DNA from: Paralcaligenes sp. KSB-10 | GTDB lineage: Bacteria; Pseudomonadota; Gammaproteobacteria; Burkholderiales; Burkholderiaceae_B | NCBI RefSeq assembly: GCF_021266465.1 | Contig: NZ_CP089848.1 | Location: 1,240,001-1,304,000, forward strand | Direction: 5' to 3' | DNA: 64,000 bases | Part shown: one piece after another, positions 1-64,000 of the stretch | How the letters are laid out: each line of letters starts with the position of its first letter | How positions within the stretch are numbered: the stretch's first letter is position 1 | Notes under the pieces: model-generated | The model's input: the letters and a program-made list of their open reading frames with translations, nothing else | Told to the model about the DNA's origin: nothing | The model's database searches: none | Program-made: the position numbers and the translations under genes

Positions 1-1
1 A

Positions 2-220
2 AAGCCGGCCGTGCTGCCTAATCTGGGGGGCTCGCTGCCCAACGACATTTTCACGGATATACTGGGCTTGCGCACCGTGTGGGTACCGCACTCCTACCCA
101 GGCTGCTCGCAGCATGCGCCCAATGAACACTTGCCGCCCGCCATATTGCGCGAAGGCCTGAGCATCATGACGGGCCTGTATTGGGACATGGGCGCCGGCA
201 AAACACCGAAACAGGCTTGA
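2..220 (+). CDS. M20-family peptidase, C-terminal fragment
   Basis: The reading frame is open from the first bases of the window and ends at a TGA at 218-220, so this is the 3' end of a gene that starts upstream. The roughly 72 visible residues include a segment LGLRTVWVPHSYPGCSQHAP followed by a short helix-like tail. In M20/ArgE-DapE-type metallopeptidases a His near the C terminus in a similar context ligates the second metal. The next M20 gene starts 26 bases downstream, so the two are probably cotranscribed. The family call rests on this short tail only; the exact substrate cannot be told. Confidence 0.6.
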   Translation, partial: KPAVLPNLGGSLPNDIFTDILGLRTVWVPHSYPGCSQHAPNEHLPPAILREGLSIMTGLYWDMGAGKTPKQA

Positions 221-246
221 CGCGACGACTCAAAGGTAAAGCTTTC

Positions 247-1443
247 ATGACCATCCACACCCGCTACAGCCAGGTCGACGACCTGATCGATTCAGCCGGT
301 TTTCTCACACAAACCCGCCATCATTTGCATCACAACCCGGAACTTTCATTTCACGAGGTGGATACCGCCGAGCTGGTCGCGTCGCGCCTGGAAGAATGGG
401 GCTACCAGGTTACACGCAAAGTCGGCGGACATGGCGTCGTGGGAACGCTGAAACTGGGCAAGGGGGCACGCAGTGTCAGTGTGCGCGCCGATATGGACGC
501 GCTACCCATCCAGGAAGAAACCAAGCTGCCCTACGCCAGCCGCCATGCCGGCCGGATGCACGCGTGCGGACACGATGGCCACACCACCATGCTGCTGGGT
601 GCGGCCCGCCATCTTGCCCAAAAGCGGAATTTTTCCGGCACGGTACACCTGGTGTTCCAACCAGCGGAAGAAGCCGGGCGCGATAGCGGAGCCCAGCAAA
701 TGATTGCCGACGGGCTGTTCGAGCGCTTTCCGTGCGACGCCATCTTCGGCCTGCACAACCATCCCGGATATCCAGTGGGCACCTTCATGTTCGGCAGCGG
801 CCCCTTCATGGCGGCCTCCGATACGGTCAAGATCACGATTCACGGCCGCGGCGGCCACGCGGCGCGCCCCCATCTGGCCGTCGATCCGGTGCTGATCGCC
901 GGCAGCCTGGTCATGGCGCTGCAAAGCGTCGTGTCGCGCAATATCGACCCTACGCAAACCGCCATCGTCACAATCGGTACATTGAATGCCGGTATCGCGC
1001 CCAACGTTATCCCCGAATCCGCCACAATGGGCTTGAGCGTGCGCTCCTTCAGCGCCGATGTGCGGAAAAAACTGCAGCAGCGTATTACCGAACTGGTCAC
1101 GCTGCACGTACAGGGCTATGGCGGCAGCGTGGATATCGACTATCGGCAAGGCTACCCTGTCGTGGTCAATAGCGAAGCCGAAACCGAATTCGCCCGGGGC
1201 ATAGCCGAAGAACTCGTCGGCCCCGCGCGGGTAATCGCGCCTTTCGGCCCCATCACCGGCAGCGAAGATTTCGCCTATTACCTGCAGCACAAGCCCGGCT
1301 GTTTCCTGCGTTTGGGCAATGGCGAACACAGCCCCATGCTGCACAACGCTTCGTACGATTTCACGGACGACAACCTCACCGTTGGCGCCGCGTACTGGGC
1401 AAGGCTGGTGGAACGTTTTCTCGGGCAGGAGACACAGGTATAG
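247..1443 (+). CDS. M20 family amidohydrolase (hippurate hydrolase / N-acyl-amino acid amidohydrolase type)
   Basis: A cytoplasmic metal-dependent hydrolase of 398 residues that should remove acyl groups from amino acids or split small amide bonds. The metal-binding motif HACGHDGH lies at about residues 105-112, RADMDALPIQE at about 80-90, and a glutamate pair in FQPAEEAG at about 140-147. The dimerisation domain includes GRGGHAARPH, and the C terminus has PITGSEDFAYY, both usual for the HipO/AbgA-like group. An upstream in-frame ATG at 181 lies inside the previous gene; ATG 247 preceded by AAAGGTAAAG is preferred. No signal peptide is seen. The exact acyl-amino acid substrate is unknown. Confidence 0.9.
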   Translation: MTIHTRYSQVDDLIDSAGFLTQTRHHLHHNPELSFHEVDTAELVASRLEEWGYQVTRKVGGHGVVGTLKLGKGARSVSVRADMDALPIQEETKLPYASRHAGRMHACGHDGHTTMLLGAARHLAQKRNFSGTVHLVFQPAEEAGRDSGAQQMIADGLFERFPCDAIFGLHNHPGYPVGTFMFGSGPFMAASDTVKITIHGRGGHAARPHLAVDPVLIAGSLVMALQSVVSRNIDPTQTAIVTIGTLNAGIAPNVIPESATMGLSVRSFSADVRKKLQQRITELVTLHVQGYGGSVDIDYRQGYPVVVNSEAETEFARGIAEELVGPARVIAPFGPITGSEDFAYYLQHKPGCFLRLGNGEHSPMLHNASYDFTDDNLTVGAAYWARLVERFLGQETQV

Positions 1444-1506
1444 CGGAAAAACAGGCCGTCAGGATGGGCATAACGGTCTTTCTGTGTCGATCACTCAAAA
1501 AAAACC

Positions 1507-1512
1507 TATAAT
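1507..1512 (+). promoter_or_regulatory. Possible -10 box of the cold-shock gene, with a long leader
   Basis: A perfect TATAAT lies about 175 bases before the cold-shock start codon. No good -35 box is seen at 16-18 bases upstream. A start just after it would give a leader near 165 nt, similar to the long cold-sensing leaders known for cspA-type genes. Within the leader AGTAC occurs three times (1587, 1597, 1609); the last two can pair just before a run of six T at 1614-1619, which could act as a weak attenuator or thermosensitive fold. This is inference. Confidence 0.35.
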
Positions 1513-1686
1513 AGAGCGCATTCGGCCTAGACTTTCGTCTTCGATAAGGCTACATTGCCGAATAGATTTTCAAGTTCGTTGAAATTAGTACAAGCCAGTA
1601 CCAGAAACAGTACTTTTTTGCTCAAACCTTCACACCTTGATAGTCTCCCCTAGAGTATCGTGCTCGTAATTTTAAAGGTTGCAAAA

Positions 1687-1896
1687 ATGAAAACAGAAAC
1701 TGGTATCGTTAAATGGTTCAACAACGAAAAAGGCTTCGGCTTTATCACTCCTGAGTCGGGCGGCAAAGATCTGTTCGCCCACCACACCGACATCGTCGGC
1801 ACCGGCTTCAAATCGCTCGAAGAAAACCAGCGGGTTTCCTTCGAAGTAGCTGAAGGCCCCAAAGGCCCCCAAGCCAAGAACATCCAGTCCGTCTAA
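1687..1896 (+). CDS. Cold-shock domain protein (CspA family)
   Basis: A 69-residue single-domain RNA chaperone that binds single-stranded nucleic acid and melts mRNA structure. It has the CspA fold signature [15 protein letters not shown] with RNP1 (KGFGFI, about residues 15-20) and RNP2 (DLFAHH, about 30-35), and normal family length. ATG 1687 is used because [11 protein letters not shown] is the usual family N terminus and AAAGGTTGCAAAA precedes it; an in-frame GTG at 1660 would add nine atypical residues. It stands alone with its own long leader and a strong terminator. Whether it is cold-induced cannot be told from sequence alone. Confidence 0.95.
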
Positions 1897-1910
1897 ACAC
1901 GGAATGTTCG

Positions 1911-1940
1911 AAAAAGCCCACCGCATGGTGGGCTTTTTTT
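1911..1940 (+). terminator. Rho-independent terminator after the cold-shock gene
   Basis: AAAAAGCCCACC and GGTGGGCTTTTTTT form a stem of at least nine pairs with a short loop GCAT, ending in seven T. It starts 15 bases after the stop codon. Confidence 0.92.
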
Positions 1941-2166
1941 ATGGGCAACGTTCTTGAGCGCAGCAGTGCTGCAACACGACACATAGCTTCTGGGGCATTT
2001 TTGGTTCGAGTGTGTATACGGCAATGGATGCGTTTCAGTGGTTTTCGTTTTAAGCTGTTTTTAGGCTTGGGTTGTGCTTTGGGCTGCCTGTACTGGCTTG
2101 AACGATGGCTTTGGGCTGTGCGTTGCTGTGTAGTCTGTGTGGGTGCGATGGTAGTTCTATAAAGAC

Positions 2167-2387
2167 GCCGCAGGGTGGGCGGTGCTGTGCAGTCCGGCAC
2201 GTCCAGCGGTCGTGGTGCTACGCACCCCGACTGCCCGGGTCTGCCTCGTCCAGGCGGGCGTCGGGCCAACTCGCCTGGCCTCGCGAGGCCAGGCTCAAAC
2301 AGGGCCCGCCGACAGCCCCCGCCTTCCCTTCGTCAGCACCCGGCGCTGGACTACCGCCGGACTGCACAGCACCACCCACCCTGCGGC
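2167..2387. repeat. Palindrome A of composite copy 1
   Basis: Outer arms of 32 bases (2167-2198 and 2356-2387) pair with one mismatch. Inside, GTCCAGCG pairs with CGCTGGAC. At the centre GCCTGGCCTCG pairs perfectly with CGAGGCCAGGC and is bracketed, on the minus strand, by TGTTTGAGC and GCGAGTT. Confidence 0.85.
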
Positions 2388-2684
2388 TCGCGTTGAGGAA
2401 ATGCATAGAGGTATACATTGGGGAAGCCGCGTTTAGCCAATCACAGGCTACGTTGAAGCGTCGGGCGCTTAGTAAATCTAGGGTTCGGCACAGCGTGGTG
2501 TAGTAGCCACTCGATAGAGGCATGAGTGCGGGCACGTTAACGGTTCTATAGCCGCAGACCCATTAACGGTAGGTGCAAGCACATTAATTCCAGGCAGGCC
2601 GTCTCCACACGCCGTCTATCCTTCCAGGCACACCGTTCCAGGTGCACCATTCCAGGCAATCGTTCTAGGCATGCCGCAATGTGA

Positions 2685-2887
2685 GCCGTCTATCGGGGCT
2701 TGGGGTCAGGACCGGCGTAAGGCGTGCGCCGGATGCTACCGTAGGGAAGGCGGGGGTAGTCGTCGGGCGTGTTTGAGCGGAGCCCCGCACCGCGGGGCGT
2801 AGCGAGTTCGCCCGACGCCCGCCTGGACGAGGTAGATCCGGATCAAGCACGCCGTGCCGGTCCTGACCCCAAGCCCCGATAGACGGC
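2685..2887. repeat. Palindrome B of composite copy 1
   Basis: Arms of 32 bases (2685-2716 and 2856-2887) are perfect reverse complements. The inner part shares the core of palindrome A in opposite orientation: GTGTTTGAGC, a hairpin with CCCCGC pairing GCGGGG, then GCGAGTT, flanked by CGTCGGGC-type and GCCCGACG-type arms. Confidence 0.85.
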
Positions 2888-2970
2888 GTCTTTAAATACC
2901 AAAACCGTAAATACCAAAGCGACCAAAACACCGAATCCCATAAACAGCCGAATCAAAAATGCTCAGAAGC

Positions 2971-3464
2971 TCGTTCAAGCTATAAAATACGCTCCAAAAA
3001 TGTTGCATTTTATTAACAATGTATATCATTAAGATACTAAACCTTGAATCTTTGTTTCTAGACCGGTGCCTGTAAGGTACGATATTCCCTACAAATTTTC
3101 TCTCGAACATCACGGCTACGGTCAGCCTCATTACTACAAGACCCGAGGCTGTCGAGAGGTCGCCAGGCAGCAGGGGCTTACGCCTGCATTGAACAGGCAG
3201 CTGCTTGTAACTTCAGTACTACATTGCTGCAGTTGGCTCATACCAGCGCAGTCGAGTACGACCTTATGCCGACACCGCACGAGATCACTCGAAACAGGGG
3301 GGCAGTACGCCAATATCGCGCAACCGTTCCCATCGCAGCGATTATGAAGGGCGTCACAGAGCAGCACAAAAAAGCCAGAATTTGCCAGGCGGGTGGCCTA
3401 GTAGTTTCGCTTGCCGCAACAAGTACCACGAGACTCAGGCGCCTACTGCGACGCCACTATAACA
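2971..3464. other. Intergenic stretch, no gene recognised
   Basis: About 490 bases between repeat copy 1 and the histidine kinase. The first 90 bases are AT-rich (TATAAAATA near 2982, TTGCAT at 3003, TATATCAT near 3022) and may hold the kinase promoter, but no clear pair of boxes with correct spacing was found. Reading frames through the rest resemble no family I know and lack ribosome sites, so no gene is called. Confidence 0.5.
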
Positions 3465-4739
3465 ATGCCGGGAAACAATTCATCTATGCAAAATATGCTC
3501 ATTGCCCTGGACGACGCCCTCCCCTTGGGTCTGGTCATATTGGATCAATATGGCGCAATCAAGCATATGAACCCCCCCATGCTCCAATGGTCCGGCCAGA
3601 CACTGGAAACCGTGCTGAATCAGGATTTTTTGTCTGTCATTCCCGCAGTCAATGGCGAGGCTTTCCGCAGCATACAGGCGGAAAACCTGGAAGGCCTGGC
3701 GGCAGGACACAGCACGAATGAAAATCCGGACATAAGCGAAATCAGCCTGAATGCCGTATCGCCGCAGAACCGGCAACCCCGAGGCCTGATATGTTTTCCC
3801 CTGGGAGAACAGGCCCCCGGCCGGCACCACGCTCTGCTGTTTTACGATCCGGAGGAAACAGAATTATTTTATCGAGGGCTTGTTGCGGCTATCCACCAGC
3901 TGCAGTCCACGCACGCATCGCAGCTTCGCCTGCAAAAGAAACTGGAACGCGCCAACAATCATCTTCTGCAGTCTGAAAAGCTCGCGGGAATCGGGCAACT
4001 GGCGGCAGGTGTCGCGCACGAAATCAACAACCCGATCGGGTATGTCTTTTCCAACCTTAAAGCACTGGCCGGCTACATGCAGGACATGCTCAAGATTATC
4101 GATGCCATCGACGATACCGAAAGCATAAACGACCTGCGCCAGTTAAAACGGACATTGGAGTACGACTATATCCGGGGCGATATTGAAGCGCTTATCGTGG
4201 AATCCGAAGAAGGCATCGATCGGGTAAAAAAGATTATTACGACGCTCAAGGATTTTTCCCATATCGATGAAGACGTGTTTCGCCTGGAGGACCTGCACCG
4301 CGGGATCGACACCACTCTTAATGTCGCCAACAACGAGCTCAAATATAAAGCAAAAATAATCAAAGACTACGCCCAGTTGCCAAAAGTCGAATGCAACGCA
4401 TCGCAAATCAATCAGGTACTCCTGAATCTTCTGCTTAACGCCGCTCAATCCATTGACAATTTTGGGACGATCACGATCAGAACCAGGCATGAGGAGCCAT
4501 GGGTGCGGATAGACATAGAAGATACAGGCTGTGGGATGGATAAAGCCACGGCAAGCAGGGTTTTCGACCTGTTCTTTACAACCAAGCCGGTGGGCTCCGG
4601 CACAGGACTGGGACTCTCCCTTTCTTACAGCATCGTTCAAAAGCATCACGGCCGCATAGAAGTTTTCAGCACCCCGGGGAAAGGCTCGCAGTTCAGGGTC
4701 TGGTTACCCATAAGGCACATCGATCTACTTGATATCTAG
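3465..4739 (+). CDS. PAS-domain sensor histidine kinase, cytoplasmic
   Basis: A 424-residue soluble kinase. A PAS-like sensor covers about residues 10-125 (LGLVILDQYGAIKHMNPPML). A coiled linker follows, then an H-box VAHEINNPIGYV with the phosphoacceptor at about His185, the N-box QVLLNLLLNAAQSI, the G1 box EDTGCGMD and a G2 region GSGTGLGLSLS. There is no membrane segment, so the signal should be intracellular. The downstream response regulator begins 13 bases after the stop, its ribosome site overlapping the stop codon, so the pair is cotranscribed and probably cognate. Start choice is uncertain: ATG 3465 is used, ATG 3486 has a weak GGAAA upstream, and TTG 3411 is possible. Confidence 0.88.
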   Translation: MPGNNSSMQNMLIALDDALPLGLVILDQYGAIKHMNPPMLQWSGQTLETVLNQDFLSVIPAVNGEAFRSIQAENLEGLAAGHSTNENPDISEISLNAVSPQNRQPRGLICFPLGEQAPGRHHALLFYDPEETELFYRGLVAAIHQLQSTHASQLRLQKKLERANNHLLQSEKLAGIGQLAAGVAHEINNPIGYVFSNLKALAGYMQDMLKIIDAIDDTESINDLRQLKRTLEYDYIRGDIEALIVESEEGIDRVKKIITTLKDFSHIDEDVFRLEDLHRGIDTTLNVANNELKYKAKIIKDYAQLPKVECNASQINQVLLNLLLNAAQSIDNFGTITIRTRHEEPWVRIDIEDTGCGMDKATASRVFDLFFTTKPVGSGTGLGLSLSYSIVQKHHGRIEVFSTPGKGSQFRVWLPIRHIDLLDI

Positions 4740-4752
4740 GAGAACAAATATA

Positions 4753-5979
4753 ATGCATGATGCACAGCCCGTAGAAGGCACATCGACCTTGCTGATCGTC
4801 GACGATGACAAAAACATTACCAGCAGCTTGCAACGAACCTTGCGGGGCAAGCCTTATCATGTATTGACGGCCGAAAACGGCGATACTGCGCTTCAGGTGC
4901 TGGAACAAAATTCAATCGACCTGGTCATTTCCGATGGCCGCATGCCGGGGATGGATGGAGCCGCGCTGCTTGCCGAGGTGCGGCGCCGCTGGCCCGACAG
5001 AATGCGCATGCTGCTGACCGGCTACCCGGATATCGGCGCCACTATCGACGCGATCAACGAAGGCGGGATTTATCGCTATATAAGCAAGCCCTGGGACGAT
5101 GCGGAACTTTGCACAACCATAGAGCGGGCTCTCGCATCCCGCAACCACGCACGCCGGAAAACGCGGACAGAGCTGCGGCAAAGTCACGCCAAGACGGTGG
5201 AAATATTTTCATCATTGATAAACCAAAGGCTGCCTCAGGGCGGATCCCTGAACAAAGAAATCGCGGCCCTGGCGCACAACTTTTGCAAGGCCCAAGGGCT
5301 TCCCCAGAAGTTGATGGACGACCTCGCCTTGGCGGCCACTTTGTACAACGTCGGCAAGCTGACTTGGCCCGATGCGCTCATCACTGTGCCGGCCGACCAG
5401 ATGGACAGAGAGCAACGGGAACGCTACCGCGACTATCCGTGCGCTGGGGGAAGCCTGCTGGCCGCGCTGGACCCCACCCACGATGCGGCGAAATTCGTAC
5501 GGCACCATCAGGAGCGGTGGGATGGCACGGGCTTCCCGGATGGATTGGCGGGCCATGCGATTCCCCTGGGCGCGCGAATCCTGAAATTGGCCGTGGATTT
5601 CGTTGAAATGCGGGAAGGAATCGTGCTGACGCGCAGGCTGACGCGCGACGAGGTACTCGCCAACATGCCAAAGTATGCCATGCGGCTTTACGACCCCTTG
5701 CTGTGTCCCGAGTTCATCGAAGTGGCGGGTAAAGTCGACTCCCCCGGCCAGGAAGAAGAAGACAGCACAATCCTGGCTTTGACGATACCCTGTCTCGAAC
5801 CGGGGATGATAATGGCCCAGGACCTGCATGCGGGCAGCGGCATGCTGCTGCTCAAAGGCGGTCAGGCCCTGACGGAAAGCCTGATCAACAAGCTCCAGAT
5901 CTTCGAGGATGCCGATCAGGCGCAATACACACTGCATGTGCGCCGCCCCGATCAAAACGCCACTGAGGGCGGAGAATGA
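4753..5979 (+). CDS. Response regulator with REC and degenerate HD-GYP-like domain
   Basis: A 408-residue protein. The REC domain (about residues 12-128) keeps the acidic pair VDDD and the phospho-acceptor Asp61 in ISDGRMP. The second domain (about 165-320) resembles HD-GYP c-di-GMP phosphodiesterases, keeping HHQERWDGTGFP (about 251-262), but the metal-binding HD is replaced by Tyr198-Asn199 (LYNVGK for LHDIGK) and the next metal His by Tyr (YPCAGG). Known HD-GYP enzymes need these residues, so I infer it is not a phosphodiesterase but a phosphorylation-controlled binding or docking module. AGGAG precedes ATG 4753. It overlaps the next start by 4 bases (ATGA), so the two are translationally coupled. 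Confidence 0.85.
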   Translation: MHDAQPVEGTSTLLIVDDDKNITSSLQRTLRGKPYHVLTAENGDTALQVLEQNSIDLVISDGRMPGMDGAALLAEVRRRWPDRMRMLLTGYPDIGATIDAINEGGIYRYISKPWDDAELCTTIERALASRNHARRKTRTELRQSHAKTVEIFSSLINQRLPQGGSLNKEIAALAHNFCKAQGLPQKLMDDLALAATLYNVGKLTWPDALITVPADQMDREQRERYRDYPCAGGSLLAALDPTHDAAKFVRHHQERWDGTGFPDGLAGHAIPLGARILKLAVDFVEMREGIVLTRRLTRDEVLANMPKYAMRLYDPLLCPEFIEVAGKVDSPGQEEEDSTILALTIPCLEPGMIMAQDLHAGSGMLLLKGGQALTESLINKLQIFEDADQAQYTLHVRRPDQNATEGGE

Positions 5980-8900
5980 ATAACAAGCCATTATCCGACG
6001 CGATATGGCCTGCCGAAGCCATATCCCCAGGCGAGGCATCGGGAAACAATCGCGAAACATTGACTCGCATGCCTGTACTCGTGGTGGCCTTTACCTTGAT
6101 CTGGTTCGGCGTTCTGGGTGGCGTCCATTACCTATGGGCAGAAGGCGGCGCGGTGCTCCCTGCGTTTATTTCGCCGGATCGCGCCATAGTGTTTTTTTTG
6201 TGCGGCACAGCCATGGCTACAGCCAGAGACCGGGCCAACATCTCGCGCATTCTGGCTTGCGGCGCGTTGCTGGTGAGCGTATCGCATCTATACAGCGATC
6301 TGCTGCCCGCCGCCCCCCTGGATGCGCCTTCGGCCTTTGGAAGGCTGCCTCACGTCATGGCTTCGTGGGCCATGTTGACAACCATCCTGTCCCTGGGGCT
6401 GGTCTGCCGCAATCTGGGTGCGCCGGGCCGGCGCGCCTCGTTCTACTTGGGCATTGCCGCCACAACAGGCGCTGTCCTGGATCTTGTGGCTCAATGGGGA
6501 TTCTCTTCAAGACTCTACGACAGCGCCGACGCCGCCAAGATAACAGCCATCATGGGAATTCTGGGTGGGTGTGCGGTCGTGGCCTTGAGCCGAAAGACAA
6601 GCCTGGAAGATGTATTGCGCGATAGAGCCATCGCCATCACTATTGTCCTGGGCACACTGGCATCGGTGCTTGGCTGGCATGTCGTGACTGAACAAAGCCT
6701 ACGCACAACGAGCCACCATGATCAGGCGGCATTCAAACGCGCAGCGCTAAACGTAAAAAATTCGATCGCCGGCCAGTTGGCCCTGTTCGACAGGATGAGC
6801 AGGCGCTGGAATGCATTGGATGGAACGCCACCGGAAAAACTGGTCCGCGAGGAACTGGACAGTTATCTGGACAGCGTTGCATCGCTCAGTCTTATTGCGG
6901 TTCTGGATGACAATCACCGCATCCAATGGATACAAAGCAAAGACGGCGTGGCCCGCCGCTGGCTAGAGCAGAACCTGGCCGGCATGGACTACCGTCGGTG
7001 GCTGAACCGCATGCGAATAAATCCAGGCGCGCATCTGGGCTATGCGGAGGCCATTTTTCCGAAAAAAACGCTGGCGATCATTGCGGCCCCCCTGGCCGGC
7101 CCCGGCACACAGGGATGGACTATCGTTGCCGTCGAAAACATTTCAGCGCTGCTGTCGGAAGCTTTCGGGGCGAGCGACAGCCCGCTGCATTTTCGTGTCG
7201 AGCAAAATGGCCAGCCGCTTTTTGGCGAGGCGGCAAGCCAAGGCTATCTTTCGCGAGTCGGCGAATCTGCGATATCCCTGCGCCACGGCACTGTCTGGAC
7301 CTTATCGTCATGGCGCACAGGGCCGCTGACCGAAGGGCTGGCGGCATTGCTGGCCAATATCGTACTGCTGGTGGGCCTTGCACTTACCGCATTCCTGATC
7401 AGAACACAACGACTGGCATCAGGCATTCGTCATCGCTCCATCCAGTTGCATCACGGCTCGCTCCACGATGCCCTGACGAACCTTCCCAACAAGCGGCAGC
7501 TCGAGCTGCAACTAAGCAGGGTCTGCCAGGCGGCAAAGGCTGAGAACGCCGCCGTTTGGGTCGTCTTGGTCAATCTCGATGGCATGAAACTCATCAACGA
7601 CTCCATGGGCCATAACATCGGCGACAAAATCCTTGTGGAAGTCGCTCAGCGCATGCGTGAAGAAGTGGGTAAAAAAGGGGTTCTGGCCCGTATAGGCGGA
7701 GTCGAGTTCGTGGTTGTACATGCGGGTGTTGCGCGTCAAGATGTGCTTGATGCCACGCGGCGCATTATTGCCGCCGTTACCGGACCGTACCATATCGAGA
7801 ATATGCAATTTCGCCTGACGGCCAGTGCGGGCATAACGGTTACCAACGATCACGCGGCCGAACCGATGGAGCTTGTGCGTGAAGCCGATCTGGCCATGAC
7901 CCGTGCCAAGTACAACGGCCGCAACACGTGGCATGAATATACGACCGATCTGAGCGCACTCGTGGCCGAGCGCCTTTCATTGCGAACCGAACTTCAGAAA
8001 TTCCTGGATGAAGATGGCCTCGAGCTGCACTATCAACCCCTGATCGACGGCAGCACAGGCCGTATAGTAGGCGTGGAGGCCCTGCTGCGTTGGCAACACC
8101 CGACTCGTGGATATATTCCCCCCTCGGTTTTTATTCCATTGGCCGAAGAAACCGGGCAAATCATTCCCTTGAGCGATTGGGTATTGAACACGGCATGCCG
8201 CCACATCAAAACCCTGAAAACGCGAAACCTGTCCGACTTTCCCGTGGTCGTGAATATCTCGCCCCTGCATTTTCAGAGAACCGATTTCATAGATAGCATC
8301 AGGAAGAAGCTGCAGACCTATTCCCTGCCCGCAAAATGCCTGGAAATCGAAATTACGGAAGGGATATTGCTGGACAATGCCACCCATACCATTACCAAGC
8401 TGAAAGAGCTGAAAGAAATAGGCGTGGCCGTATCCATAGACGATTTCGGTACCGGCTATTCCAGCCTCAACTATTTGAAAAATCTACCCATAGACAAAAT
8501 CAAGATAGATCGCTCTTTCGTCAACGAGGTAATCAGCGACAGGCATGACGCCGCTATTGCAAAAGCGATTATCGACATAGCGCATCATCTGAATGTAAAA
8601 GTCATTGCGGAAGGAGTGGAAACAGAATCGCAGTACTGGTTTCTGAAGCGCAATTTCTGCGATCAGTTTCAGGGGTATCTGTTCGCCAAGCCCATGTCAT
8701 TCGGAGACCTGGAGCAGCGGCTCAAAGAACATGGAGGCTGCGAAATCCTGCCGGAACCCAAATACAAAAAAGAATCCGACCGGACTCTCTTGTTGCTGGA
8801 TGATGAAGAAAATATTCTTCGCGCCCTGGCACGGCTGCTGCGTCGCGACGGCTATCGCATTCTGACGGCAAAAACGCCGCCCGAGGCATTCTCGATATTG

Positions 8901-9149
8901 GCGACTCACGATGTTCAGGTAATTCTGTCCGATCAACGCATACCCGAAATGACCGGCACGGAATTTTTCAGCAGCGTCAAGAAAATGTATCCGGCCACCG
9001 TCCGTCTGATACTTTCCGGCTACACCGACCTGAAATCGGTCACGGAAGCCATCAACCGGGGTTCAATATATAAATTCCTGACCAAGCCCTGGGATGAAGA
9101 AGAATTACGCAGCGAAATCGCGCATGCTTTCAAAGGCTATGTGTCGTAA
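5976..9149 (+). CDS. Membrane GGDEF-EAL protein with C-terminal REC domain
   Basis: 1057 residues. The N-terminal third has about seven membrane segments (about 32-235, a MASE-like sensor), then a probable periplasmic sensor loop (240-450) and another helix (453-477). The cyclase domain (495-655) has GGVEF at 574-578 instead of GGDEF, losing an acidic metal ligand, so it is probably inactive for synthesis. The EAL domain (668-910) keeps EALLRW, EIEITEG, DDFGTGYSS and AEGVET and is likely an active c-di-GMP phosphodiesterase. A C-terminal REC domain (937-1055) has its phospho-site at Asp986. This receiver is close in style to that of the preceding regulator (both end in KPWD), so the upstream kinase may phosphorylate both. 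Confidence 0.9.
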   Translation: MNNKPLSDAIWPAEAISPGEASGNNRETLTRMPVLVVAFTLIWFGVLGGVHYLWAEGGAVLPAFISPDRAIVFFLCGTAMATARDRANISRILACGALLVSVSHLYSDLLPAAPLDAPSAFGRLPHVMASWAMLTTILSLGLVCRNLGAPGRRASFYLGIAATTGAVLDLVAQWGFSSRLYDSADAAKITAIMGILGGCAVVALSRKTSLEDVLRDRAIAITIVLGTLASVLGWHVVTEQSLRTTSHHDQAAFKRAALNVKNSIAGQLALFDRMSRRWNALDGTPPEKLVREELDSYLDSVASLSLIAVLDDNHRIQWIQSKDGVARRWLEQNLAGMDYRRWLNRMRINPGAHLGYAEAIFPKKTLAIIAAPLAGPGTQGWTIVAVENISALLSEAFGASDSPLHFRVEQNGQPLFGEAASQGYLSRVGESAISLRHGTVWTLSSWRTGPLTEGLAALLANIVLLVGLALTAFLIRTQRLASGIRHRSIQLHHGSLHDALTNLPNKRQLELQLSRVCQAAKAENAAVWVVLVNLDGMKLINDSMGHNIGDKILVEVAQRMREEVGKKGVLARIGGVEFVVVHAGVARQDVLDATRRIIAAVTGPYHIENMQFRLTASAGITVTNDHAAEPMELVREADLAMTRAKYNGRNTWHEYTTDLSALVAERLSLRTELQKFLDEDGLELHYQPLIDGSTGRIVGVEALLRWQHPTRGYIPPSVFIPLAEETGQIIPLSDWVLNTACRHIKTLKTRNLSDFPVVVNISPLHFQRTDFIDSIRKKLQTYSLPAKCLEIEITEGILLDNATHTITKLKELKEIGVAVSIDDFGTGYSSLNYLKNLPIDKIKIDRSFVNEVISDRHDAAIAKAIIDIAHHLNVKVIAEGVETESQYWFLKRNFCDQFQGYLFAKPMSFGDLEQRLKEHGGCEILPEPKYKKESDRTLLLLDDEENILRALARLLRRDGYRILTAKTPPEAFSILATHDVQVILSDQRIPEMTGTEFFSSVKKMYPATVRLILSGYTDLKSVTEAINRGSIYKFLTKPWDEEELRSEIAHAFKGYVS

Positions 9150-9208
9150 GGCGATCCATGTATTGCAGCCTGCGCGGCCCCTTGCCGACAGCCATGGCCG
9201 CACGGGAA

Positions 9209-9244
9209 AACGCTATGCTATGGTGCTGTGGGCACCATAGCGTT
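9209..9244. terminator. Hairpin between the EAL and GGDEF genes
   Basis: GCTATGGTGC and GCACCATAGC form a 10-bp perfect stem with a five-base loop, and the word AACGCTATG just upstream can also pair with CATAGCGTT. It is followed by TTATTATT rather than a clean T run, so it may terminate weakly or tune the downstream cyclase gene, which starts 26 bases later. Confidence 0.45.
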
Positions 9245-9269
9245 ATTATTCGCCAAAGAACAACGAATA

Positions 9270-10820
9270 ATGAAAACAACTTGCGCTCCGTCGATCCTCT
9301 CGCGGCTTGTATTGCTGGCCACGGCATGTATTGTGCCTGCCTCGTTGATGGCTGTCCTGCTTATTACCTACGACTATCATCAAGCCCGGACACAACTCAC
9401 GCACAACTCAATGTCGACGGCCAGGGCGATGGTCCTGGCGGTTGACAGGGACTTCGCCAGCACAGAGTCCACTCTGATTGCCCTGGCCACGTCACCGTAC
9501 CTGAGCACTCAGGATTATGCCGCCTTTTATAGACAGGCCAGCGAAATTCTTCGCGATCCGGCAAACATCGCCATTGCATTAAGCGACGCAGCGGGAAAAC
9601 AATACCTCAACACCATTCGTCCGTATGGCGCACCGCTTCCCCGACAAAGCAATTCCCGTCAGCTGCAACGTGTTGCCGAGACGCAAAAAACGGTGATTTC
9701 CAATCTGTTTGTCGGCCCTGTAACCCGCCGGCCTCTCGCTGTCATGGGCGTCCCGGTCGTACGCAAAAACAAGGCCATCTATAACTTAAGCGCGGGAATG
9801 TTCGCCGAGCATTTCAGCAAACTGCTTGCCCAGCAAACATTGCCCCCAAACTGGATTGGCACTATTGTGGACAAGAGTGGAACGATTGTCGCCACCACCC
9901 ACGACACGCATCGGCTCACAGGCATGCAAGCCCCCCTGAGCCTGATCAAGCATATGACCCTGGACCACGAAGGCTCGTTTGAAAATACCACCCTGGCGGG
10001 CGCACCCGCGCTGACTGTTTTCAGCCAATCTCCCATATCAGGCTGGACCATAGCGATAGAAATCCCGACCCAAAGCTTGGATTCCGCTTTGTGGGATAGA
10101 TTCTTCTGGCTGATCTTCGCTACCGCCGCACTGCTGGCAGGCAGCCTGGGCTTCGCCTGGCTGATCGGCGGAAAGATAGCCCGATCGGTACGCGGCCTGG
10201 CCTCTCCGGCGCTTGCGCTGGGACGCGGCGAACCGGTCAAGCCATCGTCATACCATCTCAAAGAAGCCGACGAAGTCGGGCTGGCCTTGGTAAAAGCCTC
10301 CGAGATGCTTTTTCATGCCCGGCATCAGGCCAACCACGATCTTCTCACCAAACTCAGCAACCGGTCGCTTTTTACGGAAATCGTCGATCAGCAGTTGCGG
10401 CTTCTAGGAAGAATCCACAGCCACATGTCCATTCTCTACATCGACCTGGACGGTTTCAAGGCGGTCAATGACGAACATGGCCACGCGGCGGGAGACAAGC
10501 TGCTGCGTTTGGCGGCCGAACGGCTCAAGGCGGGAATACGGGAGTCCGACGTTGCCGCGCGGCTGGGCGGCGACGAATTCAGTGTCCTGCTGGTCAATGC
10601 CTCGATGGCGGACGCGGAAATGATCGCCAAGAAACTCGCCAAGAGTCTTTCCGTTCCATACCAGCTTGACACATTATCCGTCGAGGTTTCGGCCAGTATC
10701 GGCGTAGCCAGCTTTCCCGAGTCGGGAACCACCAGCAAGGCGCTTTTGCACAGCGCAGATCATGCCATGTACAAAGCAAAGGCGATGGGCAAGGGGTGTG
10801 TGGTTGCAGAAATCAGCTAA
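9270..10820 (+). CDS. Membrane diguanylate cyclase with periplasmic sensor (Cache-like)
   Basis: 516 residues. Helix about 12-33, an extracytoplasmic sensor (about 35-275, Cache-like: DFASTESTLIALATSPYL), helix about 278-300, a HAMP-like linker, then a GGDEF domain (350-515). The active site is intact, GGDEF at 433-437, with the inhibitory I-site RESD at 424-427 exactly five residues before it, so it should make c-di-GMP and be feedback-inhibited. ATG 9270 begins a normal signal-anchor; the upstream alternative runs back through the hairpin at 9209-9244. Being the only intact cyclase in the cluster, it opposes the EAL protein before it. Confidence 0.92.
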   Translation: MKTTCAPSILSRLVLLATACIVPASLMAVLLITYDYHQARTQLTHNSMSTARAMVLAVDRDFASTESTLIALATSPYLSTQDYAAFYRQASEILRDPANIAIALSDAAGKQYLNTIRPYGAPLPRQSNSRQLQRVAETQKTVISNLFVGPVTRRPLAVMGVPVVRKNKAIYNLSAGMFAEHFSKLLAQQTLPPNWIGTIVDKSGTIVATTHDTHRLTGMQAPLSLIKHMTLDHEGSFENTTLAGAPALTVFSQSPISGWTIAIEIPTQSLDSALWDRFFWLIFATAALLAGSLGFAWLIGGKIARSVRGLASPALALGRGEPVKPSSYHLKEADEVGLALVKASEMLFHARHQANHDLLTKLSNRSLFTEIVDQQLRLLGRIHSHMSILYIDLDGFKAVNDEHGHAAGDKLLRLAAERLKAGIRESDVAARLGGDEFSVLLVNASMADAEMIAKKLAKSLSVPYQLDTLSVEVSASIGVASFPESGTTSKALLHSADHAMYKAKAMGKGCVVAEIS

Positions 10821-10833
10821 GGAATACTCATCT

Positions 10834-11259
10834 ATGCAAATCCGTGCCTATCAAGCCGCCGACGAAGAGGCTGTCATCGCCCTCTGGCACGAATGCGGGC
10901 TGGTTCGGCCCTGGAATAATCCGCGGCGCGACATTGCTCGCAAGCTTACCGAACAGCCTGAACTCTTTCTGGTGGGCACTGTAGCGCAAACCCTTGTCGC
11001 CACCGCCATGATCGGCTTCGATGGCCACCGCGGCTGGCTCTATTATCTTGCGGTTGCGCTCACGCATCGTCATCAGTCCTATGGCCGGCAGCTCGTGCAG
11101 GAAGCAGAGCATTTGCTGATCCAGCGCGGCTGCCCCAAGCTGAATCTGCTGGTGCGCTCCTCCAATTCAAAAATCATCGAGTTCTACCAGAAACTGGGCT
11201 ACGCCCAGGACGAAGCAGTCAGCCTGGGGCGCAGGCTTATTCCCGATCAGGATACCTGA
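10834..11259 (+). CDS. ypeA: GNAT acetyltransferase, YpeA type
   Basis: 141 residues, normal length for YpeA. Recognised by the N-terminal pattern W.ECGLVRPWNNPRRDI, the central GFDGHRGWLYYLAV, the acetyl-CoA loop around HRHQSYGRQLV, and the end FYQKLGYAQDEAVSLGRRLI, all matching the known YpeA group. The family transfers acetyl from acetyl-CoA, but its physiological substrate is not established. ATG 10834 with AAGGA ten bases upstream is used. It starts 13 bases after the cyclase stop, so it may be cotranscribed, although nothing links it functionally to c-di-GMP. Confidence 0.9.
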   Translation: MQIRAYQAADEEAVIALWHECGLVRPWNNPRRDIARKLTEQPELFLVGTVAQTLVATAMIGFDGHRGWLYYLAVALTHRHQSYGRQLVQEAEHLLIQRGCPKLNLLVRSSNSKIIEFYQKLGYAQDEAVSLGRRLIPDQDT

Positions 11260-11396
11260 GCTTTCCCCGGTCAGGCTCACCGGCCGCTAGAGAATTTTTG
11301 GTTTAAGTGTTTACGGGGGTGGACGCGTTTCAGTGGCTTTCGTTTTGAGCCGTTCAGGTCTGAGTTTATTACCTTGGACGGCAGTTCTATTAAGAC

Positions 11397-11621
11397 GCCG
11401 CAGGGTGGGCGGTGCTGTGTAGTCCGGCACGTCCAGCGGTCGTGGTGCTACGCACCCCGACTGCCCGGGTCTGCCTCGTCCAGGCGGGCGTCGGGCCAAC
11501 TCGCAGTGCCTCGCCCGCGAGGCACTGCTCAAACAGGGCCCGCCGAAAGCCCCCGCCTTCCCTTCGTCAGCACCCGGCGCTGGACTACCGCCGGACTACA
11601 CAGCACCGCCTACCCTGCGGC
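11397..11621. repeat. Palindrome A of composite copy 2
   Basis: 32-base arms (11397-11428 and 11590-11621) pair with one mismatch. Relative to copy 1 the left arm has GTGTAG for GTGCAG and the right arm has the matching CTACAC for CTGCAC, a compensated change. The central hairpin is GCAGTGCCTCGC pairing GCGAGGCACTGC, a sequence different from copy 1 but fully paired. Confidence 0.87.
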
Positions 11622-11690
11622 TTGCGTTGAGGTCATGCATCGAGGTATACGCTGAGTCGGCAAGTTCATTCCAGGCATGCCACTACGCGA

Positions 11691-11889
11691 GCCGTCTATC
11701 GGGGCTTGGGGTCAGGGCCGGCGTAAGGCGTGCGCCGGATGCTACCGTAGGGAAGGCGGGGGCTTTCGGCGGGCGCTGTCTGAGCCCAGCCTCGCGAGGC
11801 TGGGCGAGTTCGCCCGACGCCCGCCTGGACGAGGTAGATCCGGATCAAGCACGCCGTGCCGGCCCTGACCCCAAGCCCCGATAGACGGC
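11691..11889. repeat. Palindrome B of composite copy 2
   Basis: 32-base arms (11691-11722 and 11858-11889) are perfect reverse complements. Where copy 1 has CAGGACCGG and CCGGTCCTG, this copy has CAGGGCCGG and CCGGCCCTG: both arms changed together. Centre: CTGTCTGAGC, hairpin CCAGCCTCGCGAGGCTGG, GCGAGTT. Confidence 0.87.
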
Positions 11890-11965
11890 GTCTTCAAATA
11901 CCAAACCGTAAATACCAAAGCGACCAAAACGTCAAATGCCGCAAACACTTCGAACAAAAAATGCT

Positions 11966-12184
11966 CTAAGCAGGCCTTTGCCGCAACGAGTCGATCCAGT
12001 CCGGGTTGGGCTGGCCCACCCATGCCAAGGCCTGGGCGCGCGATGGTGCGCGCCACACTCCGCCGCCTATGCTCGGCAGCGGTTTCACGCCATACCAGAA
12101 CCAGCGGCCGTCTTCGTCCTGCGCCACCCAGTTCCATCCGTGCGGAGCGCCCGACCAATCCGGCTCATTTATTTCGACAGACAT
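11966..12184 (-). CDS. Small conserved-looking protein, function unknown
   Basis: 72 residues, rich in Trp (seven), with the segment WNWVAQDEDGRWFWYGVKPLP followed shortly by GGGVWRAPSRAQ. The composition and clean start suggest a real gene, and it follows the gamma-glutamyltransferase by 19 bases on the same strand, so it is probably the last gene of that operon. The first methionine upstream (12220) would lie inside the transferase gene; ATG 12184 with AGGGA upstream is preferred. Its stop codon lies within the terminal repeat of composite copy 2. No domain is recognised. Confidence 0.6.
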   Translation of the reverse strand: MSVEINEPDWSGAPHGWNWVAQDEDGRWFWYGVKPLPSIGGGVWRAPSRAQALAWVGQPNPDWIDSLRQRPA

Positions 12185-12203
12185 TCCATTCCCTGGATCA
12201 CCG

Positions 12204-14003
12204 TTATCGCCCGGCGGCATAGGCTTGAAGCAGCCGTGGCGAAGCAGCGGCGTGCATCAGGCCATCTTCGTCACGCGACACTGCGGTCAATCGCCCGATA
12301 CTCCATTCCGGCGACTCTTCAATCTGATGCCCGCGCCGCTGCAAGTCGTCGATCACCTCGCGGCCATAGCTGCTTTCGATTGTAATATTTCCGGGCTTGC
12401 GACCGCGTGGATAAAAGGAACTGGGAAAATGCTGTGTGTGAAACATGGGCATATCGATGGCTTCCTGCAAATTGAAGCCTTGCTGAATATGCCGTAAAAA
12501 CAGGATCAATTGCCATTGCTCCTGTTGATCGCCTCCGGGTGTGCCGAAAGCCATGTAAGGCACCCCGTCTTTTGACAGGAACGTGGGGCTCAGCGTGGTT
12601 CTCGGCCGCTTATAAGGAGCCAGCGTACCGGGCAGACCTTCTTCGAGCCAAAACATTTGGGCCCGGGTATTCAGGCCAAAGCCCAAGCCCGGTATCACCG
12701 GCGACGATTGCAGCCAGCCGCCCGATGGCGTGGCCGCAATCATATTGCCCCAGCGGTCAATGACGTCAATGTGCGTGGTATCGCCCTTCTTGGCCGACAC
12801 GAGCCGGTTTGCCTTATCCATGGCGGAAAGAGGCGTGTCATCCGCCGTTTGGGGCGACAGGCGGTTCAGGACAGCCATGACGCGCGCGACTTGCGCCTCG
12901 TAGCCCGGGATTATGCCTGGGCTCAATTCATTGAATGCCCGGTCGCCAATAAGGCAGCTGCGCACCCGGTTATAGTCGTCGGACAAAAGCACGGACAGCG
13001 GAACATCGATGAAATCGGGATCGCCGTAATAGGCTTCACGATCGGCGAAAGCCAGCTTCATGGCTTCAACCAGCAGGTGCACGAAACGCGGGTCGCCCGG
13101 CTTCAGGCTTGAAATATCGGTGTGCTTGAGCAAGGCCAGCACTTGCAGGAATGTCGGGCCCTGGCTCCACGGCCCCGTTTTGGCGACATTTATATTTCCA
13201 TATTGGTACTGCAGCGGCGCTTCGTAACTGGCCGACCAGCGGGCCATATCGTCGCCCCTTATGACTCCTTTATGCGGCGCCCCGCTTTCGTCCATCACTT
13301 CCGTATGGGACGCGAACCGATCGATTGCCTCGGCCACAAAGCCCTTGTAAAACACTTGCCTGGCCATTTCGATTTGCTTTTCGCGATTGCCTCCGACGCT
13401 TTCCGCCTCGGTCAGCAAGCGGCGCCAGGTATTGGCCAGCGCCGGATTGCAAAAAAGCTTCTTTCCCTTGGGAACGGCACCTTGAGGCAAGTAGACTTCG
13501 GCCGAAGTCGGCCAATATGCCTCAAAAAAATCCTTCATGCTCGCAATGGTGTTGGACACGCGCGGCAGCAGCGGATGGCCTGTCTGGGCGTAATAAATGG
13601 CCGGCTCCAGCACATCGCGCAGCGACTTCGTGCCGTGGTCGCGCAACAGGATCATCCATGCGTCGAAAGCGCCGGGCACCACCGCAGCAAGCAGCCCGTT
13701 GCCGGGGATAAGCGTTAAACCTTCAGCCCGATAGCGGTCCAGCGTGGCGGCGCCCGGCGTAGTGCCCTGCCCACACAGCACTTCGATTTTTTTTGTGGCT
13801 GCCGAATAGAAAATGCCCGGCACTTCACCGGCCGGCCCCACCAGATTGGGCTCGACCACATGCAACACGAACGCGCTGGCCACGCACGCATCGAAGGCAT
13901 TGCCGCCGCGCTCCAGCATCGACATGCCTACCGCTGTGGCAAGCCAGTGAGTCGAGGTGACAACACCGAAAGTGCCGGTGATTTCCGGACGAGTCGTAAA
14001 CAT
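12204..14003 (-). CDS. Gamma-glutamyltransferase family protein (first of two)
   Basis: 599 residues of the Ntn-hydrolase GGT family, which self-cleaves at a Thr that becomes the nucleophile and hydrolyses or transfers gamma-glutamyl groups. The cleavage site is GDTTH at 407-411 with Thr409 likely catalytic; the later glycine pair is in FGTPGGDQQ (about 486-494). It departs from the classic family: the N-terminal segment usually GIGGGGF is GPAGEVPGIF here, and the GSG-type loop is SGGWLQSS. There is no signal peptide, so it should act in the cytosol on imported substrate. It starts 51 bases after the binding-protein gene. The exact substrate may not be glutathione. Confidence 0.88.
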   Translation of the reverse strand: MFTTRPEITGTFGVVTSTHWLATAVGMSMLERGGNAFDACVASAFVLHVVEPNLVGPAGEVPGIFYSAATKKIEVLCGQGTTPGAATLDRYRAEGLTLIPGNGLLAAVVPGAFDAWMILLRDHGTKSLRDVLEPAIYYAQTGHPLLPRVSNTIASMKDFFEAYWPTSAEVYLPQGAVPKGKKLFCNPALANTWRRLLTEAESVGGNREKQIEMARQVFYKGFVAEAIDRFASHTEVMDESGAPHKGVIRGDDMARWSASYEAPLQYQYGNINVAKTGPWSQGPTFLQVLALLKHTDISSLKPGDPRFVHLLVEAMKLAFADREAYYGDPDFIDVPLSVLLSDDYNRVRSCLIGDRAFNELSPGIIPGYEAQVARVMAVLNRLSPQTADDTPLSAMDKANRLVSAKKGDTTHIDVIDRWGNMIAATPSGGWLQSSPVIPGLGFGLNTRAQMFWLEEGLPGTLAPYKRPRTTLSPTFLSKDGVPYMAFGTPGGDQQEQWQLILFLRHIQQGFNLQEAIDMPMFHTQHFPSSFYPRGRKPGNITIESSYGREVIDDLQRRGHQIEESPEWSIGRLTAVSRDEDGLMHAAASPRLLQAYAAGR

Positions 14004-14054
14004 AATCGATAGCCTGAAACGAAAAAAGACTGGAATAAGCCAAACGGCAATGGC

Positions 14055-15560
14055 CTACTGCTTGGCCAGTTCCACCCCTTTCAGGCGAATCAGGCCGTCG
14101 GGATAGGGAACAAACCCCTTTACCCGTTTCTGCACGGCAAAGGTCCAGGGTAGATAGTAGGTGTAGAAAATGGGCCGTTCAACCTGCATCCGCTGAAGGA
14201 ATTCCGCATAAAGCGCCTTGCGTTTGCCGGTATCCTGCTCCACTCGCGCATCGACCAGCAGCTTGTTGAGTTTTTCGTCGCAGAACTTGCCATCGTTGAG
14301 GCTGCCCTTGCAACTGACATATTGAAACACGTTGCCGCTGGGATCGACGCGGCCCGACCAACCGGCTTGCCCAAGCTGAAAATCGCCGCGCGCCAAAGTG
14401 GATTGCAAGGCGGCAAACTCCATGGGCCTGAGGCTGATGTCGAATCCGGCTTCGCGCCCCGTCGCCTGTATCAGTTCCATGACCTGCTGCATAATAGTAT
14501 TGGTGCCATACGAGATTTCAACCTTGACCCGATCAAACCCTGCCTCCTTCAACAAGGCACGCGCCTTTTTTACATCGCGGCCTTTACGCTCGACGCTCTT
14601 GTCGTAAGCAAAACTGGCGGGAGGGAAAGGCTGGAAAGCGGGCTGGTACAGGCCCATCCCCACGACCTGATTTATGGCGTCCCTGTCGATGGCTAGATCA
14701 AAAGCCTGCCTGACCCGCGCATCTTTCGCAAAGGGGTTGCTGGCCCCTCGAGGGCCATTGGCAAAATTGACCGAAATGGCCTGGAAGCCCAGGCCGGTAA
14801 TCGGCATGAATACGAGGCTGGGATCGTTCTTGACTGTTTCGGCGTCGCTCGGGGCAATGCGCTCGGCCATATTCAGCCCGCCGGCGCGCAGGTCGTTGAG
14901 CCGCACCGTTGCATCGGGAACGGGCTTGAAGATGACCGTATCGATATGAAAATCCTTGGCATCCCAGTATTGCGGAAATTTTTCCAGCACGATGCGGTCG
15001 TTCTGGACGCGCTCCTTGAAACGATAAGGGCCGGAGCATACGGGATTTTTTCCTGGATCTTTATCGAAGCTTTTCGGCGACTGCATCATGCCCGCACGAT
15101 CGGACAACTGCGACAGGAACGATGCGTCTGGCTCGGACAAATGGAGCACGACTGTCCTGGAATCCGGCGCGTCGACGCTGACCAGCGTTGCCAGCTCGCT
15201 TTTGCGATTGCTGTCGGGCAATGTCTTGGCGCGATCGAGGTTGGCCTTGACCGATGCGGCATCGATAGGAGTGCCGTCGTGATAGACGGCTTTATCGCGT
15301 AAAGTGAATTTAAGTGTTTTATTGTCGAGCCACGTCCATAAGGTGGCCAATTGGGGAACGATTTTCAGGTCGGGAGTAATTTCAACAAGCTTGTCGCACA
15401 GCGACGCAAATACGATACGACCCACGAATGTCCTGGCTCGCACCGGATCAAGCTGGTCCGGATCGTCCTGCAAGCCTATTTTCAGGGTAGTCTGGGCAAA
15501 CGCCGCGCTCGATAAAAGCACGCCCGCTATCGCCGCGATTTTCAGGATTACCTTGTTCAT
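14055..15560 (-). CDS. Periplasmic peptide-binding protein of an ABC transporter (SBP family 5, GsiB/DppA type), first copy
   Basis: 501 residues with an N-terminal signal peptide (MNKVILKIAAIAGVLLSSAAFA, cut after AFA) and the family 5 pattern LKIGLQDDPDQLDPVRART near the mature N terminus. Binds peptides in the periplasm for the permease encoded just upstream. ATG 15560 is chosen over TTG 15566 because GGAG lies seven bases before it. It is closely similar in layout to the protein at 19653-21170 (shared LRIGMQEDPDTLDP-like start, LCDKLV, and the end GFVPYPDGLIRLKGV), so the two are paralogues serving one transporter. Confidence 0.93.
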   Translation of the reverse strand: MNKVILKIAAIAGVLLSSAAFAQTTLKIGLQDDPDQLDPVRARTFVGRIVFASLCDKLVEITPDLKIVPQLATLWTWLDNKTLKFTLRDKAVYHDGTPIDAASVKANLDRAKTLPDSNRKSELATLVSVDAPDSRTVVLHLSEPDASFLSQLSDRAGMMQSPKSFDKDPGKNPVCSGPYRFKERVQNDRIVLEKFPQYWDAKDFHIDTVIFKPVPDATVRLNDLRAGGLNMAERIAPSDAETVKNDPSLVFMPITGLGFQAISVNFANGPRGASNPFAKDARVRQAFDLAIDRDAINQVVGMGLYQPAFQPFPPASFAYDKSVERKGRDVKKARALLKEAGFDRVKVEISYGTNTIMQQVMELIQATGREAGFDISLRPMEFAALQSTLARGDFQLGQAGWSGRVDPSGNVFQYVSCKGSLNDGKFCDEKLNKLLVDARVEQDTGKRKALYAEFLQRMQVERPIFYTYYLPWTFAVQKRVKGFVPYPDGLIRLKGVELAKQ

Positions 15561-15619
15561 GATCAAGCTCCAATGGAAATGAGTTGTTTCGTTGGCGGAT
15601 TAGATTCTTGGAACATCAA

Positions 15620-15849
15620 GCGGTGCCGGTGGGCCAGGCTGGGCAGGCGAGCTCGAACCCGCCACGCCAAGGACCCGGGGCGGGGAATCAAGGGAGCAAC
15701 TGTCTGAGCGTGACGCTTGCGCACAGCCCGGGGGGCTGTGCGCCACGCGAGTTTTGCGACCGCCCCGAGCCAGGTCCTTGGCGTGGGCAGCCCTGGCACA
15801 GCCAGGGCCGGGTGAGGCGAGCCTGCCCAGCCTGGCCCACCGGCACCGC
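15620..15849. repeat. Palindrome C inside the peptide-transport operon
   Basis: Perfect 29-base outer arms (15620-15648 and 15821-15849), a second inner pair around CCACGCCAAGGACC and GGTCCTTGGCGTGG, and a central hairpin GCGCACAGCC / GGCTGTGCGC. The outer arms share nothing with palindromes A and B, but the centre has CTGTCTGAGC before the hairpin and GCGAGTT after it, the same boxes. It fills most of the 319-base gap between the ATPase stop and the binding-protein start, and could stabilise or separate the two transcript parts. Confidence 0.85.
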
Positions 15850-15879
15850 TGGCGCGGGCATCGGCAATACCGTCCGGCA

Positions 15880-17736
15880 TCAATAGACCCCTACAGAATG
15901 GCGCGCCACAAAATGACCCTTGCCGACCTCCACCAGAGGCTCGACCAGCGGATCATCGCCCACACTGCGCACGGCGCTGGGAATTTCATCCACCAGTAGC
16001 GAGTGCTCCCGGTGCCGCCGCGAAGGGTCGGCAATCGGCACGGCAGCCATGAGCTTTCTGGTGTAAGGATGTTGCGGACTCTCGAAAATGGCGCTGCGCG
16101 GGCCGATTTCAACCACCTGCCCCAGATACATCACCACCACTCTATGGCTGACGCGCTCCACCACGGCCATATCGTGGGAAATGAACAGGATGGACAGGCC
16201 CAGCTCACGCTGCAGGTCCAGCAACAGATTGACGATCTGCGCCTGTATGGATACATCCAGGGCGGACACCGATTCATCGGCAATAATGATTTTCGGGTTC
16301 AAGGCCAGGGCCCGCGCGATGCAAATGCGCTGCCTTTGCCCGCCTGAGAATTCATGGGGATAGCGGTCTATCATTTCAGGACTCAGGCCGCACTTGTCCA
16401 TCAGCCAGCGCACCCGTTCGTACGCTTTGCGCCCTTTGGCCACGCCGTGGATCAGCAACGGCTCCATAATTGAATAACCGATGGTCACGCGCGGATCGAG
16501 CGATGCAAAGGGGTCCTGGAACACGAACTGGATGTTCTTGCGCAAGGCCTGCATCTGGCCCGCACTCAAAAGGCTTATATCCTGCCCCGCGAAAAGAATT
16601 TTCCCGGCACGCAGCCGCTCCAGCTGGGCCAGGGAGCGTCCGGTGGTGGTTTTGCCGCAGCCCGACTCACCCACCAGGGCCAGCGTTTCGCCCGGATATA
16701 AATCGAAACTGACCTGCTCCACGGCATGCACCCGCCGACGCACGCGGCCAAACAGGCCGCTGGCAATATCGAACCGCGTTACCAGCTTATCGACTTGCAG
16801 GAGCGGCCCTTGCTCATATTTAACCGTGGATGACAGCGGCAGCGGCTCTTCATGAGCGGACGCGGCGTCGGCACCCAGCAAAGCAAAGGGCGTGGGCTGG
16901 CCTATGCCTTTCATGGAGCCCAGTTTCGGCACCGCGGACAACAAGGCTTTGGTGTACCAGTGCTGAGGCTGATTGAATAAAGCATCGGATGAGTTTTCTT
17001 CCACCTTTTCACCACGATGCATCACCATGACCCGGTCCGCCACTTCGGCCACGACCCCCATGTCATGCGTGATGAAAATCACGCCCATATCCATGTCCTG
17101 CTGCAATTGGCGTATAAGCTGCAGGATCTGGGCCTGGATGGTGACATCCAGGGCGGTGGTGGGCTCGTCGGCAATCAGCACCTGCGGCCGGCACGACAGC
17201 GCCATGGCGATCATGATGCGCTGTCGCATGCCGCCCGACAATTGGTGAGGATAGCGGCCTTGTATCGCACGGGCATCGGGAATGCGCACGGTTTCCAGCA
17301 GGCGCAGCGTTTCCGCCTGGGCCGCGGCCGCATCCATGCCTTGATGCAGGCGCAGCGCCTCGGCAATCTGATTGCCGGTGGTAAAGCTCGGGTTCAGGGA
17401 CGTCATGGGTTCCTGAAAAATCATGGCGATGTCGGCGCCGCGTATCGTCCTCATGGCGGGCTCGCTTGCGGCCACCAGATCGAGCACGTCGCCGCTGCGG
17501 CGGCGCAACAGGATTTCGCCGTGTGTAATGCGGCCCTTGCCAAACTCGACCAGGCGCATCACCGACAAGGACGTTACCGACTTGCCGGAACCCGACTCCC
17601 CCACAATCGCCAGTGTCTCGCCCTTTTCCACGTAAAAGGACACATTGCGCACCGCCTGGACCAGGCGATCAGGGGTTTTAAAGGAAACGCTCAAGTCTTC
17701 AACCTGAACGACACGCTCTGCATTCATCATCGGCAT
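15880..17736 (-). CDS. Dual ATP-binding subunit of a peptide ABC transporter (GsiA-like)
   Basis: 618 residues with two complete ABC ATPase halves, like a fused DppD-DppF or GsiA. First half: Walker A GESGSGKS (about 50-57), signature LSGGMRQR, Walker B VLIADEPT. Second half: Walker A GESGCGKT (about 355-362), signature FSGGQRQR, Walker [13 protein letters not shown]. Energises import through the two permeases encoded directly upstream (gap of 3 bases). The glutathione importer GsiA has this fused form, which fits the neighbouring gamma-glutamyltransferases. Start at ATG 17736 is used; ATG 17727 is possible. Confidence 0.93.
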
Positions 17737-17739
17737 ATG

Positions 17740-18612
17740 TCAACTATCCTGACGCGGGTCCAGCGCATCGCGCAGGCCATCACCCAACAAATTGAATCCG
17801 AATACCACCAGGAAAATCGCCGAGCCCGGAAAAACCGACATCCAGGGCGCCTGGATCATGAAATTCTTTGCCGTATTCAGCATCGACCCCCAGGAGGGAT
17901 CGGGCGGCTGCAAACCCAGCCCCAGGAACGACAGGCTCGCCTCGGCAATGATTGCGCTGGCAATCAGGATGGTTGCCTGCACAATCAGCGCCGGCATGAT
18001 ATTGGGCAATATGTGGCGCAGGATGATGCGGCGGTTCGAGGCACCCAGCGAGCGCGTGCTCTGGACGTAATCCTCATTCTTGACCGACAAGACCTGGCCG
18101 CGCGCCAGGCGTATGAACAACGGTGCGGCCGACATCCCGATGGCAATCATGGCGTTGATCAGGCTGGGGCCCAGGAACGCCGCCAGTGCAATGGCAAGAA
18201 TCAGAAACGGAATCGAAAACAGGGCTTCCGTCACGCGTGAAATACAGCCGTCGATCCAGCCGCCGAAATAACCCGCCAGCAAACCGAACGGCACACCGAC
18301 CATCAGGGCGATCAGGACCGAGCACATACCCGCCATCAGGGACGCGCGCGTGCCATACACCATCCGGCTGAAAATATCGCGCCCCAGTTCATCGGTGCCG
18401 AACCAGTGTGCCGCCGACGGCGCCTTGCGGATGACCGAAAAGCTGACCTGCACCGGATCGTGGCCGGCAATGAGCGGAGCCAGTATGGCAACCAGGACAA
18501 AAAACAGGACAATGACGGCCCCAAGCACGGCCGAACGATTCCGCTTGAATTTGCCCCAGGACCGGTTCCTGCGGCGAGGAGCGGCGCCGGCATTCATGAC
18601 TTGCGCGTTCAT
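17740..18612 (-). CDS. Peptide ABC transporter permease (DppC/GsiD type)
   Basis: 290 residues with six predicted membrane helices, an N-terminal cytoplasmic stretch with RRRNRSWGKFKRN, and the permease coupling loop around EDYVQSTRSLGASNRRIILRH with the usual Gly. Start ATG 18612 overlaps the previous stop by 4 bases (ATGA), giving translational coupling; the longer frame would run into the upstream gene. Works with the DppB-type permease as a heterodimeric channel in the inner membrane. Confidence 0.94.
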   Translation of the reverse strand: MNAQVMNAGAAPRRRNRSWGKFKRNRSAVLGAVIVLFFVLVAILAPLIAGHDPVQVSFSVIRKAPSAAHWFGTDELGRDIFSRMVYGTRASLMAGMCSVLIALMVGVPFGLLAGYFGGWIDGCISRVTEALFSIPFLILAIALAAFLGPSLINAMIAIGMSAAPLFIRLARGQVLSVKNEDYVQSTRSLGASNRRIILRHILPNIMPALIVQATILIASAIIAEASLSFLGLGLQPPDPSWGSMLNTAKNFMIQAPWMSVFPGSAIFLVVFGFNLLGDGLRDALDPRQDS

Positions 18613-19553
18613 GCGTACCTCAGCCGGGGGTTGACAAGGATATACAAGATATCGGCAATCAAGGTAAGAGTAATAAAGCCTATCGCGATGCACAGCACAA
18701 TGCCTTGCACCACGGCGTAATCACGGTTGAACACGGCGTCGACCAGCAATTTTCCAAATCCCGGTATGCCGAAAATCTGCTCCGTCAGCACCGCTCCGGC
18801 CAGCAGTTCGCCAAACAGGATGGTTACCAGCGTCACGATCGGCATCAAGGCATTGCGCAAGGCATGACGCAGCACCACCACCCATTCCGAAGCGCCTTTG
18901 GCGCGCGCGGTACGTACGTAGTCGGCGCTCAGGGCCTCGAGCATGGCCGAACGCGTATGGCGCATCAGGTAGGCGCTGATAACCGTCGACAGCACGGCCG
19001 CGGGCATGAGCATGGTTTTAAGCGACAGGCCGAGATCTTCGCTTGGCGGCACAAAGCCCGAAGCGGGAAGCAGCTTCCAATGGACGGCGACGATCATGAT
19101 CAGGATGATGCCCAGCCAGAAATTGGGTATGGACATTCCGGACAAGGCAAACAGATTGGCTCCGAACTCGAGCCGCGTGCCTTTTTTTACCGCGGCCAGT
19201 ATGCCCAGGGGAATTCCTATGAGAATGGAAAAAAACATGGCCATCACCGCCAACTGGATCGTGACGGGCAGCTTTTGTTTGACCAGAACCGTGACGGGAA
19301 TATCGGTACGCAGCGACACGCCCAGGTTGCCCTGCCCAACCTGCTTGACCCAGGCCAGATACTGCACCGGCAAGGGATCGTTCAGGCGGTATTTTTCCCG
19401 CAAATAGGTCAGTACGGCCGGATCCCGCTCTTCGCCCGCCATGGCCAGCACCGGGTCGCCCGGCAGGATTTTCTGCAGACTGAAAATAAGCATCGACACC
19501 AGTATCAGCGTCGGTATCGCCACAATTATGCGGCGCAAAATAAGTTTGAACAT
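18609..19553 (-). CDS. Peptide ABC transporter permease (DppB/GsiC type)
   Basis: 314 residues, typical length, with the DppB N-terminal helix (LILRRIIVAIPTLILVSMLI), the conserved periplasmic stretch LPGDPVLAMAG...DPLPVQYLAW, and the EAA-type coupling loop DYVRTARAKGASEWVVVLRHALRNA. Sits 99 bases downstream of the second binding-protein gene and overlaps the next permease by 4 bases. Confidence 0.94.
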   Translation of the reverse strand: MFKLILRRIIVAIPTLILVSMLIFSLQKILPGDPVLAMAGEERDPAVLTYLREKYRLNDPLPVQYLAWVKQVGQGNLGVSLRTDIPVTVLVKQKLPVTIQLAVMAMFFSILIGIPLGILAAVKKGTRLEFGANLFALSGMSIPNFWLGIILIMIVAVHWKLLPASGFVPPSEDLGLSLKTMLMPAAVLSTVISAYLMRHTRSAMLEALSADYVRTARAKGASEWVVVLRHALRNALMPIVTLVTILFGELLAGAVLTEQIFGIPGFGKLLVDAVFNRDYAVVQGIVLCIAIGFITLTLIADILYILVNPRLRYA

Positions 19554-19652
19554 GCCAGGGTGCCCTGCAATGCTTGATAGATTGAAAGACAGGCCGTGTG
19601 CGTCAAAGCCGCTGCCTGGTTGCGGCCTTGACGTGCTGCGTAGGCCTGGGGC

Positions 19653-21170
19653 CTAGTTTTTGGAGAAAGACACGCCCTTCAGGCGGATCATGCCATCCGG
19701 ATACGGCGTGAAGCCTTGCACCTTCTTGCGCACGGCGAACGGCCAGGGCTGGTAATACGTATACAGGCTGGGCAGATCGTCCTGCAAAATAGTCTGGGCC
19801 TGATCGTAAATAGCCTTGCGCTTGGCTTCGTCAGGCACGGTGCGGGCTTCCTTCAGCAATTTGTCCACCTCGGGATTGCAGTATTTGCCGTCGTTCAGGG
19901 CACCGCCGCAGGTCACGAAATTGTAGATATTGCCATCCGGATCCACCCGGCCCGACCAGCCGCGCATGTCGACCTGGAAGTTGCCCTTGGAATCGTCCGC
20001 CAGCATGGCGGCATATTCGGTGGGACGCAGGCTTAGCTGGAACCCGGCCTGGGCCGCCATGGCCTGCACCATTTCGGCCGTCGAAGACGCAATCGTATTG
20101 TTGCCGAAGGTCAATTCAGCCTTGACGGTTTCCATGCCGGCTTTTTTCAGCAGCGCCTTGGCCTTGGCGATATCGGGCTTGGTGACCGGGAACTTGTCGC
20201 TGTGGTAAGGGCTGGCCAGGGGAAAGGGTTGCTGCGCCGGGATGAAAATGCCGCCCCCGATAACCTGATTGATGGCATCGCGATCGATGGTCAGCTGGAA
20301 GGCCTGCCGGACCAGCTTGTTGCTGAACGGATTGGTCTTGGCCTTGGGGCCATTGGCCACGTTGAACATGAATTGCTGGAAACCCAAGCCGGTGACGGGT
20401 GCGAACACCAGGCTTGAATCGGCCTTGACTTGCGCCACATCGGACGGATTCAGCCGCTCAAGAATATCGATGCTTCCGGAACGCAGATTCTGCAGGCGCA
20501 CGGTTGTATCGGGAATGGGCATGAACACCACTTTCTTGAAGGCAAAGTCTTTGGCGTCGTAGTACTTGTCGAATTTTTCCAGGACGATGCGGTCGTTCTG
20601 CACACGCTCCACGAATTTGTAAGGACCCGAGCAAATCGGATCGCGCCCCACCGTAGCGGCGTTATCGGCACCCTGGAAGCTTTTGGGCGACAGCATCATG
20701 CCGGCACGGTCCGACAGTTGCGCAAGCAAGGTCGCGTCGGGCTGCTTCACCGTAATGACCAGGGTGGAGGGATCAGGGGCATCGACCTGCTGGATCGAAG
20801 CCAGCTCGCCCTTGCGCTGGCTTTCCTTCATGGTTCGGTCGCGATCCAGATTGGCCTTGGCGGCCGCCGCATCGAACTTGGTGCCGTCATGGAACAAGAC
20901 ATCATTGCGCAGCTTGAACGTCAAGACCTTGTTGTCGGGACTCCAGGACCAGGACGTGGCCAATTGCGGAACAAACTGCAGCTTGGCATTGATATCGACC
21001 AGCTTATCGCACAAGGACGTAAAGACGATGCGCGACACATACGTGCGTGAACGGGCCGGATCGAGGGTATCCGGGTCCTCCTGCATGCCGATGCGCAAGG
21101 TTTGCGCAAAACTGGCCGTGGCCGCCGCGCCCAGCACCAGTCCGCCCAGCAAAACCGTGATTTTTTTCAT
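19653..21170 (-). CDS. Periplasmic peptide-binding protein of an ABC transporter (SBP family 5), second copy
   Basis: 505 residues with a signal peptide (MKKITVLLGGLVLGAAATASFA) and the family 5 mature start LRIGMQEDPDTLDPARSRTY. AGGAGA lies eight bases before ATG 21170. It follows the gamma-glutamyltransferase gene by 29 bases and precedes the permeases. Having two binding proteins for one membrane channel suggests a wider substrate range; which of the two prefers glutathione-like peptides cannot be read from sequence. Confidence 0.94.
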   Translation of the reverse strand: MKKITVLLGGLVLGAAATASFAQTLRIGMQEDPDTLDPARSRTYVSRIVFTSLCDKLVDINAKLQFVPQLATSWSWSPDNKVLTFKLRNDVLFHDGTKFDAAAAKANLDRDRTMKESQRKGELASIQQVDAPDPSTLVITVKQPDATLLAQLSDRAGMMLSPKSFQGADNAATVGRDPICSGPYKFVERVQNDRIVLEKFDKYYDAKDFAFKKVVFMPIPDTTVRLQNLRSGSIDILERLNPSDVAQVKADSSLVFAPVTGLGFQQFMFNVANGPKAKTNPFSNKLVRQAFQLTIDRDAINQVIGGGIFIPAQQPFPLASPYHSDKFPVTKPDIAKAKALLKKAGMETVKAELTFGNNTIASSTAEMVQAMAAQAGFQLSLRPTEYAAMLADDSKGNFQVDMRGWSGRVDPDGNIYNFVTCGGALNDGKYCNPEVDKLLKEARTVPDEAKRKAIYDQAQTILQDDLPSLYTYYQPWPFAVRKKVQGFTPYPDGMIRLKGVSFSKN

Positions 21171-21199
21171 ATGTTTGTCTCCTGATTGATCTTATTGTC

Positions 21200-22828
21200 T
21201 TAAAACCCGACGGCCTGACCGTCGCGCCGGCTGTCGCTGGCCGCCACATACCCCTTCTCGTTGTCGTCCTCGGACATGCGCCAGATAAACTGCCCGGCGC
21301 CGAAATCCATATAGGGATCATAAACAGACTTGAATTTATGTCCAAGAGACTTCAAGCCTTCGACCGTGCCGGCGTTCATGTTCGGCTCGATATCGAGGGT
21401 AAAGTCGCGGTTCACTTTCCAGCGCGGAGCGCAGCAGGCGGCCTGAGGCTGCTGATCGTAATCGATCATGCGCACAACGGTCTGCAAATGCCCCTGGGGC
21501 TGCATATCGCCCCCCATGACGCCGAAGCTCATGACCGGCTTGCCATCTTTGCTGAGGAATCCGGGAATAATGGTATGGAACGGCCGCTTGCCTCCTCCGA
21601 CCACATTGGGCGAGGCGGGGTCCATGGAAAATCCGACTCCGCGGTTCTGCATGCTGATCCCGGTGCCCGGCACCACGACGCCTGAGCCGAAGCCCATATA
21701 GTTCGACTGAATGAACGAAACCATCATGCCGCTTTCATCGGCGGCTGTCAGATAGATGGTGCCTCCCGCATACGGCCGGCCGGCCGCGTAGGTCCCGGCC
21801 TTGTCCAGGCGAATCAGCTTGGCCCGGCTGTCGAGGTAATTGTCGTCCAGCATCTGCAGCGGCGTGATGTCCATGGTGCGCGGTTCGGACACATAACGGT
21901 ATAAATCGGCGAAGGCCAGTTTCATCGCTTCGATCTGGACATGCTGCGACTGCACGGAATCGACCGGCATATTGCGCAGGTCGAAATGTTCGGCAATCCC
22001 CAAAGCCATCAAGGCCGCAATGCCCTGGCCATTGGGAGGGATTTCATGGAGCGTATAGCCATGATAGTTCCTGGATATGGGTTCGACCCATTCCGGCCGG
22101 TAGTTGCGCAAATCGTCGAGTGTCATGGCGCCATTGCCTGCACGGCTGAACGCGGCGATCTTCTCGGCCAGCTCGCCTTCATAAAAATCGCGCCCGCGGC
22201 TTTGGGCAATGCGCTTCAGCGTGACGGCGGCATCGGGAAAACGGAAATGCTCTCCTACTTCGGGGGCACGGCCCTCGGGCATGAATGCCTGGGCATAGCC
22301 CGGCTGGTCTTTCAGCTCTTTTGCCGCCTTGGCCCATTTTCCCGCCACGATCGGCGGAACGGCATAGCCCCGTTCGGCGATTTCGATCGCCGGCTCGAAC
22401 AAAACCTCGAAAGGCAGTTTGCCGAACTTTTCATGCAAGGCTGCCCAGCCCGCCACGACACCAGGTACGGTGGCGGAATCCCATCCGCGTATCGGCTGAT
22501 TGGCCTGGCCATTGCTGTCGACGCCATGCTTGCGCTTGAAGTACTCGACATTCCAGGCCGCCGGCGCCACGCCGGATGAATTCAGGCCATGCAGCTTTTT
22601 GCCATCCCACAAGATCGCGAAGCAATCCCCGCCGATTCCGCAGGAAACCGGCTCGACCAGTACCATCGTGGCGGCCGCGGCAATCACCGCATCAACCGCA
22701 TTGCCGCCTTTGAGCATCATGCGCAATCCCGCTTGCGCCGCCAGCGGGTGCGAGGTTGAAACCACATTGCGCGCAAACAGGGGGGCGCGAATGGAAGGGT
22801 AAGGATTGGTCCAGTTAAAGTTTTTCAT
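21200..22828 (-). CDS. Gamma-glutamyltransferase family protein (second copy, more classical)
   Basis: 542 residues. It has the classical N-terminal signature LVEPVSCGIGGDCFA (about 58-72), the self-cleavage Thr at about 357 in GGTIYL, the oxyanion loop YMGFGSGVVVPGTGISMQN, and a glycine pair in GVMGGDMQPQG. No signal peptide, so probably cytosolic like its partner. First gene of the minus-strand operon, with 93 bases separating it from a divergent LysR gene that is its likely regulator. It hydrolyses gamma-glutamyl bonds or transfers the glutamyl group; glutathione, gamma-glutamyl peptides or gamma-glutamyl amides are all possible substrates. Confidence 0.92.
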   Translation of the reverse strand: MKNFNWTNPYPSIRAPLFARNVVSTSHPLAAQAGLRMMLKGGNAVDAVIAAAATMVLVEPVSCGIGGDCFAILWDGKKLHGLNSSGVAPAAWNVEYFKRKHGVDSNGQANQPIRGWDSATVPGVVAGWAALHEKFGKLPFEVLFEPAIEIAERGYAVPPIVAGKWAKAAKELKDQPGYAQAFMPEGRAPEVGEHFRFPDAAVTLKRIAQSRGRDFYEGELAEKIAAFSRAGNGAMTLDDLRNYRPEWVEPISRNYHGYTLHEIPPNGQGIAALMALGIAEHFDLRNMPVDSVQSQHVQIEAMKLAFADLYRYVSEPRTMDITPLQMLDDNYLDSRAKLIRLDKAGTYAAGRPYAGGTIYLTAADESGMMVSFIQSNYMGFGSGVVVPGTGISMQNRGVGFSMDPASPNVVGGGKRPFHTIIPGFLSKDGKPVMSFGVMGGDMQPQGHLQTVVRMIDYDQQPQAACCAPRWKVNRDFTLDIEPNMNAGTVEGLKSLGHKFKSVYDPYMDFGAGQFIWRMSEDDNEKGYVAASDSRRDGQAVGF

Positions 22829-22921
22829 ACAAGCGCTACAGATATTTGGGGGGCTTTTAAGCTACTATCAATCAATCATTAAATCAATTTAGTTTTCATA
22901 TTTGAACTACAAGTTTTTCTT

Positions 22922-23815
22922 ATGAGTACCATACGCTTCATGCGCACGTTCCTGGCTGTGGCCCGTCATGGATCCTTTTCCGACGCCGCGGAACATGTCG
23001 CCCTGACCCAGGCGGCGGTCAGTTTGCAGATGCGTGCTCTGGAAGAAGAGTTTGGCCGCCAGTTGTTCGATCGCAGCGGCAGGTTGGCTTCGCTCAACGC
23101 AGCGGGCCAGGAAATCCTGCCCGAAATCGAGCATCTGCTTGCGCTTTACGACCGTATGCGAGTGCCCAAGCCGCCGCCGGGGCAGTTCGTCGGGAATTTG
23201 ACCATCGGCGCCATCGTCTCCTGCATGAGTATCCTGGCAAAAATCGTGTCGGAACTCAAGAGCGAGCATAAGGAGTTGGGAATACGCCTGGTCTCGGGCA
23301 AATCCAGCGAGCTGAGCCACAAAGTCCAGGCCGGCGAGATCGATGCGGCGTTCGTGGTGGGCGTCGGCAAGAAGTGGGCCGGCACCCGATGGAAAATGCT
23401 TTATCAGGAGCCTTTGCGGCTCATCACCCCGAGCACTGTCATTGGCGATGACCCCAGGGAGATCCTGAGAAGCCACCCTTTTCTGCGCTTTGACCGCACC
23501 CAGCATACCGGAGGTCAAATAGACCGGGTTTTAAAAAAAATGGGAGTCATTCCCGACGACTTTCTCGAGCTGAACGCCATCGAGCAGGTGCTGGATCTGG
23601 TCGGACACGGTGTCGGCGTTACGATCCTGCCCCTGCTTCACACCGTGAAGTGGAACAAAGCCCATAAGCTGCGGATCCTGCCCTTGCCCGAGGATCTGGG
23701 TTCAACTACCCGCGATATCGGCATGCTCGAACGCCGCGACCACCGTTTGCAGGACGCCACTGAAATGATTTTTGGGCGCTATTCGCGCAGCCTCACTTCT
23801 TTTCGGGAGCTATGA
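22922..23815 (+). CDS. LysR-family transcriptional regulator
   Basis: 297 residues: N-terminal winged helix-turn-helix (FLAVARHGSFSDAAEHVALTQAAVSLQMRALEEEFG in parts, about residues 10-45) and a periplasmic-binding-like effector domain (about 90-290). Divergent from the gamma-glutamyltransferase operon, the usual arrangement for a LysR activator of that operon, with a gamma-glutamyl compound or a product as plausible effector (inference). Its 3' end overlaps the convergent AhpD-like gene by 23 bases. Confidence 0.93.
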   Translation: MSTIRFMRTFLAVARHGSFSDAAEHVALTQAAVSLQMRALEEEFGRQLFDRSGRLASLNAAGQEILPEIEHLLALYDRMRVPKPPPGQFVGNLTIGAIVSCMSILAKIVSELKSEHKELGIRLVSGKSSELSHKVQAGEIDAAFVVGVGKKWAGTRWKMLYQEPLRLITPSTVIGDDPREILRSHPFLRFDRTQHTGGQIDRVLKKMGVIPDDFLELNAIEQVLDLVGHGVGVTILPLLHTVKWNKAHKLRILPLPEDLGSTTRDIGMLERRDHRLQDATEMIFGRYSRSLTSFREL

Positions 23816-24395
23816 AAGGTTCGGGACGGTTCATGCCGTGATATTCGCGATTCGGCATCATGTCCGTACCAATGGCAACCCGGTTCGACAGGTTGAAAAA
23901 GCCCACTGTGTCGCACAGATCGAAGATGTCTTCGGAGCCAAGCCCCACCGCACGCAACTGATTCCGATCGTCGTCGACGACGAGGTGGGGAGTCGCAGTC
24001 AGTTTCCAGGCGAAATCCAGCATGGCGCGCTGGCGCGGATCCAGTTTCGCCACCCGATAATTCATGACCATCATTTCGCCGAGTTCCGGGTCGCCGGACA
24101 ACTGGCGCACCGCCTGGCCATGAGCAACAAGGCAGTAGTAGCAGTGGTTCGCGCTCGACACCACGACCGCGACCATTTCGCGTTCAAGCTTGCTGAGCCC
24201 CGACGGCGCAAGCATGAGTTCGTTGTACATGGCCATGAAATTGCGCAGCTTGTTGGGTCGCAGGCTGTAGGCCGAAAGTACATTGGGAACCAGGCCAAGC
24301 TTGTCCATGCACTTCTGGTACACGGCCTTGATATCATCGTCCAGGGTGGCGGCGTCAGGGACCCCCAAGGCTGAAATGTGTGCGGGTTGCGGCAT
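23793..24395 (-). CDS. AhpD-like peroxidase-related protein (carboxymuconolactone decarboxylase fold)
   Basis: 200 residues. The redox site is NHCYYCLVAHG, a Cys-X2-Cys with a His four residues on, as in AhpD and the peroxidase-related subfamily, which are known or thought to reduce peroxides. A longer frame exists, but ATG 24395 with AAAGGAG seven bases upstream is clear. Last gene of the minus-strand run behind ygeA (gap 132 bases). The upstream amino-acid oxidase may produce hydrogen peroxide, which would give this protein a purpose; that link is inference. Confidence 0.88.
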   Translation of the reverse strand: MPQPAHISALGVPDAATLDDDIKAVYQKCMDKLGLVPNVLSAYSLRPNKLRNFMAMYNELMLAPSGLSKLEREMVAVVVSSANHCYYCLVAHGQAVRQLSGDPELGEMMVMNYRVAKLDPRQRAMLDFAWKLTATPHLVVDDDRNQLRAVGLGSEDIFDLCDTVGFFNLSNRVAIGTDMMPNREYHGMNRPEPFIAPEKK

Positions 24396-24527
24396 GGGAC
24401 GGGCTCCTTTTCGTGATTGGCCTGATACTTCCCGCCACTTTATCAGGGTTCGAGGCAAACGCGGCGGGGGCGCCGATAAGCGGCACCGCATCTACGCAAG
24501 CGGAATGCGGGCCAAGAGGAATATCCG

Positions 24528-25220
24528 CTACAGCAAGGCGTGAAGCGCCGCGGCTTCCGCATGGATGGCGGCGGTATCGAAAACGGGAACAGCCACATCG
24601 GCGGCTTTGATCAGCAGGCCAATCTCCGTGCACCCCAGAATAATGCCTTCGGCCCCCTGTCGGGTCAGGGTTTCGATGATCCGCAGATATTCTTTCCTGG
24701 ACGAGTCGGAAATAATGCCCAGGCAAAGTTCTTCGTAGATGATCTTGTGCACGAGGTTTCTGTCTTCCGCATCGGGAACCAGAATCTTCAAGCCATGGTG
24801 CGATTCGATGTAGCCTTTATAAAACTCCTGCTCCATCGTGAATCGCGTACCCAGCAAGCCGACTTTTCCGAGCTTGCTGTTCTTGATTGCATGCGCCGTT
24901 GCGTCGGCGATGTGCAACACCGGCAAGCCCCCTGTTTCCTGTATTCGGGAAGCAACCTTGTGCATGGTATTGGTGCAGACGACCACGAAATCCGCTCCGG
25001 CCTTTTGCAGGGCTTGCGCGCATTTTCCGAGATAATCGCCAGCGGCCGCCCAGTCGCCCTCGTGCTGAAAGGTTTCGATTTCCTGGAAATCAACGCTATA
25101 CAAAACGATTTTTGCCGAATGCAGATCGCCCAGCCGTTTCTTGATGACGGTGTTGATGATCGTGTAATAGGGAACAGTGGACTCCCAGCTCATTCCGCCC
25201 AGCAAGCCTATGGTTTTCAT
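24528..25220 (-). CDS. ygeA: Amino acid racemase, YgeA type (Asp/Glu racemase superfamily)
   Basis: 230 residues, the length of E. coli YgeA, with the same start MKTIGLLGGMSWEST. The two catalytic cysteines are at about 82 (VCTNTMH) and 197 (GCTEIGLL), and the C-terminal FDTAAIHAEAA also matches. The family interconverts L and D amino acids without a cofactor, with broad specificity known for YgeA. Beside hydantoinase-type genes and an amino-acid oxidase it could supply the D or L form needed by either enzyme. It lies 121 bases after the Bug receptor gene, across a stable hairpin. Confidence 0.92.
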   Translation of the reverse strand: MKTIGLLGGMSWESTVPYYTIINTVIKKRLGDLHSAKIVLYSVDFQEIETFQHEGDWAAAGDYLGKCAQALQKAGADFVVVCTNTMHKVASRIQETGGLPVLHIADATAHAIKNSKLGKVGLLGTRFTMEQEFYKGYIESHHGLKILVPDAEDRNLVHKIIYEELCLGIISDSSRKEYLRIIETLTRQGAEGIILGCTEIGLLIKAADVAVPVFDTAAIHAEAAALHALL

Positions 25221-25282
25221 ACTCAGTCCTTGGAAGCAGCGCTCATCGCAGCATCAGGACATTTTATAGGCCAATCAAGTGC

Positions 25283-25337
25283 GCCGCCGCCGAAGTGCCA
25301 TGCACGGCCACGCATGGCACTTCGGTGCCGCGGCGGC
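25283..25337. repeat. Strong hairpin between the Bug receptor gene and ygeA
   Basis: CCGAAGTGCCATGC (25290-25303) pairs perfectly with GCATGGCACTTCGG (25312-25325) over an eight-base loop; GCCGCCG and CGGCGGC extend it past a four-base bulge. It begins five bases after the receptor stop in the direction of transcription. No T run follows on the minus strand, so it is more likely an mRNA-stabilising or dampening structure than a terminator. Confidence 0.7.
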
Positions 25338-25341
25338 CTCG

Positions 25342-26331
25342 CTAGGGAGTATTTTTGGCCGCTTTGACCGCACCCTTCCATTTTGCAAGCTCGTCGACCA
25401 GAAAGGCCTGCGCCTGCTCGGGCGTACCACCCACCGGCGTGGTGTTCGCCGCTGTCAGTTTTTGCCTGAGATCTGGCGCGTCCAGGGCGGCCTTGAGCAC
25501 ATGATTGATTTTTTCAACCACCGCACGCGGCGTTCCCTTGGGCGCAACAATTTCGTACCACAGCATCAATTTGAAATCCGGGTAGCCGGATTCGGCGAGG
25601 GTCGGGACTTTTGGCGTTATGGCCGAACGCTCCAGGGAAGTGATTGCCAAGGGCCGCAATTTACCGGTTTCGAAATAACTGCCAGCCCCCTGATAGCTGA
25701 TGAATATGGCCTGGACCCGGCCCGCGAGAACGTCCAGCAATGCCGGATTTATTCCCTTGTAAGGCACATGTATCATTTTTATCCCGGCCGCGGCGCTGAA
25801 CAGTTCCATAGCCAGGTGCACGGCGGAACCTTCGCCTGAAGAACCAAAGCTCACGCCACCCGGATTCGCCTTGGCCATCTTGACGAACTCCGCGACATTG
25901 TGCGCCGGCACTTTGCTGCCCACGGCCAGATACACGGGTTGTGTGGCGATCAAGGAAATCTGCGTGAAATCTTTCAGCGGATCATAACTGGGAGTTGGAT
26001 TGACCGTGCTATTGATCGCGTAAACAAAGGCATCGCTGGTATTGAGCAGCAGCGTGTAGCCATCCGGCGCGGCCCGGCTCACATGCTCGCTGCCTATGCT
26101 GCCGCTCGCGCCGGGACGGTTTTCAACAATGACGGGTTGCCCGGTGCTCTTCGACATCTTGTCGGCAAGCAGCCGCCCCAGTGTATCGGTGAAGCCGCCT
26201 GCCGCCCAGGGTACAACAAGGCGGATGGGCCGGTCGGGATAACTGCCCGCCGACGGGCCGGCCGCGAGCGCCGTATTGGCCAAAGGGGTGCCAAACAACA
26301 TAAGCAACAGCATATTGCGTAGGATCTTCAT
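25342..26331 (-). CDS. Bug/TctC-family extracytoplasmic solute receptor
   Basis: 329 residues with a signal peptide (MKILRNMLLLMLFGTPLANTALAA) and the family pattern YPDRPIRLVVPWAAGGFTD near the mature start, then ENRPGASGSIG and FGSSGEGSAVHLAMELF. This family captures carboxylates, amino acids or cyclic amides for tripartite tricarboxylate transporters. No TctA/TctB membrane genes are nearby, as is common for orphan Bug receptors in Alcaligenaceae. Placed after hydantoinase genes it probably binds the substrate of that pathway (inference). Confidence 0.93.
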   Translation of the reverse strand: MKILRNMLLLMLFGTPLANTALAAGPSAGSYPDRPIRLVVPWAAGGFTDTLGRLLADKMSKSTGQPVIVENRPGASGSIGSEHVSRAAPDGYTLLLNTSDAFVYAINSTVNPTPSYDPLKDFTQISLIATQPVYLAVGSKVPAHNVAEFVKMAKANPGGVSFGSSGEGSAVHLAMELFSAAAGIKMIHVPYKGINPALLDVLAGRVQAIFISYQGAGSYFETGKLRPLAITSLERSAITPKVPTLAESGYPDFKLMLWYEIVAPKGTPRAVVEKINHVLKAALDAPDLRQKLTAANTTPVGGTPEQAQAFLVDELAKWKGAVKAAKNTP

Positions 26332-26441
26332 GTTATTTACCTTAAAAAGTTATTCGATTCAATCCCTGCCTCTCCTGCCTACAACTTGCACCGGCTGCAC
26401 GCCATGGGCCGCCCGGGCCGCACTGGCGCCACCGCCGTGTT

Positions 26442-28205
26442 TCATCGCAATAGCTCAACGACATCAAGGTTTTTTGCATCAAACCGGATGCCGTAATCCC
26501 TTTCCGCGCAGGCCAGGGAAATAAAACCGCTGCGTACGTCTCGCCGCACGGCATCGACTTCGCGGCTGAACGGATCGCCATAACCTCCGCCGCCCGGGGT
26601 GTAGTGAGTGACCGTGTCGCCTTCCGCCAAAGACTCGATATCCCCAATGGCGTGTTGCAGTTGACGCTCGCCGGGCAGGCCTTCGTTGATGACCCAGCGA
26701 CCGCCGTCTCCCGCATGGCCTCCCGCAACGCCTTGAGGCAGCGATACCGATTTCTGCGAGGTATGCTGCAATTCAGGATCGCCACCAAGAATTTTGTACG
26801 AAAGAATCTGGCCCACACCCCCGCGAAAACGCCCCGCCCCCCCCGAGTCGCAGCGCATTTCACGGCGCAGGTAAAGTACGGGCGATTCCATCTCGATGGC
26901 TTCGCTGGGCGGAATATGGCAATTGGTCACATGGCAGGCGACAACTTCGATGCCGTCGGCCCGAGCGGTGGCGCCGATTCCTCCAGGCACCACTTCACCG
27001 AAAACCGTACGCGCCCCGCTTCCCGGCTGCGTGGCGATGGTGTAGTTGTAGAGGCAGCCGCAGGAATCCGCCATGACACGCTCGGGAATGGCCTGCGCCA
27101 AAGCGCCCATGACGAGATCGACAATGGTGTGGCAGACAATCATGCGTTGGTACACGGCCGCGGGCGCGCGCGCATTGACCAGCGTACCCGGCGGCGCAAT
27201 CACGTGGATGGGCCGCTTGCAACCTTCGGTGCTGGGGATCGAGGCGTCGGTCACGCATCGCATGGCATAGTAGACAGCGGCCAGGGTGGTCGCCAGCGGA
27301 CTGTTGATGGGGCCTTTGACCTGGGCATCGGTGCCGCTGAAATCAAGCGTGACATCGCTGCCCTGTTTAATGATGGCCAGGCGCAGATAGTACGGCCCCC
27401 CTTTTGCCCCATCGTCCAGCAAAGGCTCCTGATGCCGATAAATGCCATCGGGAATCTCGGCCAAAACCTCTCGCGTGCGCCGCTCCGAGTAGTTGATCAA
27501 CTCGGTGAAGCAGGCCTGCATCGTCTGCGCTCCATATTTCCGGAACAGCTCGAGCACATCATCGGCCGCCACCTTGACGCTGGCAATTTGCGAGATGACA
27601 TCGTTTTCCAACATGTCCCGCGTGCGTGTATTGGTCAGGATGATATCCATGACCTTGGTATCAAGCTCCGTACCTTCGACTATTTTCAAGGGTGGAATGC
27701 GCAGCCCCTCCTGGTAGATCTCGGTGCCCCAGCCACGGGTACCCATGTTCATGCCGCCAATGTCAAAGTGATGCACCATCAACCCGGAAAACGCAACCAG
27801 GCGACCCTCGAAAAACAAAGGATGGAACGCAAGGTAATCGTTCGTGTGGGTCGCCGCCAGCGATTCACCGCCGGCATAAGGATCGTTGGTAATGACCACA
27901 TCGCCAGGCTTCCATGCCTCCAGCGGAAAATAGTGCTCCAGGATCGTCTTCAGGCAAATACCCACGGTATTCAGTTGAATGGGCGGCCCCGCCTCCTCGG
28001 CCAGGAGTTGCCCATGCGTGTCCAGAATCGATGCCGAACAATCCTCCATTTCCTTCACGATGAAGGAATTTGCGGAGCGGATCATACGGCGCGTGATGCG
28101 CTGGGCAACGGCTTTCAGGCCATTGCGAACGATCTCCAGTGTGACGGGATCGACGCGCGGCGGCGCAATCCCGCGATCCGGCTGTAGTACGGAAGACGGC
28201 ATCAT
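26442..28205 (-). CDS. Hydantoinase B / 5-oxoprolinase beta-type subunit
   Basis: 587 residues of the HyuB family, with conserved segments DPVTLEIVRNGL near the N terminus, GDVVITNDPYAGG (about 100-112), and the C-terminal YTPGGGGYGDP. Partners with the HyuA protein to open cyclic amides (5-oxoproline, hydantoins, N-methylhydantoins) using ATP. ATG 28205 overlaps the hyuA stop by 4 bases (ATGA), so the subunits are translationally coupled. Which cyclic amide is opened cannot be decided from sequence; oxoproline would link to the gamma-glutamyl operon. Confidence 0.93.
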   Translation of the reverse strand: MMPSSVLQPDRGIAPPRVDPVTLEIVRNGLKAVAQRITRRMIRSANSFIVKEMEDCSASILDTHGQLLAEEAGPPIQLNTVGICLKTILEHYFPLEAWKPGDVVITNDPYAGGESLAATHTNDYLAFHPLFFEGRLVAFSGLMVHHFDIGGMNMGTRGWGTEIYQEGLRIPPLKIVEGTELDTKVMDIILTNTRTRDMLENDVISQIASVKVAADDVLELFRKYGAQTMQACFTELINYSERRTREVLAEIPDGIYRHQEPLLDDGAKGGPYYLRLAIIKQGSDVTLDFSGTDAQVKGPINSPLATTLAAVYYAMRCVTDASIPSTEGCKRPIHVIAPPGTLVNARAPAAVYQRMIVCHTIVDLVMGALAQAIPERVMADSCGCLYNYTIATQPGSGARTVFGEVVPGGIGATARADGIEVVACHVTNCHIPPSEAIEMESPVLYLRREMRCDSGGAGRFRGGVGQILSYKILGGDPELQHTSQKSVSLPQGVAGGHAGDGGRWVINEGLPGERQLQHAIGDIESLAEGDTVTHYTPGGGGYGDPFSREVDAVRRDVRSGFISLACAERDYGIRFDAKNLDVVELLR

Positions 28206-30325
28206 ACATACTCCTTGCCTGATAATTGGACATCTGCGATGGATGCGAGGGTGGGCTGCGCGTGAGTCAAATGGGCATTCATCATCGAATCAAAGCCTGC
28301 GCTCCAGCCTGGCGCGAGAAACAAGGTTCCGCCCGCATACTCGACAATGGCTGGACCGCCGACTTCCTGTCCGGCACTCAGATCGTCGAAACGATAGACA
28401 GGCGCCGCCAGGCGCTTATTCGCCTCGACCAACAGTTCGCGCCGGCCGACCGGGGCGGGGGGCGCATCCGAGAAGGCGTGATCGGGCCAACGAGCATGCG
28501 AGCTTGCACCTATTGCCGTCACACGCACATTCACGGTCTGGACTTCGCGGCCCGCCAGGTTGTAGCCATAGACCTGCCGGTGCTGGGCATTGAACCGCGC
28601 CACCAGCTCATCGAAGCCGTCGGCCAGCTCCGATCTGGACAAGGGCAATGTCAGTTCATAATTCTGGCCTTGATACCGCAGATCGACCGATAGCGTGCAA
28701 CTGCGCGCATCAGGCTCGACACCGTCCTCGGCAAGGGCAGCTTGGGCTTCGATCAGCATTTCATCGAACATGGCTGCAAGCTGCGGCGCAATCGCCGGCC
28801 CAACCTTGAGAACGATGGTCCGCGCGTAGTCGTGGCGAACGTCGGCGCATAACAAGCCCATGGCCGACATATTGCCCGGAGCGGGAGGGATCAGGACTTT
28901 GCGTATCGATAAGGCCTCGGCCAACCGGACCGCATGCAGCGCTCCGGCCCCGCCGAATGCCACCAGGGTAAAGTCGCGAGGATCCAGGCCGCGATCAACC
29001 GTTACCAGACGAATCGCATTGGCCATATGCGCCTCGGCTATGGCAATAATGCCCAACGCCGCATCGTCCACCGTCATGCCAAGCGGCCTGGCGATTTTTT
29101 GCTCGATAGCATCGAAAGCGAGCCGAAATTGCAAACTCCGCGCTCCGCCCAGGAAATAGTCGGCATTGAGGCGGCCGGCGACCAGATTGGCATCTGTGAC
29201 CGTGGGGCAATCGCCGCCCTGCCCATAACAGGCAGGGCCGGGAGCCGAACCGGCGCTGTGCGGGCCGACACGCAGCGCCGTTCCACCATCCACCCACGCA
29301 ATCGAACCTCCACCGGCGCCGATGGTAACCATGTCGAGTGTCGGAACAAGCAATGGATGTGAACCTATGCGGCTGCGATTGGCCAGGACCGGCGCACCAT
29401 TGGTGATCAAAGACACATCGGCGCTCGTCCCTCCCATGTCCAGCGTGATGAGGTTCTTGATGCCGCAGGCCGCAGCAAGAGCGGTGGCTCCGACTATGCC
29501 TCCCATTACACCGGAGTGGGTGATGGCGGTGGGAGCCTGCGATGCCATATCGAAGGTCGATATGCCACCGTTGCCGCGCATGATGAAAGGCACTGCGGGT
29601 ACGCCGCTTTGTGCAAGCGCCTGTTTCAGCCCTTGCAAGTGCAAAGTAATGGGTTTCTTGATAAAGGAGCTGACGCAGGTGGTACTGGTACGTTCGAATT
29701 CACGGAACTCCCGCACCACGTCGGAAGACAAGGAAATGTCGATCTCCGGGCAAATTTCGGCAGCCAGTTCCGCAATGCGGCGTTCATGCAATGGATTGGC
29801 GTAAGCATGCAAAAGGCAAACCGCAATGCTGTCGACACGGGCCGCGGCAAGCGCGCGCAATGCCTCGCACACGCTTGCCTCGTCAAGCGGGGTAACGATG
29901 CGCCCCAGATGATCGATCCGCTCCAGTGCGCCGAAGCGCAACTGGCGCGGTACCAGCGGAGCCGCCGGCCGCCAATGAATGTCATAGACGTCTGGTTTGC
30001 GCGACGCTCGACCGATTTCGAGCACATCTCGAAAGCCTTCGGTGGTAATCAGGCCGACACCTGTTTCTTTCCCTTCCACAAACAGATTTGTGACGAATGT
30101 GCTGCCATAGACAAAGCAATCGATTGCCTGCATGGACACGCCCGCAATCTCGATGATTTTTGCCATCCCGGCGATAATGCCTATGCTTAAGTCCTCGCGT
30201 GTACTCGGCACCTTCAATGTCACCAGCTTGCCCTGGCCGGCCAGCACCAGATCAGTATGCGTGCCTCCGGTATCGACACCAATCGCTATTTGGCCCTGCT
30301 TCTCGGAATATGTGCTCTTTGCCAT
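28202..30325 (-). CDS. Hydantoinase A / 5-oxoprolinase alpha-type subunit
   Basis: 707 residues. N-terminal ASKHA-type nucleotide-binding motif IGVDTGGTHTDLVL (about 11-24), second phosphate loop LITLDMGGTSADVSLI (about 290-305), and the adjoining GAGGGSIAWVD; these mark the ATP-binding HyuA subunit that phosphorylates the cyclic amide. Length is normal for separate HyuA (the fused eukaryotic oxoprolinase is near 1290). Starts 85 bases after the amino-acid oxidase gene in the same direction. Confidence 0.94.
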   Translation of the reverse strand: MAKSTYSEKQGQIAIGVDTGGTHTDLVLAGQGKLVTLKVPSTREDLSIGIIAGMAKIIEIAGVSMQAIDCFVYGSTFVTNLFVEGKETGVGLITTEGFRDVLEIGRASRKPDVYDIHWRPAAPLVPRQLRFGALERIDHLGRIVTPLDEASVCEALRALAAARVDSIAVCLLHAYANPLHERRIAELAAEICPEIDISLSSDVVREFREFERTSTTCVSSFIKKPITLHLQGLKQALAQSGVPAVPFIMRGNGGISTFDMASQAPTAITHSGVMGGIVGATALAAACGIKNLITLDMGGTSADVSLITNGAPVLANRSRIGSHPLLVPTLDMVTIGAGGGSIAWVDGGTALRVGPHSAGSAPGPACYGQGGDCPTVTDANLVAGRLNADYFLGGARSLQFRLAFDAIEQKIARPLGMTVDDAALGIIAIAEAHMANAIRLVTVDRGLDPRDFTLVAFGGAGALHAVRLAEALSIRKVLIPPAPGNMSAMGLLCADVRHDYARTIVLKVGPAIAPQLAAMFDEMLIEAQAALAEDGVEPDARSCTLSVDLRYQGQNYELTLPLSRSELADGFDELVARFNAQHRQVYGYNLAGREVQTVNVRVTAIGASSHARWPDHAFSDAPPAPVGRRELLVEANKRLAAPVYRFDDLSAGQEVGGPAIVEYAGGTLFLAPGWSAGFDSMMNAHLTHAQPTLASIADVQLSGKEYV

Positions 30326-30410
30326 CTACGCTCGTCCTTCAAAACCCGCTTACTGGAAAAATACCGCCCGGTGCCGGAACAACGCCCAGCGCCGCGCACC
30401 AGGCCAATCG

Positions 30411-31667
30411 TCAAAACCGGCTTAAACGATATGGCGAAATATCAATCGCGGACCTTGCCCCGGAAAGCAACTGGCAGGTCAGTTCGGCCGTCATCGGCGC
30501 TCCAGTCAAACCGGTGTGCCCATGTCCGAATGCATAAATGACGTTGGGAGCAGTGCTCGCCCGATCGATGACCGGCAGGCTATCGGGCGTCGAAGGCCTG
30601 GAACCCATCCAGAACGTCGCTCCATCGGTATTCAAGCCGGGATACATGCGTTTCGCGTTTGCCAGCAAGGCCCTGGCGCGCTGCTCATCCATCGGAGCAT
30701 TCGGTTTGGCAAACTCAACCGTACCGGCAATACGCACACCATGCTCCATGGGTGTCAGGCCGAACATCAGGTCCCGGTTGCTGATTTTTATGGCGGGGCG
30801 CACATGCGGATCGGGAAGCATGACGTGGTAGCCGCGCTCAGCCTCAAGCGGAATCGAATCGCCCAGCAATGCCGCCAATTCACGGGAACGCATACCCGCC
30901 GCGATGACGACCGCATCGGCCGCCAGCTTCACACCGTCGTCGCAACAAACGAACTTCACCGCCTTCGCCTGACGCTCCAAACCAAGCACCTCCGCGCGCC
31001 TCAAGCGCCCACCGATCTGCTGAAACAAATCGACCAGAGTCTGGACCAGACGCAGCGGATTTACTGTGTGGCCGTTATCGGAAAAAAACAGACCTTTCGT
31101 AAAACCAGGGGCAAGCTGCGGATCCAGCTGCCGGATCTGGGCCGCGTCCAGTGCCTGGGTCTGGACACCGTGTTTCTCGCGCAGGGCGCGGGCGAGTGTT
31201 TCGGTGGGACCGGCGCGCTCGCTTTTCCAAACATAAATCTGCCCTGTCGTTTCAATCAGGCCCGCGGCTTCCGGGCCCAGGAGGCGGGCATAGGCGGTCA
31301 GGCTAGGGGCGTGCAACGCCCTCAGGGCCGTGGCGGCAGCCTCGACGCGATCGATGCTGCCGGCGCGAATCCAGCGCACCATCCATGGCAGCACCACAGG
31401 CAAGCGGCCCCAGCGGATTACAAGCGGGCCGGACGGATCTGCCAGCCACCGCGGGACTCTTTTCAGCATTCCGGGCAAGGAAGCGGGAACGCAGAAATCG
31501 GGGCTGATCGCGCCGCCGTTACCGTACGAACACTCCATTCCGGGCGGCCCTTTGTCGACCAAAGTGACCGAGAACCCCTGCCGCTGCAAAACCAGCGCAG
31601 TCGCTGCGCCAATAATGCCTGCACCGATGACAACGACTTCACGATTGGAAATGCCGGATGAATGCAT
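30411..31667 (-). CDS. DadA-like FAD-dependent D-amino acid dehydrogenase/oxidase
   Basis: 418 residues with the dinucleotide-binding motif VVIGAGIIGAATALVLQRQG (about 12-31), then DKGPPGMECSYGNGGAISP, the DadA signature after the FAD site, and a C-terminal GHGHTGLTGAPMTAEL closing the FAD fold. Expected to oxidise a D-amino acid (or another cyclic or N-alkyl amino acid) to the keto acid and ammonia. Its place in front of hydantoinase genes and near an amino acid racemase suggests it uses the amino acid released by ring opening. Confidence 0.88.
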   Translation of the reverse strand: MHSSGISNREVVVIGAGIIGAATALVLQRQGFSVTLVDKGPPGMECSYGNGGAISPDFCVPASLPGMLKRVPRWLADPSGPLVIRWGRLPVVLPWMVRWIRAGSIDRVEAAATALRALHAPSLTAYARLLGPEAAGLIETTGQIYVWKSERAGPTETLARALREKHGVQTQALDAAQIRQLDPQLAPGFTKGLFFSDNGHTVNPLRLVQTLVDLFQQIGGRLRRAEVLGLERQAKAVKFVCCDDGVKLAADAVVIAAGMRSRELAALLGDSIPLEAERGYHVMLPDPHVRPAIKISNRDLMFGLTPMEHGVRIAGTVEFAKPNAPMDEQRARALLANAKRMYPGLNTDGATFWMGSRPSTPDSLPVIDRASTAPNVIYAFGHGHTGLTGAPMTAELTCQLLSGARSAIDISPYRLSRF

Positions 31668-31742
31668 GAACGGTTCTCATATGAAAAAACGTGCTGAAGG
31701 CCGATATCCGGAATGATCTGAAACCGGAACCCTGACTGCGAC

Positions 31743-32528
31743 TCATTGCTGTGCCGGGACGCCCTCCGGCGTTGCGCCCCGATGCAGCAGCGCCTCGCTG
31801 ATTTCCCGGGCCGACGCAACGACTGCTTGAATGATTTGTTCACGCGCAGGGTCGAAGCGCTGACTGGGAGCGATGACTGCCAGGCCGGCAAGGACACGAT
31901 CGCCCGATAAAATCGGCGCCGCCACGCCCGATGCTCCGAGAACATTGCTGTCGGCAATCGTGACATACCCTTGTTTTCGCCCCAACTCGACGGCCTTCCT
32001 GATGGCTTGCCTATCGGTCGCGGTTCGAGGCGTAATGGCGGCAAGATCGTGCGTTTCCAGGTAGCGCTCGAATTCCGTGTCGCTCAGGCTGGAAAGAATT
32101 ACCTGTCCAATCGAAGTGCAGTAGGCGGGGCGTAAAAACTCCAGACCAACGTCATAGCGCAAGGGGTTGTCGCTGACTTTTTTTGCGATGTACTGGATGC
32201 TCAGGTTTGATGTTGGAACACCTAGAAATGCCGACTCCCCCGTCGCAGCCACCAGGCGATTCATGACCGGCTGGCTGGCTCGCAGAAGCGTGGCGCTTGC
32301 GCCGCCAACCCAGCCCACGTCGCGATAGCATTCGGCCAGACGGTAGCCGTCGGCCGCGGCCTGAATATAGCCCCTGCCCTCCAAGGTCGACACCAACGCC
32401 GATGCGCTGCTTCTTGGAATTCCCAGCTGCCTGGCGATTTCATTGACACGTATGCCTTGCTGCAAGGTAGCCATGAGCTCCAACACGTCAAGAATGCGCG
32501 CCGCGGATTTGACCGAAACTGTTCTCAT
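31743..32528 (-). CDS. IclR-family transcriptional regulator
   Basis: 261 residues: winged helix (about 8-65, SAARILDVLELMATLQQG and a recognition helix IPRSSASALVSTLE) and IclR effector domain (about 80-250). ATG 32528 begins the usual family start MRTVSVKSAARILDVLE; the longer frame upstream has no family similarity. The gene is followed by the oxidase gene after 75 bases on the same strand, so it probably controls the oxidase-hydantoinase-receptor run and its own expression. Confidence 0.92.
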   Translation of the reverse strand: MRTVSVKSAARILDVLELMATLQQGIRVNEIARQLGIPRSSASALVSTLEGRGYIQAAADGYRLAECYRDVGWVGGASATLLRASQPVMNRLVAATGESAFLGVPTSNLSIQYIAKKVSDNPLRYDVGLEFLRPAYCTSIGQVILSSLSDTEFERYLETHDLAAITPRTATDRQAIRKAVELGRKQGYVTIADSNVLGASGVAAPILSGDRVLAGLAVIAPSQRFDPAREQIIQAVVASAREISEALLHRGATPEGVPAQQ

Positions 32529-32539
32529 ATGTGTACATA
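32528..32539. promoter_or_regulatory. Possible operator at the iclR start
   Basis: TATGT-GT-ACATA is a perfect 5-bp inverted repeat overlapping the iclR start codon, in an AT-rich stretch (32528-32570). It could be an autoregulatory site. Short, so support is modest. Confidence 0.35.
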
Positions 32540-32752
32540 GTGCTTTGATATATACAAAATATAATAGACTTGCGAACATCGGACAATTACTTTTTCGTAA
32601 TATTCTGTAATTTCCTGGAAAGATCATGGCCGGCGGCAGGCAATGCGGAACACCTGCACACACACAAAGGCCTGTGTGCACTGAGCGTGCAAGGCAACCG
32701 TGCAGGCAACGAGACTGGCGCAGTCGCTCTGGGATAAGATTCGCCTTTAGAT

Positions 32753-33736
32753 ATGATTGTTGCCCGCATGAGCTCGAACGATACGAACCGGAAAACAGGA
32801 TCTGCCCCACCCTGGCTCAAGGCGGCGCCGGCAATCTTCCTGCTGCTGTGGTGCAGCGGCTTTGTATTCCTGAAGATCGGACTGGCGTATGCGGATCCGC
32901 TGACTTTTCTGGCGCTGCGCTATGCCCTGGTGCTGGCCGTGCTGGCACTGCCGGCCCTGATTCTGCGACCGGCCTGGCCACGATCGGCACGTGCCTGGGG
33001 CCACCTGGCCATGGTCGGCCTGCTGCTGCAGGCGTCCTACTTCTCGTTTACCTATCTTGCCTTCAAGCACGGCATTTCGGCCGGGGCGCTGGCGCTGGTC
33101 ACCTCCATGCAGCCCCTGCTGATCGGCTTGCTGGCGCCCGCTTTCGCAAACGAAAAAATCAGCCTCCGGCGCTGGGCCGGCCTGACCCTGGGAGTGGCGG
33201 GCGCCGCTATCGTGATTGCAGGCAAATCCCAGTTGGACATTGCAACGCCCGCCGGCTTGTTTTACGCCTGCGCCGCCCTGTTGTCCATCACGGCCGGCAC
33301 GCTATGGGAAAGAAAATTCGGCACCGAAACGCATCCGATTCCGGCGAACCTGATCCAGTACGCGGTAGGTCTTGCCGTCACGCTGCCTCTGGCCATGGCG
33401 CTCGAACCCATGCGGGTCGCCTGGACGACACCCCTGCTTTTGTCCCTGGCCTACCTGGTACTGGCCAACTCGCTGATCGCCATTACCCTGCTGCTGACCA
33501 TGTACCGCCATGGCGAAGCATCGAGGGTATCGGCCCTGTTCTTTCTGGTGCCTCCGGTGACCGCGCTCATTGCGTTCGTCATACTGGGGGAGACCATACC
33601 AGTGCTGGCCTGGCTCGGAATGCTTCTGGCCGTTGCCGGAATATTCCTGGTTACGCATAGCGCCAAAGCCGTTCCAGCCACAAGTCAAAGCCTGGAAACC
33701 GATGCAATAAATGAACCAGGCAGCACAAGGGTATAA
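32753..33736 (+). CDS. DMT-superfamily EamA-type transporter
   Basis: 327 residues with about ten membrane helices in two repeated halves, an EamA hallmark; the first half has LWCSGFVFLKIGLAYADPLTFLALRY and the second half ALLSITAGTLWERKF. Members export amino acids or metabolites, or import small solutes; the direction and substrate here are unknown. The start is ATG 32753 or ATG 32768, neither with a good ribosome site. Divergent from iclR, with 224 bases between. Confidence 0.9.
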   Translation: MIVARMSSNDTNRKTGSAPPWLKAAPAIFLLLWCSGFVFLKIGLAYADPLTFLALRYALVLAVLALPALILRPAWPRSARAWGHLAMVGLLLQASYFSFTYLAFKHGISAGALALVTSMQPLLIGLLAPAFANEKISLRRWAGLTLGVAGAAIVIAGKSQLDIATPAGLFYACAALLSITAGTLWERKFGTETHPIPANLIQYAVGLAVTLPLAMALEPMRVAWTTPLLLSLAYLVLANSLIAITLLLTMYRHGEASRVSALFFLVPPVTALIAFVILGETIPVLAWLGMLLAVAGIFLVTHSAKAVPATSQSLETDAINEPGSTRV

Positions 33737-33823
33737 GAATACATACCAGTATAAATTATGGACTTGTGCCAGTATTAAAGGCTCCATAAACTGGGCATCT
33801 TATCCCCACAAATGAGGAAAATC

Positions 33824-34585
33824 ATGGATCAGCACGGCTTGGTTACCCAACAATTCGGCAGCACGGCAAAAAACTACCTGACCAGCGCGGTGCATGCCCA
33901 AGGCGCCGATCTGCAGCGCCTCTCCGATCTGGCCAGGCAATTGCAGCCCAAGCGGATCCTGGACCTCGGCTGCGGCGGCGGCCACGCAAGCTATGCGCTG
34001 GCGGCCGCCGCAGCGTCCGAAGTCGTGGCCTACGACTTGTCCGATGAAATGCTGGCGGTCGTGGAAGAGGAAGCCAAACAGCGCGGCCTCGGCAACCTGG
34101 CCACCAGGCAGGGTTCGGCAGAAGCCTTGCCCTTCGACGATTCGAGCTTCGAATTGATTGCCAGCCGCTATTCGGCGCACCACTGGATGCGGATCAATGA
34201 ATCGATCGCCGAAGCGGCGCGCGTGCTGGCGCCCGGCGGTACGCTGATCATCATTGATGTCGCGGCACCTGAAACGCCGCTCTACGATACCGTACTGCAG
34301 ACGGTCGAGTTGCTGCGGGACTCTTCGCATGTACGCGATTACCGACTCTCCGAATGGCGCGCCATGTTGGGTGCCGCGGGCCTTTCGGTCATGAACAGCG
34401 ACAGCTGGAAATTGCCGTTGGCGTTCGACAGTTGGATCAAGCGTATTGGCACGCCGCCGGATCGCGTGGCCGCCTTGAATGCCACGATGAAAGCCCTGCC
34501 CAGGGAAGCCTATGAATATTTTGCAATCCAGGCCGATCACTCGTTCAGCATCGACACTGTCTGGATAGAAGCCCGGCGCGACTGA
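33824..34585 (+). CDS. Class I SAM-dependent methyltransferase
   Basis: 253 residues with motif I ILDLGCGGGHASYALA (about 45-60), the acidic end of strand 2 VVAYDLSDEML, and motif III-like LAPGGTLIIIDVAAPE. Similar in layout to UbiE/Methyltransf_11 members, but not clearly ubiquinone-related. ATG 33824 is preferred over 33812 because GAGG lies seven bases upstream. Stands alone, followed by a terminator shared with the convergent lipoprotein gene. The methyl acceptor is unknown. Confidence 0.88.
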   Translation: MDQHGLVTQQFGSTAKNYLTSAVHAQGADLQRLSDLARQLQPKRILDLGCGGGHASYALAAAAASEVVAYDLSDEMLAVVEEEAKQRGLGNLATRQGSAEALPFDDSSFELIASRYSAHHWMRINESIAEAARVLAPGGTLIIIDVAAPETPLYDTVLQTVELLRDSSHVRDYRLSEWRAMLGAAGLSVMNSDSWKLPLAFDSWIKRIGTPPDRVAALNATMKALPREAYEYFAIQADHSFSIDTVWIEARRD

Positions 34586-34645
34586 AGCGCTTCCAGCGGA
34601 ACTGGACCGCACGTCTCACCGACCGAGGGATCGGCAGTCCAGGCC

Positions 34646-34674
34646 AAAAAAAGCGGCCCGCCCGGGCCGCTTTT
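34646..34674. terminator. Bidirectional Rho-independent terminator
   Basis: AAAAGCGGCCCG and CGGGCCGCTTTT form a 12-bp perfect stem with a two-base loop, with an A run on one side and T run on the other, placed between the convergent methyltransferase and lipoprotein genes. Confidence 0.9.
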
Positions 34675-34688
34675 AACAGAATGGATAA

Positions 34689-34928
34689 TCAACGGCGCCA
34701 ATGGCGACCGCCACGCCAGCCGTGATGATAGCCCCCGCTCCAACCGAAACCGAAAAACACTGGCGGCCCGACGTAGACAGGCGCGGGCGCCACATACGCG
34801 GGAGCGTCGTAGCCATCGTAGTAGGTGTATCCCGGGGAGGCCGGATAGACTGCGCACCCCCCAAGAGCCGACATGATACAGAGCGAAAAGATAAGGCGTT
34901 TCGCCGCGCCGGTCGTAATTTTCCTCAT
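34689..34928 (-). CDS. Small predicted lipoprotein, Gly/Tyr/His-rich
   Basis: 79 residues with a lipoprotein signal (RLIFSLCIMSALGGC, lipobox LGGC, acylated Cys about 25) and a mature part rich in Pro, Tyr, Gly and Trp ending GWRGGRHWRR. Related short lipoproteins of unknown role are common in Burkholderiales. Expected in the outer or inner membrane facing the periplasm. ATG 34928 is the only good start. Confidence 0.75.
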   Translation of the reverse strand: MRKITTGAAKRLIFSLCIMSALGGCAVYPASPGYTYYDGYDAPAYVAPAPVYVGPPVFFGFGWSGGYHHGWRGGRHWRR

Positions 34929-35111
34929 GTAGCTTCGACCCCTGATAGTTCAAGCGGTTCAGAAGTCTTATCGAATGTTACAACTGCATTTCCCTGTTGC
35001 AGAAAAACAATCGATGGGTTTGAAGTGGGTCGACTTGCGATTAGAGTATTTTTGGTTCGAGTTGTTTGTGGCATTCTGTTTATGGCATTCGATAGATTAG
35101 TATTTAAAGAC

Positions 35112-35317
35112 GCCGTCTATCGGGGCTTGGGGTCAGGACCGGCACGGCGTGCTTCATCCGGATTTAGCTCGGCAAGGCGGGCGTCGGTCGAACTCACTGC
35201 GCCTCGCACACTGCGCGAGGCTCCGTTCAGACAACGCCCGACGACTTCCCCCGCCTTGCCGAGCTAAATCCGGCGCACGCCTTACGCCGGCCCTGACCCC
35301 AAGCCCCGATAGACGGC
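35112..35317. repeat. Palindrome B of composite copy 3
   Basis: 32-base arms (35112-35143 and 35286-35317) pair with one A-C mismatch: the left arm is of the copy 1 type (CAGGACC), the right of the copy 2 type (GGCCCTG). The centre, on the minus strand, has TTGTCTGAAC, a hairpin around GCCTCGC and GCGAGGC, then GTGAGTT, the most divergent core in the window. Confidence 0.83.
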
Positions 35318-35451
35318 TCGCGTAATGGCATGCCTAGAATGAACTTGCCGGCCCAAGGTATACCTCGATGCATGACCTCAGCATTTCTCTCGGTACATGT
35401 TTCTCTCAGTGCATGACCTAGTGCCTCTCTCTATGCATTTCCTCAACGCAA

Positions 35452-35672
35452 GCCGCAGGGTGGGCGGTGCTGTGTAGTCCGGCGGTAGTCCAGCGCCGGG
35501 TGCTGACGAAGGGAAGGCGGGGGCTTTCGGCGGGCGCTGTCTGAGCCCGGCCTCGCGAGGCCGGGCGAGTTCGCCCGACGCCCGCCTGGACGAGGCAGAC
35601 CCGGGTAGTCGGCTAGCGTAGCTAGCCGACCGCTGGACGTGCCGGACTGCACAGCACCGCCCACCCTGCGGC
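35452..35672. repeat. Palindrome A of composite copy 3
   Basis: 32-base arms (35452-35483 and 35641-35672) pair with one T-G mismatch. Centre: CTGTCTGAGC, hairpin CCCGGCCTCGCGAGGCCGGG, GCGAGTT. Compared with palindrome B of copy 2 the hairpin has one swapped base pair (CCCAGCC to CCCGGCC, with GGCTGGG to GGCCGGG). Confidence 0.86.
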
Positions 35673-35914
35673 GTCTTTATAGAATCAACCGCCGCCCACA
35701 CAGCAACGCACAGTCCAAAGTCATCGCCCAGCCAGTACAGGCAGCTCAAAACAAAAGTCACTGAAACGCGTCCACCCTCCGTAAACACTTAAACCAAAAA
35801 TACTCTAGCCGCATGCCCGGTTTTTCCCGGACCACGCAATGGATGTGCTATTTTTATTCTTTTATCGCCCGACCCGCACTCCGCGGCGCGGCCGGCAAAC
35901 CAGACAGGAAAATC

Positions 35915-36922
35915 ATGCAATATCGACGTCTTGGCAAAAGCAATCTGAAAGTTTCGCCCCTGTGCCTGGGGTCCATGATGTTCGGCGATCAAACCGAATT
36001 GGACGAAGCGCAGCGCATAGTCGCCTCGGCGCACGAACAGGGAATCAACTTCATCGATACCGCCGACGTCTACAGCAAGGGCGGCTCGGAAAAAATGGTC
36101 GGCAAACTGCTGAAAGCCAATCGCCACGACTGGGTACTGGCAACCAAACTGGGCAATGCCATGAGCGCAAAGCCGAATCAATCGCACTACTCGCGCAACT
36201 GGATGATGCTTGAAGTGGAAAACAGCCTGCAACGCCTGGCTACCGATTATGTAGATATTTTGTATCTACATCGTGACTTCCATGAAGAAAACCTGGAAGA
36301 AGTCGTGCGCACTCTGGGCGACTTGATCCGCGCCGGAAAAATCCGTGCTTTCGGGGTATCCAATTTCCGCGGCTGGCGCATTGCCGAGATGATTCGCCTA
36401 TGCGAAAAAACCGGCGTGCCCCAGCCTGTGGTGTGCCAGCCCTATTACAACCTGCTCAATCGCGGACCCGAAGTGGAAATTCTGCCCGCATGCGCCCATT
36501 ACGGCCTGGGCGTGGCGTCGTACAGCCCTATTGCGCGAGGCGTGCTGACGGGCAAATACCTGCCGGGCCAGGCCCCTGCCGACAATACCCGCGCGGCCCG
36601 CGGCGACAAGCGCATTCTGGAAACCGAGTTTCGCGAAGAATCCCTGGTCATAGCGCAAACCCTTTTGCGGCACTGCGAAGCGCGAGGAATAAAGCTTGGG
36701 CACTTCGCCACGGCCTGGGTCCTGGCCAATGCCAACATCAGTTCCGTGATTGCCGGCCCTCGCACGCTGGCGCAAATGGAAGATTATTATCCGGCCATGG
36801 ATATCCGGATCAGTGCCGAAGAAGAAGCCCTGGTAAACAGCCTGGTCACCCCGGGGCATGCCTCATCGCCGGGCTACAACGACCCCGGCTACCCATTTTA
36901 TGGACGTATCGCAGCAGAATAA
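35915..36922 (+). CDS. Aldo/keto reductase
   Basis: 335 residues with the AKR fold signature: FIDTADVYSKGGSEKMVG (catalytic Asp and Tyr, about 46-63), the Lys in VLATKLG (about 77-83), and the active-site His in DILYLHRDF. The NADPH loop near the C terminus contains SSVIAGPRTLAQMEDYYPA. Reduces aldehydes or ketones with NADPH; similar to the YajO/IolS-like AKR group. ATG 35915 with AGGA upstream matches the family start MQYRRLGKSNLKVS; the longer frame would enter the repeat element. Confidence 0.92.
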   Translation: MQYRRLGKSNLKVSPLCLGSMMFGDQTELDEAQRIVASAHEQGINFIDTADVYSKGGSEKMVGKLLKANRHDWVLATKLGNAMSAKPNQSHYSRNWMMLEVENSLQRLATDYVDILYLHRDFHEENLEEVVRTLGDLIRAGKIRAFGVSNFRGWRIAEMIRLCEKTGVPQPVVCQPYYNLLNRGPEVEILPACAHYGLGVASYSPIARGVLTGKYLPGQAPADNTRAARGDKRILETEFREESLVIAQTLLRHCEARGIKLGHFATAWVLANANISSVIAGPRTLAQMEDYYPAMDIRISAEEEALVNSLVTPGHASSPGYNDPGYPFYGRIAAE

Positions 36923-36942
36923 AGCGTAAGCCGGCGGCCGGG

Positions 36943-38004
36943 CTACGGCCTGGCGCCGGCATCGACCGCCCGCAGCACCTGGCCGAAAAACCCGTCGGCA
37001 TGGTCGGGATCAAGCCAGCGCACTACCAGCACCATGCGACGCTCGGGCTCAATCCACATGAACGAACTCCCCGCGCCGATGGCGAAATAGCTTGACGCGG
37101 GCAGGCTGGGAAACACCCGCCGCTCATGGTTCAGCCACACCAGATAACCATAGTAAGGAGCAATGGCGCACGGCACGCGCATGCGCCGCATCCATTCGGA
37201 AGAGATGATCCGCCGGCCGTTCGCCTGGCCATCGTCCAGGAACAACTGGCCGATAAGCGCCTGGTCCACGCTGCCTATCGACATGCCGCCGCCCCAATGA
37301 GTGCCCCCGGGGACCGACTGCACGCGTTGCCCCGCCACATCCACCCAGGCATTGTCGTAGCCCACCCAGCTCCATTCATCGCTGGCGCCGATCGGGTGCA
37401 TGATCGCCTCGCCGAACACCTCGGGAAGAGGTCTTCCGAACAGGTGCAGCAGGGCCAGGGAAAGCTGGTTGATGCGCACGTCGTTGTATTCCCAGTATGT
37501 GCCGGGGGCGTGCAAAGGCCGCAGATCGCCTTTTTTACCTGCCGGCGCAGCGCCGAATTTCACGGCGCGATAGTGATCGGCTTGATCGGGAACCCCAAAG
37601 CACACACCCTGCCACTCGCTGGTCTGCTGCAGCAGATGCGCCCAGGTCACACCAGCATTGCGGCCTTCATCAAAACCAATACCCGGAACGCGAACATGGA
37701 CGGGCTCGTCGACATCCGGCAGCAAACCCTGATCGTGCGCAACACCGGCCAGCAGTCCCAGATAGGTTTTGGCGATACTGAATGTCAGGTCGGCCCGTTT
37801 GGGCTCGCCCCATGAAACCAAAGGCTGTCCATCCAGAACTATGGTGCCGGACACCGGCCCGCGCGAATGCACCGGGCCGAGCAGACGATTCCAGGGAGGA
37901 GGATCCTGCAAGTGAACGCCCCAGTTGCCATCGACATTCCGATCCCAACGGGTCTCGTGATCAATGGCAAATTGAACCGCCTGCTGAAGCTCGTTGTGTT
38001 GCAT
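36943..38004 (-). CDS. Serine hydrolase of the beta-lactamase/esterase fold
   Basis: 353 residues. The SxxK nucleophile motif is FSIAKTYLG (about 74-82, Ser-Ile-Ala-Lys), the second motif is EYNDVR (Tyr-Asn, about 168-173), and a late GAGSSFMWI replaces the KTG box. There is no clear signal peptide, so it is more like the class C-related cytosolic esterases than a true beta-lactamase. Last gene of a minus-strand operon with a CoA-transferase and TRAP transporter, 35 bases after the CoA-transferase. It may open an ester or lactone substrate of the pathway (inference). Confidence 0.8.
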   Translation of the reverse strand: MQHNELQQAVQFAIDHETRWDRNVDGNWGVHLQDPPPWNRLLGPVHSRGPVSGTIVLDGQPLVSWGEPKRADLTFSIAKTYLGLLAGVAHDQGLLPDVDEPVHVRVPGIGFDEGRNAGVTWAHLLQQTSEWQGVCFGVPDQADHYRAVKFGAAPAGKKGDLRPLHAPGTYWEYNDVRINQLSLALLHLFGRPLPEVFGEAIMHPIGASDEWSWVGYDNAWVDVAGQRVQSVPGGTHWGGGMSIGSVDQALIGQLFLDDGQANGRRIISSEWMRRMRVPCAIAPYYGYLVWLNHERRVFPSLPASSYFAIGAGSSFMWIEPERRMVLVVRWLDPDHADGFFGQVLRAVDAGARP

Positions 38005-38039
38005 GTAAAGTTCTCTCGATGTCGATAATATTCAATTCG

Positions 38040-39290
38040 TCAACCGGCCGGCGACTCGGCACGCCCCGCCTCGACAACGCCATCGGCAATAAAGCCGTCG
38101 ATTTGGGCATCGGTGTAATCGTACTCCCGAAGCACCTCGCGGGTATGCTCCCCCAGCATGGGCGCGGGCCGCGTAATTTGCGTCGGCGTCTCGGAGAAAT
38201 GAATGGGACAGCCCAGCGCCCGGGTCCGTCCTGCCTGCGGGTGCTCCAGGTCGACCACCATGCCGCGCGCCAGCGTCTGTGGATGCGACAGGGCCTGCCC
38301 TATTGTGTGCACCGGCCCGGCGGGAACTCCGGCGCGATCAAATGCCGCCAGCCAGTAGGCCTGGTTGCGTTTCACCAGCACCGCATCCATGGCTCCGGTC
38401 AGGGATTCCAGATTTTCCATGCGCGCACTGTTGCTGGCATAACGTGGATCATCGCGCCACTCGGGATGCCCGAGCACGTCCGCAATGCGTTCCCAGTTGG
38501 CCTGATTCGCACCCCCGATATTGATCCAGCCGTCACTGGTCCGAAAAGCCTGGTACGGAGCGGCCAACAAATGGGCCGACCCGGTCGGCCCCGGCGACTC
38601 GCCCGTCGCGAAGTAGGTGGCCGCGTGCCAATACGTTTGTTGCAACGCCGCTTCCAGCAGCGACGTATCGACAACCTGGCCCCGGCCCGTCTTGAGCTTG
38701 TGCGCATATGCCGCGGTAATTCCGGCAACCGCCAGAATCCCCGCATTGATGTCGGCGATGGAATTGCCCGTCTTGACGGGCGCCCCGCCGGGTTCACCGG
38801 TGATCGACATCAATCCGGAAAAGCCCTGTGCAATCAAGTCAAAGCCCGCCTTGTCGCCATAAGGGCCGTCTCGACCGTAGCCGGATACGGCGCAGTAGAT
38901 CAGGCCGGGGTTGATGGACGACAGAACCTCGTAGCCCAGACCCAGCTTTTCCAGCGTACCGCGACGGTAGTTTTCAGTCAGTACATCGGCATCGGCCACC
39001 ATGCGCAGCAAAATCTCGCGGCCCTGCGCGTGCTTCAGGTTCAGCGCAATACCCCGCTTGTTCCGGTTCAATATCATGAACGGCGCCGACACACCATTGA
39101 CGCGTGGCTCCCGATAGCCGCGCGAGTCGTCGCCACCCGGCAATTTCTCGACCTTGACCACGTCGGCCCCCATATCGGCCAGCATCATCCCGCATGTGGG
39201 TCCGGCCATGATCTGCGCCAGCTCAAGCACGCGCATGCCGGCCAGGGGGCCGGGCCGGACGGTATCAGGCTTCATTTCAATATCCTTCAT
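38040..39290 (-). CDS. Class III CoA-transferase (CaiB/BaiF family)
   Basis: 416 residues with the family N terminus GPLAGMRVLELAQIMAGPTCGMMLADMGADVVKVE, the middle stretch NRNKRGIALNLK, and the Asp nucleophile context in GFDLIAQGFSGLMSITGEP (about 170). Moves CoA between acids. It overlaps the enoyl-CoA hydratase stop by 4 bases (ATGA) from ATG 39290; ATG 39275 has AAGGA seven bases upstream and is an alternative. With the hydratase it implies that the imported acid is handled as a CoA thioester. Confidence 0.93.
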   Translation of the reverse strand: MKDIEMKPDTVRPGPLAGMRVLELAQIMAGPTCGMMLADMGADVVKVEKLPGGDDSRGYREPRVNGVSAPFMILNRNKRGIALNLKHAQGREILLRMVADADVLTENYRRGTLEKLGLGYEVLSSINPGLIYCAVSGYGRDGPYGDKAGFDLIAQGFSGLMSITGEPGGAPVKTGNSIADINAGILAVAGITAAYAHKLKTGRGQVVDTSLLEAALQQTYWHAATYFATGESPGPTGSAHLLAAPYQAFRTSDGWINIGGANQANWERIADVLGHPEWRDDPRYASNSARMENLESLTGAMDAVLVKRNQAYWLAAFDRAGVPAGPVHTIGQALSHPQTLARGMVVDLEHPQAGRTRALGCPIHFSETPTQITRPAPMLGEHTREVLREYDYTDAQIDGFIADGVVEAGRAESPAG

Positions 39291-40066
39291 TTGCCATGAA
39301 ATTCAGGCTTTTGCTTGGCCAGGAACGCGGCGTAGCCAATACGGAAATCGTCGGTATCGAAGCAGTCGAAACATTCGTCGTATTCGACAGCGGAAATGGG
39401 TTGCGGGTCTGCCAGCCTGCGGGCAAATTTTTTATGCCAGCGCGCGGCCAATGGAGCACCGTCGGCAATGCGCCGGGCGCTGGACAGTGCCTCGGCGGCC
39501 ACCGCCGCGTCTGGCACCACACGTGTGACCAGTCCTTTGGCCTTGGCTTCGGCCGCATCGAAGACCCGGCCCTCCAGCAAAATTTCGAGTGCGATATCGG
39601 CTCCCACCAAACGCACCAGGGGCGCCATTTCCTGATAAGCCATGACCAGGCCCAGGTTCTTGATGGGCGCGCCGAATCGGCTCGATTCGCCGCAAATGCG
39701 AATATCGCACAACGCGGCGATCTCCAACCCTCCGCCTACGCAAATGCCATGGATCTGCGCCACCAGGGGATGCCTGCAATGGGCCAGTGCCGCGGCCGTC
39801 GCGTGCATGACGCGGCCGTACTCGATTGCCTGCAACTTGTTGGCCCGCTCGGTCTGGAACTCGGCGATGTCATTGCCCGGCGAGAACGATTTTTCGCCGG
39901 CTCCACGCAATACGATGCAACGCAGCGTATCGTCGGCCGACAAGGCATTGATCGTATCGCCCAATTCCTGCCACATGGGCCGGGTCATCGCATTGAGTTT
40001 CTCGGGGCGATTGAGCACAACGGTGGAAATCGTGTCGTTGCGCTCGACTTGAATCAGATCAGACAT
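39287..40066 (-). CDS. Enoyl-CoA hydratase/isomerase family protein
   Basis: 259 residues of the crotonase fold: oxyanion loop SFSPGNDIAEF (about 60-70), IHGICVGGGLEIAALCDIRI (about 104-123) with the second oxyanion glycines, and FGAPIKNLGLV. The usual catalytic Glu pair is only partly visible (GGGLEIA carries one), so hydratase, hydrolase or lyase activity cannot be told apart. Between the TRAP permease and CoA-transferase genes, with 21 bases before and a 4-base overlap after. Confidence 0.9.
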   Translation of the reverse strand: MSDLIQVERNDTISTVVLNRPEKLNAMTRPMWQELGDTINALSADDTLRCIVLRGAGEKSFSPGNDIAEFQTERANKLQAIEYGRVMHATAAALAHCRHPLVAQIHGICVGGGLEIAALCDIRICGESSRFGAPIKNLGLVMAYQEMAPLVRLVGADIALEILLEGRVFDAAEAKAKGLVTRVVPDAAVAAEALSSARRIADGAPLAARWHKKFARRLADPQPISAVEYDECFDCFDTDDFRIGYAAFLAKQKPEFHGK

Positions 40067-40087
40067 GAAAATATCCCGCGTGCATGG

Positions 40088-41371
40088 TTATCGATAAAAC
40101 AAGTCCACCAGGCCCAGGCCGGTGATCGGTACGTAAGTCACGACAAGCAGCACCGCAAGCAGCACCCCGATGTACCAGATATTGACCCGTGTCACTTCCC
40201 ATACCGACGACTTGGCGATAGAGCTCGCCACCATCAATACGCTGGCCACCGGAGGCGTTTGCTGGCCTATGCCAAGATTGATCGTAACAATCAGTCCAAA
40301 GTGGATGGGGTCGATTCCCACCATATGAACCAGCGGCATGACCACCGGAATGACCAGAATGATGGCGGCGGCCGAATGCAGAAACATGCCCAGAAACAGA
40401 AACAGCACATTAAGCAAAGCGAGCACTACCCATTTGTTCGATGTGAATTCGGCAACCGCGTGCGCCAGCGCCTGCGGCGCCTGGACCTCCGACAGATAGC
40501 TTCCCAAAAGCGCGCTGGTGGCGACCAGCAGCATCACGATGGCGGTCTGTATGCCTCCTTCCAGTATGGCCTGGCGCAGATGTTTGAGATTGAGTTCGCG
40601 GTAAACGACCAGCCCGACGAACAAGGCCGCGACGACGGCCAGGGCGGCGCCCTCGGTGGCCGTGACGACGCCGCCGAATATGCCGCCAAGAATAATGATG
40701 GGCAGCACAAATGCCCATAGAGCCTCGCGGGCCGTCTTGCGTACGCGCCTCATCGAAAACGCCTCTTCGCGCGGCAGTTTGTAGCGATGCGCCAGAAACG
40801 AGGCCACCCCCATCAAGCCCAAGCCGCCCAGGACACCGGGCACGATACCCGCCACGAACATCTGCACCACCGAAGTCTCGGCCATGACCGCATACAGAAT
40901 CATCGGGATCGATGGGGGAATAATGATGGCCAGCGTGGACGCCGAAGACATCGTGGCCGCCGCCATGGGGGCGGGATAGCCTTTGGCTTTCATACCCGGA
41001 ATCAGGATCGACCCCAGTGCCGCCACATCGGCCACGGCCGAACCGGAGATCTCGGCGAAAAACAGCGATGAGCCGATGGACACGTGCGCCAGCCCGCCGC
41101 GTATCCAGCCGAACAGAGCCGATGCGAACGCAATCAGACGCCGTGAAATCCCCGAAGCGTTCATGATCGCGCCCGCGAGAATGAACAGGGGAATCGCCAG
41201 CAGAGGAAAGTTGGTGGCGCCATTGAAGGTAACCAGCGCCACATTGGGCAAGGCATCGAGGCCGTGACTCCAGACCATCGCCAGGACTGCGACTATGCCC
41301 AGCGACACCGCGATCGGCACATTGATCACCACCAGCAACAGAACCGCGCCGAACAACAGCAGCATGATCAT
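40088..41371 (-). CDS. TRAP transporter large permease (DctM type)
   Basis: 427 residues, about twelve helices, with DctM hallmarks: an N-terminal LLLFGAVLLLVVINVPIAVSLG, FFAEISGSAVADVAALGSILIPGMKAKGYP and PPSIPMILYA. Couples Na+ entry to import of an organic acid delivered by the periplasmic protein. ATG 41371 has AGGA five bases upstream; the longer frame enters the small permease gene. Gap of 16 bases to that gene. Confidence 0.95.
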   Translation of the reverse strand: MIMLLLFGAVLLLVVINVPIAVSLGIVAVLAMVWSHGLDALPNVALVTFNGATNFPLLAIPLFILAGAIMNASGISRRLIAFASALFGWIRGGLAHVSIGSSLFFAEISGSAVADVAALGSILIPGMKAKGYPAPMAAATMSSASTLAIIIPPSIPMILYAVMAETSVVQMFVAGIVPGVLGGLGLMGVASFLAHRYKLPREEAFSMRRVRKTAREALWAFVLPIIILGGIFGGVVTATEGAALAVVAALFVGLVVYRELNLKHLRQAILEGGIQTAIVMLLVATSALLGSYLSEVQAPQALAHAVAEFTSNKWVVLALLNVLFLFLGMFLHSAAAIILVIPVVMPLVHMVGIDPIHFGLIVTINLGIGQQTPPVASVLMVASSIAKSSVWEVTRVNIWYIGVLLAVLLVVTYVPITGLGLVDLFYR

Positions 41372-41387
41372 GATAGTCCTTTGAGAT

Positions 41388-41930
41388 TCATTGCAGGCCG
41401 TCGGCCAAAGCCTCGGAATCGTGTCCAGGCTCGGTCCGCCTGACCAGATCCACCAGATGCATGATTTCGGCGACGACAATCAACGCGGCGCTGATCGGGA
41501 TGGCCGACTGCACGAGATTGACCGGGACCGCGGGCAGGCTCACCAGCGACTCCCCCGACAGCACCGGCATGATCGACAGGCCCACCCAGCCGAACAAGGC
41601 GAAAAAAGCGATCACCAGCAATTGCGCCACAATATTGACCTGCCGCTTCAGCCCCGGCGACAGTTGATCGACCAGTTCCGGGCAACCGATATGCGCGCGC
41701 CGCACCGACGCCAGCGCCGAGCCGTAGAACGTCAGCCAGGCCAGCAGCAGCGATGCCGTTTCGTCGTACCAGACCAGGGACTCCCCCAAGGTTCGGAACA
41801 CCACGCCCACGGTGACTTCCACGGCCAGGATGATCATCAGGGCGCTCACCACCCATTCAAGCACACGGCCATAGCCATCGCGAAAGCGATGCATCGAATT
41901 GCCGGCCGCGCGTTGTGAAGAATCATGCAT
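41388..41930 (-). CDS. TRAP transporter small permease (DctQ type)
   Basis: 180 residues with four helices and DctQ features: VVFRTLGESLVWYDETASLLLAWLTFYGSA and the conserved basic turn RRAHIG. Pairs with the large permease in the inner membrane. ATG 41930 with AGGGG upstream is chosen over TTG 41957, which lies directly against the previous stop. Confidence 0.93.
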   Translation of the reverse strand: MHDSSQRAAGNSMHRFRDGYGRVLEWVVSALMIILAVEVTVGVVFRTLGESLVWYDETASLLLAWLTFYGSALASVRRAHIGCPELVDQLSPGLKRQVNIVAQLLVIAFFALFGWVGLSIMPVLSGESLVSLPAVPVNLVQSAIPISAALIVVAEIMHLVDLVRRTEPGHDSEALADGLQ

Positions 41931-41957
41931 ATCGGTTTCCCCTGCCTGTTGACCCAA

Positions 41958-42980
41958 CTATTTGCCCAGCGCGACGGCCTGGTCGATCAGTTCCTTGGCG
42001 CCCGGAACCTCTTTGCCGAATTCCGCATAAATAGGCTTGCTGGCGGCGATAAAAGCATTTTTATCGACCTCGTTGACCTTCATACCGTCATCTTTCAATT
42101 TCTTGAGCAGGTCCGTGTCCTGCCTGGCGGCGGTTTCATAGACATACGCCTGGGTTTCCCGAGCGGAATCTTCCAGTATTTTCCGTACATCGGCCGGCAG
42201 CTTCTCGTAGCGCTTCAGGCCTACGGTCAGGTACGCGGGGGTATACACGTGGCCGGACAGGGAAAGGTACTTCTGCACCTCCTGGAGTTTGGCCGAGTAG
42301 ATTTGCGTCAGGGGGTTTTCTTCTCCATCCATGACTCCCGTCTGCAGCGCGCTGAACAGTTCGGAAAAACTCATGGGGCTGGGGTTGGCCCCGTATTCCT
42401 GGAACATTTTCACTCGCCATTTCCCTTTGGGCACCCGCAGCTTGATGCCCTTCAGGTCGGCGGGAGTGACGATGGGATGCTTGTTGTTGGTGATATGGCG
42501 ATAGCCGTTTTCCCAAACGGCCAGGATTTTCAGGCCTTTCTTTTCGGCGGCGGGCTCAAGCTTCGACCAGAAAATCGCCTTTTCGATGCGTTTCATGTGC
42601 TCGCGATCCTTGACGATATAAGGCATCTCGAAAATGCCGAACAGATCGACCTCGGATGACATCACCGTCGACGGCAGGGCCATGTCGAGCGTGCCGAGCT
42701 TGAGTTTCTGCAGCATTTCCTTGTCGCCGCCCAACTGGCTGGAGCCGAACACAACGACTTTGTATTTACCACCCAGCTTGGCATTGGCGCGTTTTGCAAA
42801 CTCGTCGGCACTCAGTTGAAACAAGGAACCCGGGTTGCCGACATGGCCCAGCTTGAGTTCGATTTGCGCCTGCGCGGTGCCCGGACTCGCCAGCATGGAC
42901 ATGGCGCCCATTGCCGCTACAACCGCAAAGGCCCGGAAACGGGCGGCGATGCGCACAGCGCGAAAATTGAATGACCTCAT
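41958..42980 (-). CDS. TRAP transporter substrate-binding protein (DctP type)
   Basis: 340 residues: a long signal peptide with a twin-Arg-free basic start ending ASPGTAQAQ, then the DctP pattern IELKLGHVGNPGSLFQLSADEFAK, the arginine-bearing segment GIKLRVPKGKWRVKMFQEYGANPSPMSFSELFSALQTGVMDGEENPL where the carboxylate is bound. Start ATG 42980 with AAAGGAGA seven bases upstream. Lies 129 bases after the aminotransferase gene. The ligand is a carboxylate; a hydroxy acid or dicarboxylate would suit the neighbours. Confidence 0.94.
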   Translation of the reverse strand: MRSFNFRAVRIAARFRAFAVVAAMGAMSMLASPGTAQAQIELKLGHVGNPGSLFQLSADEFAKRANAKLGGKYKVVVFGSSQLGGDKEMLQKLKLGTLDMALPSTVMSSEVDLFGIFEMPYIVKDREHMKRIEKAIFWSKLEPAAEKKGLKILAVWENGYRHITNNKHPIVTPADLKGIKLRVPKGKWRVKMFQEYGANPSPMSFSELFSALQTGVMDGEENPLTQIYSAKLQEVQKYLSLSGHVYTPAYLTVGLKRYEKLPADVRKILEDSARETQAYVYETAARQDTDLLKKLKDDGMKVNEVDKNAFIAASKPIYAEFGKEVPGAKELIDQAVALGK

Positions 42981-43109
42981 GATATGTCTCCTTTGCAAGG
43001 GTATTTCGATTGTGGTCCTTCTACTTCTCATCGCCCGCGCATCGCAGGCTGTTTACGGCCCTTATGCCCAACGCGCGCCCGGACCGTGGGCACCCGGGCC
43101 TTTGTACTG

Positions 43110-44315
43110 TCAGGCCGCGGCCTTGCATGCGGCCGCGGCTGTTTCCGCCAGATAATCCATGGCGGCCTGCGCGCCACCTTTGCGGTGAGGCACGCCCGCC
43201 ACGGCAAGCCCCATTTCGATGCCGGCCAGCGTGCCGCACAAGGTCAGATCGTTCATGTCGCCCAGATGGCCAATGCGGAAAACCTTGCCCGACAACTTGC
43301 TCAGCCCCTGTCCGAGCGACATGTTGAAATGCTCCAGGACGGTTTTGCGAAATGCATCGGCGCTGTGTCCTTCAGGCATGAGTACGGCGGTGAGCGCCGG
43401 GCTGTACTCGTTCGGATCCAGACACAGGATTTCCAGGCCCCAGGCGCGAACCGCACGGCGCGCCGCCTCGCCATGGCGCCTGTGCCGCGCGAATACATTT
43501 TCCAGGCCCTCCGCAAACAGCATGTCGAGCGCTTCATGCAGGCCATAGAGCAGATTGGTCGCCGGCGTATAAGGAAAATAGCCTGTCGGGTTAATGGCGA
43601 GCATGTCTTTCCAGTCCCAGTACGAACGCGGCAAAGCGGCATTCTGCGACGCAGCCAGCGCCTTGGCGCTAATTGCGTTGAACGACAGGCCGGGAGGCAG
43701 CATCAGGCCTTTTTGCGAACCGGAAACCGAGACATCCACCCCCCATTCATCGTGGCGATAATCGATCGAGCCCAGCGACGAAATGGTGTCTACCATGAAC
43801 AAAGCCGGATGGCCGCTGCGGTCGATGGCCCGGCGCACCGAATCGACCGGACTGACCACGCCCGTGGCCGTTTCATTGTGAACGATACAGACCGCCTTGA
43901 TGTCGCGGTTTACGTCCCGAACCAGCCGCGCCTCGATTTCCGCGGGATCGGCGCCCCGGCGCCAATCGCCCGGCAGAAATTCGACCTGCAGGCCAAGCTT
44001 GAGCGCCATCTTCTTCCATTGCGCGGCAAAGTGCCCGGTCTCGGCCATCAGCACCAGGTCGCCGGGAGACAAGGCATTGACCAGCGCCGCTTCCCATGCC
44101 CCGGTACCCGAAGACGGATAGATCACGACATCGGACTGCGTCTGGAATACTTTTTTCATTCCCGCCAGGACCGATTTACCCAGAACACCGAACTCGGGGC
44201 CACGATGATCGATAGTCACATTATCGATAGCGCGCAAAACCCTGTCGGGAACGTTCGTCGGCCCTGGAATTTGCAGGAAGTGACGGCCGGAGGGATGCGA
44301 ACTAAGCGGAATCAT
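43110..44315 (-). CDS. Class V aminotransferase, serine-glyoxylate / aspartate-glyoxylate type
   Basis: 401 residues, PLP enzyme with the start LQIPGPTNVPDRVLRAI typical of SgaA/BhcA and AGXT, the glycine-rich phosphate loop PSSGTGAWEAAL (about 67-78), the Asp that binds the pyridine N in FMVDTISSLGS, and Lys202 in GSQKGLMLPPG for the Schiff base. Converts glyoxylate to glycine with serine, alanine or aspartate as donor; the donor is unresolved. First gene of the operon and divergent from a GntR regulator. The other genes of the beta-hydroxyaspartate cycle are not seen. Confidence 0.9.
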   Translation of the reverse strand: MIPLSSHPSGRHFLQIPGPTNVPDRVLRAIDNVTIDHRGPEFGVLGKSVLAGMKKVFQTQSDVVIYPSSGTGAWEAALVNALSPGDLVLMAETGHFAAQWKKMALKLGLQVEFLPGDWRRGADPAEIEARLVRDVNRDIKAVCIVHNETATGVVSPVDSVRRAIDRSGHPALFMVDTISSLGSIDYRHDEWGVDVSVSGSQKGLMLPPGLSFNAISAKALAASQNAALPRSYWDWKDMLAINPTGYFPYTPATNLLYGLHEALDMLFAEGLENVFARHRRHGEAARRAVRAWGLEILCLDPNEYSPALTAVLMPEGHSADAFRKTVLEHFNMSLGQGLSKLSGKVFRIGHLGDMNDLTLCGTLAGIEMGLAVAGVPHRKGGAQAAMDYLAETAAAACKAAA

Positions 44316-44334
44316 GGCAAGGGCTTATCCTATT

Positions 44335-44347
44335 TTTGGTATACAAA
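44335..44347. promoter_or_regulatory. GntR/FadR-type operator, site 1
   Basis: TTTGGTATACAAA lies 20 bases upstream of the aminotransferase start. It contains the GTATAC palindrome typical of FadR-subfamily GntR sites. An exact inverted copy lies at 44510-44522. Binding by the neighbouring GntR protein is inferred. Confidence 0.7.
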
Positions 44348-44509
44348 AAACATTAATATGGAAAATAATAAGAATATATTCAGTTCGACGCAAGCAAAAA
44401 AAATGCTGCATAACAGCATAATCATTTGACGTATAATAAAATTCAAGTGTAAAAAACAGAAAATCCATGGAAAAAATAACCCCATGCGTGCTTCCGATTC
44501 CAATCACTA

Positions 44510-44522
44510 TTTGTATACCAAA
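44510..44522. promoter_or_regulatory. GntR/FadR-type operator, site 2, overlapping the gntR start codon
   Basis: TTTGTATACCAAA is the exact reverse complement of site 1 and its last base is the A of the gntR ATG. A regulator bound here would block its own transcription or translation start. Centre-to-centre distance to site 1 is 175 bases, near whole helical turns (about 16.7), so looping is possible but not shown. Confidence 0.7.
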
Positions 44523-45277
44523 TGAACAAACAGCCGCCAATACAAGGCGAAGCCCAGGCGCTTGAATCCGGCAGTCAGGCCGTGCCCAATCTCCTGGCAT
44601 CGATGGCCATCGATGCGGTAGACCGCAGTACCCTGCCCACCACAGTGGCCGGCCGGCTGCGCGAACTGATCATCGAAGGCGAATTGCCTGCAGGCACCCG
44701 CCTGAACGAGCGGGCTCTGTGCGACCGGCTTGGCGTCTCGCGCACGCCGCTGCGCGAAGCGTTCCGTTTGCTTGCGGCCGAAGGTCTGGTGCACATTCAG
44801 CCCAATCGCGGAGCCCAGGTCATCGCCCTGTCCGAAAAAGACGTGCGCGAAAGCTTCGAAGTCATGGCCGCGCTCGAGGCCTTGTCGGGCGAACTGGCTT
44901 GCCTTCATGTCACCGATCGGGAAATCGACGAAATCAAGGCGCTTACCTTCGAAATGCAGGCCAGCCATGCCCGCCAGGACCTGTCTTCCTATTACCGGGT
45001 CAATCGAGCCATTCACGACCGCATCAACCAGGCCGGCCAGAACCAACTGCTGTCGCAGGTCTATGCCACGCTGAACCTGCGCATACAGAATCTGCGTTTT
45101 CGCTCCAACCTGAATCGCGAAAAATGGGACAAGGCCATGCGCGAGCATACCGACATGGTCGAAGCGCTCGCGGCCCGCGACGGCCCGCGCCTTGCCGCCA
45201 TCATGCGCACGCATTTGCAGCGCAAGGGCGAAACGGTCCTCGAAGCCCTTTTCCACACGTCTCCCGACCTGGCCTGA
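44522..45277 (+). CDS. GntR-family regulator, FCD (FadR) subfamily
   Basis: 251 residues: winged helix (about 38-105, LRELIIEGELPAGTRLNERALCDRLGVSRTPLREAFR in parts) and an all-helical FCD effector domain (about 115-240) with metal-ligand-type His residues (IHDRIN, REHTDM, MRTHLQRK). FCD regulators sense small organic acids. It is divergent from the aminotransferase/TRAP operon and 31 bases ahead of the FAD/Fe-S dehydrogenase gene, so it probably controls both; glyoxylate, glycolate or a related acid would be a reasonable effector (inference). Confidence 0.94.
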   Translation: MNKQPPIQGEAQALESGSQAVPNLLASMAIDAVDRSTLPTTVAGRLRELIIEGELPAGTRLNERALCDRLGVSRTPLREAFRLLAAEGLVHIQPNRGAQVIALSEKDVRESFEVMAALEALSGELACLHVTDREIDEIKALTFEMQASHARQDLSSYYRVNRAIHDRINQAGQNQLLSQVYATLNLRIQNLRFRSNLNREKWDKAMREHTDMVEALAARDGPRLAAIMRTHLQRKGETVLEALFHTSPDLA

Positions 45278-45308
45278 CCCAAACCGCCCTATCCTCTACA
45301 GGACTCCG

Positions 45309-48300
45309 ATGAACGCCCCCATGCCCGCAGCCGCCCTGAACCGTCTCGACTCTGTCCGCAGCGAACTGGCCAGGCGGCTGCGCAACGAAGTCAGGGGCGA
45401 GATATTGTTCGACCGGGGTTCGCGCGGCCGCTATGCCACCGACGCCTCGATCTACCAGGCCGACCCTGTCGGCGTACTGATCCCCAGAACCCTGGACGAC
45501 GTACGCATCGCCGTAGCCCTGTGCCGCGACATGAAAGTACCGCTGGCAGCCCGTGGAGCCGGCACCTCGCAATGCGGACAGACCGTAGGCGAACTGCTGC
45601 TCATCGACAACAGCAAATACCTGAATCGCGTAACCGGATTCGACTTTGACGCCATGACGGTAACCGTCGAACCGGGTATTGTGCTGGACCACCTGAACGC
45701 CTGGCTCAAGCCGCATGGCGTATGGTTTCCAGTCGATGTCAGCACGGCGGCGCAATGCACCATCGGCGGCATGGCTGGCAACAATTCCTGCGGCTCGCGC
45801 TCAATTGCATACGGCAATATGGTGCACAACGTGCACCATATCGACGCCCTGCTGGCAGACGGAACCCAGGCCCGGTTCGGCAATGCCGCCGATGCCGCCG
45901 GCTCGCGCATGACCTCCATCGTCGCCGCGCTGCATCGCATTGCGGAACGCGAACGCGAAGAAATCGAACGCATGTTTCCGCGTGTGCTGCGCCGTGTCGG
46001 CGGTTATAACCTCGACATTTTCCATCCGCAAAGCGTGCGGCCCTATACGGCCGACGGCAGTGCCAACTTGTCGCACCTTCTGGTCGGCAGCGAAGGAACG
46101 CTTGCCTACACCCAGCAGATCACGCTCAATCTCGTACCGCTGCCCGGCCACAAAACACTCGGCGTGGTGAATTTCCCCACTTTCTACCAGGCCATGGACC
46201 TGACGCGCCATATCGTCAAACTGGAGCCTTGCGCGGTCGAACTGGTCGACCGCACAATGATCGACCTGGCACGCGATAATCCGGCATTCAAACCGGTCAT
46301 CGACCAGGCGCTTATCGGCGCGCCGCAGGCGATCCTGCTGGTTGAATTCGCCGGCGATACGGCAAGCGAACAAACCCGCAGGCTGAAATTGCTGGTCGAA
46401 CTGATGAGCGACCTTGGGCTGCCCGGCAGCGTTGTCGAAATGACCGATACCAGCGCGCAAAAAGCCCTGTGGGAAGTGCGCAAGGCCGGCCTGAACATCA
46501 TGATGAGCATGCGCGGCGATGGCAAACCCGTGTCGTTCATCGAAGACTGCGCGGTACCGCTCGAGCATCTGGCCCAATACACCGAGCGTCTGACCGGGAT
46601 CTTCCGCAAACACGGCACACGCGGCACCTGGTACGCGCACGCTTCGGTCGGCACCTTGCATGTGCGGCCCATTCTCGACATGCGCTCGGGCGGCGCCGAA
46701 AAAATGCGCGCCATCGCCGAAGAAGCCAGCGCCATGGTTCGCGAGTACAAAGGTGCATTTTCAGGTGAGCACGGCGACGGCCTGGCCCGCAGCGAATGGG
46801 TATCCTGGCAATTCGGGCCTCGTCTGACGCGCGCCTTCGAAGAGATCAAGGATCTGTTCGATCCAGACGGCATCATGAATCCCGGCAAGATCGTTCGTTG
46901 CCCCAAAATGGACGACGCCTCGCTGTTTCGCTTCAAGCCCGGTTATCAGGCCATACCGCTGGTGCCCGCACTCGACTGGTCGGCATGGAATGTACAGAAT
47001 GATCCGGACGCAAACACCACCAGCGCTCCCGGTACCGGCGGCGATCCGGCGGGCGGCTTTGCCAAGGCCGTGGAAATGTGCAACAACAACGGCCATTGCC
47101 GCAAATTCGATGCCGGCACCATGTGCCCGAGCTATCGGGTAACGCGCGACGAGCAGCACCTGACGCGCGGCCGCGCCAATACACTGCGTCTCGCGCTCTC
47201 GGGGCAATTGGGAGCCGATGCGTTCACCTCGGACGAAATGCGCGACACCATGGATCTCTGCGTAGGCTGCAAAGGCTGCCGGCGCGAATGCCCGACGGGC
47301 ATCGACATGGCGAAGATGAAGATCGAATTCCTGTATCAATCGCAAAAGAAACACGGTTTGCGGCTCAAGGATCGGCTGGTTGCCACATTGCCGCATTGGG
47401 CTCGCTGGGCGGCAAGGTTTCCGGCATTTTTCAATATGCGCGACACCTTGCCCGGCGCGGCCCTGATATCGGAAAAATGGCTGGGCTTTTCGGCCCGCCG
47501 CTCGCTTCCGAAGTGGCGCAGCGACACTTTTCTACGCGATGCGCAATCGGTCGACGCAGCCGCGGCCGACCTGGTGCTGTTCGCCGATACATTCAACAAT
47601 TATTTCGAATCCGAAAACGCGCGCGCCGCGCACAGAGTGCTGCAGGCCGCGGGCTACCGCGTCTACATCGCCAAGCCCGCCCCGTCCGACGCCGCGCGCG
47701 CAAGGCCGCTCTGTTGCGGCCGCACCTATCTGGCCGCCGGCCTTGTCGACCAGGCCAAAGTCGAGGCCCGCCGGGTCATCGAGGCCCTCGAGCCATTTGT
47801 CTCACGCGGCATTCCTGTTGTGGGGCTCGAACCGTCCTGCCTGCTGTCCCTGCGCGACGAATTCCTGGTAATGGGCTTGGGCAGCAGCGCCGCCAGCCTG
47901 GCAAAAAACTCGTATTTATTCGAAGAATTCCTGGCGCTCGAACATAAAGCCGGCCGCTTGCACTTGAAGCTGGCCGCGCTTCCGCAAAAACGCGCCTTGC
48001 TGCACGGCCATTGCCATCAGAAGGCATTCGACGCGATCAAGCCTGTGCAACAGGTATTGGGCCTGATTCCCGAGCTGAAAGTCGAGCTGATCGAATCGAG
48101 CTGCTGCGGCATGGCGGGCAGCTTCGGCTTCGACGCGCAGCATTACGACATATCCATGCAAATGGCCGAACTGTCCTTGTTGCCTGCTCTGCGCAAAGCC
48201 GAGCCGGACACGCTGCTGGTCGCCGACGGAACCAGCTGCCGCCATCAGATCGCCGACGGCCTGCACCATACCCGCAAAGCGGAGCACGTTGCCTGCGTCC

Positions 48301-48326
48301 TGGAACGCGCGCTGGCCCGAAACTGA
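45309..48326 (+). CDS. FAD-linked oxidase fused to Fe-S (GlcF/CCG) domains, D-2-hydroxyacid dehydrogenase type (YdiJ/Dld-like)
   Basis: 1005 residues. FAD-binding (PCMH) domain about 45-230 (VPLAARGAGTSQCGQ, IGGMAGNNSCGSRSIAYG), FAD-oxidase C domain about 270-560 ending FSGEHGDGLARSEW, a ferredoxin-like segment about 590-700 with CNNNGHCRKFDAGTMCPSYR and, from about Cys651, CVGCKGCRRECP, then two CCG domains (CCGRTYLAAG about 802, SCCGMAGSFG about 932). This layout matches YdiJ-type D-2-hydroxyglutarate dehydrogenase and fused glycolate/D-lactate dehydrogenases, which feed electrons to the respiratory chain. Next to a glyoxylate aminotransferase, glycolate or D-lactate is a plausible substrate. 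ATG 45309 follows the gntR stop by 31 bases. Confidence 0.9.
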   Translation: MNAPMPAAALNRLDSVRSELARRLRNEVRGEILFDRGSRGRYATDASIYQADPVGVLIPRTLDDVRIAVALCRDMKVPLAARGAGTSQCGQTVGELLLIDNSKYLNRVTGFDFDAMTVTVEPGIVLDHLNAWLKPHGVWFPVDVSTAAQCTIGGMAGNNSCGSRSIAYGNMVHNVHHIDALLADGTQARFGNAADAAGSRMTSIVAALHRIAEREREEIERMFPRVLRRVGGYNLDIFHPQSVRPYTADGSANLSHLLVGSEGTLAYTQQITLNLVPLPGHKTLGVVNFPTFYQAMDLTRHIVKLEPCAVELVDRTMIDLARDNPAFKPVIDQALIGAPQAILLVEFAGDTASEQTRRLKLLVELMSDLGLPGSVVEMTDTSAQKALWEVRKAGLNIMMSMRGDGKPVSFIEDCAVPLEHLAQYTERLTGIFRKHGTRGTWYAHASVGTLHVRPILDMRSGGAEKMRAIAEEASAMVREYKGAFSGEHGDGLARSEWVSWQFGPRLTRAFEEIKDLFDPDGIMNPGKIVRCPKMDDASLFRFKPGYQAIPLVPALDWSAWNVQNDPDANTTSAPGTGGDPAGGFAKAVEMCNNNGHCRKFDAGTMCPSYRVTRDEQHLTRGRANTLRLALSGQLGADAFTSDEMRDTMDLCVGCKGCRRECPTGIDMAKMKIEFLYQSQKKHGLRLKDRLVATLPHWARWAARFPAFFNMRDTLPGAALISEKWLGFSARRSLPKWRSDTFLRDAQSVDAAAADLVLFADTFNNYFESENARAAHRVLQAAGYRVYIAKPAPSDAARARPLCCGRTYLAAGLVDQAKVEARRVIEALEPFVSRGIPVVGLEPSCLLSLRDEFLVMGLGSSAASLAKNSYLFEEFLALEHKAGRLHLKLAALPQKRALLHGHCHQKAFDAIKPVQQVLGLIPELKVELIESSCCGMAGSFGFDAQHYDISMQMAELSLLPALRKAEPDTLLVADGTSCRHQIADGLHHTRKAEHVACVLERALARN

Positions 48327-48460
48327 CAAAACTGTCATATTCGCGACAGCCTGAAGCCCTGCAACAAAGTGTAAAGTCAGGCTATGCTCATGTCTGCGAA
48401 CTTCCACTGGCTCCCGCCCGCCGACATTTTATTGATATAGCCCGAGTGCCGTAAACCCCT

Positions 48461-49954
48461 ATGCTTCTTCCTTTGCTGCTATTACAAGGCGCGCCGCGAC
48501 GTACCACCGGCGCCGCCTGCCTGGCCATGGCTGTGTTGCTGGCAGGTTGCGCCGTCGGGCCCGACTACGTACGCCCAAGCATGGAGGTTCCGGCCGCCTA
48601 CAAAGAAGCAGGCCCCTGGAAAACGGCGCAACCGCGGCAGATCGACAGCGGGCATAACTGGTGGCAAGCCTATGGCGACCTAACATTGGACCACCTGATC
48701 GAACAAGCCAATCAGACCAATCAGAACATACGCCAGGCCGAAGCCCAGTATCGTCAGGCGCTTGCCGTGGCGGCCGAGGCACGGGCTGGCTTCTGGCCTA
48801 CCCTGGGCATCGGCGGCGGTGCCGGACGTGCGCAAACCAATACCAACGGCCCCAAGCTGGGCAACAACTACACGGTTGGGGTGACCGCCGGGTGGGAGCC
48901 TGATCTCTGGGGAGGCATACGCCGCAGCGCCGAGGCCGGCCAGGCGGCAAGCCAGGCCAGCGCCGCCGACCTGGCCGCAGCCCGCCTGAGCATACAGACC
49001 ACACTGGCGCAAGACTATATGCAGTTGCGCGTCACCGACTTGCAACTGGATCTCTATGCCCGAACCCTGAAGGCCTATCAGCGCGCGCTCACACTCACGC
49101 AGAACCAGTACGCGGCCGGCGTGACCCTGCGTTCGGATGTGGCGCTGGCACAAAGCCAACTGAGTACGGCGCAGGCGCAGGCACTCGACCTGCAGGCCCA
49201 GCGCAGCCAGTTGGAACACGCGCTCGCCATCCTGACCGGCAAGGCGCCGGCGGCCTTTTCGCTGCCGCCCGTGCCGTCAAACTCTGAACAAACCTTGTCC
49301 TTGCCCATGCAATTGCCGGCCATTCCCACCGGGCTGCCCAGCGATCTGCTCGAACGGCGCCCCGATATCGCCAGCGCGGAACGCCGCGCGGCCGCCGCCA
49401 ATGCCAACATCGGCGTGGCTCGTGCTGCCTACTTCCCTTCCCTTATGCTTAGCGCGAGCGGCGGCTTCGACTCCGGCAGTTTCCTGCAATGGTTCAATGT
49501 GCCGGGCCGAGTCTGGGCACTGGGCGCATCGCTGGCGCAAACCGTCTTCGACGGCGGCCTGCGCAAGGCGCGCGATCAACAGGCCACGGCGGCCTATGAC
49601 GCTGCCGTGGCGCAATACAAGCAGACCGTGCTGGGCGGCTTTCAGGAAGTGGAAGACAACCTGGCCACCCTGCGGATTCTGGCGCAGGAAGCCGTGGCGC
49701 AAGACCAAGCCGTACAGTCGGCCAGGCTCGCGGCGAACCTGGCCCTGGCCCAATATCGCGCCGGCACCAGCATTTACCTGAATGTCGTTACGGCGCAGGC
49801 CTTGGCATTAAGCGCCGAACGCACCATGGCGCAACTGCGCGGCCGCCAACTGCTTGCCAGCGTCGCCCTGATCAAGGCCACCGGCGGCGGCTGGAGCGCC
49901 AGCCAATTGCCGGCCGGCCCATCGGAAACAGCCTCCCGCGCCAAATCCAATTAA
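48461..49954 (+). CDS. Outer-membrane efflux lipoprotein (NodT/OprM family)
   Basis: 497 residues with a lipobox LLAGC (acylated Cys about 31) followed by AVGPDYVRP, the standard NodT/OprM mature start. Two OEP repeats form the TolC-like channel; the second is marked by GVARAAYFPSLMLSASGGF. Provides the outer-membrane exit for the RND pump encoded next (gap 18 bases). Expected as a trimer spanning outer membrane and periplasm. Confidence 0.94.
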   Translation: MLLPLLLLQGAPRRTTGAACLAMAVLLAGCAVGPDYVRPSMEVPAAYKEAGPWKTAQPRQIDSGHNWWQAYGDLTLDHLIEQANQTNQNIRQAEAQYRQALAVAAEARAGFWPTLGIGGGAGRAQTNTNGPKLGNNYTVGVTAGWEPDLWGGIRRSAEAGQAASQASAADLAAARLSIQTTLAQDYMQLRVTDLQLDLYARTLKAYQRALTLTQNQYAAGVTLRSDVALAQSQLSTAQAQALDLQAQRSQLEHALAILTGKAPAAFSLPPVPSNSEQTLSLPMQLPAIPTGLPSDLLERRPDIASAERRAAAANANIGVARAAYFPSLMLSASGGFDSGSFLQWFNVPGRVWALGASLAQTVFDGGLRKARDQQATAAYDAAVAQYKQTVLGGFQEVEDNLATLRILAQEAVAQDQAVQSARLAANLALAQYRAGTSIYLNVVTAQALALSAERTMAQLRGRQLLASVALIKATGGGWSASQLPAGPSETASRAKSN

Positions 49955-49972
49955 AAATCCAAGTAGAAATTC

Positions 49973-51151
49973 ATGACTACACTATCTTCCACACGACGCT
50001 CCATGCTGCTGATCGGCATACCCGCGCTGATCGTGCTTGGCGGCCTCGTCTGGTACATAAGCCATCATCACAGCGACAGCTCCACACCACCCGACAGCCA
50101 GGCAGCGCCGGTCGTGGCAACGACGGCGCCGGTCACGCAGCAGGATGTGCCCATCTATCTCACCGGCGTAGGCACCGTGGTTCCCAGAGAAAGCGTCACG
50201 GTCAGGACCCGGATCGACGGCGAACTCGACCAGGTCGGCTTCACGGAAGGCCAGGACGTGGTGAAAGGGCAATTGATCGCGCAACTCGATCCCCGCACGC
50301 AGCAGGCCCAGCTGGATCAGGCCTTGGCGCAAAAAGCCAAGGACCAGGCGCAACTGGTAAACGCCAAGCTCGATTTGCGCCGCTATACCGAACTCATCAA
50401 GCAAGACGCCGCCACCCGCCAGACCCTGGATACCCAGCGTGCCCAGGTGGCCCAGATCGAAGCGGCCGTGCAATCCGACAACGCCCAAATCAGCTTTGCC
50501 AGGACGCAGCTCAGCTATACCCACATCACTGCCCCGATCAGCGGACGCACAGGCGCACGGCTGGTAGACCCGGGCAATATTGTGCATGCCGCGGACGCCA
50601 ACGGCCTGGTGGTAATCAACCAGATAGACCCCATTGCAGTCGTATTCACCTTGCCCGAAGAATCGTTCCAGGATATCAATCATGCGCTCAAGGCCAGCCA
50701 GGAACCGCTAGCCGTGGAAGCTTACCCCCGCAACAGCGCGCAAGTCCTGGGACGCGGCCATCTGATTCTCCTGAACAACCAGATCGACACCAGTACAGGT
50801 ACGGTTCAGATCAAGGGCAGCTTCCCCAATCCCGAACATAAGCTCTGGCCGGGCCAGTATGTGAATGCGCGACTGTACCTGGGCATACGCAAGCAGGCGC
50901 TGACCGTGCCGGCCGAAGTCGTTCAGCGCGGCCCCGACGGCACCTATGCCTATGTCGTCGACTCCGACGAAACCGTACGGATTCAAGCCATACACGTCAT
51001 CAACATCCAGGATGGCATCGCCATCGTCGACCAGGGCTTGAGCGCCGGGCAGCGTGTGGTGCGGGATGGCCAATACAAGCTCAGGCCGGGCCTGCGCATA
51101 AGCGAAGCGCAAGCGCAAACCGCCCCTGCAGCGAAAGGAAACGCCAAGTGA
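49973..51151 (+). CDS. RND efflux periplasmic adaptor (MdtA-like membrane fusion protein)
   Basis: 392 residues: N-terminal membrane anchor (LLIGIPALIVLGGLVWYI), lipoyl-like half motifs VVPRESVTVRTRIDGELDQVGFTEGQDVVKGQLIAQLDP and TAPISGRTGARLVDPGN bracketing a helical hairpin, then beta-barrel and proximal domains. MdtA-like pattern VPIYLTGVGTVVPRESVTVR. Links the RND pump to the outer-membrane channel. Its stop overlaps the pump start by 4 bases (GTGA). Confidence 0.94.
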   Translation: MTTLSSTRRSMLLIGIPALIVLGGLVWYISHHHSDSSTPPDSQAAPVVATTAPVTQQDVPIYLTGVGTVVPRESVTVRTRIDGELDQVGFTEGQDVVKGQLIAQLDPRTQQAQLDQALAQKAKDQAQLVNAKLDLRRYTELIKQDAATRQTLDTQRAQVAQIEAAVQSDNAQISFARTQLSYTHITAPISGRTGARLVDPGNIVHAADANGLVVINQIDPIAVVFTLPEESFQDINHALKASQEPLAVEAYPRNSAQVLGRGHLILLNNQIDTSTGTVQIKGSFPNPEHKLWPGQYVNARLYLGIRKQALTVPAEVVQRGPDGTYAYVVDSDETVRIQAIHVINIQDGIAIVDQGLSAGQRVVRDGQYKLRPGLRISEAQAQTAPAAKGNAK

Positions 51152-54100
51152 GCATTTCCGCCACCTTCATCAAGCGCCCGATCGGCACGTCGCTGCTGGC
51201 GCTGGCGCTGTTCCTGGTTGGCGCGGCGGTGTTTCCGCTGCTGCCGGTGGCACCCCTGCCGCAAGTCGATTTTCCTACGATTCAGGTTACGGCCAAACTG
51301 CCCGGCGGCAACCCCGAAACCATGGCGTCCAGTGTCGCTCAGCCACTTGAGCGGCAGTTCTCCCTGATTGCCGGCCTGACGCAAATGACCTCGGTCAGCG
51401 CGCTGGGGTCCACGCAAATTACCCTGCAATTCGACCTGAATCGCGATATCGACGGCGCCTCGCTCGATGTGCAGGCCGCAATCAACGCCGCCGCGGGGCA
51501 GTTGCCGGCGAATCTGCCGAATCCGCCGACTTTCCGCAAGATCAATCCGGCCGATTCATCCATCATGATCCTGTCGGTGCAGTCGAATGCCTTGCCCATC
51601 ACCGAGGTCAACGATTACGCCGACAATATTCTGGCGCAACAGATTTCACAAATCGAAGGTGTCGGGCTGGTCAATATTTTCGGCCAGCAAAAGCCCGCGG
51701 TTCGCATACAGGTAGATCCGGACAAATTATCCGCCATGGGCCTGAGCCTGGAAGACATACGCGGCGTCATTGCCAGCACCACGGTCAGCCAGCCCAAAGG
51801 AACCATAGACGGAAGCAAACAAAGTTTTACCGTCTACACCAACGACCAGCTGCTGAGCGCCGAACCGTGGAACGACATGGTGCTGGCCTACCGGCACGGC
51901 ACGCCTATTCGGGTACGCGACGTGGGCACGGCCGTGGCGGGTCCCGAAGATGTAAAACAGGCCGCATGGGCATTTGCCGGCAAAGCGGCGACCGCCGAAG
52001 ATGCGGCCATCAATGGCCGTTCCCTGGTGGTCGGCATCACCAAGCAGCCGGGCGCCAATGTCATTGAAACCGTAAAACGCATCCGCGCCGCGCTACCGCG
52101 CCTGAAAGCCTCCATTCCGCCTACGATCCACGTCAGTACGCTCATTGACCGGACCCAGAACATACGTGCATCGGTCCACGAGGTCGAACTGACCCTGCTC
52201 TTGTCCATTGCGCTGGTGGTGGGGGTGATTTTCGTTTTCCTGCGCAGCGTTCCCGCCACCCTGATCCCCAGTGCGACAGTGCCGCTGGCGCTGCTGGGCA
52301 CCGTCGCCATCATGTATCTGGTCGGCTTCAGCCTGGATAACCTGTCCCTGATGGCGCTGACGATTGCCGTGGGTTTCGTGGTCGATGACGCCATCGTCAT
52401 GCTGGAGAACATCTACCGGCATATCGAAGACGGCATGTCGCCCATGGAAGCCGCCTATAAGGGCGCCGGCGAAATCGGCTTTACCATTATCTCGATTTCC
52501 GTATCGCTCGTCGCCGTATTCATACCGCTGCTGCTGATGGGCGGCATCGTCGGGCGCCTGTTCCGGGAATTCGCCATTACTGTCACGCTGACCATCGTGG
52601 TGTCGGTCTTGATCTCGCTGACGCTGACGCCCATGCTGTGCTCGCGTTTCCTGAAAAATTATCACGCTGAGTCGCACGGCCGCATCTACCAGGTGTTCGA
52701 GCGCGGTTTCGACATGCTGCTCAACGGCTACCGGCGCGGACTGAACCTGGTCTTGCGCCATCAGTTCATTACCCTGTGCAGTTTCATCGCCACCCTGGCT
52801 GCCACCGTGGTGCTGTTCATTGTCATTCCGAAGGGATTTTTTCCCCAGCAAGATACCGGCTTCATCTTCGGGTTTGCCGAGTCGGCCCAGGATACGTCCT
52901 TCGACGCCATGAACCAGCGCATGATGAAGCTGGCCGATGTAGTGCGCGAAGATCCGGATATTACGAGTTTCGGGATGAGCAGCAACCAGCCTACCTTCAA
53001 TACCGGCAGGTTCTTCATCAGCCTCAAACCCAAGGAAGACGGGCGCACGGTCAGCGCGGACCAGGTCATTGCACGTCTGCGCCCCCAACTCGCCAAGGTC
53101 GAAGGCATCAAGCTCTTCCTGCAGGCCGGACAAGACATCAATGTGGGCGGCCGCCTGTCGCGCACTCAATACCAGTACACAGTAACGGACGCCAATCTGG
53201 ACGAGCTCAACACCTGGGCGCCCAAACTGCTGGAGCGATTCCGGCAACTACCCGAACTGACCGACCTGGCGACCGATCAGCAAAATGCCGCGGCCACCGC
53301 AACAGTCACCATAGACCGGGCTCGCGCCTCGAGTTTCGGCATTTCGCCGGCGCTGATCGACAACACCATCTACGATGCCATAGGCCAGCGCCAGGTGGCG
53401 CAGTATTTCACGCAAATCAACAGCTATCACGTCGTGCTTGAGGTAACGCCGCGCCTGCAGAAAGATCCCGATCTGTTCAACAAGCTTTACGTCACCTCGC
53501 CGCTGACCGGCCAGCAGATACCGCTTTCGAGCTTCGTGAAAGTGGACACCACCAAAACCGGATATTTATCGATCAGCCACCAAAGCCAGTTCCCGGCCGT
53601 GACGATTTCGTTCAATCTGGCGCCGGGCGTCGCCCTGGGACAAGCCGTTACGGCCATCCAGAAGGCAGAGTCCACCATGAATGTGCCCCAGGCCCTGGTC
53701 GGCTCCTTCCAGGGCACGGCCAAGGCGTTCGGAGAATCGCTGGCAACCCAGCCCTACCTGATCGCGGCCGCCCTGGTAGCGGTCTATATCGTGCTGGGCC
53801 TGCTGTATGAAAGCTACATTCATCCGCTGACGATTCTCTCGACCCTGCCTTCGGCCGGTGTGGGTGCCCTGTTGATCCTGATGGCCAACGGCTACGACCT
53901 GAGCGTCATCGCCCTGATCGGCATCATTTTGCTGATAGGCATCGTCAAGAAAAACGGCATCATGATGATCGACTTCGCCCTGACCGCCGAACGCCAGCAC
54001 GGACTGGAGCCCAAAGAGGCCATCTACCAGGCCTGCCTGCTGCGTTTCCGTCCGATCATGATGACCACCATGTGCGCCCTGCTCAGCGGCCTGCCGCTGA

Positions 54101-54333
54101 TGCTGGGCCACGGCGCGGGCTCGGAACTGCGCCGGCCGCTGGGATTCGCGATGGTCGGAGGCCTTATCCTGTCACAAGCCCTGACGCTGTTCACGACGCC
54201 GGTCATCTATCTGTACCTGGACCGCGCCCACTACTGGTACATGCGCCGCAAAAAGGCTCGCAAGGCAAAAAAAGTCAGGAAAGAACGCCTGGCCCGGCGC
54301 GCCTTGCCGGCCCCTGGAAACACCGCTGAATGA
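51148..54333 (+). CDS. RND multidrug efflux transporter (MdtB/MdtC type)
   Basis: 1061 residues with the HAE1-RND layout: helix 1 SISATFIKRPIGTSLLALALF, two large periplasmic loops, proton-relay Asp pair in AVGFVVDDAIVMLEN (helix 4) and the conserved Lys in GIVKKNGIMMIDFA (helix 10). Closest in style to MdtB/MdtC, but only one such gene is present, while E. coli has the MdtBC pair; it probably forms a homotrimer. Starts with GTG coupled to the adaptor stop. Exports amphipathic compounds, possibly including novobiocin- or bile-salt-like substrates as known for MdtABC. Confidence 0.95.
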   Translation: MSISATFIKRPIGTSLLALALFLVGAAVFPLLPVAPLPQVDFPTIQVTAKLPGGNPETMASSVAQPLERQFSLIAGLTQMTSVSALGSTQITLQFDLNRDIDGASLDVQAAINAAAGQLPANLPNPPTFRKINPADSSIMILSVQSNALPITEVNDYADNILAQQISQIEGVGLVNIFGQQKPAVRIQVDPDKLSAMGLSLEDIRGVIASTTVSQPKGTIDGSKQSFTVYTNDQLLSAEPWNDMVLAYRHGTPIRVRDVGTAVAGPEDVKQAAWAFAGKAATAEDAAINGRSLVVGITKQPGANVIETVKRIRAALPRLKASIPPTIHVSTLIDRTQNIRASVHEVELTLLLSIALVVGVIFVFLRSVPATLIPSATVPLALLGTVAIMYLVGFSLDNLSLMALTIAVGFVVDDAIVMLENIYRHIEDGMSPMEAAYKGAGEIGFTIISISVSLVAVFIPLLLMGGIVGRLFREFAITVTLTIVVSVLISLTLTPMLCSRFLKNYHAESHGRIYQVFERGFDMLLNGYRRGLNLVLRHQFITLCSFIATLAATVVLFIVIPKGFFPQQDTGFIFGFAESAQDTSFDAMNQRMMKLADVVREDPDITSFGMSSNQPTFNTGRFFISLKPKEDGRTVSADQVIARLRPQLAKVEGIKLFLQAGQDINVGGRLSRTQYQYTVTDANLDELNTWAPKLLERFRQLPELTDLATDQQNAAATATVTIDRARASSFGISPALIDNTIYDAIGQRQVAQYFTQINSYHVVLEVTPRLQKDPDLFNKLYVTSPLTGQQIPLSSFVKVDTTKTGYLSISHQSQFPAVTISFNLAPGVALGQAVTAIQKAESTMNVPQALVGSFQGTAKAFGESLATQPYLIAAALVAVYIVLGLLYESYIHPLTILSTLPSAGVGALLILMANGYDLSVIALIGIILLIGIVKKNGIMMIDFALTAERQHGLEPKEAIYQACLLRFRPIMMTTMCALLSGLPLMLGHGAGSELRRPLGFAMVGGLILSQALTLFTTPVIYLYLDRAHYWYMRRKKARKAKKVRKERLARRALPAPGNTAE

Positions 54334-54367
54334 TTTAAACTATTAGGGAGTCGCAACGGTGTTTCCC

Positions 54368-55054
54368 ATGAAAATACTGATCATCGAAGATGAGCTGAAA
54401 ACCGCAGATTACCTGCACAAGGGATTGACGGAGCAAGGCTGCGCGGTAGATCTGGCGCACGACGGCATCGACGGCCAGCATCTGGCCCTGCATCACGATT
54501 ACGATGTCATCGTGCTCGATGTCATGTTGCCCGGCCAGGACGGCTTTTCGCTGCTGCGCGCCCTGCGCGCCGTCAAACAGACGCCGGTCATCATGCTGAC
54601 CGCGCGCGACCGTGTCGAAGACCGTGTCAAAGGCCTGCACGAAGGCGCCGACGACTACCTGGTCAAACCCTTTTCATTCATGGAATTATTGGCTCGGCTG
54701 CAGGCCTTGAACCGGCGCGGGCGCACACAGGAACCCGTGCAGTTGCGCATCGGCGACCTGCATATCGACCTGATCAGCCGCAAAGCCTATCGCGGCAATA
54801 TCCGCATCGACCTGACGGCCAAGGAGTTTTCGCTGTTGGCGGTGCTGGCGCGACGCCAGGGCGAAATCCTCTCCAAAACCGCCATTGCCGAACTGGTCTG
54901 GGACATGAACTTCGACAGCAATACCAATGTGGTGGAAGTCGCCATCAAGCGCTTGCGAGCCAAGATAGATACTCCCTTCAGTCCTCGCCTGCTGCATACC
55001 ATCCGCGGCATGGGCTATGTGCTGGAACTGCGCCGGGAAGAGGCCTCCAGATGA
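54368..55054 (+). CDS. OmpR/CusR-type response regulator
   Basis: 228 residues: REC domain (about 1-118, phospho-Asp51 in [13 protein letters not shown], switch Lys in DDYLVKPFS) and a winged helix DNA-binding domain (about 130-222, [22 protein letters not shown]). Of the CusR/IrlR/CopR branch that usually governs metal or drug efflux. Begins 34 bases after the RND pump stop and overlaps the kinase start by 4 bases, so it most likely regulates this pump operon. Confidence 0.94.
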
Positions 55055-56427
55055 AACGCTCCATCACCGTGCGGCTGGTGGCCATGTTCGCGCTTGCCAC
55101 GCTGGCCACGTTTCTGCTGATCGGCGCCGCCCTCTATGGCGTACTGCAGCGCGAACTGGCCCGGCATCAGCACGACGAACTGCAAACGGCTTACCAGGAC
55201 ATGGAATACATGATCAAGCGTGCCGGAACCCCCAAGCGCTGGTCGCATGTCGTCACCAAAATGGATACCCTGACCCTGGCCAACGGCAGCAAACGCTTCT
55301 GGGCAAACAGCCCGGACCCGCGCTATCGGTACGGCCGGGATCTGTCCGAAATTCAGGCCGTCCCCCACTCGGCCAATGGCATGGGCATGCTCGAACTGCC
55401 CGAACGCGCCTACCCCCTGTACACCCTGACCAAAACCATCGCCGCCTACCAGGACCGGCCGGCCGTCGAACTTACCATAGGCATAGATGCCATGCCTTAT
55501 GTGCACACCCTGCATACCTTCCTGATCGCGCTGATGGCGCTGTCGCTGACCGCCGTGCTGCTGGTCATGGTCCTGGGCTACTGGATTGCCCAGGTGGGTT
55601 TGCGCCCCCTCAAGCTATTGTCGAAAGAAGCGCAAACCCTGAGTCCCAGAACGCTGTCGCAGCGCTTGCGGATCTCGCCGCTTCCCGCGGAACTGTCCGA
55701 TCTCGCCACAGCCTTCAATGGCGCGCTGGGCCGGCTCGAGGCGGCCTACAACCAGCTCGAGGCCTTCAATGCCGATGTGGCTCACGAACTGCGCACGCCG
55801 CTGACCAACCTGATCGGCGAAACCCAGGTTGCCCTGTCGCGCCAGCGTACGGCTCCGCAGTTCCAGGAAGTACTGCAATCGAACCTCGAAGAGGTGGAAC
55901 GCCTGCGCTCCATCGTCAACGACATGCTGTTTCTGGCACGCGCCGATCAGGGCGAAGCCGCCACAGGCCTGGTGCAGACGCCCATTGTGCAGGAAATAGG
56001 CAAAACCATTGAGTTTCTGGAGTTCGTCCTGGACGAGACGCAGGAAACCGTCAAAATCGACGGCGACACCGCTGCCGAGGCAAAAATCGAAACCGCCCTG
56101 TTTCGCCGCGCCATGACCAACCTGTTGCAAAATGCAATTGAACATTCCCGTTCCGGCGCGCAGATCCTGGTCAATCTTCACCAGGAATCCTCGCTCATCC
56201 GGATTGCGGTCTCCAATCCGGGCGAACCCATCGCTCACAATCACCTGCCCTTGCTGTTCGACCGGTTTTACCGGGTCGACGCCGCGCGCCATAACGGCCA
56301 AACGCATGGCCATGGCCTAGGCCTGGCCATTGTCAAGGCGATTGCCACCATGCATGGGGGCGAAGTCTTCGCCAGCAGCGCAAACGGCATGAACACAATC
56401 GGCTTCAGTGTGCCGGCGGCGGGCTGA
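55051..56427 (+). CDS. Sensor histidine kinase of the CusS/IrlS type
   Basis: 458 residues: two membrane helices (about 8-30 and 152-178) around a periplasmic sensor of about 120 residues, HAMP (about 178-230), dimerisation domain with His245 in [10 protein letters not shown], then ATPase boxes [18 protein letters not shown] and [13 protein letters not shown]. The G1 box DXGxG is replaced by SNPGEP, a common form in this branch. Translationally coupled to the regulator (ATGA overlap). The periplasmic domain shows no clear Cys/His metal cluster, so the signal may be a drug or envelope stress rather than copper. Confidence 0.93.
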
Positions 56428-57400
56428 ACCCTTGCGGCCGGCTGGAAGCCGCCGCCGAACGCGTACTGGCCTCGATTCGGGCAATACACTCTTCCACTTC
56501 ATTGGAAATGCCTGCCGCACGCTCGCCCAGAAAATCCAGCAGCTGCCTTACGGCGGGAACCAGCCCCCGACGGGACGGAAATACCGCGTGCACGATACCG
56601 GGCTGCAAGGCCCAGCCGGGCAACACCGGCACTAAACGGCCATCGTTCAGCTCGTCGCGGCACATATAGTCGGGCAACATGCTGATACCTGTGCCAGCCA
56701 GCACCGCAAACTTGATGGTCAGCAAATCGTCGGCCACATAACGGGGGCGGTGCTGAACCGTGTGTTCCTGGCCGTTGGGACCAAGCAGCTTCCAGCTCGA
56801 CCGGCCATCGGCCACCGACATGGCCACGGTATCGAATCGGGACAGGTCATCGGGCTCGACAGGCTGCCCCTGGCGCTGCAACTGCGATGGGCTGGCCACC
56901 AGCAGTGCGTGAGACAAACCAAGATGTTTGACGACCAGGCTGCCGCTGTCGGCCAGGCTAGGCCGCACGCGCAGCGCAATGTCCATGCCCTCTTCAACCA
57001 GGTCCACGACGCGATTGCTGACCTCCATCATGACCTGGACCAGCGGATAGCGGGCCAGAAACTCCGGAAGGACCGGGCCAACCACGGTTTGCGCCAGCGT
57101 CACCGGGCAACTGAGGCGAATGATGCCACAGGGCTCGCTTTGCACCTGGGCCACAGTGGCGGCGGCGGCATCGGCCTCGGCGCACATGGCCACGCAATGG
57201 CGCAGATACATCTCGCCGACTGTCGTCAGGGACAGCTTGCGCGTAGTACGTTGCAGCAAACGGACGCCCAGATCCGCTTCGAGCTTGGCCACGCGCCGGG
57301 ACAAACGCGATTTGGGCAGCCCCATGGCCCGTGCGGCCGCGGCGAAACCACCACGGTTCACCACCTCGGCAAAGTAGCGCATATCGTTCAGGTCTAGCAT
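56405..57400 (-). CDS. LysR-family transcriptional regulator
   Basis: 331 residues with the N-terminal helix-turn-helix (MRYFAEVVNRGGFAAAARAMGLPKSRLSRRVAKLE in parts, about 7-41) and a substrate-binding-like domain. The start MLDLNDMRYFAEV with GAGG six bases upstream favours ATG 57400 over the TTG at 57412. It is divergent from the azoreductase gene and probably controls it. The C-terminal tail is Ser/Ala/Pro-rich and its last 23 bases overlap the convergent kinase gene. Confidence 0.93.
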   Translation of the reverse strand: MLDLNDMRYFAEVVNRGGFAAAARAMGLPKSRLSRRVAKLEADLGVRLLQRTTRKLSLTTVGEMYLRHCVAMCAEADAAAATVAQVQSEPCGIIRLSCPVTLAQTVVGPVLPEFLARYPLVQVMMEVSNRVVDLVEEGMDIALRVRPSLADSGSLVVKHLGLSHALLVASPSQLQRQGQPVEPDDLSRFDTVAMSVADGRSSWKLLGPNGQEHTVQHRPRYVADDLLTIKFAVLAGTGISMLPDYMCRDELNDGRLVPVLPGWALQPGIVHAVFPSRRGLVPAVRQLLDFLGERAAGISNEVEECIARIEASTRSAAASSRPQGFSPPPAH

Positions 57401-57418
57401 CAGCGGCCTCAATTAGAT

Positions 57419-57440
57419 CAATAAACAGGACAATTTATTG
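57419..57440. promoter_or_regulatory. Probable LysR operator between lysR and azoR
   Basis: CAATAAA and TTTATTG form a perfect 7-bp inverted repeat with an eight-base spacer, in the 127-base divergent promoter region and 18 bases before the lysR start. Size and symmetry fit a LysR recognition box; binding is inferred. Confidence 0.6.
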
Positions 57441-57527
57441 CAGTTTTGCCAACTTATCAATGATTCGATACTTATTCATAATACATTCATCGCCGCCTGG
57501 TGTGGCTTACTTATGTTGAAGAAAATC

Positions 57528-58175
57528 ATGAAACTGCTGCATATCGATTCAAGCGTCACCGGCGCAAGCTCCGTCTCACGTCAACTTACCGCACGTATCG
57601 TTGCCCAGTGGCGCGCCGACCATCCCGCCATCGAAGTCGACTACCTGGATCTGGCCGCCGCGGCCCCCAGCCACCTGTCGGCGGATTCGCTGGGCTTCCG
57701 GCTTCCTCCCAGCACCGCAAGCCTGAGCGAAGTGCAACGGCAGGAAAATGCAATTTCCGAAACGCTGGTAACGCAATTCCTGGCGGCCGACGTCATCGTG
57801 GTGGGCGCTCCCTTGTACAACTTCTCGATCCCCAGCCAGCTCAAGGCCTGGATCGACCGCATTGCACAAGCCGGCCGCACATTCAAGTACACCGAAAACG
57901 GCCCCATCGGCCTGGCAGCGGGCAAAACCGTAGTGGTGGCCTCGAGCCGCGGCGGAATCTACTCCACCAGCGATGCGGGCCGCGCCATGGAACACCAGGA
58001 AAGCTATCTGCAAATCGTATTCGGCTTTTTCGGCATCACCGATGTTCGTTTTGTGCGTGCTGAAGGCGTGGCAATGGGCGATGCGCCCAAGGCCCAGGCG
58101 ATTGCCGCCGCCGAGCAGGAAATCAAGGCGCTGGACACCGCCGCCAACGAAAGCGCCGCCGCACTGGCCGCCTGA
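57528..58175 (+). CDS. azoR: FMN-dependent NADH-azoreductase
   Basis: 215 residues of the flavodoxin-like AzoR family, with the start [21 protein letters not shown] (FMN phosphate loop), [19 protein letters not shown] and [11 protein letters not shown] as flavin-binding segments. Reduces azo compounds and quinones by two-electron transfers from NADH. ATG 57528 is used because the longer frame has no family similarity. Adjacent to a LysR regulator and a drug efflux system, which suggests a quinone or azo-dye stress response. Confidence 0.94.
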
Positions 58176-58208
58176 ACAGGCTGGGTACTTCGACCCGCCC
58201 GCGGCAAT

Positions 58209-58421
58209 CTACGCCAGATTGTCGCGGACCCATTGTTCACACTCCAGCGCCAGACTCATTATGCGCTGGATGATTTGCACCTCGGTCTTCCCCGCCGCGC
58301 GTTGGGCGCTACTGAAAATTTCCAGACTCTCGTCGGTAGGGAACCAGTCATTTTCCGGCTGGATCTCCAGGCCATCGACGTGCTTGATATTGCCGTTAGG
58401 CAAGATATACCAGGTATCCAT
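58209..58421 (-). CDS. Small conserved-looking protein, function unknown
   Basis: 70 residues beginning MDTWYILPNGNIKHVDGLEIQ and rich in acidic residues and Trp (ENDWFPTDESLEIF). The stable composition and a start with AGGATACC upstream suggest a true gene; I recall similar short proteins in Bordetella-like genomes but recognise no domain. Convergent with azoR (34-base gap). Confidence 0.6.
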   Translation of the reverse strand: MDTWYILPNGNIKHVDGLEIQPENDWFPTDESLEIFSSAQRAAGKTEVQIIQRIMSLALECEQWVRDNLA

Positions 58422-58675
58422 CACGGGTATCCTATTTGTCCCAATTTCAGGCAGCCGTACCTGCGCCGCGGCCGGACACCTAGACACCTATTCTATTGGC
58501 GGTAGTCAGGCGTCCTGTCGCCATGCGCGGGCATATCGTCGCGAAGGAGGCTGAAATATACGCCGCCACCGTAACACTCTTTACATTCTTTATGGGGTTT
58601 TATGGCGCGCACGCAACAATTCTTTGCACAACATGCCGCGACAACGATATTAAAATGGCGGATCAAAGAATTTGA

Positions 58676-58704
58676 TTGGGTTGGCATGAGTTCAACACCA
58701 TAAT
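58676..58704 (+). promoter_or_regulatory. Possible promoter of the Pls-like synthetase gene
   Basis: TTGGGT (58676-58681) and CATAAT (58699-58704) have 17 bases between them. The predicted leader would be about 25 nt without a Shine-Dalgarno sequence before ATG 58737. The other bases of the 58422-58736 gap hold no recognisable gene. Confidence 0.4.
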
Positions 58705-58736
58705 TCTACTTTCGGCTTCAACACACCTCTTACTAC

Positions 58737-61700
58737 ATGTCTGACTCCTATGTTTTGCATGGCTCGCAACAGCCGGAATTGCTGCACCGTAAAACATTGG
58801 CCGACGTGTTTGAGGCAAGCGCCACACACCACCCCCAGAACACCGCGTTGATTTTCGGCACACGCAGCCTGAGTTACGCCGAACTCAATGTCGAGGCCGA
58901 TCGCGCCACCCATCGCCTGATCGAAGCCGGGGTAAAGCCCGGACATATCGTTGGATTATGGTTGCCGCGCGGCATCGATTTGCTGATCATGCAACTGGCG
59001 ATCGCCAAAACCGGCGCAGCCTGGCTTCCTTTCGACGCGGATACGCCCGTTGAGCGCATAGCCGTATGCCTGGAGGATGCAAAAGCAAGCGCCCTGCTCA
59101 GTTGCGCGGACCTGCTGCCGCAACTGGGTTCCCTGGCTGCGCCGGTGCACACGGCGGAACAGTTGCTGGCACCGCTGGACAACGATCCCCCCCCCTTGCG
59201 CCACCGCGCCGGCACCCAGGGCGAAGACACCGCCTATGTCATCTACACCTCCGGATCCACAGGCAAGCCCAAGGGCATTGCCATCACGCAAGCCAGTATC
59301 TGCCATTTTTTGCAAAGCGAAAATGCCATACTGGGAGTGCGCGAAAGCGACCGGGTATACCAGGGATTCTCGGTGGCATTCGACATGTCGTTCGAGGAAA
59401 TATGGATCAGCTACCTGGTGGGTGCCACCCTCTGGATAGCTCCCAAGGAAATCGCGGCCGATCCCGAGGCCCTGCCGCGCGCATTGACGGCGGAAAACAT
59501 CACGGTTCTGCACGCCGTGCCGACCTTGCTGGCCCTGTTCTCCCAGGATGTGCCCAGCTTGCGGATTATCAACCTGGGCGGGGAAATGTGCCCCGAAACG
59601 CTGGTCGAGCGCTGGGCAAAGCCCGGACGGCAGATGTTCAACACCTACGGCCCCACCGAAGCGACTGTCTCGGCCAGCCTGGCCCAGTTGAAACCGGGCG
59701 AGGCCGTGACAATTGGCCATCCTTTGCCCAACTATGGCTTGCTGGTGGTCGCAACCGGGACGGAAGGCGCCGAAAGCCAAACGCTGCGCATATTGCCTCA
59801 CGGCGAGATCGGTGAGCTGTGTATTACCGGCCCCGGCGTGGCGGCGGGCTATCTGGGGCGGCCCGACCTGACCCGGGAAAAATTCCTGCCCAATCCCTGG
59901 AGCATTGGCGAGCACGACCAACGGCTTTACCGCACCGGCGACCTGGCCCGCATCGACGCCGATCATCGCGTGCATTGCCTGGGCCGCGCCGACGATCAAG
60001 TCAAGATCCGCGGTTTTCGGGTAGAGCTGGGTGAAATCGAAGCGGTGCTGGCTCAGCAGCCGGGCATAGGTGCCACAGCGGTGGTGCTGCGCCAGGATGC
60101 CGGCATGGACCAGTTGATTGCGTTCTGGGTGGGCGCCAATGGCGAAGCCACCGCCATGCCAGACAACGGGAACGGAACCGCCGCCGGGGATGCCGATACC
60201 TCCACGGCAACGCTGCGCGCGGCCCTGGGAGCACGCTTGCCTCCCTATATGGTGCCGGTGCGCTTTGAACATCTGGCGGAAATGCCGCGCCTGCCTTCCG
60301 GCAAGATCGATCGCAAAACGCTCAAAGCCCTGCCGCTGGCTGCCAGCGGCCCGGCCGAAGGCTCGGACGCAGCGGAAACCCCGGCGGAAGAAGCCTTGTT
60401 TGCCGCGCTGGAAACGCTCTTTCCGGGCCAGGCCGTACGCCGGGAGCTGGATTTTTTCAGCGACCTGGGAGGTCACTCGCTGTTTGCCGCACGACTCGCC
60501 TCCGCATTGCGAGCCGATCAGCGCTTTGCACAAGTGACCGTGCGCGATATCTACCAAAACCGCCAGATCGGCCGACTGGCCCAAGTGCTGTCCACCGTCA
60601 TGGATCGCCAGGCCAGCGACACAGCGCTTCACGGCGCAGAACGGACTGTCCCCCCGCCCCGGATCATGCATTCGCGATGGCGACGCTGGCGTTGCGGGGT
60701 CGCGCAGGCTGTCACCGTGCCGTTCCTGGTGACGTTCAAAATGGCGCAATGGCTGCTGCCCTTCTTTGCCTATCAATATCTTACGGGCGACCCGGGCGAT
60801 TCCATCACCCGGGCCGTTGCCGTGTCGGTCGTGGTGTTTTTGCTGGCTACCCTGCTGGAGTTCGTCCTGGCCTGCGCCGGCAAATGGCTGATTCTGGGGC
60901 GATTGAAACCCGGGCGCTATCCGCTTTGGGGCGTGACTTACTTCCGCTGGTGGCTTACCGATCGCATACTCGAAGCAACACCCCTGTACATGCTCAACGG
61001 CTCTTCCTTATATGTCTACTGGCTTCGCGCGCTCGGGGCCCGGATCGGCAACGACGTGCTGATTGGCTCGATTACATTGCGTGTGCCGGATCTGCTCAGC
61101 GTCGGCGACGGCGTCAGCATAGGCAACGGCGTCAACCTGGAAAACGCCCGCGTACAGAACGGCGAATTGATACTGGGCCAAATCACGCTGGAAGACCAGG
61201 TCTCGCTGGGCGCCTATGTGGTAATGGAAGGCAACACCCATATCGGCGAGTGGGGGCACGTGGACGGGCAGTCGGCATTGCGCGATGGCTCGCGGGTGCC
61301 GGCCCGCCGCATCTGGGGCGGTTCGCCCGCCATCGACCACGGGGAATTCGATCCCGCCAGCCTGCCTTTGCGGCCCGTCGAATCGCGAGCCCACATCATC
61401 GGCAAGAACATCTACTTCGTGCTGGGCGCCCTGTTCATCAGCGTGCTGTTTTTCATGCCCCTGTTCCCGACCTTCATTCTGGTTGACTACCTGGACATCG
61501 ACAACCTGTCCGTGGGCGCGCTGCAGCGCGCCGGCTTCGTCAACGGCTACGATGTCTTCGCCTTGCGCCTGATCAAATACTTCCTGCTGGCGCTGCCCGC
61601 CAGCGTCGTGATGATTGTCCTGACCGCCCTGCTGGCCGCGGGCATACGCTGGGCGCTGCTGCCCAAACTCAAGCCAGGCCGCTACCCTGTGAATGGCAGG

Positions 61701-62855
61701 GTCTTCCTCCTCAAGTGGCTGGTCAACCAGATTCAGGAGTCCAGCCTGCAGGTGCTGCATGGCGTCTACGCCACGGTGTTTTCCTCCACCTGGTATAGGT
61801 TGCTGGGCGCGCGGGTCGGCCGCGATGCGGAGATCTCTACCGCGCTGGGGGTAGTGCCCGACATGCTGACTCTGGGCGACGAGACCTTTATCGCCGACGC
61901 GGTCATGCTGGGCGACGAACATATCGACGGCGGCTGGATGACCGTAAAGCCGACCGTTATCGCGCGCCGCAGCTTTGTCGGCAATGGCACCTATATACCC
62001 GACGGCACCAACCTGCCGGAAAATGTGCTGATCGGAGTGCTTTCCAGCCTGCCGCGCTCGACGCAGGTCAAAAGCGGTGATACCTGGCTGGGCTCGCCTC
62101 CCATCAATCTACCCGCCCGCGAGACGGTGCAGGGCTTTCCCGAAGAGCTGACATACCACCCCTCGCCCTCGCGACGCCTGCAGCGCGGCCTGGTTGAGAC
62201 CTTCCGTATCGTGGCACCCCATTCCCTGGTGATCGCCGCCGGCTATGCGATCGTGCTGGATGTCATGCCCATTGCGGGGGCCGGCCACTGGCTCTACACG
62301 ATCCGCGAACTGGCCATTTCCGGACTGCTGTTCGGCCTTGCGACCTTTCTGTTCGTGGCCTTTTTCAAATGGGTGCTGCTGGGCCGCTACCGGCGCTGCG
62401 CGGTACCCATGTGGACTCCATTCGTGTGGCTGTCCGAGGCCACCACCAATATGTATGAAGGCATTGCCGTTCCGAATTTCCTGCGCTACCTGCGGGGCAC
62501 GCCTTTCCTGCCCAAGGCACTCAACCTGCTGGGTTGCCACATCGGACGTGGCGTTTACCTGGACACCACCGACATCACCGAATTCGATTGCGTGCACATA
62601 GGCGACTACAGCGAGCTCAACGCCTTGTGCTGCCCACAGACCCATCTGTTTGAGGACAGGGTCATGAAAATCGACGATGTGCGCATCGGTGCGCGCACCT
62701 ACATGGGGCCGCGCAGTACCATCCTGTACAGCGCCAATATCGCAAACGATGTACGCCTGGGTCCGTTGACCCTGGTCATGAAGGGCGAGAACATACCCGC
62801 CAATACCGCCTGGCACGGCTGCCCCGCCATGCCTCAGCCTGACAATCCGCGGTAG
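58737..62855 (+). CDS. Pls/PosA-type membrane NRPS-like synthetase (amino-acid ligase related to epsilon-poly-lysine synthetase)
   Basis: 1372 residues. Adenylation domain (about 15-545) with TSGSTGKPKG, FDMSFEEIW, NTYGPTEATVS, YRTGDLARI and PSGKIDRKTL; carrier domain (about 552-625) with the phosphopantetheine Ser581 in LGGHSLF. No condensation or thioesterase domain follows. The rest alternates three pairs of membrane helices (about 655-705, 885-960, 1155-1210) with three left-handed beta-helix-like domains; LKPGRYP recurs at the start of the first two, a degenerate form before the third. This order A-T-TM-C1-TM-C2-TM-C3 is that of epsilon-poly-L-lysine synthetase. Expected in the inner membrane, joining one amino acid, probably to itself or to a partner. 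The substrate is unknown. Confidence 0.88.
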   Translation: MSDSYVLHGSQQPELLHRKTLADVFEASATHHPQNTALIFGTRSLSYAELNVEADRATHRLIEAGVKPGHIVGLWLPRGIDLLIMQLAIAKTGAAWLPFDADTPVERIAVCLEDAKASALLSCADLLPQLGSLAAPVHTAEQLLAPLDNDPPPLRHRAGTQGEDTAYVIYTSGSTGKPKGIAITQASICHFLQSENAILGVRESDRVYQGFSVAFDMSFEEIWISYLVGATLWIAPKEIAADPEALPRALTAENITVLHAVPTLLALFSQDVPSLRIINLGGEMCPETLVERWAKPGRQMFNTYGPTEATVSASLAQLKPGEAVTIGHPLPNYGLLVVATGTEGAESQTLRILPHGEIGELCITGPGVAAGYLGRPDLTREKFLPNPWSIGEHDQRLYRTGDLARIDADHRVHCLGRADDQVKIRGFRVELGEIEAVLAQQPGIGATAVVLRQDAGMDQLIAFWVGANGEATAMPDNGNGTAAGDADTSTATLRAALGARLPPYMVPVRFEHLAEMPRLPSGKIDRKTLKALPLAASGPAEGSDAAETPAEEALFAALETLFPGQAVRRELDFFSDLGGHSLFAARLASALRADQRFAQVTVRDIYQNRQIGRLAQVLSTVMDRQASDTALHGAERTVPPPRIMHSRWRRWRCGVAQAVTVPFLVTFKMAQWLLPFFAYQYLTGDPGDSITRAVAVSVVVFLLATLLEFVLACAGKWLILGRLKPGRYPLWGVTYFRWWLTDRILEATPLYMLNGSSLYVYWLRALGARIGNDVLIGSITLRVPDLLSVGDGVSIGNGVNLENARVQNGELILGQITLEDQVSLGAYVVMEGNTHIGEWGHVDGQSALRDGSRVPARRIWGGSPAIDHGEFDPASLPLRPVESRAHIIGKNIYFVLGALFISVLFFMPLFPTFILVDYLDIDNLSVGALQRAGFVNGYDVFALRLIKYFLLALPASVVMIVLTALLAAGIRWALLPKLKPGRYPVNGRVFLLKWLVNQIQESSLQVLHGVYATVFSSTWYRLLGARVGRDAEISTALGVVPDMLTLGDETFIADAVMLGDEHIDGGWMTVKPTVIARRSFVGNGTYIPDGTNLPENVLIGVLSSLPRSTQVKSGDTWLGSPPINLPARETVQGFPEELTYHPSPSRRLQRGLVETFRIVAPHSLVIAAGYAIVLDVMPIAGAGHWLYTIRELAISGLLFGLATFLFVAFFKWVLLGRYRRCAVPMWTPFVWLSEATTNMYEGIAVPNFLRYLRGTPFLPKALNLLGCHIGRGVYLDTTDITEFDCVHIGDYSELNALCCPQTHLFEDRVMKIDDVRIGARTYMGPRSTILYSANIANDVRLGPLTLVMKGENIPANTAWHGCPAMPQPDNPR

Positions 62856-62922
62856 GGGCGGGCCCTGTACCCGCCCGTTTGGCCACGCATTGATCGCGGA
62901 GGGCCACAAGGGCGACCCCTAC
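62852..62922. repeat. REP-pair-like (REPIN-type) element
   Basis: Opens with GTAGGGGCGGGCC and closes with GGCGACCCCTAC, so two GTAGGGG-headed units face each other across about 30 bases; the left unit itself folds (GGGCGGG with CCCGCCC shifted by one). GTAG is the usual head of REP sequences moved by RAYT transposases. The GTAG overlaps the TAG stop codon of the synthetase gene. Confidence 0.6.
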
Positions 62923-62950
62923 GGTCGCCTGCTACACTTGACGCTCTTCC

Positions 62951-64000
62951 ATGCGGGCAAACATCATTGTGACCACGACTTCCTTTTCCAGCCTTCCCCT
63001 TACGCCCGCCACGCTCGACAACCTCAATAACCTGGGCTACGTCGACATGACGCCCATCCAGGCGCAAAGCCTGCCTTCGATTCTTGAAGGCCGCGACGTG
63101 ATCGCCCAGGCCAAAACCGGCAGCGGCAAAACCGCCACCTTCGGCCTGGGCATATTGCACAAGTTGAACCCTGCCGATTTTGCCATCCAGGCCCTGGTCC
63201 TGTGCCCCACCCGCGAACTCGCCGACCAGGTGGCCAACGAGCTGCGCCGTCTTGCCCGCGCCGCCGGCAATGTGAAAATACTGACGGTATGCGGAGGCAC
63301 TCCCATCCGGCCGCAAATCGAATCCCTGGCGCGCGGCGCGCATATCGTGGTGGGCACCCCGGGCAGGCTGCTCGACCATATCGACCGCAACAGCATCGAT
63401 TTATCGGCTATCCAAACCCTGGTGCTGGACGAAGCCGACCGCATGATCGACATGGGGTTCTACGACGATATCGTCACCGTCGTGAACGCGTGCTCGGCAA
63501 AGCGGCAAACGCTGCTGTTTTCGGCAACCTATCCCGATGATATCCGCAAGGCCAGCGCCCGCTTCCTCGTCAAGCCAACCGAAGTCAAAGTGGAGTCGCA
63601 GCACGACGCCAGCCAGATCGAACAGCATTTCTATGAAATCGCCCCGGAAAGCCGCAATGCGGCGGTGGCTCAGTTGCTTGAGCATTTCCGTCCGGTATCC
63701 ACGCTGGCTTTCTGCAACACCAAGGCACAATGCGAAACGCTTGCGGCAGAGTTGCGGAGCCGCGGTTTCAGCGCCCTGGCGCTGCATGGCGATCTGGACC
63801 AGCGTGAACGCGAAGATGTGCTGGTGCAGTTTTCCAACCAGAGTTGTTCAGTGCTGGTGGCGACCGATGTCGCGGCGCGCGGCCTGGACATACAAACCCT
63901 GGGGGCGGTGATCAACGTCGATGTCACGCCGGACGCCGAGGTGCATATCCACCGCATCGGACGCACCGGGCGCGGCCAGGAAAAAGGCCTGGCCTTGAGC
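62951..64000 (+). CDS. dbpA: ATP-dependent RNA helicase DbpA, 5' part
   Basis: At least 350 residues, cut by the window end. DEAD-box motifs in order: Q motif TPIQAQSLP, Walker A AKTGSGKT (54-61), PTRELADQ, GGTP, TPGRLLD, DEAD (160-163), SAT, ATDVAARGLD and HRIGRTGR. The sequence follows E. coli DbpA closely (MTPIQ, FGLGILHKL, ADQVANELRRLAR, RLLDH). DbpA acts on 23S rRNA helix 92 in large-subunit assembly; the C-terminal RNA-binding domain that gives this specificity lies outside the window. Start at ATG 62951 is uncertain; GTG 62969 would give VTTTSFSSL. Confidence 0.88.
   Translation, partial: MRANIIVTTTSFSSLPLTPATLDNLNNLGYVDMTPIQAQSLPSILEGRDVIAQAKTGSGKTATFGLGILHKLNPADFAIQALVLCPTRELADQVANELRRLARAAGNVKILTVCGGTPIRPQIESLARGAHIVVGTPGRLLDHIDRNSIDLSAIQTLVLDEADRMIDMGFYDDIVTVVNACSAKRQTLLFSATYPDDIRKASARFLVKPTEVKVESQHDASQIEQHFYEIAPESRNAAVAQLLEHFRPVSTLAFCNTKAQCETLAAELRSRGFSALALHGDLDQREREDVLVQFSNQSCSVLVATDVAARGLDIQTLGAVINVDVTPDAEVHIHRIGRTGRGQEKGLALS

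Follow-up and report, generated by a model that had tools for sequence, protein, structure and literature searches.

We conclude, with a probability of about two in three, that the nested palindrome between two transporter genes of Paralcaligenes sp. KSB-10, here called element C, is one member of a family of REPIN-like, non-autonomous mobile repeats that act through a folded single strand. This reading is based on sequence, structure, covariation, strand asymmetry, copies, pairing, context and absence in two relatives. The repeat family, with elements of about 230 letters, is apparently undescribed; no published description of the element was found in the openly licensed PMC literature. The features of the window, which is the whole stretch of 64,000 nucleotides that was analysed, are collected in Table 1.

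The first-pass annotation had reported a nested palindrome at 15620–15849 with perfect outer arms of 29 bases. The palindrome is present and spans 15619–15850, its perfect arms being 30 nt long, one base longer on each side; the imperfect arm measures 45 nt (84%). The reported position between a GsiA-like gene and genes for a binding protein and a transferase, all on the minus strand, was confirmed by the neighbouring genes. Folded as plus-strand RNA, C reached −187.5 kcal/mol (z=−13.9), and 0 of 200 shuffled sequences were equally stable; z was −13.8 for the minus strand as RNA and −13.7 for the plus strand as DNA (0/200 shuffles as stable). The strand of C with the conserved fold is antisense to the transporter operon. 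Neither promoter-like nor terminator-like sites were found at 15400–16100, where the terminator scan covered both strands, and the pattern of an intrinsic terminator (a GC-rich hairpin followed by a T-run) had 0 sites on either strand of this interval.

Table 1. Element C, its gene neighbours and the paired A/B units, in window coordinates
Feature	Position	Strand	Remarks
Element C, whole nested palindrome	15619–15850	+	+ is the strand with the conserved fold
5' outer arm of C	15619–15648	+	perfect partner of 15821–15850; arms covary among copies
3' outer arm of C	15821–15850	+	partner of 15619–15648
Inner stem of C, 5' strand	15662–15685	+	partner 15763–15786 (88%)
Inner stem of C, 3' strand	15763–15786	+	partner 15662–15685
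Terminal hairpin of the long arm of C	15719–15743	+	perfect 11-nt stem, 15719–15729/15733–15743
Second hairpin of C, GCCCTGGC-ACA-GCCAGGGC	15790–15808	+	15790–15797/15801–15808, from sequence and fold
Conserved core of C	15653–15810	+	covariance model R1, 142.2 bits
Internal-loop motif of C, 5' side (CAAGGGAGCAACTGTCTGAGC)	15689–15709	+	invariant alignment columns
Internal-loop motif of C, 3' side (GCGAGTTTTGCGACCGCCCC)	15747–15766	+	invariant alignment columns
GsiA-like ABC ATPase gene, upstream in the operon	15880–17736	-	best NCBIfam model GsiA, under its cut-off
SBP_bac_5 (family-5 solute-binding) protein gene, downstream in the operon	14055–15566	-	
gamma-Glutamyltranspeptidase gene	12204–14003	-	
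Y unit of inverted pair	2167–2387	-	
X unit of inverted pair	2685–2887	+	
Y unit of inverted pair	11397–11621	-	
X unit of inverted pair	11691–11889	+	
X unit of inverted pair	35112–35317	-	
Y unit of inverted pair	35452–35672	+	

A unit of the family comprises about 200–230 nt, with an outer stem, a long inner arm and a second short hairpin. The consensus fold of 14 copies from the KSB-10 genome had 89 pairs, 45 of them with changes on both sides. We also aligned 38 diverse cores from this and other genomes, C included; the distant L088, one false regex match in L092 and the cut L155 were left out. In this alignment, 36 of 40 consensus pairs had double changes. Among 1505 cells, 93.4% were paired, compared with 62.3% after shuffling and 34–42% after sliding; the fold was derived from the scored rows, which favours the paired-cell figure but does not explain the double-change count. 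Across genera, the sequence of the arms varies freely and their pairing is kept. Invariant positions lie mostly in or beside internal loops (AAG, TG and GAGC of CTGTYTGAGC, GCGAG, and CGC), and the long arm has a fixed internal-loop motif, CAAGG..GC..CTGTTTGAGC on one side and GCGAGTT..GCG.CCGCC on the other. Here, tandem G-A opposite an asymmetric loop presumably resembles a kink-turn.

The two strands are not equivalent. Among pairs common to the folds of both strands, 60 cells were G-T and 12 were A-C; 24 of the 38 sequences had more G-T, four had more A-C and ten were tied. When pairs of either fold were counted, the numbers were 67 and 28. Since no bias of this kind would be expected from a double-stranded cruciform, we conclude that one strand, the plus strand, folds in function. 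As to whether it acts as DNA or RNA, we lean to DNA. The element is also directional: most other copies carry, beyond the outer stem, a CTYAAGAAC-like tag on the 3' side. A sequence with at most one mismatch to TTAAGAA occurred in 35 of 62 elements of relatives, compared with 9% of shuffles, and the reverse motif was present on the 5' side in five of the 62. In the A/B type described below, A/C-rich tails follow the tag. Copy C of the window has neither the 3' tag nor CGTC beside its stem; because it is without the tag, it may be an old or decayed copy.

With C as query, the KSB-10 genome (4.45 Mb, one contig) yielded at least 33 other loci at E ≤5×10−11 among the best 40 of 54 matches. A second search, which started from a main-type copy, added loci (best 40 of 80), and both searches combined gave about 41 C-type loci. 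Main-type full-length copies make up 29 of the 41, namely 27 with at least 92% and two with 86% identity to the query. The 27 are 92–99.6% identical in pairwise comparison, and two of them (L005 and L011) lie in a duplicated stretch with identical flanks. Four full-length copies are divergent (C, L002, L003 and L032), C having about 74% identity to the main type. Two of the remaining copies are interrupted by an IS, four have internal deletions and two consist of the 3' part only. The distal hairpin has been lost in four C-type copies; this speaks against each copy having a necessary function but not against mobility. A search for more copies with the arm of C had been proposed earlier. The exact 30-nt arm did not recur among the best 40 of 54 matches, and what the genome does hold is elements with different arms. 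All C-type elements of this genome are single units, and queries with C and with a main-type copy found no plasmid copies.

Several features were seen beside individual copies. Main-type copies often have an A-run (a T-run on the opposite strand) beside the 5' arm. Arrays of GCATGCAAAAAACGCAGGCCTGC-like units of about 26–28 bp lie directly 5' of the element at L014, L019, L020, L024 and L025, and some C-type copies have short TTAAGAAC repeats on the 3' side. At L049 and L057 of genome G035, several very short fragments of the 3' end are closely spaced behind a full copy. The elements L032 of KSB-10 and L045 of genome G016 both stand just after what is apparently one gene, DsbC-like by eye; an old site shared by the two genera is possible.

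It had also been suggested that C is a second subfamily with the core of the A/B palindromes of the window but with other arms. This was borne out by R1, the covariance model built from the 38 cores. It found C with 142 bits, C itself being among the 38 sequences that built the model, and A/B units with 56, 27, 26, 24, 24 and 18 bits. The 56-bit match lies at 35134–35282 on the minus strand; the five other A/B matches are weak (18–27 bits) and all lie inside A/B palindromes, and a further match at 56167–56240 is at chance level. Since C and A/B are found by one covariance model, we regard C as a separate subfamily of a shared superfamily. The A/B palindromes are three inverted pairs of the subfamilies X (arm beginning GCCGTCTATC) and Y (arm beginning GCCGCAGGG) with their 5' ends facing each other. 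The pair is matched at no fewer than 40 loci of the genome (best 40 of 115 matches), at least 25 of which cover the full pair or nearly so, with Y on the minus and X on the plus strand. All three pairs of the window are divergent, with the 3' tags pointing outward. In relatives, this was true of the orientation of 16 of 17 neighbouring pairs (98 loci searched, two duplicate records removed), the exception being L107. At L047, 1.1 kb separate the two units; the ORF between them (nitroreductase-like by reading) was considered as part of a composite element and rejected, the distance being taken as chance spacing.

Of the genomes searched with R1, 22 of 37 from the family and 4 of 24 others from the order had matches at E ≤10−4, with up to at least 48 per genome. 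In the class, 18 of 369 genomes had matches, this one included, and in the phylum sample the count at E 10−5 was 7 of 398, all of the same class. These multi-genome counts are lower bounds, because the filters lose weak matches, and the E-values are rough. Among the 80 stretches listed by one pattern scan, the named carriers included Pusillimonas, Parapusillimonas, Pollutimonas, Pigmentiphaga and Paralcaligenes. Rfam 15 gave 0 matches at the gathering score in the window. In 35 element-bearing loci searched with lax thresholds, no Rfam model, HEARO included, matched the element above its cut-off. The most recurrent sub-threshold match, the guanidine-III riboswitch, was rejected (20.8–23.3 bits against a cut-off of 36).

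We then compared the operon junction with those of relatives. The nearest homologues of the binding protein are found in genomes G033 (85%) and G018 (81%), and both adjoin the same ATPase gene. From the ATPase stop to the binding-protein start, the distance is 21 bp in G018 (16 bp when measured only to the GGAGA ahead of the ATG), 207 bp in G033 and 319 bp in KSB-10. R1 had no match in the loci of G018 and G033 or in 11 other homologue loci, so that C was the sole match among 14 sources. Because two syntenic relatives are without the element, C probably entered a transporter operon that had been compact before, and gain in this lineage rather than loss in G018 and G033 is the simplest reading. 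The junction without the element differs from that of C by more than the element itself, and no target-site duplication was visible when the flanks were inspected by eye. In G033 the junction (L237) holds another REP-like array, of the GTAGCGGCACCCCTTGTGGGTGCC type, and for this reason the junction seems to collect repeats.

Gene context was determined with a simple codon-usage gene caller made for this analysis. C-type copies stand between convergent genes at 14 of 26 classifiable sites (29 examined) and A/B-type copies at 17 of 22 (25 examined); in the window, the orientation is convergent in 4 of 36 pairs of adjacent genes. Co-directional genes surround 10 of the 26 C-type copies, C counted, and C is one of eight copies flanked by two genes running against the element. 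A replication-strand bias was considered as well: the folded strand coincided with the C-rich one at 22 of 29 loci, and at 30 of 41 by rough arcs. We rejected it as proof, as gene direction is a confounder and sampling for the arcs was sparse.

In the proposed mechanism, a trans-acting enzyme recognising the folded plus strand would spread the element. This strand would more likely be single-stranded DNA during replication than an RNA intermediate. Copies would persist at the least harmful places, between convergent genes. C would then be a late insertion into its operon, and any effect on the mRNA would be a by-product.

Candidate mobilisers were sought in the genome. The Y1/RAYT transposase domain PF01797 had 0 matches in KSB-10, so that mobilisation by a RAYT was discarded, and also 0 in several element-rich relatives (G001, G018, G025, G028, G033 and G035). 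The sole reverse transcriptase found in the KSB-10 genome belongs to a retron of type II-A (L195, 4143500–4146500): the gene (305 aa) adjoins an NDT-type effector gene, and PADLOC reported RT_II-A and NDT_II-A. In view of this type and partner, and as no link to the element was seen, it was discarded as mobiliser. Retroposition with 5' truncation, suggested by the look of L030, L033, L034 and L053, was discarded too, since L030 is interrupted by an IS and four further copies have internal deletions. The IS in L030, which recurs at the identical spot in another copy (L193), has rve and HTH_Tnp_1 frames and, by the reading of its two frames, is IS3-like. One and the same IS sits at the same position of the CTGTTTG motif in different copies at L194 (3545800–3548200) and L193 (2443500–2446500), as if it targeted the element. 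At L033 and L034 of this genome and L053 of genome G002, only the 3' half is present, with the tag intact.

Could the plus strand act as RNA? The copies might be functional non-coding RNAs, multiplied by duplication or by a reverse-transcribed route, with a loop motif that is catalytic or serves as a protein-binding site. This would agree with the strong covariation alongside fixed unpaired motifs, with the predominance of G-U-like wobble on one strand (60 versus 12), with the directional 3' tag and with the 3'-part copies L033, L034 and L053, as reverse transcription would yield. However, no promoter-like site was found at C, what had been taken for a 5' truncation in L030 is an inserted IS, other odd copies have internal deletions, the sole reverse transcriptase found is that of a retron, and G-T wobble is tolerated in single-stranded DNA too. 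We consider such functional RNAs rather unlikely. It is still somewhat less likely that the family is a new class of mobile structured RNA, in which a plus-strand RNA of 200–230 nt would be a SINE-like intermediate or a guide or cofactor of the mobiliser; this reading takes in the conserved internal-loop motif, the 3' tag and the spread over Beta- and Gammaproteobacteria as singles and inverted pairs.

Stem-loops between genes can alter mRNA decay, and the first-pass annotation had noted that such structures often set different mRNA levels for the parts of transport operons. On this reading, C would be an mRNA control structure of the operon, reducing or protecting the message of its binding-protein part. 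C does lie between the ATPase and binding-protein genes and has a very stable fold in the mRNA strand. Yet G018 and G033 lack it at the corresponding junction, about 40 other loci carry the element, copies stand mostly between convergent genes, no terminator-like site was found and the strand with the conserved fold runs antisense to the operon. Operon tuning is thus very unlikely and does not explain the element; an effect of C on the mRNA would at most be incidental. Scarcely more can be said for bidirectional terminators or insulators kept to separate convergent genes, which we judge highly improbable. Two observations would fit them, the convergent genes around 17 of the 22 A/B-type and 14 of the 26 C-type copies and the A-run beside the 5' arm of many main-type copies, but C stands between co-directional genes like 10 of 26 C-type copies (C counted) and has no terminator pattern, simple terminators need no conserved internal-loop motif, and REPs are placed likewise (PMC3733652, in the part available). 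There is next to no chance that the element provides an IscB/TnpB-like (OMEGA) system, now in trans, with its guide-RNA scaffold. Dispersed stand-alone structured units would agree with such a scaffold, as would short motifs of the element, which we take to resemble IscB omegaRNA. But the IscB domain PF14239 has 0 matches in this genome and occurs in 5 of 61 genomes of relatives; no element lies beside the gene at six IscB loci compared by blastn (four of the same family, two of G054); and the lax Rfam search of 35 loci, HEARO included, found no match to the element. We rejected the scaffold on the 0 PF14239 matches and the six loci. Matches to PF14239 (IscB-type) number about 20 or more in each of the genomes G004 and G054.

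The preferred reading, a REPIN-like mobile repeat, does not make the element a REPIN. Going by the accessible parts of PMC3116915 and PMC3733652, it is like REP/REPIN (BIME) in its extragenic location, many copies and inverted doublets, in its placement after genes and between convergent genes, and in its folded single strand. However, REPs are about 20–60 bp long. REP units are simple palindromes, whereas the present units have 200–230 nt, two hairpins and a fixed internal-loop sequence. A REPIN consists of two inverted units, as do the A/B types but not the single C type, and the RAYT tyrosine transposase of REPINs had no match in this genome. We do not file the element as a REPIN because two defining REP features, size and RAYT, fail.

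Other known repeats were compared in the same way. CGTC behind the stem is shared by CGTC-tagged REPs and by the C-main, X and Y copies (GCGTCTTAAGAAC/GCGTCTTTAAATAC). Such REPs are described, in the excerpt of PMC3733652, as likewise lacking a dedicated transposase. Their stems have 8–9 bp and their loops 4–5 nt. The present structure is far larger, and its cross-genus tag is nearer CTYAAGAAC, CGTC not being constant. The BRE (bprJ of Bordetella) is a betaproteobacterial intergenic repeat with many copies, partly transcribed; compared by its description in the available part of PMC3110155, it differs from the element in having about 90 bp and standing in tandem arrays. The MRSC-65-2 motif, in the portion of PMC11109978 at hand, is alike in its long covarying stem and dozens of copies per genome, and is thought to be selfish, in RNA or DNA form; judged by this description, it has one long stem that carries a UYCCGG repeat and not the present loop motif. 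MITEs are also small, non-coding and dispersed, with palindromic ends. Those of DDE type have conserved terminal inverted repeats, whereas here the arms differ by subfamily and genus and change together; the arms of C were not found elsewhere in the genome among the best 40 of 54 matches, and arms covary.

If the REPIN-like reading is right, REP/REPIN biology would gain dispersed repeats of large size and intricate fold that have no RAYT. With RAYT absent, another mobiliser would act in many Alcaligenaceae and, more distantly, in other Gammaproteobacteria, and the R1 covariance model and the conserved motif offer a handle for finding it. Palindromes like C, which was apparently inserted, should not be read as operon control signals.

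More distant repeats were seen outside these genera. Methylophilus appeared with such a repeat in the same pattern-scan listing. At contig ends of Methylophilus methylotrophus (L088, L125, L127 and L135), the core motif lies within a long repeat; L127 has a second, reversed core alongside, with GGTTACTTTC-type hairpins outward. These repeats suggest a second superfamily architecture outside Alcaligenaceae. Nine distant relatives from other families of the class (L199, L204, L205, L207, L209, L210, L212, L213 and L220) have in common a GAGCATCGCAG-like stretch, CTGTTTGAG and GCGAGTT, and most of them have a GGTACTTTTCTTTG-type hairpin 3' of it.

Follow-up and report, generated by a model that had tools for sequence, protein, structure and literature searches.

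The window analysed here, 64,000 nucleotides of the Paralcaligenes sp. KSB-10 genome, contains a gene (hereafter, the posA-like gene; Table 1) that very probably encodes a PosA-type synthetase, the predicted product being delta-poly-L-ornithine. Enzymes of the PosA kind have already been characterized, and, judged by its sequence, this gene is a complete further copy of that type. It is a single unbroken ORF of 1372 codons in the ORF list of the window and, in a search of the 4.45 Mb one-contig genome, the sole full-length Pls/PosA gene.

The domain plan A-T-TM-C1-TM-C2-TM-C3 that was described in the first-pass annotation is intact: the AMP-binding domain, the carrier domain with its LGGHS motif, the TIGR02353 region, the three repeat blocks and the membrane pairs were all found. 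Pfam detects an AMP-binding domain (PF00501; residues 25-373, 250.7 bits) and a hexapeptide repeat (residues 817-839), and the whole NCBIfam profile TIGR02353 (Pls/PosA family non-ribosomal peptide synthetase terminal domain; profile positions 1-695) is matched by residues 655-1364 with a score of 789.6 bits, where the cut-off is 423.1 bits; for this assignment by TIGR02353 and Pfam, chance is excluded. The TIGR02353 score bears out the earlier placement of the protein in the epsilon-poly-lysine synthetase (Pls-like) family, with a cationic homopolymer as the predicted product. As is typical of the Pls/PosA family, a single A domain is followed by a carrier domain with the phosphopantetheine serine (Ser581, which is retained in at least 97% of 30 diverse family members), and each of three homologous soluble units is preceded by a membrane helix pair. 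In the hydropathy profile, hydrophobic stretches flank three soluble blocks, and the helices in the AlphaFold2 (AF2) model are compatible with three membrane pairs.

Table 1 The posA-like gene, its predicted domains and key residues, and the adjacent small ORF
Feature	Position in the window	Strand	Details
posA-like gene, Pls/PosA family synthetase	58737-62855	+	1372 aa
Adenylation domain (residues 25-530)	58809..60326	+	core 61.8% identical to PosA 8G95
Nine pocket residues D216 M217 E220 H259 N279 G281 T303 V311 S312, span of codons	59382..59672	+	same as PosA residues of PMC10522769
Tenth pocket residue, K523 (A10 lysine of the PSGKIDR motif)	60303..60305	+	alignment
Carrier (T) domain, about residues 545-625	60369..60611	+	phosphopantetheine Ser581 at 60477-60479, LGGHS
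Membrane helix pair 1, about residues 647-720	60675..60896	+	hydropathy, AF2
C1 beta-helix unit, about residues 749-880	60981..61376	+	Pfam, AF2, repeat alignment
Membrane helix pair 2, about residues 886-976	61392..61664	+	hydropathy, AF2
C2 beta-helix unit, about residues 1007-1128	61755..62120	+	D1054 and N1083 invariant; AF2, repeat alignment
Membrane helix pair 3, about residues 1144-1215	62166..62381	+	hydropathy, AF2
C3 beta-helix unit, residues 1250-1366	62484..62834	+	Q1301-x-H1303-x-x-E1306 motif; H1303 at 62643-62645; AF2, repeat alignment
92-aa ORF, no Pfam match	58209-58487	-	found next to the orthologue in sister genomes L137 and L138, at 66-75% identity

Within the family, the nearest characterized enzyme is the delta-poly-L-ornithine synthetase PosA rather than the epsilon-poly-lysine synthetase to which the protein had been likened. 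Its best match in the PDB is the A domain of Acinetobacter baumannii PosA (8G95; 2.3e-156), whereas the match to the poly-lysine synthetase A domain (7WEW; 3.4e-81) is far weaker; in the core of the A domain, 249 of the 403 positions are identical to those of 8G95. Alignment to 8G95 yields the pocket code DMEHNGTVSK, with all ten residues the same as in the PosA code reported by Patel and Gulick in 2023 (PMC10522769), where the tenth, K523, is read from the PSGK motif because the 8G95 crystal sequence stops short of this position. The pocket given in the first-pass annotation, DMEHILTVSK, holds at eight positions; at positions 5 and 6, its I and L are residues adjoining the true pocket residues N279 and G281 in the stretch R-I-I-N-L-G-G-E. 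Because the corrected code is identical to that of PosA, L-ornithine, where previously no substrate had been assigned, is strongly predicted as the substrate of the A domain.

The biochemistry of PosA is consistent with this prediction. The A domain of PosA has an about 160-fold preference for L-Orn over L-Lys, activity is lost in D217 or E221 mutants, T304 and S313 hold the delta-amine, and longer side chains are kept out by M218 (PMC10522769); the counterparts of all five residues are retained in the window protein. PosA also activates D-Orn, with about half the efficiency (PMC10522769), which counts against a firm stereochemistry for the substrate predicted here.

The designation C for the three soluble units of PosA and Pls is historical. 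That these units are repeats, as described previously, is confirmed by their mutual homology (hhalign probability 99.5-99.9%), but the condensation label fails: Pfam detects no condensation domain in the protein, and the predicted fold is a left-handed beta-helix, so that the reading of C1-C3 as condensation domains was rejected. The AF2 model of residues 640-1372, built from an alignment of 26 sequences (pTM 0.85, mean pLDDT 78), combines long membrane-type helices with three beta-rich units, and the matches to it in Foldseek and VIA-align searches are hexapeptide acetyltransferases (for C3 against maltose acetyltransferase, Z 13.0, rmsd about 3.5 over about 148 residues). Thus, C1-C3 are predicted to be three tandem left-handed beta-helix, hexapeptide acyltransferase-like units. 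A PosA model with three left-handed beta-helices had been presented earlier by Patel and Gulick (PMC10522769), so this result is a confirmation and not a discovery.

The three units differ at one conspicuous position. In a set of 30 diverse family members, H1303 of C3 occurs in 29, the other one having a gap, and Q1301 in all 30; profile alignments of the repeats place R805 of C1 and E1061 of C2 opposite H1303, and across the same 30 proteins these two positions are variable and occupied by other residues. Given that the near-invariant histidine is confined to C3, we propose C3 as the catalytic unit. Conservation and fold together suggest that H1303 would act as the base when the isopeptide bond is made, with C1 and C2 having a structural part or holding the chain; more tentatively, the assembly might be a pseudo-trimer with one working active site, in C3. 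The model is of moderate confidence around H1303 (block mean 68). Since residue-level sequence alignments of C3 with solved acyltransferases are unreliable in their reach across H1303, its equivalence to the catalytic histidine of the acyltransferase family is putative.

Under the proposed mechanism, the A domain would adenylate L-ornithine, with D216 contacting the alpha-amine, E220, T303 and S312 the delta-amine, and M217 setting the chain-length limit. The ornithinyl group would then pass to the phosphopantetheine of Ser581, the carrier having been modified, probably, by a stand-alone transferase of the Sfp type whose gene lies in another part of the genome. With H1303 as the presumed base for the isopeptide bond, repeated cycles would produce a short cationic isopeptide polymer joined through the ornithine side chains. 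The in vitro product of PosA is free and consists of 7-12 units (PMC10522769); at 52.5% full-length identity, the length or linkage of the product could differ in the window enzyme. No betaproteobacterial product is reported in the openly licensed papers that were searched.

Other readings of the gene are far less probable. Activation of L-lysine and synthesis of epsilon-poly-lysine, as in epsilon-poly-L-lysine synthetase, is quite unlikely, even though the overall architecture is shared, the Pls A domain 7WEW is clearly homologous, and the M218A substitution in PosA brings an about tenfold gain in efficiency for Lys (PMC10522769), which indicates that lysine is not far off. The lysine enzymes have Ala at pocket position 2, the chain-length residue (PMC10522769), but the window protein has M217 there, the Met of PosA; its pocket is in full that of an enzyme from which no lysine polymer came, and it falls in the tree clade with PosA. 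From the pocket, then, this identity was judged the less likely one. A low probability also attaches to a variant in which ornithine is activated but a short isopeptide conjugate or capped oligomer is made, such as one attached to a lipid or a polyamine. The C-terminal half is membrane-bound and acyltransferase-like, and the acceptor is not fixed by the sequence; however, A. baumannii PosA, of the same clade and plan, releases free 7-12-mers in vitro (PMC10522769), and lipid or polyamine genes are not conserved near posA in the loci of the relatives. The chance that the gene is a degenerate or silent copy, and hence inactive, is minute: an obvious promoter match is absent and no transferase gene adjoins it, but the ORF is intact, the pocket, the carrier serine and H1303 are retained, and the orthologues in sister genera are 80-85% identical.

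PosA-like proteins are widespread among the relatives. At least 561 encoding stretches were found in a species-level genome collection, and the best 80 are mostly from Burkholderiales; by these sequences, a PosA-type enzyme in a betaproteobacterium is nothing unusual, the gene being common in this order. Among the best 80 of the at least 561 together with the window protein, 79 of the 81 have the code DMEHNGTVSK and 2 have DMEHNGSVSK. In a wider family set, the pocket varies by clade: DLEDIGTVVK or DLEDLGTVVK in alphaproteobacteria such as Rhizobium, DLEDIGSVVK in Azospirillum and others, DFEYVGTVTK in actinobacteria, as well as DFEALGTVTK and DSECYGGVTK. The DFEALGTVTK members (L095, L101, L103 and others) belong to one other genus group in the phylum. 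DSECYGGVTK is the code published for a Bdellovibrionales homologue (PMC10522769), and its recovery provides a check on the mapping of the pocket columns.

The full-length A. baumannii PosA locus is 52.5% identical to the window protein over 99% of the length, and in a quick tree of 52 proteins both belong to a 37-row clade with SH-aLRT support of 100%. A full-length gene is present in 25 of the 299 genomes of a phylum sample and in 10 of the 151 genomes of the same family (Burkholderiaceae_B). Those ten comprise the window gene, four orthologues that are 80-85% identical to it (two from Candidimonas) and five genes at 53-57% identity, with DMEHNGTVSK in all ten. The five (L130-L134) make up a second, more distant PosA lineage with the same pocket, which hints at an old duplication or transfer.

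Many of the relatives carry a candidate partner gene. With a profile derived from the genes next to posA, a transferase homologue was found downstream, on the same strand, at 58 of the 80 loci (L011-L090) that are the best of the at least 561 relatives; in most cases, its start lies no more than a few tens of bases from the stop codon of posA, and in a few, about 1.5 kb away. Five proteins, four of these neighbours and the distant Sfp-type enzyme of the KSB-10 genome itself, were scanned with Pfam, and all four neighbours, at 35.6-45.6 bits, score above the Pfam gathering cut-off of 25 for 4'-phosphopantetheinyl transferase. The adjacent gene is absent in the window, in Candidimonas and in the other members of its own family that were examined. 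The KSB-10 genome encodes, at other sites, a protein the size of AcpS and, about 207 kb away at C1:1510341, one of the Sfp type, which could load the carrier. The gene order suggests an ancestral posA-transferase operon. More tentatively, and with considerable doubt, posA and the divergent transferase of Burkholderiales might constitute a dedicated, widely conserved operon, with a polymer whose physiological function (in the envelope, in anion storage or against fungi) has nothing to do with classical antibiotic production, and with a general transferase substituting for the missing partner in the window lineage.

The surroundings of the posA-like gene agree with the earlier statement that no condensation or hydrolase gene lies beside it; a thioesterase gene is absent as well. 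Upstream are a small minus-strand ORF at a distance of 249 nt, which is probably a real gene (Table 1), an azoreductase and a LysR regulator, and 95 nt downstream is a DEAD-box helicase. A palindromic GTAGGGGCGGGC...GCCCGCCC element is located between the posA-like gene and the helicase gene (62852-62930); the pattern has 15 copies in the genome with at most 2 mismatches, compared with 0 for a reversed control pattern, and appears to be a dispersed intergenic repeat. A promoter scan at the posA-like gene yielded nothing beyond chance, Rfam had no matches in the window, and no export, immunity or degradation genes are linked to the gene. Farther upstream (48461-56427), an outer membrane factor, a membrane fusion protein, an RND pump, a response regulator and a sensor kinase are encoded in a row, and this cluster is partly kept upstream of posA in Candidimonas. 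It was considered as an exporter or sensor and rejected: among the 80 loci, a pump is nearby only in Candidimonas and one Undibacterium, so its proximity to posA probably reflects shared synteny and chance.

The substrate prediction is now clear for a gene for which it had been left open, and the PosA pocket is almost invariant over a large betaproteobacterial set. If the prediction is correct, Burkholderiales of soil and water would commonly make delta-poly-L-ornithine, a product that has been overlooked. The near-invariant C3 histidine, along with the downstream transferase gene in many relatives, makes the mechanism of polymerization accessible to direct testing.

Among known systems, the closest is A. 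baumannii PosA (PDB 8G95-8G98; PMC10522769), which shares with the window protein the A-T-(TM pair-beta-helix)x3 plan, the ten pocket residues, TIGR02353, the free-standing single gene and the clade, but differs in its full-length sequence (52.5% identity), its bacterial class and its gene neighbours, and the window product is predicted only. Pls of Streptomyces albulus (7WEW) has the same overall architecture with a membrane-bound tandem terminal domain; unlike the window protein, it has Ala for Met at pocket position 2 (PMC10522769), a more distant A domain and lysine as the substrate. The alphaproteobacterial homologues from Rhizobium and Azospirillum share the full-length architecture at 39-42% identity, whereas their pockets are of the DLEDIGTVVK type and they form a separate clade. 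The maltose and galactoside O-acetyltransferases, hexapeptide-repeat enzymes, have in common with each C unit the left-handed beta-helix and a trimer-like packing, but these enzymes are soluble and CoA-dependent, with sugar acceptors, and the likeness is one of fold alone.
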